Source of the DNA: Microcaldota archaeon
Lineage (GTDB): Archaea; Micrarchaeota; Micrarchaeia; Norongarragalinales; UBA8480
NCBI GenBank assembly: GCA_023247085.1
Contig: JAHFHC010000007.1
Coordinates: 1 to 46,151, forward strand
DNA length: 46,151 nt
Reading direction: 5' to 3'
Within the stretch, counting starts at the first letter, position 1. Each line of letters begins with the position of its first letter. The notes under the pieces are model-generated. The model saw only the letters and a program-made list of their open reading frames with translations, did not search any database and was not told where the DNA came from. A program made the position numbers and the translations under genes. Below are positions 1-46,151 of the stretch, in pieces.

Positions 1-952
1 GTTGGTCGTATGCTCTTTTGGCTTGTTCTATTGAACTGTATTTTTTTGTGAAGAGGTGGTTTGCGGCGGTTCTGACTAGTGGTTTTGAATCTTCTTCTGC
101 GCCAAAGATGAGTTTGGCGTCTTTTAAGTATGTGTCGTATGCTCTTTTGGCTTCTTCAATGTTTTTGCATTGTTTGGTGAAGAGTTGGATAGCGGCGGTT
201 CTGACTAACGGCTTAGAATCTTCGTCTCCTCCAAAGACTCTTGTAGCGTCTTTCAAGTGCTTATCATAAGTCCGTTTGGCTTCTTCAATAGTTCTATATC
301 TTTTTATGAAGAGTTGGAATGCTGCTGTTCTGACTAACGGTTTGGTGTTTTCATCTGCACCAAATATGCGTTCAGTTTCTCTATATATTTGATTTGCGTG
401 GAAAATTGTAAATTGGTGACCGTGTTTTTTTATTATGTGTGGCGGTACGTGTAGTTCTTTCATTAGTTGGTATTCAGTTGTCACGTGATCTAAAACTGCT
501 TCTGCTAGTAAAGTGTTTTGTTGTAATTCTTGTGCCGTATGGCCTAGTGCGTGGAGGTTTAACGCCATTTTACGTAGGTAAGCTGCAAAAGTCGCATCTT
601 TCATTAATTTGCTAGCTTGTTCGTGGGTATGCGCTTGTTTTCTAAGTTCAGCTTGTAGTTCTTGTGTTGGCTTAGGTGGTCGGCCGCCTAGTCTTTTGAT
701 ACTGTTTTCTAGTTTGTCAGCTATTTCTGCGCCGTGTAAAGCTTGTTGTATTACTTCCCTTGCTTTTTGCACTCCGTTATGCTCTGGAATTGTTCCATGT
801 GCTATTGCCATGCGCAAAACGTGCTTTAAAGCGGGTTTTTGGGCAACGTGCGCTTTTATTGTAGACTCTTCAAGAAGGCGGGTTGTGCTTTGATTGATCC
901 TATGCTCTATTCTTTTTGACAATAGCCCGAGAATGGCTCGTTTTTCTTCCAT
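1..952 (-). CDS. Repeat protein (partial, C-terminus beyond window): N-terminal helical domain plus 43-aa repeats; paralogue of 31511..32866
   Basis: Reverse-strand translation from ATG at 952: MEEKRAILGLLSKRIEHRINQSTTRLLEE...ALKHVLRMAIAHGTIPEH...; open to the window edge, so absent from the ORF track; repeats ..PLVRTAAxxLFxKxxxxIEEAKRxYDxxLKDAxxxFG.. Confidence 0.8.
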   Translation of the reverse strand, partial: MEEKRAILGLLSKRIEHRINQSTTRLLEESTIKAHVAQKPALKHVLRMAIAHGTIPEHNGVQKAREVIQQALHGAEIADKLENSIKRLGGRPPKPTQELQAELRKQAHTHEQASKLMKDATFAAYLRKMALNLHALGHTAQELQQNTLLAEAVLDHVTTEYQLMKELHVPPHIIKKHGHQFTIFHANQIYRETERIFGADENTKPLVRTAAFQLFIKRYRTIEEAKRTYDKHLKDATRVFGGDEDSKPLVRTAAIQLFTKQCKNIEEAKRAYDTYLKDAKLIFGAEEDSKPLVRTAANHLFTKKYSSIEQAKRAYDQ

Positions 953-982
953 GTTTAATCTTTTTGTTTTTTTTATTCTGTT

Positions 983-1927
983 TTAGATTTTGCTTTCTAG
1001 TTCGCGTAGGTTTTCAATGCGCTTGTATGTTGGCGGGTGAGTTGAAAAGATGCGGAATAGCAGTCCTTTTTTCTTTTCGCTACCCATGGCGTTTTCGATC
1101 CAGTTTTCTTGGTGTGAAATGTTTTGGGATGTTGCAACTGATTTTATGGGGTCAGCTAAATAGAATTGGCGCATTCCTTTGTATCCTTCAGTTTGCACTT
1201 GTGGGAACGCGTAACCTATTTTTGCTAGTGCTTTTTCCAAATGCTTGGGTTCTTTTGTTGACAATGCAGAAAATTCATCTGCGTATAACTCACGCGTGCG
1301 GCTAAGCCACATTACCATTAAGTTAGCAATGAGCTCAACTGCAAATGCAGCGATGTAACTAGCAATTATGCCAACGAATGTCGTGTTTCCGTTTTCGTCT
1401 CGCGGTACAAAAAATAGCAACACTAAGAAGTAAAGCAAGCGCGGTACAACCGAAGCCGCGGTTATAACAACTACGTCCCAATGCGCAACGTGGCCAATTT
1501 CATGCGCTAGCACTGCTTCAACTTCTTCTTTGTTTAACATCTGCAAGAGGCCAATGTGAATAGCAATGTTTGAGTTGTTTTTTGTTCGTCCAAATGCAAA
1601 TGCGTTTGGTGTAATGTCGTTAACCAAGTAAAGTTTAGGGGTTTTGACCTCGTGTTTTTTGCAAGTTGCTTCAACGAATTCATAAATCCAGTTATATTGA
1701 TGGCGGTCAAGTTCTTGCATTGGCATTGTAAGTTTGATGAGCCACGATCCAATCCACCACTGGATGATTGTAGTTATAAACGCAAGGAAAAATGCAAGTG
1801 CCACTCCTCCCACTACGCTTGTGCGTGGGCCGTAGAATAACAGTACTAGCCCCATTACAAATGTAAGAAAAGCTCCAAGGGCAGCTACGCTGAACAACAT
1901 TGACAGTCGTAGTTTCAATAAAGACAT
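983..1927 (-). CDS. htpX: HtpX-like M48 family zinc metalloprotease
   Basis: HEIGHVAHWD zinc motif, N-terminal TM segments, ELYADEFSA downstream motif. Confidence 0.9.
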   Translation of the reverse strand: MSLLKLRLSMLFSVAALGAFLTFVMGLVLLFYGPRTSVVGGVALAFFLAFITTIIQWWIGSWLIKLTMPMQELDRHQYNWIYEFVEATCKKHEVKTPKLYLVNDITPNAFAFGRTKNNSNIAIHIGLLQMLNKEEVEAVLAHEIGHVAHWDVVVITAASVVPRLLYFLVLLFFVPRDENGNTTFVGIIASYIAAFAVELIANLMVMWLSRTRELYADEFSALSTKEPKHLEKALAKIGYAFPQVQTEGYKGMRQFYLADPIKSVATSQNISHQENWIENAMGSEKKKGLLFRIFSTHPPTYKRIENLRELESKI

Positions 1928-1984
1928 TTTTTTCTAAACCTTTTATTTATTAAAGTGAACTTCTTAATAAAAATACGCTGGGGT

Positions 1985-2302
1985 TCATTTTATTTTTTTC
2001 AAAATTTGTTCAACTTCTTCATCGCTAACGTAAGTATCTGTAACGTGTTTAGCTTGTTCTGATCCAAATATTTTTACAACTACGAATGTTCCGCGTGTTT
2101 TTCCATGGCCAACCGTAAATTCTGTGACAATGCATCTGCCAAGTGCTTTCCAATTGCGCGTGCGTAAATCCATTGGTACGTTGATTTGGTATATTCTATG
2201 CTCTGGTTTTTCAAACGAATAAGTTTTTCCAATTTCAAGTGGTTTTGGAATTTCGTTTTCATCTAACCTGAGGCAAGCTTGTAATAAAAAAGGGTTTCCC
2301 AT
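1985..2302 (-). CDS. Hypothetical small protein between atpD and htpX
   Basis: 105-aa ORF tightly spaced (3 bp) after atpD on the same strand. Confidence 0.6.
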   Translation of the reverse strand: MGNPFLLQACLRLDENEIPKPLEIGKTYSFEKPEHRIYQINVPMDLRTRNWKALGRCIVTEFTVGHGKTRGTFVVVKIFGSEQAKHVTDTYVSDEEVEQILKKIK

Positions 2303-2305
2303 AAG

Positions 2306-2935
2306 TTATCCCGCTGCGGCTTTTTCTAATCTGCGCTTTGTTACTTTTAGCGCAAAAAATTGTTCACTTTCTAAACGGCTTAAATGAGCGGCTATCATTT
2401 TTATTGTTGATTTTAAATTAGGTGTAACGTTGTATTCCAGTGCGTTGACTCTCCGGTTTGTTTTTTCAATTTCAATTAATAATCTCTTTAATGCGGTTTC
2501 AGTTTCAGCTAATTGCAATGCTAGTTTTAACACTTCGCGAAAAGCGTAAACTGCTTCGTCGAACTTTGCGGTTGTGCCGTGTACACTGTAAATTTTCGTT
2601 TTTGGAAATTCTGGTGACGAAATTGCGGGAATCTTTAGCCCCATCACGTTTTTTGTAGAAATAGCTACAAGCGGAGCTTGTACAGCGGCTAGTGTTTGTG
2701 CTTCAATGAATGCATCGCCATGAAATGCTTTTGCAATTGCTAATGCGCGGTGTGCAACTAGCGTTTGTTTGTCTAGTTTAGAGCGTAAATCACTTGCTTT
2801 TTTTACTATGTTGAAAAATTCCAGTACAAGCGCGTCTCGCTTTTGCTTTAGTATCTTGTGTCCTTTCTCCGCTAGGATTACTTTTTGCTTTGTGTTTAGC
2901 AACTCCATTCGAGTTGGACGAACTGTTTCTGTCAT
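2306..2935 (-). CDS. atpD: A-type ATP synthase subunit D
   Basis: N-terminus VRPTRMELLNTKQKVILAEKGHKILKQKRDALVLEFF typical of V/A-ATPase subunit D; operon context. Confidence 0.93.
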   Translation of the reverse strand: MTETVRPTRMELLNTKQKVILAEKGHKILKQKRDALVLEFFNIVKKASDLRSKLDKQTLVAHRALAIAKAFHGDAFIEAQTLAAVQAPLVAISTKNVMGLKIPAISSPEFPKTKIYSVHGTTAKFDEAVYAFREVLKLALQLAETETALKRLLIEIEKTNRRVNALEYNVTPNLKSTIKMIAAHLSRLESEQFFALKVTKRRLEKAAAG

Positions 2936-2942
2936 TTGTAAT

Positions 2943-3431
2943 TCATCTACCGTTGTACTGTACTATTATCTTTTTTTCATTCCATGCTTTGATTGAAGCT
3001 TTTACGCTGCCAGTGACCTTTGGGTCAATTAGCGCTTGTTCAATCGGCATCCAGGTCATTTTAGTAAATTCAACTCCATCTAACTTTGGTTCCCCAGTTA
3101 CCACTTCGCATTTCCAGTTAAGGAAAATAAAGTGACGCGCTCTGCCTTTCACTACTCGGTGAGTGGCTTCGGTCACGCTAAACATTTCAATTGCATTTAT
3201 TTTTACGTTTATCTCTTCCATTACTTCGCGTTCAATGCACTGTTTGGCGTTTTCTCTGAAGTTCAAATGTCCGCCTGGCACTACCCATTCGTCGTGAAAC
3301 TTTGAACCCGTGGCAAGGAAAAGCTTGTCATCGCGAATTATAAACGCGCCCGTAGCTATCTCCACGTCGCCTTCTTGCGGTTTGTGCTGTTTGCTAGCGT
3401 TACTTTCTGAATTTTCTTCCATATTTTTCAA
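2943..3431 (-). CDS. Nudix hydrolase
   Basis: Nudix box [23 protein letters not shown]; overlaps the 3' end of atpB. Confidence 0.9.
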
Positions 3432-4809
3432 TGTGTTCTGATTTAACTCGTTTTAATTCTCCTTCCGGAATTCCTGCTAGGAGTTCCCAACCAAGGTCAA
3501 GTGATTGTTCGATTGTCCTATTTTCGTATTTGCCTTGTGAAACAAATTGTTTTTCAAATGCGTCTGCAAAGTGTAAGAATTTCTTGTCGCGTTCAGTAAG
3601 TGCTTCTTCGCCGACAACTGCAACTAAGTTACGTAAATCCCTTCCTTCGGCGTATGAAGCGTATAATTGTGACGATACGCCCGAGTGGTCATCTCTAGTT
3701 TTGTCTCCGCCTATTCCAAGTGACATTAACCGAGATAGTGAAGGTAACACGTCGATGCACGGATAAATTCCTTTTCTGTAAAGGTCACGTGACAACACGA
3801 TTTGGCCTTCAGTAATGTATCCAGTTAAATCGGGAATTGGGTGCGTTATATCTTCTTCAGGCATTGATAATATTGGAAGTTGGGTGACTGTTCCTTTTTT
3901 GCCTTTGATTGCGCCAGCTCGTTCGTATATGTTTGCCAAGTCAGTGTACATGTAGCCGGGGTAGCCTCTTCTGCCGGGCACTTCTTGACGCGCAGCTGCG
4001 ATTTCTCGAAGTGAGTCACAATAGTTCGTCATGTCTGTTAGTATTACTAGTACTTGCATATCTCGTTCAAAAGCAAGGTACTCTGCGGTTGTAAGCGCCA
4101 TTCGGGGAGTAATTAAACGTTCAATTGAAGGGTCGTTTGCAAGGTTAAGGAACAATACTGAGCGTTCTAGTGCTCCAGTTTTTTCAAAGTCCCTCATGAA
4201 GAAACTAGCTTCGGCATTAGTAATTCCCATTGCTGCAAATATAACTACGAAGTTTTCTTTTTCGCTGCCTCCGCTTTTACCTTTTACAGTTGCTTGTCTG
4301 GCAATTTGCACTGCTAGTTCATTGTGCGGCAATCCAGATGCTGAAAAGATGGGTAACTTTTGTCCGCGAACTAGTGTATTTGTAGTGTCAATTGTTGATA
4401 TCCCCGTTTGAATAAAGTCATGTAGTTCTGCACGTGAATATGGGTTAATTGCCGCGCCTTGAATGTCGATTTTTTCTTTTGAAATGATTGAAGGGCCGCC
4501 GTCAATTGGTTCTCCTAGCCCATTGAAAACTCTTCCAAGCATCTCGTCGCTTACATTTAACCGGAGTGTTTCGCCTGTGAATCTCACGCTAGTTGTTTTA
4601 GTGTCAAGCCCTTGAGTGTTTCCAAATATCTGCACTGCTGCCATGTTTTTGCTTGTCTCTAATACTTGGCCTTTTTTCTTTTCTCCACTTGGGAGCGTTA
4701 TTTCAACTGTTTCCCCGTAAGCCGCGTCGCCAACTCCTTCAACGTATACGATTGGACCAAAAATTTCACTAACAGTTTGATATTCTCTCATAGCCATTTT
4801 TTTATTCAC
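3400..4809 (-). CDS. atpB: A-type ATP synthase subunit B
   Basis: Full-length V/A-ATPase B signature ([20 protein letters not shown]..., [22 protein letters not shown]). Confidence 0.96.
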
Positions 4810-4849
4810 CTTATTTACTATCGATCTTTTAACTGAATTATTTTATCGT

Positions 4850-6595
4850 TTAACCTTTGTGTTGAAATCTTGCATCAATTTCTGCGGTTATTGTTTTGCA
4901 TGTTTTTTCAACGTCGGCTTCTACTACTCTTTTCATTTGAGAAATACGTTGTTTTTCAGGCGCATTGACAATTACATCAAATGGCATTTCTAAACTAAGC
5001 GCTGCTGCTGCTTTGTCGTAAAAATGCAGAATCGTTTTTAACATGTGGTATTGCTTTGTAAGCGTTGATTGTGCGTCAATTGAATCGTATGCATTTTGTT
5101 GCAAGAAGTCTTCGCGAATCATTTTAGTTGCTTCTAGTACGAGACGTTCTTTATCCGGAAGCGCGTCTGGTCCGATTAATTGTACTATGTTTTGCAATTC
5201 TGATTCTTTTTGAAGTAATTGCATTGCCCTATTTTTGAGGTCGTAAAAATCTTCAGCCACGTTTTCGTCATACCATTGTTCTAAATCGTCATGGTAAAGT
5301 GAGTAACTCTTAAGCCAGTTGATTGCAGGATAGTGCCGTCGACGTGCAAGCGCAGCGTCTAGTGCCCAGAATACTTTGGTTACACGCAAAGTTCCTTGCG
5401 AAACTGGTTCTGAAATGTCTCCACCAGCTGGCGAAACTGCCCCAACTGCTGTAACTGAACCAATTCGATCTCCATTTGTAGATAGGCACGTGGTTCTACC
5501 CGTTCGTTCGTAGAATTCTGCTAGTTTTCGAGTTAAGTAAGCAGGATAGCCTTCTTCTCCAGGCATTTCTTCCATTCTACCGGAAATTTCACGCATTGCC
5601 TCTGCCCACCTACTGGTCGAATCCGCCATAAGCGCAACATCGTAACCCATGTCGCGGTAGTACTCTGCGATTGTGATTCCAGTATAAATCGATGCTTCAC
5701 GTGCAGCTACGGGCATGTTAGACGTATTTGCAATTAAGACTGTTCGATTCATAAGGGGCTTTCCACTGTGGGGGTCAGTAAGTTTTGGAAATTCAGTTAA
5801 CACTTCAGTCATTTCGTTTCCACGTTCACCGCAACCTATGTACACAATGATTTTTGCGTTGCAGAATTTTGCAAGTGAAGTCTGAGCCACAGTTTTTCCA
5901 CTCCCGAACGGACCTGGAATTGCAGATGCGCCCCCTTTTGCAAGCGGGAAGAACGTATCAATAATGCGAGTACCAGTTAACAATGGTAGTTCGATTCTGC
6001 GTTTTTCTTTAACTGGCCGCGGTATCCTCACTGGCCAACGTTGCAACATTGCAATTTTAACTGTTTTTCCACTTTTGTCTTTAATTGTTGCAATTGTATC
6101 TTCAATTGTAAATTTGCCGCTTTTTATTTCATCTATCTTACCAATCACTTTTGCAGGTACCATTATGCGGTGTTCGACATCAAATTCTTTTACAGTACCA
6201 ATCACGTCTCCTGCGGATACGCTTGCCCCTGCTTTCATAATGGGTAGAAAATCCCATTTCTTTTTTCGGTCAAGTGAATTAATTGAAACTCCGCGTTGAA
6301 TAAAAGAACCAGATTCGCTTAATACGCTCAATGGGCGTTGTATTCCATCAAACACGCCGCTAAGTAATCCGGGTCCAAGTTCTACGCTTAGTGAATTTCC
6401 AGTTGATTCAACTGGTTCGCCGGGCTTTAGCCCAGTTGTATCTTCGTATACTTGAATTGCTGCATCTGCTCCTTTGAGAGAAATGATTTCTCCCATTAAT
6501 TTTTCTTTGCCTACAGTCACCACTTCGTTGATTTGGCTTCCGCTCATTAATTCAGCGGTTACTACTGGTCCAGAAATTTTCTTTAATTTGCCCAT
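4850..6595 (-). CDS. atpA: A-type ATP synthase catalytic subunit A
   Basis: [10 protein letters not shown]-loop, [32 protein letters not shown]; no intein interruption. Confidence 0.96.
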
Positions 6596-6634
6596 TTGTT
6601 TTTAACTCCTCCTATAAATTTCATTTGCAATTGT

Positions 6635-6985
6635 TTAGCTTTTCAATTCTATTCCAATCGCCCGCTTTACAAGTTCTTGAATGCTTCCACTTTTCTTGTT
6701 GTTAAGCAATTCATTTTTACCAGGTACCGTGACTACAACTGGCCTGCTAAGTGCTTCAATCGCTTTTTTTGTTTTATGTGTAAACGCACTTGCAATGTCC
6801 TCTTGTAAGATGACAATACCAACTTCATTTCTTGCTATGGTTTTGAGGAACACTTCTTCGCAATTTTCTTTGTTTGCCGTAATGGCTTCAGTTACTCCTG
6901 CAAGTGCAAAACCAATTAAGGTGTCATGATCTCCGATTGCGACTATTTTTTCTTTATATTCTTTAATGTTATTTGTTGTTGCCAT
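6635..6985 (-). CDS. atpF: A-type ATP synthase subunit F
   Basis: IAVIGDHDTLIGFALAGV-like start (IVAIGDHDTLIGFALAGVTEA), EVGIVILQEDIA, position between C and A. Confidence 0.88.
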   Translation of the reverse strand: MATTNNIKEYKEKIVAIGDHDTLIGFALAGVTEAITANKENCEEVFLKTIARNEVGIVILQEDIASAFTHKTKKAIEALSRPVVVTVPGKNELLNNKKSGSIQELVKRAIGIELKS

Positions 6986-6990
6986 TTTCT

Positions 6991-8058
6991 TTATTTCACT
7001 GTGAATACTATTTGTTTCAATTCTTGACTAATGCCTGCTTGTGTTGAATATGCAATTGCTTTTAGAAACGCAACTTCTTGTTGTTTTAAGTAAATGTAAG
7101 CTAGAATTACTGCAAATGAAAGTACAGCTACTTTTGAAGTGCGCAAGGCCTTTTGAATTAATCTGCGCTCTAGTTCCACTTCAAGTTTTACAAGCGAATT
7201 TGTGTTTTGAAAATCCAGAGTTATTGATTCACTTAACTTATGTGTCTTGACAATTTCTTCAACTACTTCGCCAATAGTTTCTTTTTCAATTAAATGGTGC
7301 ATTTCTCGCTTGTTTCTAGTTGGTTTTTTGATTATGTTTGCTTTGATCTCCTCTTTGTCTACACTGGCAAGTTTAAGCCTGGTGATCATCATTGTGTTTA
7401 CAAAATCTATTTTTACCATTAACAATGCCTTTACTGCCGAATCGCTTTCATGTTCAGCTGCGTTTCCAAGTTTTTCAAAATAGTAACTATCAAGTTCTTT
7501 GAATAATACTCGCCAATCTTGTATTGTACCATTTCTAAAGTATTCATTTTCAATTTTGTGAAAAACACCTGAAAAAGAGTACCCCCCTACCGCAAGTTTA
7601 TGCACTGTTTTTTGCAAGTCAAGTGACGAATCATTTGCAATTGCCAATAAACTTCGCTGTTCTTTGTTTAAAGCTGACAAATTAGCAGTATTTACTGGTA
7701 TGCCCGTTGCTTTGCTTGCAATTATAGCTTTTAAGTTTTGGATAGTCCACTCTTCAAGCACTATTTCTAGCAATGCGTTTGACCCACTTGGTAAAAATGC
7801 AGCGATTTTTTTCATTATTTTTGCAAAGTTTGCAGTAACCGCTCGGTTTACAAGTTCAACGCCAGCGTATTTTGTTGAAAATTCAACCAGTTCATCTTTG
7901 TAAGTGTTTTCTTCAAGTAACTCGATTACTTCTTCAATTGATTTAACTGCAAGTAGCGCTTCAATTGTACTTTCACTGAGTAGCTTTGACTTCATTGCTT
8001 TTGTCCTTGCATTTGCATACCCGTATTTTGAATACAAATTGAAAATTGTTCGATTCAC
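6991..8058 (-). CDS. atpC: A-type ATP synthase subunit C
   Basis: Size, YGYANARTKAMKSKLLS N-terminus, operon position. Confidence 0.85.
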   Translation of the reverse strand: MNRTIFNLYSKYGYANARTKAMKSKLLSESTIEALLAVKSIEEVIELLEENTYKDELVEFSTKYAGVELVNRAVTANFAKIMKKIAAFLPSGSNALLEIVLEEWTIQNLKAIIASKATGIPVNTANLSALNKEQRSLLAIANDSSLDLQKTVHKLAVGGYSFSGVFHKIENEYFRNGTIQDWRVLFKELDSYYFEKLGNAAEHESDSAVKALLMVKIDFVNTMMITRLKLASVDKEEIKANIIKKPTRNKREMHHLIEKETIGEVVEEIVKTHKLSESITLDFQNTNSLVKLEVELERRLIQKALRTSKVAVLSFAVILAYIYLKQQEVAFLKAIAYSTQAGISQELKQIVFTVK

Positions 8059-8723
8059 CTTTTCTTCTTTGTAGTTGCTAATTTTTTCTTAGCTGCTTTT
8101 TTTTCAACAACTTTTGGTTTAGTGTTTTTTATTGCGAGGGGCGCGTTTTTAGCAGTGGTAAAAACGCTTGCAAGTTCTTGAAAAGCGGTTTGCTTGAGTT
8201 GATCTTCGTGGTTTTCAAGTAGCGCTTCTAGCGAATTATTTACTTTAATTTTTTTGTCACTAGTTGTGCCAATCACGCCGCCGATTATATCCACTGTGCC
8301 GGCTATTTTGAAGCCAGCTTGCCTCAGAGTTTTTTCGTCTTGTTTCTTGCAGTACAATAAAGCGTCGCTTCCAAGTGACTTAGCACAATCTTTTGCGAGT
8401 TTTTCAAGCAAAGTAGCGTATTGTTTTGACTTTACGAATTCGTCTAGATGGTCGCGTGCGCCTGTAATTGCTTTTCCGATTAGCTTTTCGCGAGCCTCTG
8501 CAATTACGCGTTTTTGACGTAACTTTGCATTAGCACTTATCTCCGATCTCTGCTGTTCGCCAAGTTTTTGACCTTCGGTTTTAGCTTCGTCAATCAATTG
8601 TTTAGCTTTGCTGCTTGCTTCACTTTTGATGCGTTTCGCTTCTAGGCGCGCACTTGTTAATACTGTATTTTCGTCTGCCGCTGCCTTGTCTTCTAGTGTT
8701 TTTAATAAATTTTCAAAACTCAT
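8055..8723 (-). CDS. atpE: A-type ATP synthase subunit E with extra Lys-rich C-terminal tail
   Basis: Coiled-coil N-terminus then IIGGVIGTTSDKKIKVNNSLEALLE; overlaps atpC by 4 nt; tail VVEKKAAKKKLATTKKKR. Confidence 0.85.
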   Translation of the reverse strand: MSFENLLKTLEDKAAADENTVLTSARLEAKRIKSEASSKAKQLIDEAKTEGQKLGEQQRSEISANAKLRQKRVIAEAREKLIGKAITGARDHLDEFVKSKQYATLLEKLAKDCAKSLGSDALLYCKKQDEKTLRQAGFKIAGTVDIIGGVIGTTSDKKIKVNNSLEALLENHEDQLKQTAFQELASVFTTAKNAPLAIKNTKPKVVEKKAAKKKLATTKKKR

Positions 8724-8734
8724 GTGTGCGGATT

Positions 8735-8980
8735 TTAACCTCCTTTGAGTGTTGAAATTATTAAGAACGCAACTACGAATCCTAGAATTACCATAGTTTC
8801 TGGCAACGCTAAGAATAGCAGTGCTTTTGGTTCATCTTTTTCAGCTAGTAAGCCCATCAATGCTGCTCCAATAGCTCCTTGTGCCCATGCTGTTGCAAGT
8901 GCTCCGCCTGCTATTGCTAGTCCAGCACCAACTGCCACTAGTCCTGTTCCCATTCCTTCTATAGCCATTTTTCTTGACAC
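8735..8980 (-). CDS. atpK: A-type ATP synthase proteolipid subunit K (c-ring)
   Basis: Two-TM proteolipid with LPETMVILGFVVAFLI ion-binding Glu region. Confidence 0.92.
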   Translation of the reverse strand: MSRKMAIEGMGTGLVAVGAGLAIAGGALATAWAQGAIGAALMGLLAEKDEPKALLFLALPETMVILGFVVAFLIISTLKGG

Positions 8981-9077
8981 CTCGATTTTTAATATCGCTT
9001 TATTTTTTATCTTATTTTGTTTTACTTTTTTCTGTTTCAGCTTTTCTTCTTTTGTTATTCCTTTTATCTCAAATGCA

Positions 9078-10964
9078 TTATTCTTTGTTTGGATTCAAGG
9101 GAGAGAATGCGATTCCGCCGCCTTGGAAGAATTTACTGAAAAATTCAACGTATTGTAACCTCATTGACTGAATCATTGATTCGAATAACGCAAGTGCAAT
9201 GCTCATTGCATGCCCAACTACAAAGAGTACAAGCAATAAAATTGATGTAATTATGCCAATTGGGGTTGTGAATGTAAGGCTCTCTGTTATTTTATTTAAT
9301 ATTAATGCGATAATTACGCCGGATACGCCAAGCGCCATAATCCTAAGATAAGAAAAAATATTTGAAATCAAACTAGGTATTTCAACTAATGCAGTTGCGC
9401 CTTCAAAAACTGCTATGCCAATTATGCTTGCTAACATTATTGGCAAACTGATATTTGGTGTTATTATTGCTGCAAATGGTTGAATGAAGTGTAGAAAAGG
9501 AATTTCGATGTTTCCAGCTACAAAAAGCGCCAGGGAAAACTCTAACACGAGCCAACTTAACTTAGCGTAACCGTGTTTTGCATGGTGATGTGCAAACGAC
9601 TGCCATGCGCCAATTAAATAGCCAATTGCCAAGTGGATCATGCCGAATAAAATCGATAATGCCATTAGCAATGCTAATCCATGTTCTTCTGATCTGTGGA
9701 TTAATGGGTTTAATGCATAGCCAAAAATGTGTTCAAAGCCAAAGAACTCGCCAAAAATCACTCCGAAAATTATGCTCGCAATTGAAGATACTGCTAGCAT
9801 TGTGCCAATTGACTGAACAAATTTATCTCGTTTATCAATTTTCGATTTCAATGCAATTGCGCCAATTAGTGAAACTAACCCATACCCGATGTCTCCGACG
9901 ATCATGCCAAAAAAGAGGGGGAATGATACTGCTACAAGCATAGTTGGGTCTAATTCGGTTGATTTTGGCAATGAGAAGAATTTAACAAGTTCTTCAAATG
10001 ATTTGATTCCTTTTGGATTCTGAAGTTGCGTTGGCGCCAATTCGCGAGTTTTCACGAATTCAACATAACTCGTTATACTTGATGCTGCGTTCAATTTGTT
10101 TTCAATTGTATCTTCGTGTTTTTTTGGAATCCACGCTTCAACTGCAACTAAGTTCTTAGTTGCACCAAACTGGAGCGGCAACTGCGCTTTTTTTGATTCC
10201 ACTTCAAGTGAGGTTATGAGTGAAACAATTGCGTTGCCTTGTTCTTGTTTTATGGAACTTAACTCTTGGCTTATTTTTGTTATATTTGCGGTTATATTTT
10301 GAATTTGATTTTCTATGCTTTCCACTTCTTGTGAATAGTATTCGCTGGCTATTTTTGGTGTAGTGAATGTCTTCAAAGAGTGTTTTGCCACTATTTTTAA
10401 AACTGATTCACTTTGATTTTTGTCAAATGCAATTAATACGTATGTAGAATTGGCTTTTTCGCGAGTGTAAACTGCAGTGTTTTGAATTCCTGAAAACTCT
10501 GCTTTCAATGCTTCCAAATTAGTCTGCGTTTGGAATAAAGTAGATCCAATACTCTTTGTTGAATCATAATTTCGGCGTAAATTGAACAAAGCAAAAGGCG
10601 CCGCTTCTTCGAGATTTTTTTGCAATTCTTTTAATTCTTCTTGGAGTTTTTCTTTTCCTTCGTTTAAGGCGATTACGTGGTTTGCATTTATTTTTTCACT
10701 TCTTTTAAGCAATCCCGATAATGAATCTTGAAGTGCCAGTGGCCTTTCTTTAATATTTAGTATTTTTTCAGCTGTTCGTAACGCTATTAACGTGGTTGAC
10801 ACGTCTTTAAAGTAATCTAGCGTCTGGCCAAGTTGCGGTAAATAAGCATGCTTAACTGGTGTAATGTGTATTGCGCCAAATTCGTATAAACTGTCAACTA
10901 GTTTTGAAATTGATTCTTTTTCGCAGTAAACTCTTATGCGTGTCATTGGTTGGCTTTTGAACAT
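9078..10964 (-). CDS. atpI: A-type ATP synthase subunit I (a subunit)
   Basis: 628 aa, coiled-coil N-half and multi-TM C-half; SYLRIMALGVSG and GHAMSIALALFESMIQSMRLQYVEFFSKFF. Confidence 0.93.
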   Translation of the reverse strand: MFKSQPMTRIRVYCEKESISKLVDSLYEFGAIHITPVKHAYLPQLGQTLDYFKDVSTTLIALRTAEKILNIKERPLALQDSLSGLLKRSEKINANHVIALNEGKEKLQEELKELQKNLEEAAPFALFNLRRNYDSTKSIGSTLFQTQTNLEALKAEFSGIQNTAVYTREKANSTYVLIAFDKNQSESVLKIVAKHSLKTFTTPKIASEYYSQEVESIENQIQNITANITKISQELSSIKQEQGNAIVSLITSLEVESKKAQLPLQFGATKNLVAVEAWIPKKHEDTIENKLNAASSITSYVEFVKTRELAPTQLQNPKGIKSFEELVKFFSLPKSTELDPTMLVAVSFPLFFGMIVGDIGYGLVSLIGAIALKSKIDKRDKFVQSIGTMLAVSSIASIIFGVIFGEFFGFEHIFGYALNPLIHRSEEHGLALLMALSILFGMIHLAIGYLIGAWQSFAHHHAKHGYAKLSWLVLEFSLALFVAGNIEIPFLHFIQPFAAIITPNISLPIMLASIIGIAVFEGATALVEIPSLISNIFSYLRIMALGVSGVIIALILNKITESLTFTTPIGIITSILLLVLFVVGHAMSIALALFESMIQSMRLQYVEFFSKFFQGGGIAFSPLNPNKE

Positions 10965-10971
10965 ATTTGTT

Positions 10972-11328
10972 TCAAGCCTCCCTCGCGATTATTTTTATAA
11001 ATTCTTCAAATAGTTTTTCTGAAACTTTATCTGTATTCTGACCAATGATTTGCTCATTGATTTTTTCAGTGTTTTTTATAATTAGTTTACTCTTTTCAAT
11101 TTCTTCTTGCCTAATTCGTTCAATTTCCTTAGTTTTTAACAATGCCGCTTCTTGTTGTGCTTCTTCAATCACTTCTTCAGCTTCTTCTCTAGCACTTGCG
11201 ATAATCTTAGCCGCGTTTTCCTTAGCATTAGTCAATCGAACTTCTATTGAAGCCTCTATCTCCGCAACTTTGTGGATTTCAGTTGTATCTAAATCATCTT
11301 TGGAATGGCTGTTCTGCTCTTCGTGCAT
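10972..11328 (-). CDS. atpH: A-type ATP synthase subunit H
   Basis: Short coiled coil immediately upstream of subunit I (NAKENAAKIIASAREEAEEVIEEAQQEA). Confidence 0.8.
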   Translation of the reverse strand: MHEEQNSHSKDDLDTTEIHKVAEIEASIEVRLTNAKENAAKIIASAREEAEEVIEEAQQEAALLKTKEIERIRQEEIEKSKLIIKNTEKINEQIIGQNTDKVSEKLFEEFIKIIAREA

Positions 11329-11502
11329 ACGAAACCTCGTAAAACTTCGTAAAACCCAGTGAGCCCTAAACAGTAGTCTTTAACTAAACCACCCAAATCT
11401 CCTAAAAGGACCCTCAAAGGCCAATTCATATTATGTGCATCGGGATTTATAAAACCAAATGCCAGTGCGTGTGCCCAAAGCCTTTAATTCCGCTGAGGGA
11501 TA

Positions 11503-12063
11503 ATGGCTATTCATATGCCAAAAATCGGTTTTGTAGATTGTTTGTCAAATGCTTTTGATTCTTTTGAACTTGCTACCGTTATTATTGAAAAAAACTATGC
11601 AGGTACAACGCTCCAGCGCCTAACTGCGCCAGAAATCCTCAAAATCCCAGTGTGCGCCAAAAAACTATTGGTAAGTGATGCAGATGCGGTTGTTGTATTT
11701 GCAACTGCTGTGCCTGAAGCAGACTATGATTCGCTGCATTTATTGCTTGAAAAGACAATTGACCTTGAAGTAGCGCATCAAAAATACGTGTTTTACTGCG
11801 TTGTGTCTGAAGAGGAGTTTTCAAGTCAAGCTGATTTTGAAGCAGTTGCATCAAAACGCCTTGATGGTGTTTTTGACCTTGTATTGAAATCATTACACTC
11901 TCCAAGTGAAGTTTCAAGTCAAATTGGAACTGGAATGGACTTTTCAATGTTTGCCAGTTTAGCCGCAGGTGGAGCAAACCAAGAGCAAACACAATCAGCA
12001 ACACCCGCTGCTCCAGCAATGCCTGCTTCAACAGACGAAGAAGCTAGTAAACCGCTTTTCTAA
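11503..12063 (+). CDS. Divergent archaeal riboflavin synthase/lumazine synthase-like protein with low-complexity C-tail
   Basis: IPVCAKKLLVSDADAVVVFATAVPEADYDSLH...VFYCVVSEEEF parallels DLPVACLRLFDQGCDIVMAFGWVGK...ILEVFVHEDED of the RibC at 36515..36985. Confidence 0.65.
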   Translation: MAIHMPKIGFVDCLSNAFDSFELATVIIEKNYAGTTLQRLTAPEILKIPVCAKKLLVSDADAVVVFATAVPEADYDSLHLLLEKTIDLEVAHQKYVFYCVVSEEEFSSQADFEAVASKRLDGVFDLVLKSLHSPSEVSSQIGTGMDFSMFASLAAGGANQEQTQSATPAAPAMPASTDEEASKPLF

Positions 12064-12084
12064 AAAATAAATTCAGTGAAAAAT

Positions 12085-12417
12085 ATGAAAAAATTGAAAA
12101 AAATTAAGAAAAACGCTACGAAAACTAAGAAAGTTAAAATTTAATTAAAGAAGAAAAAGAAGCAAGTTGCCCAGCCAGCGTTTATTTTAGCTGCAAAGCG
12201 ACGGCGTTCAATCGACATTGCGATTCCATATAGTAAACTCTGGATTTGTAAAATTGGAAAAGCGCGCGTTGCGTTTATAAAAGGCGATTCGTTGTTTCCA
12301 GTGGGAATAATTCAAAAAAAGAAGAAGCGCCGCGCAGATTACTTGATTCATGCGAAGCCATTTGACTCAACTGAACATGAACACTTAGCAACTCACCTTT
12401 GCCTAATCAAAAGCTGA
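12085..12417 (+). pseudogene. 111-codon reading frame interrupted by one in-frame TAA (12142-12144)
   Basis: MKKLKKIKKNATKTKKVKI*LKKKKKQVAQPAFILAAKRRRSIDIAIPYSKLWICKIGKARVAFIKGDSLFPVGIIQKKKKRRADYLIHAKPFDSTEHEHLATHLCLIKS*. Confidence 0.5.
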
Positions 12418-12450
12418 ATCAGCGAATTGGTCCGAGCCTTAAAAGCTTAC

Positions 12451-13170
12451 TTAAACTTTCGCTGCTTCTGTTTTTACTGCTTTTTTAGCTGCGCTTTTCG
12501 CTGCTTTTTTAAGCCCAGGTTTAGCGTTTTCAATTAGTTTCTTCGTAGCTGCTTTTGCAACTTTAGAAGTTACTTTTTCGCGCTTTAATTTGCCCCGAGT
12601 TCCAGCAAGCACGTCGTTTACTAGTTTTGCGCGTAGTTTTTTGTCGTTTAACACTGCATTTACTAGTGAGATTCTAACTTTTGGACTTGTACTTGCCGTT
12701 TTAACGGCGTGGTCAAGTTTAGATTTGTTTTTGCCATTAAGTAGTTTTTTCAAAACATTGTCAAGTGTTTTCTTTGAAACAAGTTGTTTGTTTAAATTTT
12801 TCAAGGTTTTTTTCTCCCATGACTTTACACTACTAATTGCGCTTGTTTCTTCTTCTCTGATTCGTTCAACTGCCTTTTCTTCATTCGCCAAACCATCTTG
12901 AACGTTTTTTACTTCGCGGTGTATTTCGCTTAGTTTTTCGCCAAATTCAATAAATCTACGCAATGTTTCGCTGTGTAAATGATCGGAATCATGCTTTGTA
13001 ACTTCTCCAGTTGCCTTTGCTTCGTTCAAAGTTTGCATCATTTGTCTAAGTTCATTTTCAATTAATGCAAGCCTATTTTCATATTCAGTTAATTTGTGTT
13101 CTAGTGCCTTGTCCATTAGGTCTTCTACTCTGCTTGCCCTTTCTTCAGCGTGTTTTAACATGTTTTCCAT
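12451..13170 (-). CDS. Coiled-coil protein with histone H1-like Lys/Ala-rich C-terminus
   Basis: 239-aa ORF; tail KPGLKKAAKSAAKKAVKTEAAKV. Confidence 0.65.
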   Translation of the reverse strand: MENMLKHAEERASRVEDLMDKALEHKLTEYENRLALIENELRQMMQTLNEAKATGEVTKHDSDHLHSETLRRFIEFGEKLSEIHREVKNVQDGLANEEKAVERIREEETSAISSVKSWEKKTLKNLNKQLVSKKTLDNVLKKLLNGKNKSKLDHAVKTASTSPKVRISLVNAVLNDKKLRAKLVNDVLAGTRGKLKREKVTSKVAKAATKKLIENAKPGLKKAAKSAAKKAVKTEAAKV

Positions 13171-13206
13171 TTTTTATCCCATCCCCGGTTTAAGTATTTT
13201 CCTTGT

Positions 13207-13575
13207 TTAAGCATTTGTTCCTTTTACTTGCTTTACGCCTTGTAACACTTCATTAATTTTAGCGGCTAGTGCGTCAAGTTGTTTAACGTGAAATTCAGTT
13301 TTAGCTGCAAGTAGTACGTCATTTTTTGCTTTTAGTGCTTCATTTTCTCTCTCTACGTTTCTTTTAGCTTCTTCAGAGAACAATACAGTGCTTTCAGTAG
13401 GTTGCGATAAAGGGGCGACCACTTCTTGAGCCATTGATTGCATTTCAGTTTCACTTAACGGTGTAATTTGCTTTACTCGGTTAAGCTCTTCTTCGAGCCT
13501 CAAGTATTCCTTCAAAATAACTAAGTCAACTATTACGATGCCAATTGTAAGCAATATTGCTTCAAAACTACCCAC
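13207..13575 (-). CDS. Small membrane-anchored coiled-coil protein
   Basis: N-terminal TM (FEAILLTIGIVIVDLVIL) followed by coiled coil; adjacent to the previous ORF. Confidence 0.6.
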   Translation of the reverse strand: MGSFEAILLTIGIVIVDLVILKEYLRLEEELNRVKQITPLSETEMQSMAQEVVAPLSQPTESTVLFSEEAKRNVERENEALKAKNDVLLAAKTEFHVKQLDALAAKINEVLQGVKQVKGTNA

Positions 13576-13754
13576 GTTATCCCCCTCTCAAAACCTAGAA
13601 AAACACGCATTTATAAACGGTTTGATAGTAACAAATCGTCGGTTTTTTTCTTTCTTATAATCCTGCATTTTTGCATTTTAGTTATGCGTGTGTCTGCCTA
13701 GTTATTCGGCTTTTTATACTTGTGAACCTTAATGACTAGCAACCCACGATAAAA

Positions 13755-14768
13755 ATGTTTTTTCCTGCTGATCGCAAAGTTGAGTTAGAGCCCACTCCGG
13801 TTTTTCTTGATGTAAAAGGAGAAGGCGCGACGTTTATTTCGCATGCCCATGCTGACCATGCAGTTAAATCTGCGCATACGGTTATTTCAACGCCTGAAAC
13901 GATGGCGCTTTTACGTTGTCGTAATTACGTTAAAAAAACAGCCCGCCACGTTTCCAGCACTAGGGACGTTGCTGGTGCAAAAGTAACTCTTTTTAATGCC
14001 GGGCATATTTTTGGTAGTTCGCAAATTAAAATTGAAAAAAATGATTCAACTTTTCTTTATACTGGCGACTTATCATTAACTGAATCACTTACTGCAGGTA
14101 AAGCGGACTTAGTTGAATGCGATGAGTTGTTAATTGAATGTAATTTTGGCTTACCGCGCTATGTTTTTCCACCTAGAATGGACGTAGGACAACAAATGGC
14201 GAAATGGGCGTTGTCAAATGAAAAACAAGGGGCAATTAGTGTTATTGGCGGTTATTCGCTTGGAAAAGCGCAAGAGGTAATCGCTCATTTGAATGAAGCT
14301 GGAATTACTCCGCTTGTGCCAAGCCAAATTGCAAGCGTGTCAAAATGTTACAATGATAATGGCTGTAAGCGGCTAAATTACGTTGATTTAAACACCATCG
14401 AAGGCCAAAGTTGCTTAAAACAAAGCGGGTTTACTGCAGTGTTTCCACTTCGTGAAGTCTCTGCTGAATTAGGATACGTGTTGCGCGAAGGCTATTCAAC
14501 AGCCGTGCGATTAGCTCATTGTAGCGGCTGGTGCCTTGACTTCAATTCGCCCGGAATAACCGGATTTCCATTGAGCGATCACGCAGATTTCAATGATTTA
14601 ACCCAATTTGTAGAATACAGCGGAGCAAAAAAAGTACACTGCGTTTACGGCTCAGCTGAACAGTTTGCCGCTACTTTATGCCGAAAAGGGATTGATGCGT
14701 CACCAGTTCGCCAACAAAGCAAAAAAACAGATGGCCAAAGCCTATTAACGAACTTTCAAGTTGTTTAA
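13755..14768 (+). CDS. Metallo-beta-lactamase fold exonuclease (mRNA 3'-end processing factor-like)
   Basis: SHAHADHA motif, FNAGHIFGSSQIKIE, YTGDLSL, LSDHADF. Confidence 0.85.
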   Translation: MFFPADRKVELEPTPVFLDVKGEGATFISHAHADHAVKSAHTVISTPETMALLRCRNYVKKTARHVSSTRDVAGAKVTLFNAGHIFGSSQIKIEKNDSTFLYTGDLSLTESLTAGKADLVECDELLIECNFGLPRYVFPPRMDVGQQMAKWALSNEKQGAISVIGGYSLGKAQEVIAHLNEAGITPLVPSQIASVSKCYNDNGCKRLNYVDLNTIEGQSCLKQSGFTAVFPLREVSAELGYVLREGYSTAVRLAHCSGWCLDFNSPGITGFPLSDHADFNDLTQFVEYSGAKKVHCVYGSAEQFAATLCRKGIDASPVRQQSKKTDGQSLLTNFQVV

Positions 14769-14807
14769 AAAAACTTCACGTGTTATTATTTAATTACTTT
14801 TACAACT

Positions 14808-15110
14808 ATGTTTGAACTAATTACAACTGTTGGCAAAAAAAGCGATGCCCAGCAAATTTCAACTCAGCTTATCAAGCGCAAGTTAGCGGCTTGTGTTTCA
14901 TATTGGCCAATTTTTTCAATATATCAATGGAAAGGTAAAATGCACATTGAAAAAGAGTGGCGAATTGAAATAAAAACAAGTAAAAGGGCTGCAAAAAAAG
15001 CCGAGCATTGTTTGCGCTCCCTGCATAATTATGAATTACTGGTTGTTTCTAAATGCGAGATAAACGTTGACAAAAATGCCGAAAGGTGGATAGAGAAATG
15101 CGCGAAGTAA
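14808..15110 (+). CDS. cutA: CutA1 divalent-cation tolerance protein
   Basis: ACVSYWPIFSIYQWKGKMHIEKEWRIEIKTSK, CutA1 pattern. Confidence 0.88.
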   Translation: MFELITTVGKKSDAQQISTQLIKRKLAACVSYWPIFSIYQWKGKMHIEKEWRIEIKTSKRAAKKAEHCLRSLHNYELLVVSKCEINVDKNAERWIEKCAK

Positions 15111-15667
15111 AAAACGCAAATGCAATTATGGTGGCTGTTGGTTCCAAAAACCCAGTTAAGTTAAATGCCGCGTTAAATGGCTTTAAGCATTATTTTGAAA
15201 ACGTTAACGTGCAAGGGTTTAATGTAGCAAGCGGTGTGAGGGACCAGCCAAAATCACTTGAAGAAATGTCCACTGGCGCTGCAACTCGAGCAAAAAACGC
15301 GTATGCCGCAGGCAAAGCGAATGGCCACGTTGATTACGGCGTTGGCATTGAAGCTGGTGTTTATTCTGTTCCTGGCTTTCCACACAAGCATTTTACTGGT
15401 GCAATTTCGGCGGTTTTCGACGGCAAAAGCGTTCACCTTGGCTTGTCAACTGGGGTTGAATTGCCTCCGAAAGTTGCTAAAATAGTTATTGAAACCGACA
15501 AAGAACTTGGAACGGTTTTTGACGAGTTACTTAACCGCAAAAACGTAAAACAACAAGAAGGCGCAGTTGGCGTGTTAACAAAAGGTAAGTTCCCCCGCGA
15601 AAAAACGCTTGAATTCGGAGTTGCACTTGCATTAGTGCCAATAGTAAGCAAAGAATTGTTCGAGTAA
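15086..15667 (+). CDS. Inosine/xanthosine triphosphatase (YjjX/DUF84 family)
   Basis: VAVGSKNPVKLNAALNGF, SGVRDQPKSLEEMSTGAATRAKNAY, GVGIEAGV; start ambiguous (GTG 15086 or ATG 15098). Confidence 0.85.
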   Translation: MDREMREVKNANAIMVAVGSKNPVKLNAALNGFKHYFENVNVQGFNVASGVRDQPKSLEEMSTGAATRAKNAYAAGKANGHVDYGVGIEAGVYSVPGFPHKHFTGAISAVFDGKSVHLGLSTGVELPPKVAKIVIETDKELGTVFDELLNRKNVKQQEGAVGVLTKGKFPREKTLEFGVALALVPIVSKELFE

Positions 15668-15758
15668 ATTGTGAATGCTTTAAATACTTCGATTTAATCA
15701 TTATGTAACTAATTTATCCTCACAGAATATTTTAAGAGTTTTAAAAAGGTGTGTTAAT

Positions 15759-16337
15759 ATGAATAAAATTTACAATTCTAAATCAAGTGCTAAACGTTCA
15801 ACAAAAAGTTGGCTTTTCCTAGCTATATCTGTGCTACTAGCAATCTCTCTAATTGGCTGTATAGCTCAAAGCGCTGTACCAGCTGCCAATGACGCTAAAA
15901 ATGATACTGGAAAGAATACCACAAAAAATACTGAAAATCATACCACAAATAGCACTACGAACGTAAGTTCGGGCAATTTCTCTGTAGGAATTATTGCAGA
16001 TAATAAAACTGGTATTGAGAAAGTTCAAGAGACAATTGCCCTTGCAGTTGCAGATGGGGTTTATTCACAAAATGTAACTTATGCTCGTCCTGGTGGAAAT
16101 GAAGAAGTAAACATGACTATTGCAGTCGAAGGCGATGTTGTAACTGCGGCTTCTATTACAGGCACTCCTTCAAGTCCAATTTCAGCTGGTTTCATTAGTA
16201 AAGTAAACGCTGCTTTGCCGGAGTTAGTTGTTGGCAAGAAGATCACTGCGCTTGATCTTCCTAAACAAATTGCTGGAAGTTCCCTTACAACTGCTGCGTT
16301 TAAACAATACGTTGCAGATGTAGTTGAGACGCACTAA
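15759..16337 (+). CDS. Lipoprotein with FMN-binding-like domain
   Basis: Lipobox SLIGC, Asn/Thr-rich linker, DGVYSQNVTY... and AGSSLTTAAF near the C-terminus resembling the flavinylated S/G-A-T-x-T motif; ApbE gene follows. Confidence 0.7.
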   Translation: MNKIYNSKSSAKRSTKSWLFLAISVLLAISLIGCIAQSAVPAANDAKNDTGKNTTKNTENHTTNSTTNVSSGNFSVGIIADNKTGIEKVQETIALAVADGVYSQNVTYARPGGNEEVNMTIAVEGDVVTAASITGTPSSPISAGFISKVNAALPELVVGKKITALDLPKQIAGSSLTTAAFKQYVADVVETH

Positions 16338-16364
16338 TATGACGCGCGCCATTTTTTGATTTAT

Positions 16365-17261
16365 ATGGAAATCGCGAGTAGAACCGAAGCGTTGCTTGGA
16401 ACGAACATTGAGATTAAGCTTCCAATGCAAAATGCCTCGCTTTTTTCACAATGCTTTTCTGAAATAAAGCGAATTGAGCGACTTTATTCGCGTTTTTTAG
16501 CAAATTCTCAATTGTCAAAACTAAATCAAAACTTAAACGTTTGGCTAGATGTTTCACCAGAGTTCATACTTCTCTTATCTAAAGCGAAGGAATTCAACGA
16601 GAAAACAAATGGTAACTTTGACATCACTCTTAAATCCGTACTCGACAATTTAGGCTATGATAGCGAATATTCTTTTAAACAAAAACAACCTTCGGCTGAA
16701 AACTTTTTTGCCTCTTCCTTAAGCCAAGCCGAAGCAATTAAAATTGATTCAAAAAATTGTCGTGTTTTGCTAGCAAAAGAAATTGACTTCGGCGGCTTTG
16801 GCAAAGGTTTTGCGCTTGACCAAGTTGCGAATTTACTTGTAAAACGTTGCGTCGATCACTTTTACATAAATGCAGGTGGAGATATTTTTGCAAAAAAAGG
16901 TAAGCAAGGTGATCCGTGGGAGATTCTATTAGAACATCCTGATGACTCTTCATTTGCAATTGGCGAAATATCAATTGACAACCGCGCTATAGCTGGTTCT
17001 GCGCCAAATCGACGCAAGTGGGCGCATGGCCTTCATCATTTGATAAATGCAAAAACTGGATTACCTGCAAGGGGTGTGAAGGCAATTTTTGTAACTGCAA
17101 AAACAGGAATAGAGGCAGACGCTTATGCAACAGCTTTGTTCACAGCTGGTTTTCAAGAGGGTATCGGTTTGTCAAAACAATTGCCAGTTGAAATTTTGAT
17201 TGTGTCATCTGAAAATAAAATGTTCAAAAGCAATGGCTTCAATGTAGAGTTATTCGGTTAA
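16365..17261 (+). CDS. apbE: FAD:protein FMN transferase (ApbE family)
   Basis: EIKRIERLYSRF, DFGGFGKGFALDQVA, INAGGDIFAKG-like, HHLINAKTGLPARG, EADAYATALF. Confidence 0.92.
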   Translation: MEIASRTEALLGTNIEIKLPMQNASLFSQCFSEIKRIERLYSRFLANSQLSKLNQNLNVWLDVSPEFILLLSKAKEFNEKTNGNFDITLKSVLDNLGYDSEYSFKQKQPSAENFFASSLSQAEAIKIDSKNCRVLLAKEIDFGGFGKGFALDQVANLLVKRCVDHFYINAGGDIFAKKGKQGDPWEILLEHPDDSSFAIGEISIDNRAIAGSAPNRRKWAHGLHHLINAKTGLPARGVKAIFVTAKTGIEADAYATALFTAGFQEGIGLSKQLPVEILIVSSENKMFKSNGFNVELFG

Positions 17262-17292
17262 AGTAGTTTTCTTTTATTTTTCTTCATGCATT

Positions 17293-18375
17293 TTAGCGTT
17301 TGAAAATTTGTACGACGTCGTCATCTTGCATTAAGTGGTCTATTCCAACTTTTTGGCCGGGGAATTTTGCGGATTTGCCCCATATTTGTGCGTATTTGAA
17401 TAGTTTACGCATGTCTCGGTGTAATTCATCGCATACGTCGCCAACAGTTGAGCCATTTCGCATCATTAACGCTTTGTCATCTACTTTTTCCCCTTTGCGT
17501 TTTGTATAAACGTGAATCAAGTTTAGTTTTTGGTAAATCCCTTCTTTTAACTTGTCTATATTATAACCCGAACCTGCAGATATGGGAATGAAACTGTAGT
17601 GAAGTGTCTTGAAAAAATCTGGTTTTACTAAGTCAACTTTATTGATAACTGTAAGCGAAGGGACGTATTTGCGGTTTCCTATAAGCACGTCAATTAATTG
17701 ATCTGCGGTTGCATCTTGTCTAAAATTGATATTGGCATTAAAAATTCCATATTCGTTTAGGATGCCGCGAATCGTGTCTTCCTTGAGGTGGGTTTGCTTT
17801 ACGCCGTAAATAATGTTGATTCCGCCCTTGTCATTTTGGTGAATGTGAATATTTGGAAACTCTTGATCCACTCTAATTCCAATTCCGTGTAGTTCTTCAA
17901 TGATTTTGTCCCGCTGTTGTGCAGTGAAAACGTCTAGAATAATCAATATTAAATCAGCATTACGTGCAACTGCAAGCACTTCTTTTCCCCTGCCTTTACC
18001 TTCTTTTGCACCCGCGATAATTCCAGGCAAATCCAGTAATTGGATATCTGCGCCTTTGTACGGCATCATGCCGGGAATGCACGTAAGTGTGGTAAATGCA
18101 TACGCAGCTGTTTTGGATTCTGCACCCGTTAATGCGTTTAACATGGTTGATTTTCCAACTGACGGGTAACCAATGAAAACAACTGTTGCGTTGCCGCTTT
18201 TTCTAACTTCAAACCCTTTGCCGCTACCACTTCCTTTTTTGCCAACGGTTTCAGCGTCTTTCTTTAGTCGCGCTAATTTGGCTTTTATTAGCCCCAAGTG
18301 ATGTTCAGTTGCTTTGTTAACCTGCGTTTTTGCTATTTGCTGTTCAATTTCAACGATTTTATCTGTAATGCCCAT
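17293..18375 (-). CDS. drg: DRG-family GTP-binding protein (Obg superfamily, TGS domain)
   Basis: GYPSVGKSTMLNALTGAESKTAAYAFTTLTCIPGMMPYKGADIQLLDLPGII. Confidence 0.93.
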   Translation of the reverse strand: MGITDKIVEIEQQIAKTQVNKATEHHLGLIKAKLARLKKDAETVGKKGSGSGKGFEVRKSGNATVVFIGYPSVGKSTMLNALTGAESKTAAYAFTTLTCIPGMMPYKGADIQLLDLPGIIAGAKEGKGRGKEVLAVARNADLILIILDVFTAQQRDKIIEELHGIGIRVDQEFPNIHIHQNDKGGINIIYGVKQTHLKEDTIRGILNEYGIFNANINFRQDATADQLIDVLIGNRKYVPSLTVINKVDLVKPDFFKTLHYSFIPISAGSGYNIDKLKEGIYQKLNLIHVYTKRKGEKVDDKALMMRNGSTVGDVCDELHRDMRKLFKYAQIWGKSAKFPGQKVGIDHLMQDDDVVQIFKR

Positions 18376-18474
18376 GTTTATGTTATCTCGCTTTTTCTTA
18401 TTTTTTTTAATTTCTTAAATTATAGTTTATAGCTAAATACTGCGTTTTGTTTAGTTATTAGTATATAGCGTAAG

Positions 18475-18957
18475 ATGCAAAATAAACCTATGGCTAAATT
18501 TGAAACAGCAACTTTTGCAGCTGGCTGCTTTTGGGGAGTTGAAGAGATTTACCGCACGACAAACGGAGTAAAAGAAACCGTAGTTGGCTATATTGGTGGC
18601 CATACTGAAACCCCAACGTACGAAGATGTTTGTTCAGGCGAAACAGGCCACGCTGAAGCAGTTCAAGTGACTTTTGACCCAAAGCAAATCACTTATACAA
18701 AATTGCTGGAAATGTTTTGGAGTTTGCATGATCCAACGCAGTTTAACCGACAAGGGCCAGACGTAGGTTCAGAGTATAGATCTGCTATTTTTTACCATTC
18801 TGAAACACAGCGCGAATCCGCTCAGCAAAGCAAGAAGGAAATTGAGAAAAAACTAGGCAAGAAAGTGGTCACTGAAATTGCGCCGGCGACGAAGTTTTGG
18901 AAAGCTGAAGAGTACCATCAAAATTTTTTAATGAAACATGGAAAAAACCTTTGTTAG
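18475..18957 (+). CDS. msrA: Peptide methionine sulfoxide reductase A
   Basis: AAGCFWGVEEIYRTTNGVKETVVGYIGGHTETPTYEDVCSGETGHAEAVQVTFDP. Confidence 0.96.
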   Translation: MQNKPMAKFETATFAAGCFWGVEEIYRTTNGVKETVVGYIGGHTETPTYEDVCSGETGHAEAVQVTFDPKQITYTKLLEMFWSLHDPTQFNRQGPDVGSEYRSAIFYHSETQRESAQQSKKEIEKKLGKKVVTEIAPATKFWKAEEYHQNFLMKHGKNLC

Positions 18958-19038
18958 TGCGACTACTTGTCTGTGGTTTTTTTTGCTTGTTCTGCGCATT
19001 TTTTATTGATAGGCGCAGTTATGTGTTTGGATTTTTGA

Positions 19039-21609
19039 ATGTCTCTTAATTTGTCTTGGAAGTTAGATGAAAAAAAACTTTACGTTGAGTTAGGCTCTAC
19101 TCAGGATGGGCTATCTGATAAAGCTGCAGCCGTAATTAGAAAACAAATTGGTCGCAATGAATTAGTTGAACGTGACAAGCGAAAGACTTTTTCGCTTTTA
19201 TTATCTCAGTTCAAGAGCCCTTTGATTTATCTTCTTGTCTTAGCTTCGCTTATCGCTTTTTATCTTGGAGATACTATTGAAGCGAGCATTATTTTGTTTA
19301 TAATTGCGTTGAACGCCGGCATTGGTTTTTTTCAAGAGTATAAATCAGAAAAATCACTTGAACGATTAAAGAAGTTTGTCTCTTTCAAGGCAATTGCTAT
19401 GCGTGACGGTGTCAAAAAAGAAATAGATAGCCGAGATGTTGTGCCTGGAGATATCTTATACGTTCAAATTGGTGACAAAGTTCCCGCTGATATGCGGTTA
19501 ATTTTATGTGAAGATTTTGAAGTTGATGAATCTACGCTTACTGGCGAATCTCTTAGAGTTACAAAAAATTCAGATGTACTTAACTTAAATCAGCCATCTG
19601 TAGCTGAAATCAGTAACATGGCATTTATGGGCACTATTGTAACGCATGGCCATGCTATTGGGGTAGTTACCGCAACTGGGCCTACGGCGATTTTGGGGAA
19701 AACTAGTTATGCGCTTGGTGCGCGCTTACCTGAAACTAATTTTGAATTAAACGTACGCAAGTTTGGGAATTTGCTTATCAAAATAACAATTGTAATGACC
19801 CTGTTTGTCTTTATCGTTAACTATTTGCTTGGCAGAGGTTTGCTATCATCATTTTTGTTCGCCCTCGCGCTTGCAGTTGGAATTACCCCCGAAGCTTTGC
19901 CTATTGTCATTACTGTTGCGCTTTCGGCTGGTGCAATGCAGTTAGCAAGGGAAAAAGTGGTTGTCAAAAAACTCGTTGCAATTGAAAACCTCGGCAACAT
20001 GGATGTATTATGTGCTGATAAAACTGGTACATTGAGTGAGAATAATTTAATTTTGGAAAAAGTTGTTTCGCTTGACGGTAATTACTCCGGTGAATTAGTT
20101 GAACGTTCGCTTGAATGTACAACTGAAGTTTTAGGCAAGTTAGGTAAATTAAAAACTGGTAATTTGTTTGACCAAGCAATTTTTCAATTCGCTTCTGAAA
20201 AACTTGACTCCGGCCGCGTAAATGAGATAACGATGCGGCAACCTGTTGATGTGATTGATTTTGACTTCACTAGAAAACGAATGAGTGTATTGACCAAAGA
20301 AAAAAGTGGCTTATTTATGATTACAAAAGGAGCTAGTGAAAGCGTTTTATCTGTTTGTACAAAAATGAGGAAAAACGGTGCCGATGTAAAAATTAACGAG
20401 TCCGCACATGCTTTTGTGGAAAACTATGCTAAGCAGGGCTATAGCGTAATCGCAGTTGCTTGTAAGAAAATCAATTCCTCTGCGAGTGCAACAAAGGGTA
20501 ACTTCAGCGTATCTGATGAAAAAGAGTTGACTTTACTTGGCTTTTTACTGTTCAGTTCGCCTCCAAAGAAAACAACTGAAAAAACGTTATCTGAATTAGG
20601 GAAACTTGGAGTTGAATTAAAGATACTTACTGGTGATGGACAATTAGTTACTCAGAAACTTTGCAATGACATTGGTTTTACAATAAAAGGCGACCGCATT
20701 GTGCTTGGAGCTGAACTAGAAACGTTGAGCGAATCTGAATTAGACCAATGGGTTGAGAAGTATAATGTGTTTAGTCGTGTTACTCCTGAACAGAAGTTTA
20801 CCATTATCCTTGCTTTACGGCGTAACAAACACGTTGTTGGCTTTGTTGGCGATGGGGTAAACGACGCGCCTGCTTTGCGTGCCGCTGACGTTGGCATTTC
20901 AGTTAACAATGCAGTTGACGTTGCTAAAGACGCAGCTTCGCTTATTTTACTAAGCAAGGGGCTTGACGTTATCCTTGATGGCGTGACCCTTGGCCGAAAA
21001 ACTTTTGGCAACGTGACTAAATATATTTTGAACACAATTAGCGGCAATTTTGGCAACATGTTTACAATTGCGTTATCTTCATTGTTCCTAAAGTTTATCC
21101 CACTTTTACCGTCGCAGATTTTGCTTAACAACTTGACTTCAGATGTTCCACTTTTAGCTATATCGACTGACAACGTTGACAAAACTTTTCTAGTAAAGCC
21201 AAAAAAGTGGGATTTGTCCCTTATTTCAAAATTCATGGTGTACTTTGGCATCTTAAGCGTTGCTTTTGACTTGCTCACAATTTTTCTCTTGCTTTATTGG
21301 CTACAAGCTCCACAGGATTCGTTCCGCACCGCTTGGTTCATTGAATCAGTATTATCAGAAATATTCGTAACATTTGCAATTCGCACACAAAAACCATTCT
21401 TCCAAAGCAAACCAAGCATATTGCTTATCTTATTGTCAATCGCAGCAAGTGCAGTAAGCGTAATAATAACCTATTCCGTGATTGGCCAGTACTTCGAGTT
21501 CGTGCCACTCCCATTGAATTACTTAGCACTCATTGGAATTATACTGTGCTTCTACTTTGCATCTGCTGAACTAGTAAAAAGAAGATTCTTCGCCAAACAC
21601 GTGATGTAA
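19039..21609 (+). CDS. P-type cation-transporting ATPase (MgtA-like)
   Basis: DESTLTGES, GITPEALPIVITVALSAGAMQLAREKVVVKKLVAIENLGNMDVLCADKTGTLSENNLI, GDGVNDAPALRAADVGI. Confidence 0.92.
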   Translation: MSLNLSWKLDEKKLYVELGSTQDGLSDKAAAVIRKQIGRNELVERDKRKTFSLLLSQFKSPLIYLLVLASLIAFYLGDTIEASIILFIIALNAGIGFFQEYKSEKSLERLKKFVSFKAIAMRDGVKKEIDSRDVVPGDILYVQIGDKVPADMRLILCEDFEVDESTLTGESLRVTKNSDVLNLNQPSVAEISNMAFMGTIVTHGHAIGVVTATGPTAILGKTSYALGARLPETNFELNVRKFGNLLIKITIVMTLFVFIVNYLLGRGLLSSFLFALALAVGITPEALPIVITVALSAGAMQLAREKVVVKKLVAIENLGNMDVLCADKTGTLSENNLILEKVVSLDGNYSGELVERSLECTTEVLGKLGKLKTGNLFDQAIFQFASEKLDSGRVNEITMRQPVDVIDFDFTRKRMSVLTKEKSGLFMITKGASESVLSVCTKMRKNGADVKINESAHAFVENYAKQGYSVIAVACKKINSSASATKGNFSVSDEKELTLLGFLLFSSPPKKTTEKTLSELGKLGVELKILTGDGQLVTQKLCNDIGFTIKGDRIVLGAELETLSESELDQWVEKYNVFSRVTPEQKFTIILALRRNKHVVGFVGDGVNDAPALRAADVGISVNNAVDVAKDAASLILLSKGLDVILDGVTLGRKTFGNVTKYILNTISGNFGNMFTIALSSLFLKFIPLLPSQILLNNLTSDVPLLAISTDNVDKTFLVKPKKWDLSLISKFMVYFGILSVAFDLLTIFLLLYWLQAPQDSFRTAWFIESVLSEIFVTFAIRTQKPFFQSKPSILLILLSIAASAVSVIITYSVIGQYFEFVPLPLNYLALIGIILCFYFASAELVKRRFFAKHVM

Positions 21610-21708
21610 ACCCTAAGACTGTTTTCTCGCATTTTGTTCTATTCCTCTACTTTTTCAGCAGTAAGCTTTTTCTACTTAACAATTCGAAAGTGTTTTATAC
21701 CTCTTTTA

Positions 21709-21747
21709 TCCGAATACATATCGGAAGTATTCCGAGTGTGATTCCGA
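21709..21747. promoter_or_regulatory. Operator-like cluster of TCCGA/TCGGA half-sites upstream of vapB-like gene
   Basis: TCGGAAGTATTCCGA palindrome (21721-21735) flanked by TCCGA at 21709 and 21743; TTTTATA at 21693-21699. Confidence 0.6.
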
Positions 21748-21986
21748 TGTATATTGATATTAAAATGAGTAAAAAAGGCGAAATTGTGATTCCAGCGTTT
21801 GTACGTAAACAATTCAAGTTGCGAGAAGGCGGCAGCGTTAGGTTAGATGTTGAGCGGGATTCAGTGCGTTTTGTAACGCCAAATAAAAACGTAGTTGCCT
21901 GGATGCGTGAATACGCTAAAAAACACAGTAGGTCAACTGATCAGATAATTAGCGGAGATGAACTTTACGAAGAGGAATTTGGATGA
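21747..21986 (+). CDS. AbrB/SpoVT-type antitoxin (VapB-like)
   Basis: MYIDIKMSKKGEIVIPAFVRKQFKLREGGSVRLDVERDSVRFV; overlaps the following PIN ORF by 4 nt. Confidence 0.82.
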   Translation: MYIDIKMSKKGEIVIPAFVRKQFKLREGGSVRLDVERDSVRFVTPNKNVVAWMREYAKKHSRSTDQIISGDELYEEEFG

Positions 21987-22840
21987 AAATATTCGTAGAT
22001 GCTAATATCTTCCTAGGCGCGCTTATTTCAACGAATGGCAAGCTCAATGAATTTGCGTCTAATTTACTTGACGAAATTGCGCATGGACAGCATGAAGCGA
22101 TTACATCTCCATTAGTTATTGATGAAGTAATGTGGGTACTTTTAAAGAACAAAAAACCCGGAATTGAATTTTGTATCCGTAACATCTATGAATTGCCTAA
22201 TTTGGAAGTTCGTGGCATTGACGCGAGCGCACCTTTAATAGCTTTAGATTTTATGAGCAAATATGGATTAAAGCCACGTGACGCAATGCACTGCGCTTTT
22301 ATGAAACAAAACGAAATTACTACAATTGCAACAGACGACACGGACTTCGAGAAAGTAAAGGGAATCAAAAGAATGAAAATATACTTTATAATCCTGCAAC
22401 ACTATTACTATTTCATGAAAATTATTTTTTGTGGTGGTCCACGCGGCGCTGGAAAATCAACGCTTATAAAAAAAGCTTTAACTGAATTTCCAGAACTCCA
22501 AGCAATTCACATAAACAAGGTTTTGCTAGAATGCGAAAGAAGGGGAATTACGCCAGAACAATTTGTAAAACAAACTGGAAACGGGAAAGCCGCTTTGATC
22601 GTTGAAGGAAAATACGCACACATTCCCCGCAGTGTTAACAACCCAGCAACTGCTGCTGATTTTCACTTAGGCGTAGAGCATTTCCCATCTGCTTCTTGTT
22701 TTGTGTTTGTTTCTGCACATGAAAAAGAGCTCGACCAACGAATACAATCAGATATAAAAAAAACGACGACTAAACCCAAGAGGCAAATTAGCGGAATGGA
22801 TTGCAATGCGACACAGTGGCAAAGTAGTTCACCATATTGA
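21983..22840 (+). CDS. PIN-domain (VapC-like) ORF, read in frame into a P-loop kinase
   Basis: KIFVDANIFLGALIS...LKPRDAMHCAFM...IATDDTDFEKVKGIKR then MKIIFCGGPRGAGKSTL. Confidence 0.75.
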   Translation: MKIFVDANIFLGALISTNGKLNEFASNLLDEIAHGQHEAITSPLVIDEVMWVLLKNKKPGIEFCIRNIYELPNLEVRGIDASAPLIALDFMSKYGLKPRDAMHCAFMKQNEITTIATDDTDFEKVKGIKRMKIYFIILQHYYYFMKIIFCGGPRGAGKSTLIKKALTEFPELQAIHINKVLLECERRGITPEQFVKQTGNGKAALIVEGKYAHIPRSVNNPATAADFHLGVEHFPSASCFVFVSAHEKELDQRIQSDIKKTTTKPKRQISGMDCNATQWQSSSPY

Positions 22841-22925
22841 TTCAAGCGACCACGAAACAGCGTACAGCGAGTTAAGAAAAATAATAAAAAGAGAAATAAC
22901 GCGGCCTAAAACTCAGTGGGCCTGA
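22415..22925 (+). CDS. Adenylate-kinase-like P-loop kinase, frameshifted in the A8 run at 22756-22763
   Basis: ATG 22415, TATA-like ACTTTATA about 27 nt upstream (leaderless); +1 frame after the A-run reads KRRLNPRGKLAEWIAMRHSGKVVHHIDSSDHETAYSELRKIIKREI. Confidence 0.55.
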
Positions 22926-22989
22926 GGAGAATCGAACTCCTGGTCTTTCGCGTGTAAGGCGAACGTCTTAGCCACTCGACTACAAGCCC
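22917..22989 (-). tRNA. tRNA-Val (TAC)
   Basis: Cloverleaf on reverse strand: GGGCTTG/CAGGCCC acceptor, TTCGC-CTTACAC-GCGAA anticodon arm, AGGAG-TTCGATT-CTCCT T-arm, no encoded CCA. Confidence 0.93.
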
Positions 22990-23082
22990 ATTTGTAGAAT
23001 AATTCGTAGTTATTTTGGGTAAAAGTAGTTAAAAAGTTGAAGGGTTTGTTTAAAACTAGTTTGCTCGTTCTTTAAAGCGTTT

Positions 23083-23472
23083 TTACGGCTTTGCTGGTGT
23101 TTGTCTGTATTGTTCTGGGTTGTTAGTGTTGTTTTGCACTTGGCCTTGTATTTCGCTTTCTCTGTACCCGCCTTTTCTTGAGCGGTTTCTGTCGCCGTAT
23201 TGTCCGGGCATTTGAGTTGAGCGTTCTAATTCTCTTTCCCTGCGCTTTTGATTTTCTTGTGTTTTCTTTTCGTAAATGCGTAAGTGTTTACCGCAGCCTG
23301 GGCAGTAAGCGACTTCGCGTTTGAAAACTGCGCGGTATTCTTCTTGGTCAACTGTGTCTTTGCGTTCAATTGGATTTGAAAAAACCACTTTTTCAATATA
23401 AACTGCTTTATCTCTCCTACAGTAGCGTTTACAACCTGCACAAATGATTTGACGTTCTTTGCCTCTAGCCAT
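23083..23472 (-). CDS. Zinc-binding ribosomal protein S26e-like, with Q/N/R-rich C-tail
   Basis: MARGKERQIICAGCKRYCRRDKAVYIEK...AYCPGCGKHLRIYEKK: two Cys pairs plus RRDKA as in S26e; start chosen at the internal ATG. Confidence 0.5.
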   Translation of the reverse strand: MARGKERQIICAGCKRYCRRDKAVYIEKVVFSNPIERKDTVDQEEYRAVFKREVAYCPGCGKHLRIYEKKTQENQKRRERELERSTQMPGQYGDRNRSRKGGYRESEIQGQVQNNTNNPEQYRQTPAKP

Positions 23473-23563
23473 TAAATAAAACAACTCTTTTGATTCATTA
23501 TACTTGATGCTATTATTATGGGCTACTTGGTTTTTTAAACCGTGTGCCTGTAGGGCTTTCAAT

Positions 23564-24280
23564 CTACCGTAAGTGCTTTAGTTTTCCAATTCTTTGTCCG
23601 TTTAGTAAAATTGCTTCTGCTTCTTCCAAGTGTAGTTTGGGGTCCTTGAAGATTGGGCCGTGGAGTTTGTTTTGTGAAATTGTATTAAAGGGTATTGCGC
23701 CGCTTAGTGGGTTAAACGAAGGAAAACAAACTAGTTTTTGTTTTTTGCCAAAAGGGGCAACTATCCAAGCGGCTAGTGTTTTAGCGAATTCTTTTCTTCC
23801 AATTTGCACTCCGGCATGATTATGCCCCATAAGCAAGAAATCGGACTTCAATACATCTCTACTTGCAGCTGCGTGGCCGTGGAACAAGCCGTATGAAACG
23901 CCTCGGTGCCTAAAGGTCATGCCGCTTGGTGGTTCAACAGAAAAATGGGGGAAACTATTTGCCATTTCTTCAATGCGTGAATCGTGGTTGCCTTTGACAA
24001 CTGTTATTTTACTGAATTTCAGTTGACTAACGAGTTCATTGAAGTAGTTGCGTTCGCGTTGTTCAAATCCGCTGTAATTGTCTTTGAAGTCACCAATTAC
24101 AATTAGTTCGGTGGTTTTAGAAACTTGTTTTAGTTGGTTTAAGCGCGTAGAGTAAATTGTTGGATCAAGGTCAATGTGCACTCCGCGAGTTTGAAGGGTT
24201 AATTCAATGCCAAAGTGGAGTTCGCACAATATTAGCTTTTTTCCAATTACTGCGGCTGGCTCGTTGGTTAAGAACTTCAT
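23564..24280 (-). CDS. Metallophosphoesterase (calcineurin-like)
   Basis: VIGDFKDN, VVKGNHDSR, LFHGHAAAS, LMGHNHAGV. Confidence 0.85.
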   Translation of the reverse strand: MKFLTNEPAAVIGKKLILCELHFGIELTLQTRGVHIDLDPTIYSTRLNQLKQVSKTTELIVIGDFKDNYSGFEQRERNYFNELVSQLKFSKITVVKGNHDSRIEEMANSFPHFSVEPPSGMTFRHRGVSYGLFHGHAAASRDVLKSDFLLMGHNHAGVQIGRKEFAKTLAAWIVAPFGKKQKLVCFPSFNPLSGAIPFNTISQNKLHGPIFKDPKLHLEEAEAILLNGQRIGKLKHLR

Positions 24281-24654
24281 TTTCGGCGCAGCTTCTTTGC
24301 CGTGGCTTTAGCGGGTTTCTTAAGCTTGGCTTTCTTCGGCTTTGCTTTAGCCTTAACTTTTTTCGCCGTTTTGGCTTTACCTGCCTTAGCTTTTGTGCCT
24401 GGAAATAGTTTATTTTCTTTTTCAACTGAGTGTTTAGTAATGCTTTCAAAGTCGAACTTGTGCTCTAGTCGATTTAATAATTTCATTTGTCTATTGCAGC
24501 AAAATGGGGCAAATAAAGCGCCTTGTTTTTCCACTTTTTTCTTGTTGCAATTATCACATTTGTATTGTTTATTTGTAATGTACGGGTCTTCTACGTCTAC
24601 GTACATGTTTTCTCCTTCATGGTCTTCATATTCGCTTTCTTCTTCACTTTGCAT
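24277..24654 (-). CDS. Cys-rich protein with H1-like Lys/Ala-rich tail
   Basis: CDNCNKKK...PFCCN Cys motifs, then KAKAGKAKTAKKVKAKAKPKKAKLKKPAKATAKKLRRK; 4-nt overlap with the phosphoesterase ORF. Confidence 0.65.
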   Translation of the reverse strand: MQSEEESEYEDHEGENMYVDVEDPYITNKQYKCDNCNKKKVEKQGALFAPFCCNRQMKLLNRLEHKFDFESITKHSVEKENKLFPGTKAKAGKAKTAKKVKAKAKPKKAKLKKPAKATAKKLRRK

Positions 24655-24818
24655 ACTGTATCACTGGTAGTTAAAAGTTTTTTAGAGTTAAATACCTTGT
24701 GTTCACCTTTCAACCTAGAGGGAGAATGGTTTATAAAGGCGAGTTGTTTTACCTTTTCTAGACGTAAAAATTGTACTAACTTTTTTTGCGTTGAACTAAA
24801 AAGGTGATAGAATAAACA

Positions 24819-24977
24819 ATGGCCGGAAAGAAACCGTTTGGTGGATACACGATATCCTTTAAGTCAGCATCAGACTCAACCCTTGGGGAAGTCTTTGGAA
24901 CTGGGGCAATTACTCCAAGTGAAATGACCAAGAAACTGTGGGTATTCGTCAAGAAAAAGAGCTTATCCTCTAAATAA
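24819..24977 (+). CDS. 53-aa SWIB-like small basic protein
   Basis: MAGKKPFGGYTISFKSASDSTLGEVFGTGAITPSEMTKKLWVFVKKKSLSSK*; GGTGA ribosome-binding site upstream; below the ORF-track size cut-off. Confidence 0.6.
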   Translation: MAGKKPFGGYTISFKSASDSTLGEVFGTGAITPSEMTKKLWVFVKKKSLSSK

Positions 24978-25086
24978 GTTTTTAAAAACAAAAGCATTTT
25001 CGCAATAGCTTTTATATTTTTTTATTTTTACTTTATTTTTTTTCTTTAAACATTAGCGCTTATTCTTAAATTAATTAATATTCAGT

Positions 25087-25806
25087 TTATTTCCTTTTTT
25101 TGGCTTTTTTGTGCGTGTCGCGCTTCTTGAATTGCACGTGCTTTTTTTGTGCTTTTCGGCTAAGCGCGTAAGAGTAGATTACTAGGAATATTCCAACTGC
25201 TACTATTGGGATAATTGCAAGCCAAGTTGATATTCCAACTGCAATGAGCGTTGCGAACATAACTATTACTGAAAGTGCTTTGAATAGTTTAGCCGCAAGG
25301 AGATGTGTTTTATGCCACACTTCGTCATTGTGAATAGTCCACGGAGTGCGTATGCCGATTAAGTGATTGCGTTTTAATTTTGGCATAACGGTTGCTAGGT
25401 AATATAATAAAATTGACAAGCCGGGGAATAACAGTTGTGGTGTTGAAACTTGTAAGGCGCTTGTTGCAGTGTTTGAATATAGTATTACTAGGTAAACGTA
25501 TGCGAGAAACGTCACTGCGCTTGCTTTTAGTTCAGCATAGTGTCTATGCAATAGCTCCATTTCATAGTGTAATTCTTTGGCTTTAGGCAATAGCGAGAGC
25601 AAAAGATAAACGATTATGATTAATAGTGGAAAACTAATTGTGAATAATTCTTTGTTGACGAAGTCGTCGGCGATTCCATCTGTGTTCCAGTGGCTTGCGA
25701 TTTGGTCGGGTAAAAATGGGTATATTGCTGCGCCGATTATAATTGAAAATATAACGGCAGCTATTGCAATTTTGTCGCCGTTATGTAAATCGTGTTTAAA
25801 ATCCAT
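25087..25806 (-). CDS. DUF1648/SdpI-family membrane protein
   Basis: LPDQIASHWNTDGIAD (DUF1648) and NHLIGIRTPWTIHNDEVWHKTHLLAAKLF (SdpI). Confidence 0.85.
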   Translation of the reverse strand: MDFKHDLHNGDKIAIAAVIFSIIIGAAIYPFLPDQIASHWNTDGIADDFVNKELFTISFPLLIIIVYLLLSLLPKAKELHYEMELLHRHYAELKASAVTFLAYVYLVILYSNTATSALQVSTPQLLFPGLSILLYYLATVMPKLKRNHLIGIRTPWTIHNDEVWHKTHLLAAKLFKALSVIVMFATLIAVGISTWLAIIPIVAVGIFLVIYSYALSRKAQKKHVQFKKRDTHKKAKKRK

Positions 25807-25908
25807 AATAACTAGTAATTCAGTTGGAGGTTAAAAGCTTTGTAGTTTATAGCTAATTTATAGCTAATAACAAGTGCGGGAGATATGTCCTTCGCCAAGC
25901 TAATTGAC

Positions 25909-28900
25909 TTACAGGTAGGCTGCTAGTGAGAATTGTTTGCTGCTATCGTCTTCGAACATTGACGCGATGTCGCGTTCTATAAGCAGTAGGCGCTGTTTTA
26001 GATAACTGGGTAATTCGTAGTCCGATACCATTTTCTTTGATAGTTCCAGGTATTTTTGTATTCCGCCTTTGTTTATTGTGAGGATTATTTTTCCGCCACA
26101 CTTTGAGCACTTTCCACGTAGTGGAGTTCGGCGGAATTTGTAGTTGCAGTCAACGCAACGGAATGTTTGCCGTCCAAAGGATTTTAAGTTGCCATATAAG
26201 TCCGGCAAAAAGTGAGAGAGTATTATGCGTTCAGCTGCGCCACTCGCGTTTACTGCGCGTACTTTTTTCATCATTGTTAATTCCACTTCTACTTTTTCTT
26301 TCATGTCACCAAGTTCAACGTAAGCACTTTGAACTGGGCCTTCAAGTATGCTAGCGTGTGTATATTTCAAACCCTCGAATTGGCTTGGTTTACCAAGGCG
26401 AGTTGCAACTGTATCGAGTTTAATTTCTGAAGGAGAAGCATTGCGCATGCCAGCGTGGTATAATTCTAGGGGGTATTCGCTACAGACGTCCATTGCGTGT
26501 ACTTCGTCATCAATTTCAATTGGGTTTAACTGTGAAGACAACACTAGCGGTGCATCCATTTGTCCCCCGCGTGTAGCTGGTAAAAATTCGCGTGAAAAGT
26601 TAAGTAGTGAGTCCAGTAGAAGCATGTACGCGAGTTCGTCTCCATCGCAATTCCTTCTACATGCACAGTGGATGTACGGGTGTGCAAGTAGCGCGCGGCT
26701 AGTTGTGAAGCCAATTATGCGCGTCGTTATGCCTGCGCTTATATGAGGGGCAATGCAAATAGTTAATTGGCCAACTAAATCGTCGATGTTTTTTGCATTG
26801 TAAAATGAAGATAAGCCGTATAAGTAAACGAGGAGATCGTCTGTAAATTGAGTTACGCGTAAGGCGTATTCCGCTGAAGTGCGATTGATGATTATATCTT
26901 GTGGTTTTAATTCAACTACTTGCGAATCGTTTTCAAGCGAGTTATTGTTTACGTCGTTCGTGTAGCCCATTTCTTTTAATTTTTCTATGCTTGTGCCAAT
27001 TTCGCTTGGAATAAAATGGGTAATTGGAATTTCAGTTGCGTCAATTCTACATGTCCCGTCCCTGAACACGTATACTTCGTGCTTGTGGCGCAGGAGCGCT
27101 TTTTCTAGCACTTCAAATACTTTTCTACCAGAGATAAGGCCGATTACGCATTTAGCGTCGCTGCTTCCAGCAACTTTAGCTGCATTTTCGTACATTGTCA
27201 AGAAGTCAATTTGTTGTTTTTCAGATTCGCGCGCGGGTTTTTTGCAGCGGGGACATTTTTCGCTAACGCAAAGAAGCGTGCATTCCTTGCATTGTCGTGC
27301 AAGTATTGTTTCGCGCCGGCAAGTGGAGCAGTTATGTAATGGCGTTTTTGTTTTGCAGCTTGGACACATTCGAATTGAAACTTCAACTTGAATGTAGCGT
27401 TCGCCTTTATTTTTTAACTCCCGTGCAACGCGTTCAACGCTGCGTAATTTACCGCCATAAATTCCAATTGGAAATAAGCCATGTACTGGTGGTTGCATTT
27501 TGCGTTCTTTTGACTTTTCTGGCCTACCCATGCTTGCGCCAATGTAAGTTCCTGCTCTATTTGCTATTTCAACTCCACAAATGTCTTTTAAAATGTCAAG
27601 AATTGGCCGCTCACCAGATTCGTTTGTAAATAGCTTTTCATAGTTTTCATTTTCAAATTTATTAGATTCTTTCTGTAACTTGCTGTACATTCCAAGTGGA
27701 AATAGCAAGGCCGGTATTGCTTCGCCTGACAAAACTATTTTGTCGTTGATGACTTTATGTTCGACCCCGAGGTTTTCTAATACTTCTTTTTTGTTTTTAT
27801 CAAACGGAAGAGATAAGGTTTCACTTACTTCATCTGCTTCATTTGTTTTGCTATCATTTGTTTGATTCACTTGTTTTGTTTGGCTTATCCAGTTTGCTAG
27901 TTGTTTTATTTCATCTGGAGTAAAATCCATCCAGTAAAGTGTATAGCGTGGAGCAAGCGGGATGTTGTGTTGTTGAGATAATTCAACTGCTTCTTTAAAA
28001 TCAATTTCTTCGCATTGGCCGCGTGTTTTAGAGACTCCTTTTGCTGCAAGTTCTTGTGAATACCATTCTGGGCACCATGAGCTTTTAACAAGTGGGTGGT
28101 TTGCTTTTGCAAAGTCGCCGTAATTCACTAGTAAGTCGCCAAGGAAAATTATTTTTTCAACGCTTCCAACGAGTTCTTTTGCTTGTTCCATTGTTTTTAA
28201 TCGCAATACTTCGCCACTTGTAAGGCGAACAAGTGGGCCGTCTATATCTTGGCAAGGGGTTATAACACACGCTTTGCCTGGACGCTCAATTTTTACTTGT
28301 GTTCCAATTGCGGGAAATCGTTCAAGCACAATCATGGTGGCTGGGTGAATTGCTTTTGACGCTATGCCTGTGAAGCGGGTTCTTCCATAACGCAACGTAA
28401 ACGCGCCGTGTAAACTCGGGTAGCTGAAAATAGGTCTACCTGCAACTATGTCTCGCAAGTATTTGTCATTTGGTTTAATGTCAATTTTGCTAGCATCGCT
28501 TTTTGCAACTTTAATTAATTTTTCAACCCAACTCCAGTCTACTCCTGGGAATTTTTTAGCGATTTTCATAATCTTTGCTGCTTTGAGACACACCCCTTCG
28601 CTCATTACAAGCACCATGCCGCCACGTACCCGGTCCGAGTCAACATTGCGCGTTTTTTTGTTTACATTAACTTCATATTCTTCAGTTGGTTCACCGTCAA
28701 TGCAAACAGCGCAATTACGCACAATGTGCCGTACTTCTTCTTCAGTTGGGGTGTATTGCCCTGTGCGGGTTTTAACGCTGTATAAATTAATCTCTTCAAC
28801 ATACCGGTCAACTTCCATGTCTATTGGTCTATAATTAGAAACGCCGCTTTTCTGTCGGCAATAATCCGCTAGTAGTAATGTAAAAGCTTGGCCTGTTCCT

Positions 28901-29382
28901 CCAGCTCCACGGATTGGGCCAGAAAAATAAACTGAAACATATTCACTTCCATCAGCGTTTTTCTTTAGCTTAAGCCGAATAACTCCTTCAATTGGTGCAC
29001 TGACTACCCCTTCGGTATAAAGCGCCAAGCCAGTTCGCACAGCTTGTTCAATTCGAATTTCTCTCTCTTCTATTGCGCCACAAAGTGACTTCACTGGCCA
29101 CTTGCCTTCAAGGATCTCATTTGAAATTGCTATAACAATTGATTCACGATCTATGCCTGTTTGCACTAATTCTCGAATGTGTGCTGCGATTCCAATTGGG
29201 CCAACTAAACCTTCAACTCGGCCAGCGACGTCTTCTGCTGGTGTGATTTCAACTTCTTTTTTTGGATCAAGTCCCTTTTGTCTAGCGTTATTCGCCACTT
29301 CGTAACAGCGGTCAAACTCCCTTTTCAACGCAACAGAATACTTCGCGTGTTGTTCAGACATTTGCAAACTCGTTGTTGTCAA
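25909..29382 (-). CDS. polC: DNA polymerase D large subunit DP2
   Basis: 1157 aa; [63 protein letters not shown]; no intein. Confidence 0.96.
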   Translation of the reverse strand: [1157 protein letters not shown]

Positions 29383-30977
29383 ATTATTTTGTCTCCCCCG
29401 AAGTTAAGCACTTGCAAATTGTTTGACTTTAAATTGTAAATTGGAACTTGGCACGGCGTCGGCTCATGGCCAAGCTTAACTTGATAATCGGTTTTACCTT
29501 GCCAACAGCCGCCGTTAATCACCATTACGCCGTGATAACTCGTATAGCCATTTCTGTGAATGTCGCCAAAGTGAAAAATGTCCGGCACTTCTTCAAGTAA
29601 AGTGTAATCCCGCTTTTCTGGAGCAAATGGAACATTATCGCCATAAATCGGGTTTAACAATCGCCTGCGCAGCATTTCCACCCCGACTTTTTCAGGGTTC
29701 AAGTGAGTATTGCGCAATTTTGGCAAGCTGTTAATCATTGAATACATTGACGCACCGTGGTAAATCACGTGTTTAAAACCATGTATCTTTGCAGAAACTG
29801 GGTTGCCCAAGAAGTGGATATTTTTGTAACCAGCCGTTCCTTTTGTAAATTCAGGCGATAAACGCGGTTGAGGTACTGCGCTGCGTACTGCATCGTGGTT
29901 TCCAGGCGCAACTAGCACTTCAATATGTTCTGGGATAAGCTTAAGGTAATCATTCAAAATTTCGTATTGCGTGTAAATATCTTTTGTAGCAAGTTCTTTT
30001 TCTTGGTCAGGATAAACCCCAATTCCATCCACTAGATCTCCAGCAATTGAAATGTACTTGACTTTACCTGCAATTTCTCGCTCGCTGTCTGTTCCCTCGC
30101 CATTAAGAAACGATAAAAATTTGCCAAAACTATCTTTTAGAAATAACCGGCTTCCAACGTGAATGTCGGAAATACAAATTACTGACACGTCTTCATCTGC
30201 ACTTTTTTTAATTGGCGAAATCGGCACTTCTGGCCAAATTATGTCTTTTGCAATAAATAATTCTTCAGCGCAGCTCCCATCAATTGCAATTACTTCATCT
30301 AGAATAACGTCATCAGCTTTTTCGCGAATTGGCGAGTCCTTCATTACTAGACATTTAATACTGCTTTCTTCGTCTTCAAGTTCAATTAACACATGCCCAT
30401 TTTTTGTAGTTTGCTTGTCAAAAACAATTCCAATTATCCTGCCGGTTTTACCGCGCGAAGATCCTTTTATTCCCGAAATAGGGATTAACGGCAACTCACT
30501 TACCCTGCCTTTCATTATGCCCTTCAACCTACGGAAACGATCGCGGAATAAGCCAACAAATTCTTCAATTGTGCCCGTGCACCTGCTTTTGCCAGTTACG
30601 TCCATATCTTCGCTTATTTCAAGCTGGCTTGCCACTTCTGCGTTTAGCGGTTTGAATGATTTAAACTGGACAATCACTTGTGCTTTTTCAATAACTTCAA
30701 TTGAAGCAATTACCTCTCTGCACAGCTCTTCAGTAATTACAAAAACTTTTTGTTCAAGGCACTTGCCAACTACACTCAAAGCTTTTTCTTGAGTTAGCGA
30801 ACATATTAATTCGAGCGCCCTTGGTGAAAACAATACTTTTGCTTCGCTAGCTTTTTTTAAAACACTTTGACGTAAACCGAGCTGTACTTCGCTGGTTGCA
30901 TCGTTAATAGTAATAGCTGGCGCGTCTTCGTTAACGCTGCTGACGCTAGTATCAATATCCACTTTTTTGCTTAACAC
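29379..30977 (-). CDS. polB: DNA polymerase D small subunit DP1
   Basis: CISDIHVGSRLFLKDSFGKF, AGDLVDGIGVYPDQE, APGNHDAVRSAVPQP, FGDIHRNGY; 4-nt overlap with DP2. Confidence 0.95.
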   Translation of the reverse strand: MLSKKVDIDTSVSSVNEDAPAITINDATSEVQLGLRQSVLKKASEAKVLFSPRALELICSLTQEKALSVVGKCLEQKVFVITEELCREVIASIEVIEKAQVIVQFKSFKPLNAEVASQLEISEDMDVTGKSRCTGTIEEFVGLFRDRFRRLKGIMKGRVSELPLIPISGIKGSSRGKTGRIIGIVFDKQTTKNGHVLIELEDEESSIKCLVMKDSPIREKADDVILDEVIAIDGSCAEELFIAKDIIWPEVPISPIKKSADEDVSVICISDIHVGSRLFLKDSFGKFLSFLNGEGTDSEREIAGKVKYISIAGDLVDGIGVYPDQEKELATKDIYTQYEILNDYLKLIPEHIEVLVAPGNHDAVRSAVPQPRLSPEFTKGTAGYKNIHFLGNPVSAKIHGFKHVIYHGASMYSMINSLPKLRNTHLNPEKVGVEMLRRRLLNPIYGDNVPFAPEKRDYTLLEEVPDIFHFGDIHRNGYTSYHGVMVINGGCWQGKTDYQVKLGHEPTPCQVPIYNLKSNNLQVLNFGGDKII

Positions 30978-31097
30978 CTGAATTTGATTTTGTTAATTAT
31001 CTCCAGCGAATGCAAGAGAAAAAATCTGAATTTATAAAAGTAGTAAGGTAAGCTAGATTTTTTATAGCAATAGGCGAGAAACGAGATGAGAGTTATT

Positions 31098-31376
31098 TTA
31101 GAGAGTTTGTTCTTTTAGCACTTCTAATTCGCTTAAGAGATTCCAAATAGTAGTGCGTGCATGCATTGGCAGGTTAATGTCATTAACAACTTCTTCTAAA
31201 GCGTGTATGGACGTTGTTAATGCTTCGTTGGCACTCTTGTCGCTTTCTGTTAAACGCATTTTTGACTTAGCAATAGAGGCGCGCACGTTCTTAGGAATAG
31301 AAGTATCTTCGCATAACATGTCTAGCATTTGAATTAATGGCTCTATTTCATTTTGACTAATTTTTTCTATAGGCAC
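31098..31376 (-). CDS. UPF0147 family protein
   Basis: LDMLCEDTSIPKNVRASIAKSK...NDINLPMHARTTIWNLLSELE. Confidence 0.88.
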   Translation of the reverse strand: MPIEKISQNEIEPLIQMLDMLCEDTSIPKNVRASIAKSKMRLTESDKSANEALTTSIHALEEVVNDINLPMHARTTIWNLLSELEVLKEQTL

Positions 31377-31510
31377 TATAAATCACCACTAACTTCGTAG
31401 AAGCAAAGCAGTTGCTTTACTCGAGCAAAATACGCAGATTAAAATTTGAATATAAGAGTTTTTAACTCTACGGGTACATGGAGGTTGTTCTAAGGACCTA
31501 CGAATTCTCC

Positions 31511-32866
31511 TTATGCGGACAGTAGTTGTTCTTGGTATAATTGTCTGGCTTCTAGTGGGTTCCGGCTTTGTTTTTGGAAAAGCATGTACGCGACAGTTCT
31601 AACTAGTGATGCAGATTTTAGACCTCCGCCGAATGCGGCTTTTGCTGCTCTAAGGTGTTTTTCGTATGTTTGCTTGGCTTCTTTGGCGTTTGAGAATTTG
31701 TTTTGGAAGAGCATCAGTGCGGTTGTTCTGATTAGCGGCGCGGTTTCTGGGTCTGTTCCAAATGCGGCTTTTGCTGCTTTGAAGTGTTTTTGATATACTT
31801 GTTTAGCTTCTTGTGCGCTTTTGAATTTGTTTTGTAAGAGTATGACTGCTGCTGTTCTTACTAGTGGTTTGGTGTCTTCGTCTTGTCCGAATGTTTCTTC
31901 TGCTTGTTGTAGGTAGCGTTGGTATGTTTGTTTTGCTTCTTGTGCGCTTTTGAATTTGTTTTGTAAGAGCATGACTGCTGCGGTTCTAACTAGTGTTTGT
32001 GTTTCTGGGTCTGTTCCGAATACAGCTTTTGCTGCTCTAAGGTGTTTTTCGTATGTTTGCTTGGCTTGTTTAGCACTTTGGAATTTATTCAGGAATAGCG
32101 CGTGTGCTGCGGTTCTAACTAGTGTTTGTGTTTCTGAGTCTTGTCCAAAGGTTTGTTGTGCTGCTTTTAGGTGTTTTTGGTATGTTCGTTTAGCTTCTTT
32201 TGCATCTCTAAATTTTTTTTGGAAGAGCAGGTGCGCCGCGGTTCTTACTAGCGGGCGTGTTTCTTCATTGTCTCCGAATTCCCTGTGGCAGTCTTTGTAA
32301 ATGCCATTGACTTGAAAAATGCTGAATTTATGGGCGTGTCTTTTTATTATGGAGTTTGGTACGCCGAGGTCTTTCATTAGTTGGTATTCTGCCGTGATGT
32401 GGTCTAGAATGGCCATTGCGAGTGAATTGTTTTGTTGTAGGTTTTGTGCAGTGTGACCTAAGGCGTGTAAGTTCAAGGCCATTTTACGCAGGTAAGCTGC
32501 AAAAGTAGCGTTTTTAATTAGCTTGCTAGCTTGTTCATGCAAATGTGCTTGTTTTCTAAGTTCTGCTTGTAGTTCTTGTGCTAACTTGTGGGGTTTGCCA
32601 CGTCTTCTTTGTATACGTGTTTCAAGCTTGTTTGCTATTTTAGCGCCGTGCAAAGCTTGTTGGATGACTTCGTGTGCTTTTTCGACTCCACCGTGTTCGG
32701 GTATTTCTCCCCTCGCTATAGCCATGTGGAGCGCGTGTTTTAGCGCTGGATTGCGTTGGATGTGTTGTTTTATTTTAGGGTCTTGTAATAATCGCGTCGT
32801 GCTTTGGTTTATTCTATGCTCTATACTTTGTGTCAGTGCACTGAATACAACTCGTTTTGGTTCCAT
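31511..32866 (-). CDS. Repeat protein: N-terminal helical domain plus about six 43-aa repeats
   Basis: Repeats LVRTAAxxLFxNKFxxAKEAKQTYxKHLxAAxxxFGxDxETxx at 43-aa spacing; paralogous with 1..952. Confidence 0.85.
   Translation of the reverse strand: MEPKRVVFSALTQSIEHRINQSTTRLLQDPKIKQHIQRNPALKHALHMAIARGEIPEHGGVEKAHEVIQQALHGAKIANKLETRIQRRRGKPHKLAQELQAELRKQAHLHEQASKLIKNATFAAYLRKMALNLHALGHTAQNLQQNNSLAMAILDHITAEYQLMKDLGVPNSIIKRHAHKFSIFQVNGIYKDCHREFGDNEETRPLVRTAAHLLFQKKFRDAKEAKRTYQKHLKAAQQTFGQDSETQTLVRTAAHALFLNKFQSAKQAKQTYEKHLRAAKAVFGTDPETQTLVRTAAVMLLQNKFKSAQEAKQTYQRYLQQAEETFGQDEDTKPLVRTAAVILLQNKFKSAQEAKQVYQKHFKAAKAAFGTDPETAPLIRTTALMLFQNKFSNAKEAKQTYEKHLRAAKAAFGGGLKSASLVRTVAYMLFQKQSRNPLEARQLYQEQLLSA
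31560..32250. repeat. 129-bp tandem coding repeats
   Basis: Near-identical segments e.g. TTCTTGTGCGCTTTTGAATTTGTTTTGTAAGAGYATGACTGCTGC at about 31808 and 31937; 43-codon periodicity. Confidence 0.8.
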
Positions 32867-32896
32867 GGATTATTTATTGTTTTAACTAATATTAAA

Positions 32897-33074
32897 CGAG
32901 CCCGCCGCGATTTTCGATGTCACTCCGTTCTTTTGTGGAGTGACGAACCTTTCTTCTCAAGAAAGGAATGTCTTCGAACGCGGGACCTATTGCTTACTAC
33001 GCGCCTTTTTTTAGTTTTGTGCTAATAAATCAGCTTAGGAGGCAATCGCTCTATCCAGGCTGAGCTACGGGCCC
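32897..33074 (-). tRNA. tRNA-Arg (CCT) with two introns (about 32995-33035 in the anticodon loop; about 32911-32972 in the T-loop)
   Basis: Spliced: GGGCCCGTAGCTCAGCCTGGATAGAGCGATTGCCTCCTAAGCAATAGGTCCCGCGTTCGAATCGCGGCGGGCTCG; all stems pair only after both segments are removed. Confidence 0.85.
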
Positions 33075-33134
33075 ATTTAAGTCGTATAATCTTGTGCTTG
33101 TTTTGTTTTAAATAAGTGCTTCGACTTTTTTTCT

Positions 33135-34106
33135 TCACTTGGTTGGCATTGCAGAGGTTGTCCTTCCGCGTTCAATTGGTCGTTGTCCTTTGCGAAGTAC
33201 ATCGCGTTTTTCAATACGTGGCATTACTCTTTGAACATAGTCAAGCGCATAAGGAATTTTTTCGTGTTGCCCTGTATTTTCAAGAAATTCCACTATGACG
33301 CCAGCTGCCTCTTTAAATTGTTTTCCGCGAGTTAATCTATGGCGCGCTACCTCTTCTGCTGTCCTCGGAATTGGGTGTTCAAACCGACGTGGAATTTTAG
33401 GCTGAGCTACTTTTTCACCGCATTTTAGCGCCGCAAGCAGAATAGCGGGTTCAATTGGAGGCTGTAAAATTGTATCTTTATGCCTATGAAATAATTGTTT
33501 TAACGTGCTATGCACATTACTCCAACTCTTTGGAGTAAAAGCATACATGCCCGCATAAGTTTGAAACGCTTTTCGCTGTGCAAGTGCGTCTATTATAGCG
33601 GTACCGACATGAGGGTTTGAGTCACTTGGATGAAAATGAGGGTTAGCGTAGGTTGCAAGTACGCTTGTGTGTATTTCAGTTAAATATTGTGGAACTGGAA
33701 AAGTACGCCAAGAAACTTTATCCCACGCGCCTATTGTTACCGTTGCTTTTTTGTTCACTAATGGGGCTAGCATTTTGTGCATGTGTTTTGCTTCTAGTTC
33801 GTAATCATCTGGAAGGCATAGCACAAAATGTGGCTTTTCTTTTTGTGTTCCTTGATTAATTGCAGCCATTACCCCTGCGCCATAACCGTCAAGCGGCGTT
33901 TCAGCTATTTTAACATCCGCCATTTTCCTAACTGCAGCTTGAAAGGGCTCATTTCCTTGCAAGTGTTTACTTGTCATTCCGAGGTAAAATATCGGAGTAT
34001 ATCCTCTTTTTCTCAAATTGCTTCTAAGCGTTTCTATTATGTCAAGTCCAGTTAAGCGGCCAACTGACGGCAACGCCACTAGGACCTTTTTTACTGGTTT
34101 TTTCAT
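33135..34106 (-). CDS. Putative nucleotide-diphosphosugar/glycosyltransferase-like protein
   Basis: LVALPSVGRLTGLDIIETLRSNLRKRGY..., CLPDDYELEAKHMHKMLAPLV: acidic motif in a GT-A-like context; weak. Confidence 0.4.
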   Translation of the reverse strand: MKKPVKKVLVALPSVGRLTGLDIIETLRSNLRKRGYTPIFYLGMTSKHLQGNEPFQAAVRKMADVKIAETPLDGYGAGVMAAINQGTQKEKPHFVLCLPDDYELEAKHMHKMLAPLVNKKATVTIGAWDKVSWRTFPVPQYLTEIHTSVLATYANPHFHPSDSNPHVGTAIIDALAQRKAFQTYAGMYAFTPKSWSNVHSTLKQLFHRHKDTILQPPIEPAILLAALKCGEKVAQPKIPRRFEHPIPRTAEEVARHRLTRGKQFKEAAGVIVEFLENTGQHEKIPYALDYVQRVMPRIEKRDVLRKGQRPIERGRTTSAMPTK

Positions 34107-34158
34107 GTATTCCTTTCGTTTCCCAGCTTTTTTATTCTATGGCTGCGTTTGCTCTATA

Positions 34159-35943
34159 ATGCTGATAACAATGTTGTTTTCGTTTACTGGGTTAGTAGAG
34201 GCAAGTGCAGGCGCAATTGGCAGCGGGGTATCTGGTTTGCCGATCACTGAATTCGGCATAGTCCTCTTAGTTGCCCTTGTACTTGGATTAATACTCTCGC
34301 GATTTGGCATTTCATCTTCAATTGGATTCATTTTAACTGGCCTTCTTCTAGGTAGCCAAGGTTTAAACTATATTTCCGAAACTGGAATTTCAAACGCACT
34401 AGGCGAAATTGGCCTTCTTGCCATTTTGTTCTACTTGGGCTTAGAGCTTAACTTACGCAAGTTTAAAGAAACCGGCGGGGTAGCAGTCGTGTTTGCAGTT
34501 GTAGAAATGGCTGGCGCATTTACAGTGGGATTCCTAGTTTCACAAGTTTTTGGCTTTCATTTACTTGAATCGCTTATAATCGGCGCAATGCTAGTAGCCG
34601 CTAGTACAGTTGAAGCGGTTAAATTCATGATTGAAAAAAATATAATGCAGTCACTTGAAGCGCGAATAGCGGTTTCAATACTCATTTTACAAGATATTTT
34701 CGCTGTACTCCTAGTTGTCTTTTTCTCAACTCTTGCTTCAAGCCAATCGTTTAACCTAGCAGTTTTCAACGCATTGATATTCGTAGTTGCAATGTTCTTC
34801 ATTGTTGGCAAGCTATCGCGTCCTGTTTTTGAACTCCTTGAAAAATGGGGCCAGCAAGACAAAATGTTTTTGTTCGGCTTAGCAAGTGGAATAGTAGTTG
34901 CTTTTCTAGGCGCATTTCTTGGCTTATCTCCAATTCTAGGCGCATACTTTGCAGGTTTTGCACTTGCTGAAACTGGCTTTGCTGAAAAGATAAAACGCGA
35001 ATTCGGATTTTTGCGTGAATTATTCCTTTTGTTTTTCTTCGTAAGTTTTGGCTCCAAAGTCTTGCTGCCTACTTCTGCTAATTTAATTCTCTTCATAGCC
35101 GTGCTTGTAATTGCCTACATTTTAGTAAAGATAATTTCGTATGGCTTTTTTGGTGCAGCAATTGGACTCAATGTACCAAGTTCAGTTGCAATTGGCGCAA
35201 TTTTACTTCCAATTGGCGAATTCGGCATTTTAATCGCTTCCACAGCAGAAAAACTAAACACTCCAGGTTGTTCACTTGCAGGTACATGCGTATTAAGCGA
35301 TTCACAAGGCTTTCTCTCAGCTGCTTTTGCATTAGCAATAGTAACCACGTTAATCGGGCCATTTGTATTTGAACGAATTGACAAAGCAGCTTCGCTTTTA
35401 CTCCGATTATACCCTGTAAGAGTAAGGGAGAAAATTGCGCTTGTCGGCGACCAAGTGCAAGGGCTAGAAACCGTTTTTGTAACTTCCGCGTTTCAAAACC
35501 AAGCAGTGATAATTTTGAAAAACTTAATTGCCAATTTAGTAATTGCATGTTCAGTTGTTTACCTTGCGTTTATCCTCCGCCAACAAGTAACTTTATCATT
35601 CTTACACTTTTTACCAACTGAACTTGCCTTGACCCTCGCATTATTGCCAATAATAATTTGGCCAGTGTACAACTTTGCAAAAGAGTTCAAAGCTCTAATT
35701 AGATATGTTCAGCAGACGCTCACGTCAGCCAAAAAATCGAAAAAGAAAGAATCCAACTCGGTTAATTCCTTTGACTTGATAATCGGGTTCCTAATGACAT
35801 TAATGGGCGTCATTGCTACGATTCTGATTTACTCCGCTTTTCCAACTACATTCATAGCGATTCTAGTGCCTGTGACGTATACCGTGCTTTCGATTTACTT
35901 GCTAGTCAATTCAACCAAGCAATTTCTTCAACCAGCTAAGTAG
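34159..35943 (+). CDS. CPA2/Kef-type cation:proton antiporter
   Basis: GFILTGLLLGSQGLNYI, LAILFYLGLELNLRKFKETG, ILLPIGEFGILIAST; start moved to 34159 to reduce antisense overlap. Confidence 0.88.
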   Translation: MLITMLFSFTGLVEASAGAIGSGVSGLPITEFGIVLLVALVLGLILSRFGISSSIGFILTGLLLGSQGLNYISETGISNALGEIGLLAILFYLGLELNLRKFKETGGVAVVFAVVEMAGAFTVGFLVSQVFGFHLLESLIIGAMLVAASTVEAVKFMIEKNIMQSLEARIAVSILILQDIFAVLLVVFFSTLASSQSFNLAVFNALIFVVAMFFIVGKLSRPVFELLEKWGQQDKMFLFGLASGIVVAFLGAFLGLSPILGAYFAGFALAETGFAEKIKREFGFLRELFLLFFFVSFGSKVLLPTSANLILFIAVLVIAYILVKIISYGFFGAAIGLNVPSSVAIGAILLPIGEFGILIASTAEKLNTPGCSLAGTCVLSDSQGFLSAAFALAIVTTLIGPFVFERIDKAASLLLRLYPVRVREKIALVGDQVQGLETVFVTSAFQNQAVIILKNLIANLVIACSVVYLAFILRQQVTLSFLHFLPTELALTLALLPIIIWPVYNFAKEFKALIRYVQQTLTSAKKSKKKESNSVNSFDLIIGFLMTLMGVIATILIYSAFPTTFIAILVPVTYTVLSIYLLVNSTKQFLQPAK

Positions 35944-35999
35944 CCAAGTCTATTGCAGCTAAGCGTATTAAATTGGTCTAATTCCCTTGTAATCATCAC

Positions 36000-36049
36000 G
36001 TGATGAACCTGAACAACCTCTGACTCGTGATGAAGTTGATAGCGTCTGA
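36000..36049 (+). ncRNA. Box C/D sRNA (core C to D)
   Basis: GTGATGA (C, 36000-36006), 13-nt guide ACCTGAACAACCT, CTGA (D', 36020-36023), CTC, GTGATGA (C', 36027-36033), 12-nt guide AGTTGATAGCGT, CTGA (D, 36046-36049). Confidence 0.85.
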
Positions 36050-36091
36050 TATAAAAATTGTTTTTTAAAACTTGAATAATTTGAATTAGTT

Positions 36092-36496
36092 TCATTTCAT
36101 TTGTTCAAAAGTTTTAACTGCTGCTTTAACCGCGTCTCTTGCATATAAATCTGCGCGTTTTGCCGCTTGTGCTTTTGTCTGCCGTGGTCCGCTTATACCC
36201 CAGCCAATTGGCTTACCGTATTTTACCATTAATTGTGCTATTCCGCCGCTAGCTACGTCAGCTACAACAATATCGTGATTAGTTTCTCCTTGTAAAATTG
36301 CGCCTAGTACGACGATTCCATCAATGTCATGATGTTTTAGCAAATAGTCAGCGCCAACTGGCACGTCAAGTACGCCAGCAACGTGGAATTTTCCAACTAA
36401 TTTATGGCCAAGTTTTTTAACTTCTTTTTCAGCTGCTGCTTCCATTTTAGAAGTAACGTCTCGATTATACTCTGCAACCACCATTCCAATACGCAT
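36092..36496 (-). CDS. ribH: 6,7-dimethyl-8-ribityllumazine synthase
   Basis: VAEYNRDVTSKM, GVLDVPVGADYLLKHHDIDGIVVLGAILQGETNHDIVV, WGISGPRQTKAQAAKRADLYARDA. Confidence 0.93.
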   Translation of the reverse strand: MRIGMVVAEYNRDVTSKMEAAAEKEVKKLGHKLVGKFHVAGVLDVPVGADYLLKHHDIDGIVVLGAILQGETNHDIVVADVASGGIAQLMVKYGKPIGWGISGPRQTKAQAAKRADLYARDAVKAAVKTFEQMK

Positions 36497-36514
36497 CTTG
36501 TTTTTACCTCTAAT

Positions 36515-36985
36515 TTATTTTATTGAACCAACATTCTCCTTGCCTTGGCGTATTCCTTTACCTGCATTAAGCGAAAGGCCGGTTTGTCCCTTTAGCAACG
36601 CTACAGCATTCAAAGCGTGTTTTTCAGCTCTATTAACTGCAATTTGTTTTACTTTCTTCTCATTTTTATCTTCATCTTCGTGTACGAACACTTCAAGTAT
36701 GTGCTTGTGGGTTATGAGTTGAACTTGTTGTATTGATGTAGACGCTTCGTGGCCGCATACTTTGTCAATAGGCATTTTGCCAACCCAACCAAATGCCATA
36801 ACTATGTCGCACCCTTGGTCGAATAACCGCAAACAAGCAACTGGCAAATCCTTAACGCCCGGCACAGTATATTGGACAACTCGTGAACTCGGTAAGCTTT
36901 TCTTTAATATTTTTACAGCAGCTGACGCCATGTCGACACGTGAAAATGTAGTGTCGCAAATTCCAATTGTATACATATTAATCAC
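36515..36985 (-). CDS. ribC: Archaeal-type riboflavin synthase
   Basis: GICDTTFSRVDMASAAVKIL, VPGVKDLPVACLRLFDQGCDIVMAFGWVGK, VCGHEAS, VFVHEDED. Confidence 0.94.
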   Translation of the reverse strand: MINMYTIGICDTTFSRVDMASAAVKILKKSLPSSRVVQYTVPGVKDLPVACLRLFDQGCDIVMAFGWVGKMPIDKVCGHEASTSIQQVQLITHKHILEVFVHEDEDKNEKKVKQIAVNRAEKHALNAVALLKGQTGLSLNAGKGIRQGKENVGSIK

Positions 36986-37064
36986 TTAGCAAATTGAGGT
37001 TTAAGTCACTTTGCAATGTTGACTGTTCATTAAGTATTTATTGAGCTTTTACTTTATTTTTTTT

Positions 37065-37832
37065 ATGGATGCATGGGAAAGCGCGTTGGCTAAATTTCTT
37101 GAGCAATGGAAAGGGCGAAAAGATGTTGAAGGGGCATTAGTGGCCGGTAGCTATGCGTGGGGGTGCCCAACCAAATACTCGGATATAGATGTACACATAG
37201 TTCTTTCGGATAAAGTAAATTGGCGTAAAAGAGGAAATGCAGTTGTTGATGGTTTTCTTATTGAGTACTTCGCTAATCCGCCGCGCCAGCTTAAACAATA
37301 TATGAAAGAAGATTACGCCAGTGGAAAGAAAACTGACGCGGCGATGTTTTCACGGGGAAGAATTTTGTTCGACAAACGAGGAGAAATTAAAAAACTCCGC
37401 CAATTCGCCAAGCGTGAATTGAAAAAGAAATTTGTTATGCTTCGTGGTGCAGAACTTGAAATCGCAAAGTATATGCTTTGGGATGGTTTGGATAACTTGA
37501 ATGACCTGCAAGACCAAAAATCACCAGGTTTCAATCTGCTTTACAACTTACTGCTTGAAAAAGTGATTTCTACTTATGCAAAATATCTAGGAGTTGAAGT
37601 TGCTTCGCCGGCTAAATTGTATAATTTTTTCACAAGCGAGAAATTCCGAAAGGCCTACGGGATGGCTGCGTTTCCTGACAAGAAGTTTGTAAAGTTGGTC
37701 TCGGTTTGTTTTAAACAACACGGGCGACGTTCATTTAAGGCAATCGAAAAATTAATTTGGTACTCTCTATGCGAAATGGGCAATTTCAAAGTCGATGGCT
37801 GGAAAATAAGAACTCCGCTTAAGTTGGAATAA
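37065..37832 (+). CDS. Pol-beta superfamily nucleotidyltransferase
   Basis: ALVAGSYAWGCPTKYSDIDVHIVL (GS..YG..SDID-like). Confidence 0.82.
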   Translation: MDAWESALAKFLEQWKGRKDVEGALVAGSYAWGCPTKYSDIDVHIVLSDKVNWRKRGNAVVDGFLIEYFANPPRQLKQYMKEDYASGKKTDAAMFSRGRILFDKRGEIKKLRQFAKRELKKKFVMLRGAELEIAKYMLWDGLDNLNDLQDQKSPGFNLLYNLLLEKVISTYAKYLGVEVASPAKLYNFFTSEKFRKAYGMAAFPDKKFVKLVSVCFKQHGRRSFKAIEKLIWYSLCEMGNFKVDGWKIRTPLKLE

Positions 37833-38187
37833 TTAACCTCGCAGGGCAGCCGTTTCTTAGCCTTAATTTTTTCCGTAAATTATACCTCGACAAGATTTCG
37901 ACTACATTTTTGCCGTGCGTTGACTTAGTTGGAATAATTGCGAAGCACCGTAAACCATTTAGTTCGATTGCAAAACATTTTGCTCCGCCTTTACTGCTTC
38001 GTCCACTAATTTGAATTGCTTTTCTTTTTTTTATTTTTCGTTTGACTTTTGGTTCAACGCGTAAATTTAATGTTCCTGGAAATGGTTCGAATCCTAGTTT
38101 TTTCACAAATTGCCGCTTGTAAAAAGCCAATTCAGTGAACCCAGCTGCTTTGCCTAAGCCCTTAACAACAACGCCAACAAAAATCAT
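37819..38187 (-). CDS. ribK: CTP-dependent riboflavin kinase (DUF120)
   Basis: GKAAGFTELAFYKRQFVKKLGFEPFPGTLNLRV, CFAIIPTKSTHGKNVVEILSRYNLRKKLRLRNG. Confidence 0.85.
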   Translation of the reverse strand: MIFVGVVVKGLGKAAGFTELAFYKRQFVKKLGFEPFPGTLNLRVEPKVKRKIKKRKAIQISGRSSKGGAKCFAIELNGLRCFAIIPTKSTHGKNVVEILSRYNLRKKLRLRNGCPARLIIPT

Positions 38188-38373
38188 TCTAGTAACCTGC
38201 TTCGTATAGTATTAAAAACAAGCATTTTCCCATTTAATACAGTGATCTAAAGTGAGCAGTGGTTTACTTCATCAACGCAAATAAGACGAAACCCCTACTT
38301 TTGACCTTATCTAATTTTCAACGCATTGGCATTAAAACCCCTAGTGCGTACCATACACTACATTAAAATTTAT

Positions 38374-38449
38374 GGCGAGGGTAGTATAGCCTGGTCCAGT
38401 ATGGGGGACTGTGGATCCCTTGACCCGAGTTCAAATCTCGGCCCTTGCC
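38374..38449 (+). tRNA. tRNA-His (GTG)
   Basis: Extra G-1 opposite C73, GCGAGGG/CCCTTGC acceptor, GGGGA-CTGTGGA-TCCCT anticodon arm, T-arm CCGAG-TTCAAAT-CTCGG. Confidence 0.94.
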
Positions 38450-38451
38450 CT

Positions 38452-38517
38452 AACAGCCCTTTCTTTTTGTGAAAAAGAAAGGTCCGTTACCCCCAAAGAA
38501 AAAATTCTGGGGCTGTT
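38452..38517 (+). promoter_or_regulatory. Structured leader between tRNA-His and hisS with competing hairpins
   Basis: CCTTTCTTTTT-GTG-AAAAAGAAAGG (38458-38482); AACAGCCC (38452-38459) pairs with GGGCTGTT (38510-38517); CCCC..AGAA/TTCTGGGG (38491-38512). Confidence 0.6.
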
Positions 38518-38561
38518 GACGGTTTAAAAAGAAACTAGAAACAAACACTGTGAAATAAAAA

Positions 38562-39911
38562 ATGTCAAAAGAAAAAATTGAAAATGAAAAATTGGAAGAT
38601 TCATCTTTAGCTGCGCCGCGTGGTACAAGAGATTTTTTGTTTGAAGAAAAAATCCTGCGCGACGAAGTCACGTCAACATTAAAAACAATTTTTGAATTAT
38701 ATGGCTTTAATGCATTTGAAACCCCGGCATTTGAAAAGTGGGAAGTGCTTTCAAGTAAATACGCCGGTGGCGCAGAAATTCTAAAAGAGACTTATAGGTT
38801 TCAAGACCAAGGCAAACGCGAGCTTGGTTTACGTTACGACTTAACTGTTCCATTATGCCGCGTAATTGCAGGAAACTCCTCACTTCCATTACCGGTAAAG
38901 AGATACGCAATTGGCAGTGTGTTTCGAGATGGCCCGCTTAAAATCGGCCGATACCGTGAATTTATCCAATGTGACGTTGACATAGTTGGAAGCAAAACAG
39001 GTTTAGCAGATGCTGAAATAGTTTCATTAACGTGCGATGCGTTCACCGCGCTTGGAATCGATTACGTCGTTAAAGTAAACAACCGTAAGTTACTTGAAGG
39101 TTTACTTGAATCAATGCAAGTTCCAGCCAACAAGCTTGAAACAGTTATACTTTCAATTGACAAACTCGCTAAAATTGGTAGAGATGGAGTGCAAAAAGAG
39201 CTACTTGAAAAAGGGCTTTCAATTCCAATTGCGAAAAAACTTCTAAGCGTAATACTGGAATTAAGCGAATTACGCGCAGATCAAGTACTTTTCCAATGCG
39301 AAAAAATAATCGGACAAAACGCCAAGGCAAAACAAGGCTTAACTGAAATGAAAGAAGTTTTTGACTTCCTTGACAACTTCGGAAAAACAGACGCTGTTGT
39401 GCTAGATATTTCACTTGCGCGTGGCCTTGCGTATTATACTGGTTTAGTTGTTGAAGTGTTTGCCAAGAACAGTGAAGTGAAGTCAAGCATTGCTGGCGGG
39501 GGCAGGTACGATGAGTTAATTGGCAAATTTGCCAACCGCGAAGCCATTCCTGCAGTTGGAATTTCATTTGGTTTAGATGCCATAAACGAAGTGCTTAAAC
39601 TCCAAGACAAAGGCGCAAAGCCCAAAAAAACCCTTGTAAGCGTCTATGTTATTCCCATTAAAGCAATTCCGCAGTGCATTTCTGTTGCTAACCAATTACG
39701 TGCCGCTGGCATCAGAACCGCAATTGACTTAATGAACCGTTCCATTTCTAAAAACCTGGAATATGCCTCTAAGCAAGGTATAAACTACGTCGCGATAATC
39801 GGGCCAAAAGAAGCCGAAGCCAAAAAACTTACGCTACGAAACCTTGAAACCGGCGAAGAAAAACTCATGACAATCGCTGATACAATTATGCTTATTTCTC
39901 GCAGTAATTAA
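38562..39911 (+). CDS. hisS: Histidyl-tRNA synthetase
   Basis: APRGTRDFLF, LGLRYDLTVPLCRVIA, FREFIQCDVDIVG-like, RGLAYYTGLVVEVF, GGGRYDELI. Confidence 0.95.
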   Translation: MSKEKIENEKLEDSSLAAPRGTRDFLFEEKILRDEVTSTLKTIFELYGFNAFETPAFEKWEVLSSKYAGGAEILKETYRFQDQGKRELGLRYDLTVPLCRVIAGNSSLPLPVKRYAIGSVFRDGPLKIGRYREFIQCDVDIVGSKTGLADAEIVSLTCDAFTALGIDYVVKVNNRKLLEGLLESMQVPANKLETVILSIDKLAKIGRDGVQKELLEKGLSIPIAKKLLSVILELSELRADQVLFQCEKIIGQNAKAKQGLTEMKEVFDFLDNFGKTDAVVLDISLARGLAYYTGLVVEVFAKNSEVKSSIAGGGRYDELIGKFANREAIPAVGISFGLDAINEVLKLQDKGAKPKKTLVSVYVIPIKAIPQCISVANQLRAAGIRTAIDLMNRSISKNLEYASKQGINYVAIIGPKEAEAKKLTLRNLETGEEKLMTIADTIMLISRSN

Positions 39912-39937
39912 AAAACACAACTACATAACTCTTTTCG

Positions 39938-40708
39938 ATGTTCGATTTTTTTCAATCCATTACTTCAGTTAAGCCACGCCTTCCACTATTAAAGACTCGG
40001 CCAATTGAGTCAACTCGCCAAGTTAAATTTAGCAATAAAGAAATTTCCTTCACTTTGCGTAGATCTCCAAAAGCGCGTAACATTAAAATAAGTGTTTCAG
40101 GCAAAAGCGGTTTACTGGTTACAATCCCAATGCGAGCAAGCGAAGAACGCGCCTTACAATTCTTAGAACAAAACAAGAATTGGGTAGAAAAACAACTAAA
40201 TCGACAAGCACAAAAACCAACTTACAATTTCAATTTCCTATCTGGAACTGCAAAATACCTAGGTGAAGATTGTCAAATCGACGTTGATATTGGGTTGAGA
40301 GATTATGCTGCTTTAGCTAATGGGCGCGTTATTTTACAATTACGCCAACGAGAAGAAAAAAACGCGAAGCGCGCATTAACCCGCTTTTACAAACGACAAG
40401 CGCGCAAGATATTTGAAGAAAGAACAGTTATCCACGCAGCTGCTTTAAACGTAGCGACCCAACGAATTGCTATTCGCGGCCAGACAACAAAGTGGGGAAG
40501 CTGTTCGCATCGTGGCAATTTGAATTTCAACTGGAAACTCGTAATGGCGCCGCTTCATGTAATTGACTACTTAATTATTCACGAACTATCGCACTTGAAG
40601 CATTTCAACCACGGAGAACAATTCTGGCAAACAGTTGAACAGTTTTGCCCAGGCTACAATTTATGCGAAGAGTGGCTTGAGAAAAACTCTGCGCTGTTGG
40701 CTTTTTAA
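39938..40708 (+). CDS. YgjP-like metallopeptidase-fold protein (DUF45)
   Basis: TTKWGSCSHRGNLNFNWKLVMAPLHVIDYLIIHELSHLKHFNHGEQFW. Confidence 0.88.
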   Translation: MFDFFQSITSVKPRLPLLKTRPIESTRQVKFSNKEISFTLRRSPKARNIKISVSGKSGLLVTIPMRASEERALQFLEQNKNWVEKQLNRQAQKPTYNFNFLSGTAKYLGEDCQIDVDIGLRDYAALANGRVILQLRQREEKNAKRALTRFYKRQARKIFEERTVIHAAALNVATQRIAIRGQTTKWGSCSHRGNLNFNWKLVMAPLHVIDYLIIHELSHLKHFNHGEQFWQTVEQFCPGYNLCEEWLEKNSALLAF

Positions 40709-40732
40709 GTTATTTTGGTTAAACTAGTAATT

Positions 40733-41476
40733 ATGCGAATAGCTACTTGGAATATTGGTGGTGGTTTCATTCACTCCGGCGACGAGACGAAGTTCGACGT
40801 TGAAGATTTGAATTACTTTATCAGTGAATTGAAAAAATTGAAGCCAGACTTAGTTTCTCTGCAAGAAGCGTTGTTTGTGGAAAATGAACAAAATCAAGTA
40901 GTTGAACTTGGCAAAACGCTTAGTTTTCCGCACGTTGCGTATCGTGTGCATAGTGCTTCTCATTTAAAACAAGGTACTTCAATTGCGCTTGGTATACTTT
41001 CAAAGTTTCCAATTATTTCAACTGAATACCTGCAGTTAACAAACCCACTAATGGAAGTAACTCGACCAAACGGCGAAGTGTGGCTATCTCAAGACAAGGG
41101 TTTCTTACAAGTTACATTGAAAATTAACGGGCAACCTATGCGTGTTTTGTGTGGGCACAATTTTCCATACCATCATTTTAAACGTGATTTCATGCACGAA
41201 GAGTTCAATAACATTCGTGGCGAAATTGAGTCAATTTTTCTCAATTCACGTTTCCCTACAATAGTGGCTGCGGACATGAATTACGACGACTTGCGAAAAG
41301 CAATTCCTAATGTTTTTAGCAATGGTTTTGTAGATGTGTTCAATGAACCTACTATTCCGAAAGGAGTGCAGCAAGACCATGTCATAGTTTCCGAACATTG
41401 TACCGTAAATGATTACAAAATCGTCAAAGGCAAAGCTGATCACTACTTATGCTATGTTGATCTAGAGCTAAAGTAA
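40733..41476 (+). CDS. Endonuclease/exonuclease/phosphatase family protein
   Basis: MRIATWNIGGGF, PDLVSLQEA, VAADMNYDD, DHVIVSE, KADHYLCYVDLEL. Confidence 0.85.
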   Translation: MRIATWNIGGGFIHSGDETKFDVEDLNYFISELKKLKPDLVSLQEALFVENEQNQVVELGKTLSFPHVAYRVHSASHLKQGTSIALGILSKFPIISTEYLQLTNPLMEVTRPNGEVWLSQDKGFLQVTLKINGQPMRVLCGHNFPYHHFKRDFMHEEFNNIRGEIESIFLNSRFPTIVAADMNYDDLRKAIPNVFSNGFVDVFNEPTIPKGVQQDHVIVSEHCTVNDYKIVKGKADHYLCYVDLELK

Positions 41477-41498
41477 AAATTCTAAAAAATAAGTAAAA

Positions 41499-41690
41499 GG
41501 GGAGAACGCTTTCCCAGGAATCAAAAATAGAGGGGTGAACACGAACCGGGGAGGTTCATGTTGATTATCTGGTTCCGCGTTCTCCTGGTGCTTCATCGTG
41601 TCGGAAACGCATATCGTCTCACGAACTAGGCACCTTAGACACCAACTTTCGTCGATGCCATGGGGGGTGTTTGGTGGTTACAAGGTTTTT
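41499..41690. ncRNA. Candidate structured RNA, identity and strand unresolved
   Basis: GGAGAACGC/GCGTTCTCC, AATCAA/TTGATT, CACGAACC-GGGGA-GGTTCATG, GGTGC..CGTG/CACG..GCACC, CACCAA/TTGGTG; no long ORF; minus-strand TATA (GGTATAAAAACC) and T-rich tail favour minus. Confidence 0.4.
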
Positions 41691-41822
41691 ATACCTTGTA
41701 TCTTATACGTGTCAAATTCGTTGGATTCTGTTTGGGTGGGTCGAACGACTTTAACTCGCGATAAGCGTATTTTTTGTTTTATTTCTTTGTAACTAACTAT
41801 TTTTCAACTTTCTATACTCAAT

Positions 41823-42287
41823 TCATTTTTCAGAAACAACTGCTTCAAAGTACACTTTCTTTCCAACTTGTGTTTTCTTTATAATGCCTAATGTACAAAG
41901 TTTGTTGAGCCTCGCACTTGCTGCATTTTTTCCTTTGTACTTAAATTGCTCTTGCACGTCTTCAGCGCAAACCGCGCCTTTTTCTCTTGTGAATGCAATG
42001 ATGGCTTCATCAACAGCAGGGAGCAATATTTTCTTCTCTTTATTTTCTCCTAGATTGTCACTCACTGTCGTAGTTGATGTGGCTAACCTGCTTTCAAGTT
42101 CAGCGATTCGCTTTTCGAACACGTCAATCTTGTCGAGTTTTGCGTTTATTTCTTTTAATAATAAATTTGAACTCTGCCTCTCTTCAGCTAATTTGTGAAG
42201 CAAAGCGCCAACCACTAACGGATCCTTCATTTTGCTAGAGAAATCGCGAAATTCTTCACTTACCTCTGCAAACCCCCCTGAAGCCAT
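41823..42287 (-). CDS. Coiled-coil plus winged-helix transcriptional regulator-like protein
   Basis: C-terminal wHTH EDVQEQFKYKGKNAASARLNKLCTLGIIKKTQVGKKVYFEAV. Confidence 0.6.
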   Translation of the reverse strand: MASGGFAEVSEEFRDFSSKMKDPLVVGALLHKLAEERQSSNLLLKEINAKLDKIDVFEKRIAELESRLATSTTTVSDNLGENKEKKILLPAVDEAIIAFTREKGAVCAEDVQEQFKYKGKNAASARLNKLCTLGIIKKTQVGKKVYFEAVVSEK

Positions 42288-42309
42288 AACCCTTAAATAC
42301 TCCTTTTGC

Positions 42310-42368
42310 GTGACAACCTAGACAACGCTTTGTTGTCACCTTATTATCATCACGATGTCATCATGACA
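42310..42368. promoter_or_regulatory. Operator-like inverted repeats upstream of wHTH gene
   Basis: GTGACAAC(42310)...GTTGTCAC(42339); TGTCAT-C-ATGACA (42356-42368); minus-strand TATA at about 42378-42386. Confidence 0.5.
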
Positions 42369-42422
42369 CATTGAGAGTATATAAAGCTTTTCTGGAAGTG
42401 GGCGTTGCACATAATTTAACCA

Positions 42423-43517
42423 TTAATGAGTAGTTTCTTGTATTTTATGTGCAGGAGCGCTATTTTGTGTGCAGCTTGCTAGATCTATTTTGAAATTGTT
42501 TTTATGAGCTTCGGCTATTAAGACACAAATATTGTGGCATAAAACTTTGCAGAGTGCTTCGTTCACTTGACCAATTTTGTTCTTCAGCATTAGTTTGCCT
42601 TGGAATTTTCGTTTCAATTGAGAAAAAGTACTTTCAACGTTTGAGCGTTGGTGGTATTGTGTCATGAACTCTTCTTGGTGGAATTTGAAGTAGTAGTACA
42701 TTCGATGCCACGCGTTGGAACCCCTGCTTTTTCCAGTTGCATTGCTTTTGAAAGGAATCAAGGGTATGGCTCCCAAGTTCCACGCGGTTTGGATGTTTTT
42801 TCTGCTTGAATATCCTAAGTCGCCACAAATTGCTCTGACTTTAAATTTCTTGACTGTGTTCTCAAGCAAGACTGGAAATTGTGGAAAATCGCTTGCATGA
42901 CCGTCAGTTACAACTATGCTAGTTACGATGTGTGTTTTTACGCCGCAGATTAAATGGACTTTGATCCAGTCGTGTTTTTTCTTTGTTTCTTCGTCTACTT
43001 TGCCAAATCGGTGGTCAAACCAACGAGAGTAAAACGCAGAGCTTAAACCAGTTGCGTCTATGGCAAAAGTGTTTTCAAAGTCGCGTAGAGGTAGTGCAGA
43101 TGCTTCAATTAGTTTAGTTAAGATTGGCGTTAGTTCTGGTTCGTTCAAGAACTTCAAAACAGTGTTAAAATGTGGCACGTGTGTTAAGTAGCCTCTGCGC
43201 GAAGCAATTTCAAGGTCGCTTGTTGCTCTTCGTGAAGACAAGTCTTCGTAGACTTTGGAAACGCAGGAAAAAACCATTTCTCGTAAATCTGCTTGTGGTC
43301 TACCTTTTCCGCCACGTTGTTCAAATTCAATCTGGCTCGTTAAATCTCCTAGCAAGTCTAGAAACCAGAGTTTTTCTTGAGTTTGAGCGTCATTGTAAGC
43401 TTGCCAATTGCGGGAATTAGATTCAACAAACTTGGCCACACTTTCAAGGTCATCATTAAGTCCAAGGAAAAATCCCATTGCTCTGACTTCACTTTCATTT
43501 TTTATCATCTTAATCAA
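42423..43517 (-). CDS. DDE transposase (IS4/IS5-like)
   Basis: FAIDATGLSSAFYSRWFD, AICGDLGYSSRKN, YHQRSNVESTFSQLKRKF give a D-D-E arrangement; no terminal inverted repeats recognised. Confidence 0.85.
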   Translation of the reverse strand: MIKMIKNESEVRAMGFFLGLNDDLESVAKFVESNSRNWQAYNDAQTQEKLWFLDLLGDLTSQIEFEQRGGKGRPQADLREMVFSCVSKVYEDLSSRRATSDLEIASRRGYLTHVPHFNTVLKFLNEPELTPILTKLIEASALPLRDFENTFAIDATGLSSAFYSRWFDHRFGKVDEETKKKHDWIKVHLICGVKTHIVTSIVVTDGHASDFPQFPVLLENTVKKFKVRAICGDLGYSSRKNIQTAWNLGAIPLIPFKSNATGKSRGSNAWHRMYYYFKFHQEEFMTQYHQRSNVESTFSQLKRKFQGKLMLKNKIGQVNEALCKVLCHNICVLIAEAHKNNFKIDLASCTQNSAPAHKIQETTH

Positions 43518-43528
43518 CTTTACAGATA

Positions 43529-43658
43529 ATCGTCCTATTATCTATAAACTAGTGCCGCTAGTCTTTATAAATATTGCTAAAAATCGTCCTTCTAACAGTT
43601 AACTTTATAAATAAAAAGTCCTTTTTATTATTAATAAAATACATAATCAAAGGACGAT
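43529..43658. promoter_or_regulatory. Divergent promoter region with three ATCGTCCT boxes
   Basis: ATCGTCCT at 43529-43536 and 43583-43590, inverted AGGACGAT at 43651-43658; A/T palindrome TTTTATTATTAATAAAA nearby. Confidence 0.55.
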
Positions 43659-43663
43659 TGAAA

Positions 43664-43906
43664 ATGACTGAAGAATCGAAAAGAAAAGCAGTGGAAGAAA
43701 TTCTCCGGGAAAAGCCAGAATCTAGAAAAAAGGTTATGAAGCTTATATTTGATGGAAAACAATTTTCAGTGCGTATCCCGCAAGAATTTACTGATGTTTT
43801 AAAACTAGAGAAAGGCAAATATTTCTTTGAGTTTGAACTTATCCTTCCTTCGCCGTTAAACCGAGAAGAAAAACCTAAATTAGTTGGTGAATTAAAAGAT
43901 GCCTAA
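43664..43906 (+). CDS. Small AbrB-like/hypothetical protein
   Basis: MTEESKRKAVEEILREKPESRKKVMKLIFDGKQFSVRIPQEFTDVLKLEKGKYFFEFELIL. Confidence 0.6.
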   Translation: MTEESKRKAVEEILREKPESRKKVMKLIFDGKQFSVRIPQEFTDVLKLEKGKYFFEFELILPSPLNREEKPKLVGELKDA

Positions 43907-44066
43907 CGAATTTAACAAGTACGAAAAAGCAATAATTAGGGTAGTAGCACATCGCCGAGGTAAACTGTCAGTTAAACAGATTGCAGAGCTAGCTGGTTTA
44001 AGTTGGATAACCACGAAGAAGTATTTAGATAAACTTGTGAAAGAAGGAGTACTGCTAGAGGAATAA
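43899..44066 (+). CDS. 55-aa helix-turn-helix protein
   Basis: MPNEFNKYEKAIIRVVAHRRGKLSVKQIAELAGLSWITTKKYLDKLVKEGVLLEE*; overlaps previous ORF by 8 nt. Confidence 0.7.
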   Translation: MPNEFNKYEKAIIRVVAHRRGKLSVKQIAELAGLSWITTKKYLDKLVKEGVLLEE

Positions 44067-44191
44067 CGCTATGCCAAAGAAAAGACAATATTCATTCAAC
44101 TTCAACTGGTTCTGGAACGTACCAACCAAAAAAAGTAAAAAACAAAGAAAAGGAATATTCTAAAAAATATTTTTTTACTAATAATTGATAA

Positions 44192-44635
44192 TTAGGCTTT
44201 AGCATTTAATTCTTTAATTTTTTGACAAGCAGTTTTAGAATCTATTACTTCTATCCCTTGTGCAAGCGTTTTTTGCATCATTTCTTTTATTACTGGATTA
44301 TCTATTACATAATAAATTTTTTTATTTTGATTAACTGATAATGTGGAAGTAAGTCTAGCTAAAGCAAAATCACCTTCATCTCCAAGTGGTTCATCATAAA
44401 CCCTTAAAATCGAAAATAGTGCTAGTCTTTTTTCTTTATTAGATTTATATTTCTTTTCAACTAAGTGTTGGTTAAGCTCTTGGCTTATCCAAATAAATTT
44501 TTCTCGGGTATCGATATGATGGCTCCAAGCAGATCTAAATAAAACTAGACAAGAATTAGTTAGTGATTGTTGTTCTCTTGCTAGACAAGCTGTTTCAAAT
44601 ATTTCAAAATGTGGCACTAATAAAAAGTCAGCCAT
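44192..44635 (-). CDS. Putative toxin-like protein (weakly PIN-like C-half)
   Basis: DEGDFALARLTSTLSVNQNKKIYYVIDNPVIKEMMQKTLAQGIEVIDSKTA; 12 nt after a small acidic/basic ORF. Confidence 0.4.
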   Translation of the reverse strand: MADFLLVPHFEIFETACLAREQQSLTNSCLVLFRSAWSHHIDTREKFIWISQELNQHLVEKKYKSNKEKRLALFSILRVYDEPLGDEGDFALARLTSTLSVNQNKKIYYVIDNPVIKEMMQKTLAQGIEVIDSKTACQKIKELNAKA

Positions 44636-44647
44636 GTGCCATCACTA

Positions 44648-44863
44648 TTAGAATGCTAGTTGGACGAATTTATCCTCATCAAAAATTTCTACGACATCTA
44701 CCTTAAGCGTAGGTGTATTAAAAGACATGGTAATTTTTAAGATATCGGAATCTTTTGCAGAATCAATTATCTTTTGTGCTTCTGGAGATATTTCCTTAAA
44801 TTGATTGGCTATAGTTTTAAATCTAGACTTTCTCATGAAATCCATTTGTACATCTTCAGACAT
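44648..44863 (-). CDS. Small protein, candidate antitoxin
   Basis: 71 aa, immediately upstream of 44192..44635 on the same strand. Confidence 0.45.
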   Translation of the reverse strand: MSEDVQMDFMRKSRFKTIANQFKEISPEAQKIIDSAKDSDILKITMSFNTPTLKVDVVEIFDEDKFVQLAF

Positions 44864-44915
44864 TTTGTTTCGACCTTTAGATATTAAAGTAACGCTAAGA
44901 ATATTAAGCTATTGC

Positions 44916-45095
44916 CTATATTTTTAGTTTTTTTATTTCGATTTTTTCTTCTTTTCCGTCGCGTATTGTAGTAACAATTACGTGGTCTTTGTCTGTCCAT
45001 CCTAGCTGCTTGGCTTCAGTTGTTATGAAGACTGCCATGCCTTTGCCCCAGTGGATTACTTTCTTGACGTTTTTGGTCAGAGTCTCTTCGCCCAT
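44916..45095 (-). CDS. AbrB/SpoVT-like small DNA-binding protein
   Basis: VKKVIHWGKGMAVFITTEAKQLGWTDKDHVIVTTIRDGKEEKIEIKKL, swapped-hairpin pattern; start at internal ATG. Confidence 0.6.
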   Translation of the reverse strand: MGEETLTKNVKKVIHWGKGMAVFITTEAKQLGWTDKDHVIVTTIRDGKEEKIEIKKLKI

Positions 45096-45190
45096 GCGTT
45101 GCACCCCGACCAATAGTAAAAGGGGTTTGGAATATTAATAGAGTATTTATATTATACATACTATCTAAATTTTGATATTGGTGGTAGGTT

Positions 45191-46151
45191 TTGCCTAAAT
45201 TGGACGCGAAGCGTTGTTATTATCATTTATGTGAAAGGCAATTAGCAAAAACGCATGAATGTAGATTTTGCAAGCAATCTTTTTGTGAAGAGCATTTGAG
45301 CGCTAGAGTTCCTAATAGACCGCTTTTTAAAGCAAGTAATCATAAGGAAGTCCTAAAACATGCAGAGTGGGTTCGAAAAGGAGGTCATCCTTGCATACCT
45401 TTTTTTGATTACTTAAATTATGGTTATGCTTCTGAAGTTTTTGAGCGTAAAAAGTCTCAAGCAAGCAAAAATCCCGTTATGCCTAGCCAAACTAAGGGTA
45501 TTTGCTATTTTCACTTGTGTCGGGCACACGTTGAGGTTTTTTCTTGTAATTTTTGTAAAGAACGCTTTTGTAAAGAGCACCTAAAACCAAAGCTTCCCGG
45601 AATTTGGCGAGCTCGCGAGACAAGCTATAAGGATCGAGTTTACAATTTAGAAAGAAATGAAGCGGGGGGGCATCCTTGCGTTGCCTTTTATGATTATACT
45701 GAACAAGAGCGTGAGAATAAAATTTTACAGTATGGAGAAGCGTTAGATACTCTAAGTGGAAAAAATCGAAGCGGCTACGTCAGCACAAAATCTTCCGATT
45801 CTAAAAATAAATACAATTATAGTAGTAGCCCGCAGCCAGTGAATTTGAGTAATCAAGCAGAAACTTATCCTTCAGTAAAACACGAGAATGAGGATAAGTT
45901 TACATATTTAGATAATAACAATGTGACTTATGAAGGGCGCGTAAGAAACGACCAAAAGTATTTCAACTACAAACGAAAGTCGGATGATTTTCCAAAGTTT
46001 CTAATAGCACTTGCAATTGTCCTTTTTGTAATTGTACTTTATCAGAGTTCTAATAATATGCCTGTTGGGCTTAATTTTAGTAATTCTACTTTAAACATTT
46101 CAATAAATAAAAATCTTTCAAACTTAAGCAACATTATAATTAGTTCTGTGC
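45191..46151 (+). CDS. Tandem AN1-like zinc-finger membrane protein (partial at right edge)
   Basis: TTG start after GGTGGTAGG; RCYYHLCERQLAKTHECRFCKQSFCEEHL...GGHPC and ICYFHLCRAHVEVFSCNFCKERFCKEHL...GGHPC; TM FLIALAIVLFVIVLYQS. Confidence 0.7.
   Translation, partial: MPKLDAKRCYYHLCERQLAKTHECRFCKQSFCEEHLSARVPNRPLFKASNHKEVLKHAEWVRKGGHPCIPFFDYLNYGYASEVFERKKSQASKNPVMPSQTKGICYFHLCRAHVEVFSCNFCKERFCKEHLKPKLPGIWRARETSYKDRVYNLERNEAGGHPCVAFYDYTEQERENKILQYGEALDTLSGKNRSGYVSTKSSDSKNKYNYSSSPQPVNLSNQAETYPSVKHENEDKFTYLDNNNVTYEGRVRNDQKYFNYKRKSDDFPKFLIALAIVLFVIVLYQSSNNMPVGLNFSNSTLNISINKNLSNLSNIIISSV

Follow-up and report, generated by a model that had tools for sequence, protein, structure and literature searches.

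A structured RNA element behind a wHTH regulator gene in Micrarchaeota, probably its mRNA tail, and a candidate trans-encoded small RNA predicted to pair with it

The locus and its structured strand

The window (the whole 46,151-nt stretch analysed, contig C25 of genome G000) carries an open reading frame for a wHTH regulator on the minus strand (41823-42287), followed on the same strand by a structured stretch. The regulator, of an unnamed family, has a coiled coil and a winged-helix-like domain. Directly upstream of its promoter lies a DDE transposase gene (PF01609, 42423-43517, minus strand), which showed no sign of a role in the RNA system. An earlier sequence-only reading had marked 41499-41690 as a structured RNA with no credible ORF, located between an EEP nuclease gene and the wHTH gene. 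The absence of a credible ORF was borne out, and the folding analysis supported a structured RNA. The minus strand of 41480-41680 folded with −65.2 kcal/mol, giving z = −5.0 against dinucleotide shuffles, and 0 of 200 shuffles were as good. When the 5′ part was added (41480-41768, minus strand), the fold was 6.9 standard deviations below the shuffles (z = −6.9). Because the plus strand showed z values of only −1.6 (41480-41680) and −2.7 (41480-41768), the structured strand is the minus strand, not the plus strand. The element is about 290 nt in size and reaches upstream to about 41768, near the 3′ end of the wHTH gene. Its proposed functional core, the loop of hairpin PA (41723-41747), is just outside 41499-41690.

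The sequence-only reading had proposed an Rfam scan, folding and covariation as checks. The Rfam scan of the window at permissive thresholds gave no relevant match at the element locus. SRP RNA and RNase P RNA, which had not fitted on first reading, were both rejected: their candidates map to different contigs (RF01857 at G000:C24 and RF00373 at G000:C36, respectively) and neither family had a match within the window. Both archaeal RNAs are likewise multi-helix molecules of a few hundred nucleotides, but the window element matches neither.

Read along the minus strand, the fold starts with hairpin PA (41702-41765), a long stem whose C-rich loop holds the predicted sRNA docking site. In the same-genus genome G001, a hairpin with ACCCACCAAAC in its loop was also observed, despite a different stem sequence. 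The next hairpin, PB (41679-41701), is the ACAAGG..CCTTGT palindrome of the sequence-only reading. Its stem covaries in three genomes, being ACAAGG-TATAAAAA-CCTTGT in the window, ACAGGG-TGTAAAAA-CCCTGT in G002, and CAGAAC-CGTCAAAA-GTTCTG in G001. The palindrome itself is therefore present, but the TATA box seen inside it is more likely a hairpin loop. As the stem covaries across the genus while the loop TATA is lost in both G002 and G001, we rejected it as a promoter, and the free-standing RNA gene that had been built on it found no support.

PB is followed by an unpaired C-rich stretch, AACCACCAAACACC (41666-41679, minus strand), which is conserved in the alignment of the genus's three genomes. 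Hairpin H2 (41638-41659) and helix H3 (41587-41634) come next on the same strand. At the place of H2, a different short hairpin can be drawn by inspection in G001, which is not significant alone, and the G001 fold has a helix at the same place as H3. The GGUGC/GCACC helix that closes H3 was recovered as first described, with a CGTG/CACG-type helix inside it. The CACCAA/TTGGTG stem was absent from the best minus-strand fold, where a local GGCAUCGAC-GAAA-GUUGGUGUC hairpin was formed instead. Helix H4 (41501-41585, minus strand), the proposed transcript-terminal hairpin, is closed by the 9-bp helix GGAGAACGC/GCGUUCUCC, noted earlier as GGAGAACGC/GCGTTCTCC and present. This outer helix is identical in all three genomes and hence uninformative on covariation. 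The U-rich minus-strand 3′ flank was also found as described; it forms a tract after H4 (41473-41501) that probably acts as a terminator. The hairpins PB and H2-H4, which are extra in this genus, are likely to be protective or terminating. When helix lengths around the C-rich motif were tested, the excess was modest (mean 9.4 vs 8.2), and the window itself had none by that measure; a MAFFT structural alignment of the long C-rich-loop hairpins was not usable.

The wHTH gene and its probable 3′ tail

The element also occurs in two relatives in the genus, G002 at 96% identity and the diverged G001; the enlarged tail (PB and H2-H4) is thus known from three genomes, all of one genus. A DNA search beyond the genus returned chance-level matches to the element only. 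In all three genomes, the element lies directly after the wHTH gene on the same strand. The far-side neighbour varies: the window has an EEP nuclease gene there and G002 a YgjP-like gene, and neither of these was seen in the G001 flank. The wHTH side of the placement is conserved within the genus, the EEP side is not. Since same-strand synteny with the wHTH gene is kept while the far gene changes, and since the palindrome is a covarying hairpin that loses its TATA, the structured stretch is most likely the distal 3′UTR of the wHTH mRNA on the minus strand, enlarged in this genus. The tail would then be co-transcribed with the wHTH gene.

Of 147 related genomes, 139 have a relative of the wHTH protein, almost always at a single locus. 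A Pfam search with the protein gave no family above the cut-off, and the wHTH class is our reading of the sequence, from weak Penicillinase_R-like matches together with an operator-like repeat. This repeat, TCATGATGACATCGTGATGA (42347-42366, minus strand), belongs to the wHTH promoter region, where a TATA box (42375-42387) lies upstream of it. The pattern TCAYGA-N4-9-TCRYGA was present in 78 of 88 wHTH upstream regions of relatives (L043-L134), and the reversed-string control gave 0. As a repeat of this type stands beside the TATA box so often, autoregulation of the wHTH gene is suggested. Further TCATGA half-sites are often seen downstream of the repeat. The sRNA promoters inspected did not contain it.

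A candidate small RNA family

Genomes of the window's order carry GTTYRACCCACC at the wHTH end and, as a rule, at a single additional position. We fetched 20 of these second loci. Thirteen showed, on the opposite strand, the layout of a small RNA gene, with a TATA-like box, CGGATTCTGTGAAGGTGGGTTGAACTGGTCGCC or a close variant, a hairpin and a U-rich end; most of the others resembled chance matches inside genes. The second GTTCAACCCACC locus was also considered as a same-sense element, and this was rejected because promoter, terminator and homology are all on the opposite strand. Outside the order, the wHTH end often carries GCAAGGCGACCA. A search with this 12-mer gave matches in 109 of 147 genomes and few for the reversed pattern; here, too, the second locus usually has the form of a small RNA, reading AACTGGTCGCCTTGCCAGCGC..GCGCTGGC and then a U-rich stretch. 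Because the initial search for the second loci used the wHTH motif's complement, a match within that stretch does not count as independent evidence by itself; what does count is the anatomy of the sRNA, the pairs flanking the stretch, family f18 and the loci chosen by the protein.

The predicted sRNA is about 75 nt long, with a TATA box and a covarying terminator hairpin. A TATA-like box was located upstream in 31 of 33 sRNA loci. In the terminator stem, 98% of the cells were paired and four pairs had double changes, values that none of 500 shuffles matched. The sRNA therefore appears to have its own promoter and terminator. A covariance model gave matches in 125 of the 147 relatives and, across the phylum, detected the sRNA in 251 of 301 Micrarchaeota genomes, almost always as a single copy. 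The G000 sRNA is diverged and fell below this phylum-wide model. A sequence model made from the sRNAs of the order gave a match in 25 of the order's 29 genomes (E up to 0.01; a few weak matches fall on the wHTH site, read on its complementary strand), and it found the G000 copy at G000:C5 11241-11276 (minus strand) with E 4e-8. In G001, whose assembly is incomplete, the order model gave no sRNA match. The sRNA matched no Rfam family, and Rfam scans of the wHTH and sRNA loci at permissive thresholds showed no relevant match.

The sRNA locus is separate from its target, on G000:C5 compared with G000:C25, and in other genomes the two are on different contigs or at distant positions. Taken from sequence comparison, these features would make the sRNA a new family and a candidate trans-encoded RNA gene, with transcription predicted. 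Its neighbours are not conserved phylum-wide. The gene lies just upstream of a rhomboid protease-like gene in several genomes (L151, L152, L145, L158 and other loci of the order), and beside a tRNA-like sequence in f1. In one genome, three further GCAAGGCGACCA copies were observed about 26 kb apart (G043:C1 344828, 370817 and 396806; L179, L180); the two that were fetched had identical flanks and look like one repeated sequence.

Predicted pairing with the wHTH mRNA and proposed control

The seed of the G000 sRNA, GGAUUCUGUAAAAAGGUGGGUUGAACG, is complementary to 41723-41747 (minus strand) in the PA loop region, in two blocks of 13 and 9 bp. Block 1, CGUUCGACCCACC (41735-41747), would form 13 contiguous pairs including one G-U, and block 2, ACAGAAUCC (41723-41731), nine contiguous Watson–Crick pairs. 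The best duplex of the G000 sRNA with the whole 3′UTR had an energy of −37.0 kcal/mol, compared with a mean of −16.7 kcal/mol (sd 2.2, best −25.0 kcal/mol) for 300 mononucleotide-shuffled 3′UTRs. Among genomes, duplex energies over whole sequences failed to distinguish own pairs from foreign ones, and the own pair was often not ranked first. Contiguous pairing was used as the measure because duplex energies discriminate poorly, owing to long loops and GC content. The longest Watson–Crick run in 36 genome pairs had a mean of 11.4 for own targets and 6.7 for shuffled targets. Cross-pairing of order sRNAs gave runs of 12.1 with order targets and 7.1 with the targets of other lineages, and the reverse cross gave 6.8. 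At loci chosen by the protein, a perfect complement of at least 10 nt to the class seed was found in 36 of 90, with 0 in the control.

The end of the wHTH mRNA contains a match to the seed in most families, and the two sides vary together. In most families, site GCAAGGCGACCA goes with seed TGGTCGCCTTGC; in f18, site GTTATCCTCCCA goes with seed TGGGAGGATAAC; and in the window's order, site GTTCAACCCACC goes with seed GGTGGGTTGAAC. Genus g11 has GTTTAACCCACC at the sRNA locus and GTTTAA(T/C)CCCCACC at the wHTH ends, a linked change of one extra C. Exceptions exist, and little complementarity was seen in some genomes, for example in f8, f11, f20 and parts of f10, f14 and f18. Overall, seed–site pairing maintained by linked change between lineages is well supported by this comparison. 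In two f18 wHTH 3′ flanks (L089 and L100), the C-rich-loop hairpin appears to be tandemly duplicated.

The 3′UTR of the wHTH mRNA is probably the docking target of a trans-encoded sRNA that would control the mRNA of the regulator. The wHTH transcript would be read from the minus strand through the tail and end at H4 and the U-tract. The sRNA from G000:C5 (about 11241-11276, minus strand) would expose a seed antisense to the wHTH mRNA end, with the PA loop (41723-41747) as the docking site where the duplex may form in the cell. Because, in the lineages examined, the site lies close to the stop codon or beyond it, away from the ribosome-binding site, a block of ribosome binding on the wHTH mRNA is unlikely, and we propose control of stability or of the 3′ end instead. 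Pairing may alter the stability or the 3′-end fate of the mRNA and could thereby set the level of the apparently autoregulated transcription factor. A wider reading, which we hold as tentative and rather doubtful, is that a single-copy, phylum-wide sRNA has one dedicated, co-evolving partner, the mRNA 3′ end of a core autoregulated wHTH gene. The site would have moved between coding sequence and 3′UTR with the divergence of lineages, the 3′UTR would in places have gained anti-Shine-Dalgarno mimics, and the whole would be an RNA switch linking the regulator to translation.

An independent structured non-coding RNA gene, starting from a promoter of its own in the stretch from wHTH to PA or in the TATA-like loop, would make the element a second partner or a sponge of the sRNA. 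The strong fold, the large size of about 290 nt and the AT-rich stretch that separates the wHTH stop from PA agree with such a gene. We consider it unlikely, since the TATA-like loop is lost in G002 and G001, and the site is near the wHTH stop or within the coding sequence in most other families, which ties it to the mRNA.

A still less probable alternative gives the main role to C-rich loops in the 3′UTR, which would imitate the anti-Shine-Dalgarno tail of the 16S rRNA and bind the Shine-Dalgarno sequences of other mRNAs, with the sRNA gating access to the loops. Within 250 nt past the wHTH stop in 90 genomes, C-rich motifs (CCCACC, CCTCCC, ACCTCC) occurred 170 times in the sense and 4 times in the antisense direction, and their density further downstream was 0.1 per 250 nt. 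The motif TTCACCTCCCAC is concentrated in these flanks (25 occurrences in 147 genomes; a manual count from coordinates placed 18 directly behind wHTH and in its orientation), and the 16S tail of G000 is GATCACCTCC. However, the window's own loops have CCCACC and CCACC, which are only partly anti-Shine-Dalgarno, and in the window's order the C-rich motif is the sRNA site itself. This idea became a rival when the antisense sRNA locus emerged. In wHTH 3′ flanks of other families (for example L063, L072, L078), we saw a GC-rich hairpin with a large loop containing CATAATTCACCTCCCAC, which resembles the 16S anti-Shine-Dalgarno tail; in families of this type the sRNA does not cover this motif. Alphaproteobacterial anti-Shine-Dalgarno sRNAs (cuckoo RNAs, NfeR1 and relatives) have C-rich loops able to pair with Shine-Dalgarno sequences, and some come from 3′ UTRs. 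The present loops have a similar capacity, but here the mRNA tail holds the C-rich motif and a separate sRNA its complement, in another domain of life and with no homology. The cuckoo-type CCUCCUCCC hairpin-loop motif was absent from the sRNA sequences inspected.

The element could also be an unusually long terminator region, its complementarity being an old inverted duplication. H4 with its U-tract is terminator-like and the complementary site is short, but complementarity with linked changes is kept across lineages whose flanks share no other similarity, and the sRNA is nearly always single-copy with a covarying terminator stem, so this reading is highly improbable. The H/ACA guide suggested for the plus strand, from an ACA after the last plus-strand stem, can practically be dismissed, as the plus strand has the weaker fold, Rfam gave no snoRNA match, and synteny and docking site place the transcript on the minus strand.

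For the preferred reading, docking of the sRNA on the wHTH mRNA, the closest mechanistic parallel is Methanosarcina sRNA154. This intergenic RNA is reported to stabilise several mRNAs, including that of the transcription factor nrpA, and was proposed to mask cleavage sites (PMC5867862). Compared by description, both would be small intergenic RNAs that pair with mRNAs, including that of a transcription factor, and act via mRNA stability. They differ in that sRNA154 is known from Methanosarcina and has several targets, whereas here one recurrent site near the mRNA end is found phylum-wide, with linked changes in seed and site. A review calls the functional study of archaeal sRNAs "still in its infancy" (PMC5867862), and our literature search found no report of a Micrarchaeota sRNA. 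In the collections and papers searched, an sRNA that spans a phylum and co-evolves with its target site in a core regulator's mRNA has no precedent. If this reading is true, sRNA control in reduced, uncultured DPANN archaea becomes directly testable and offers a clear-cut example of how targeting close to an mRNA 3′ end evolves through linked changes. Further gains are a candidate new RNA family and a first functional lead for an unnamed, near-universal core wHTH protein.

The position of the docking site differed among families. In most other families, it was within a few tens of nucleotides of the wHTH stop or inside the coding sequence; in f10 and f14, it lies in the coding sequence, about 40 nt before the wHTH stop codon. 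In f10/f14 wHTH genes (for example L108, L120, L123), the site CTGGCAAGGCGACCA encodes GKAT, and the gene is followed by a simple terminator-like hairpin and lacks the longer 3′UTR element.
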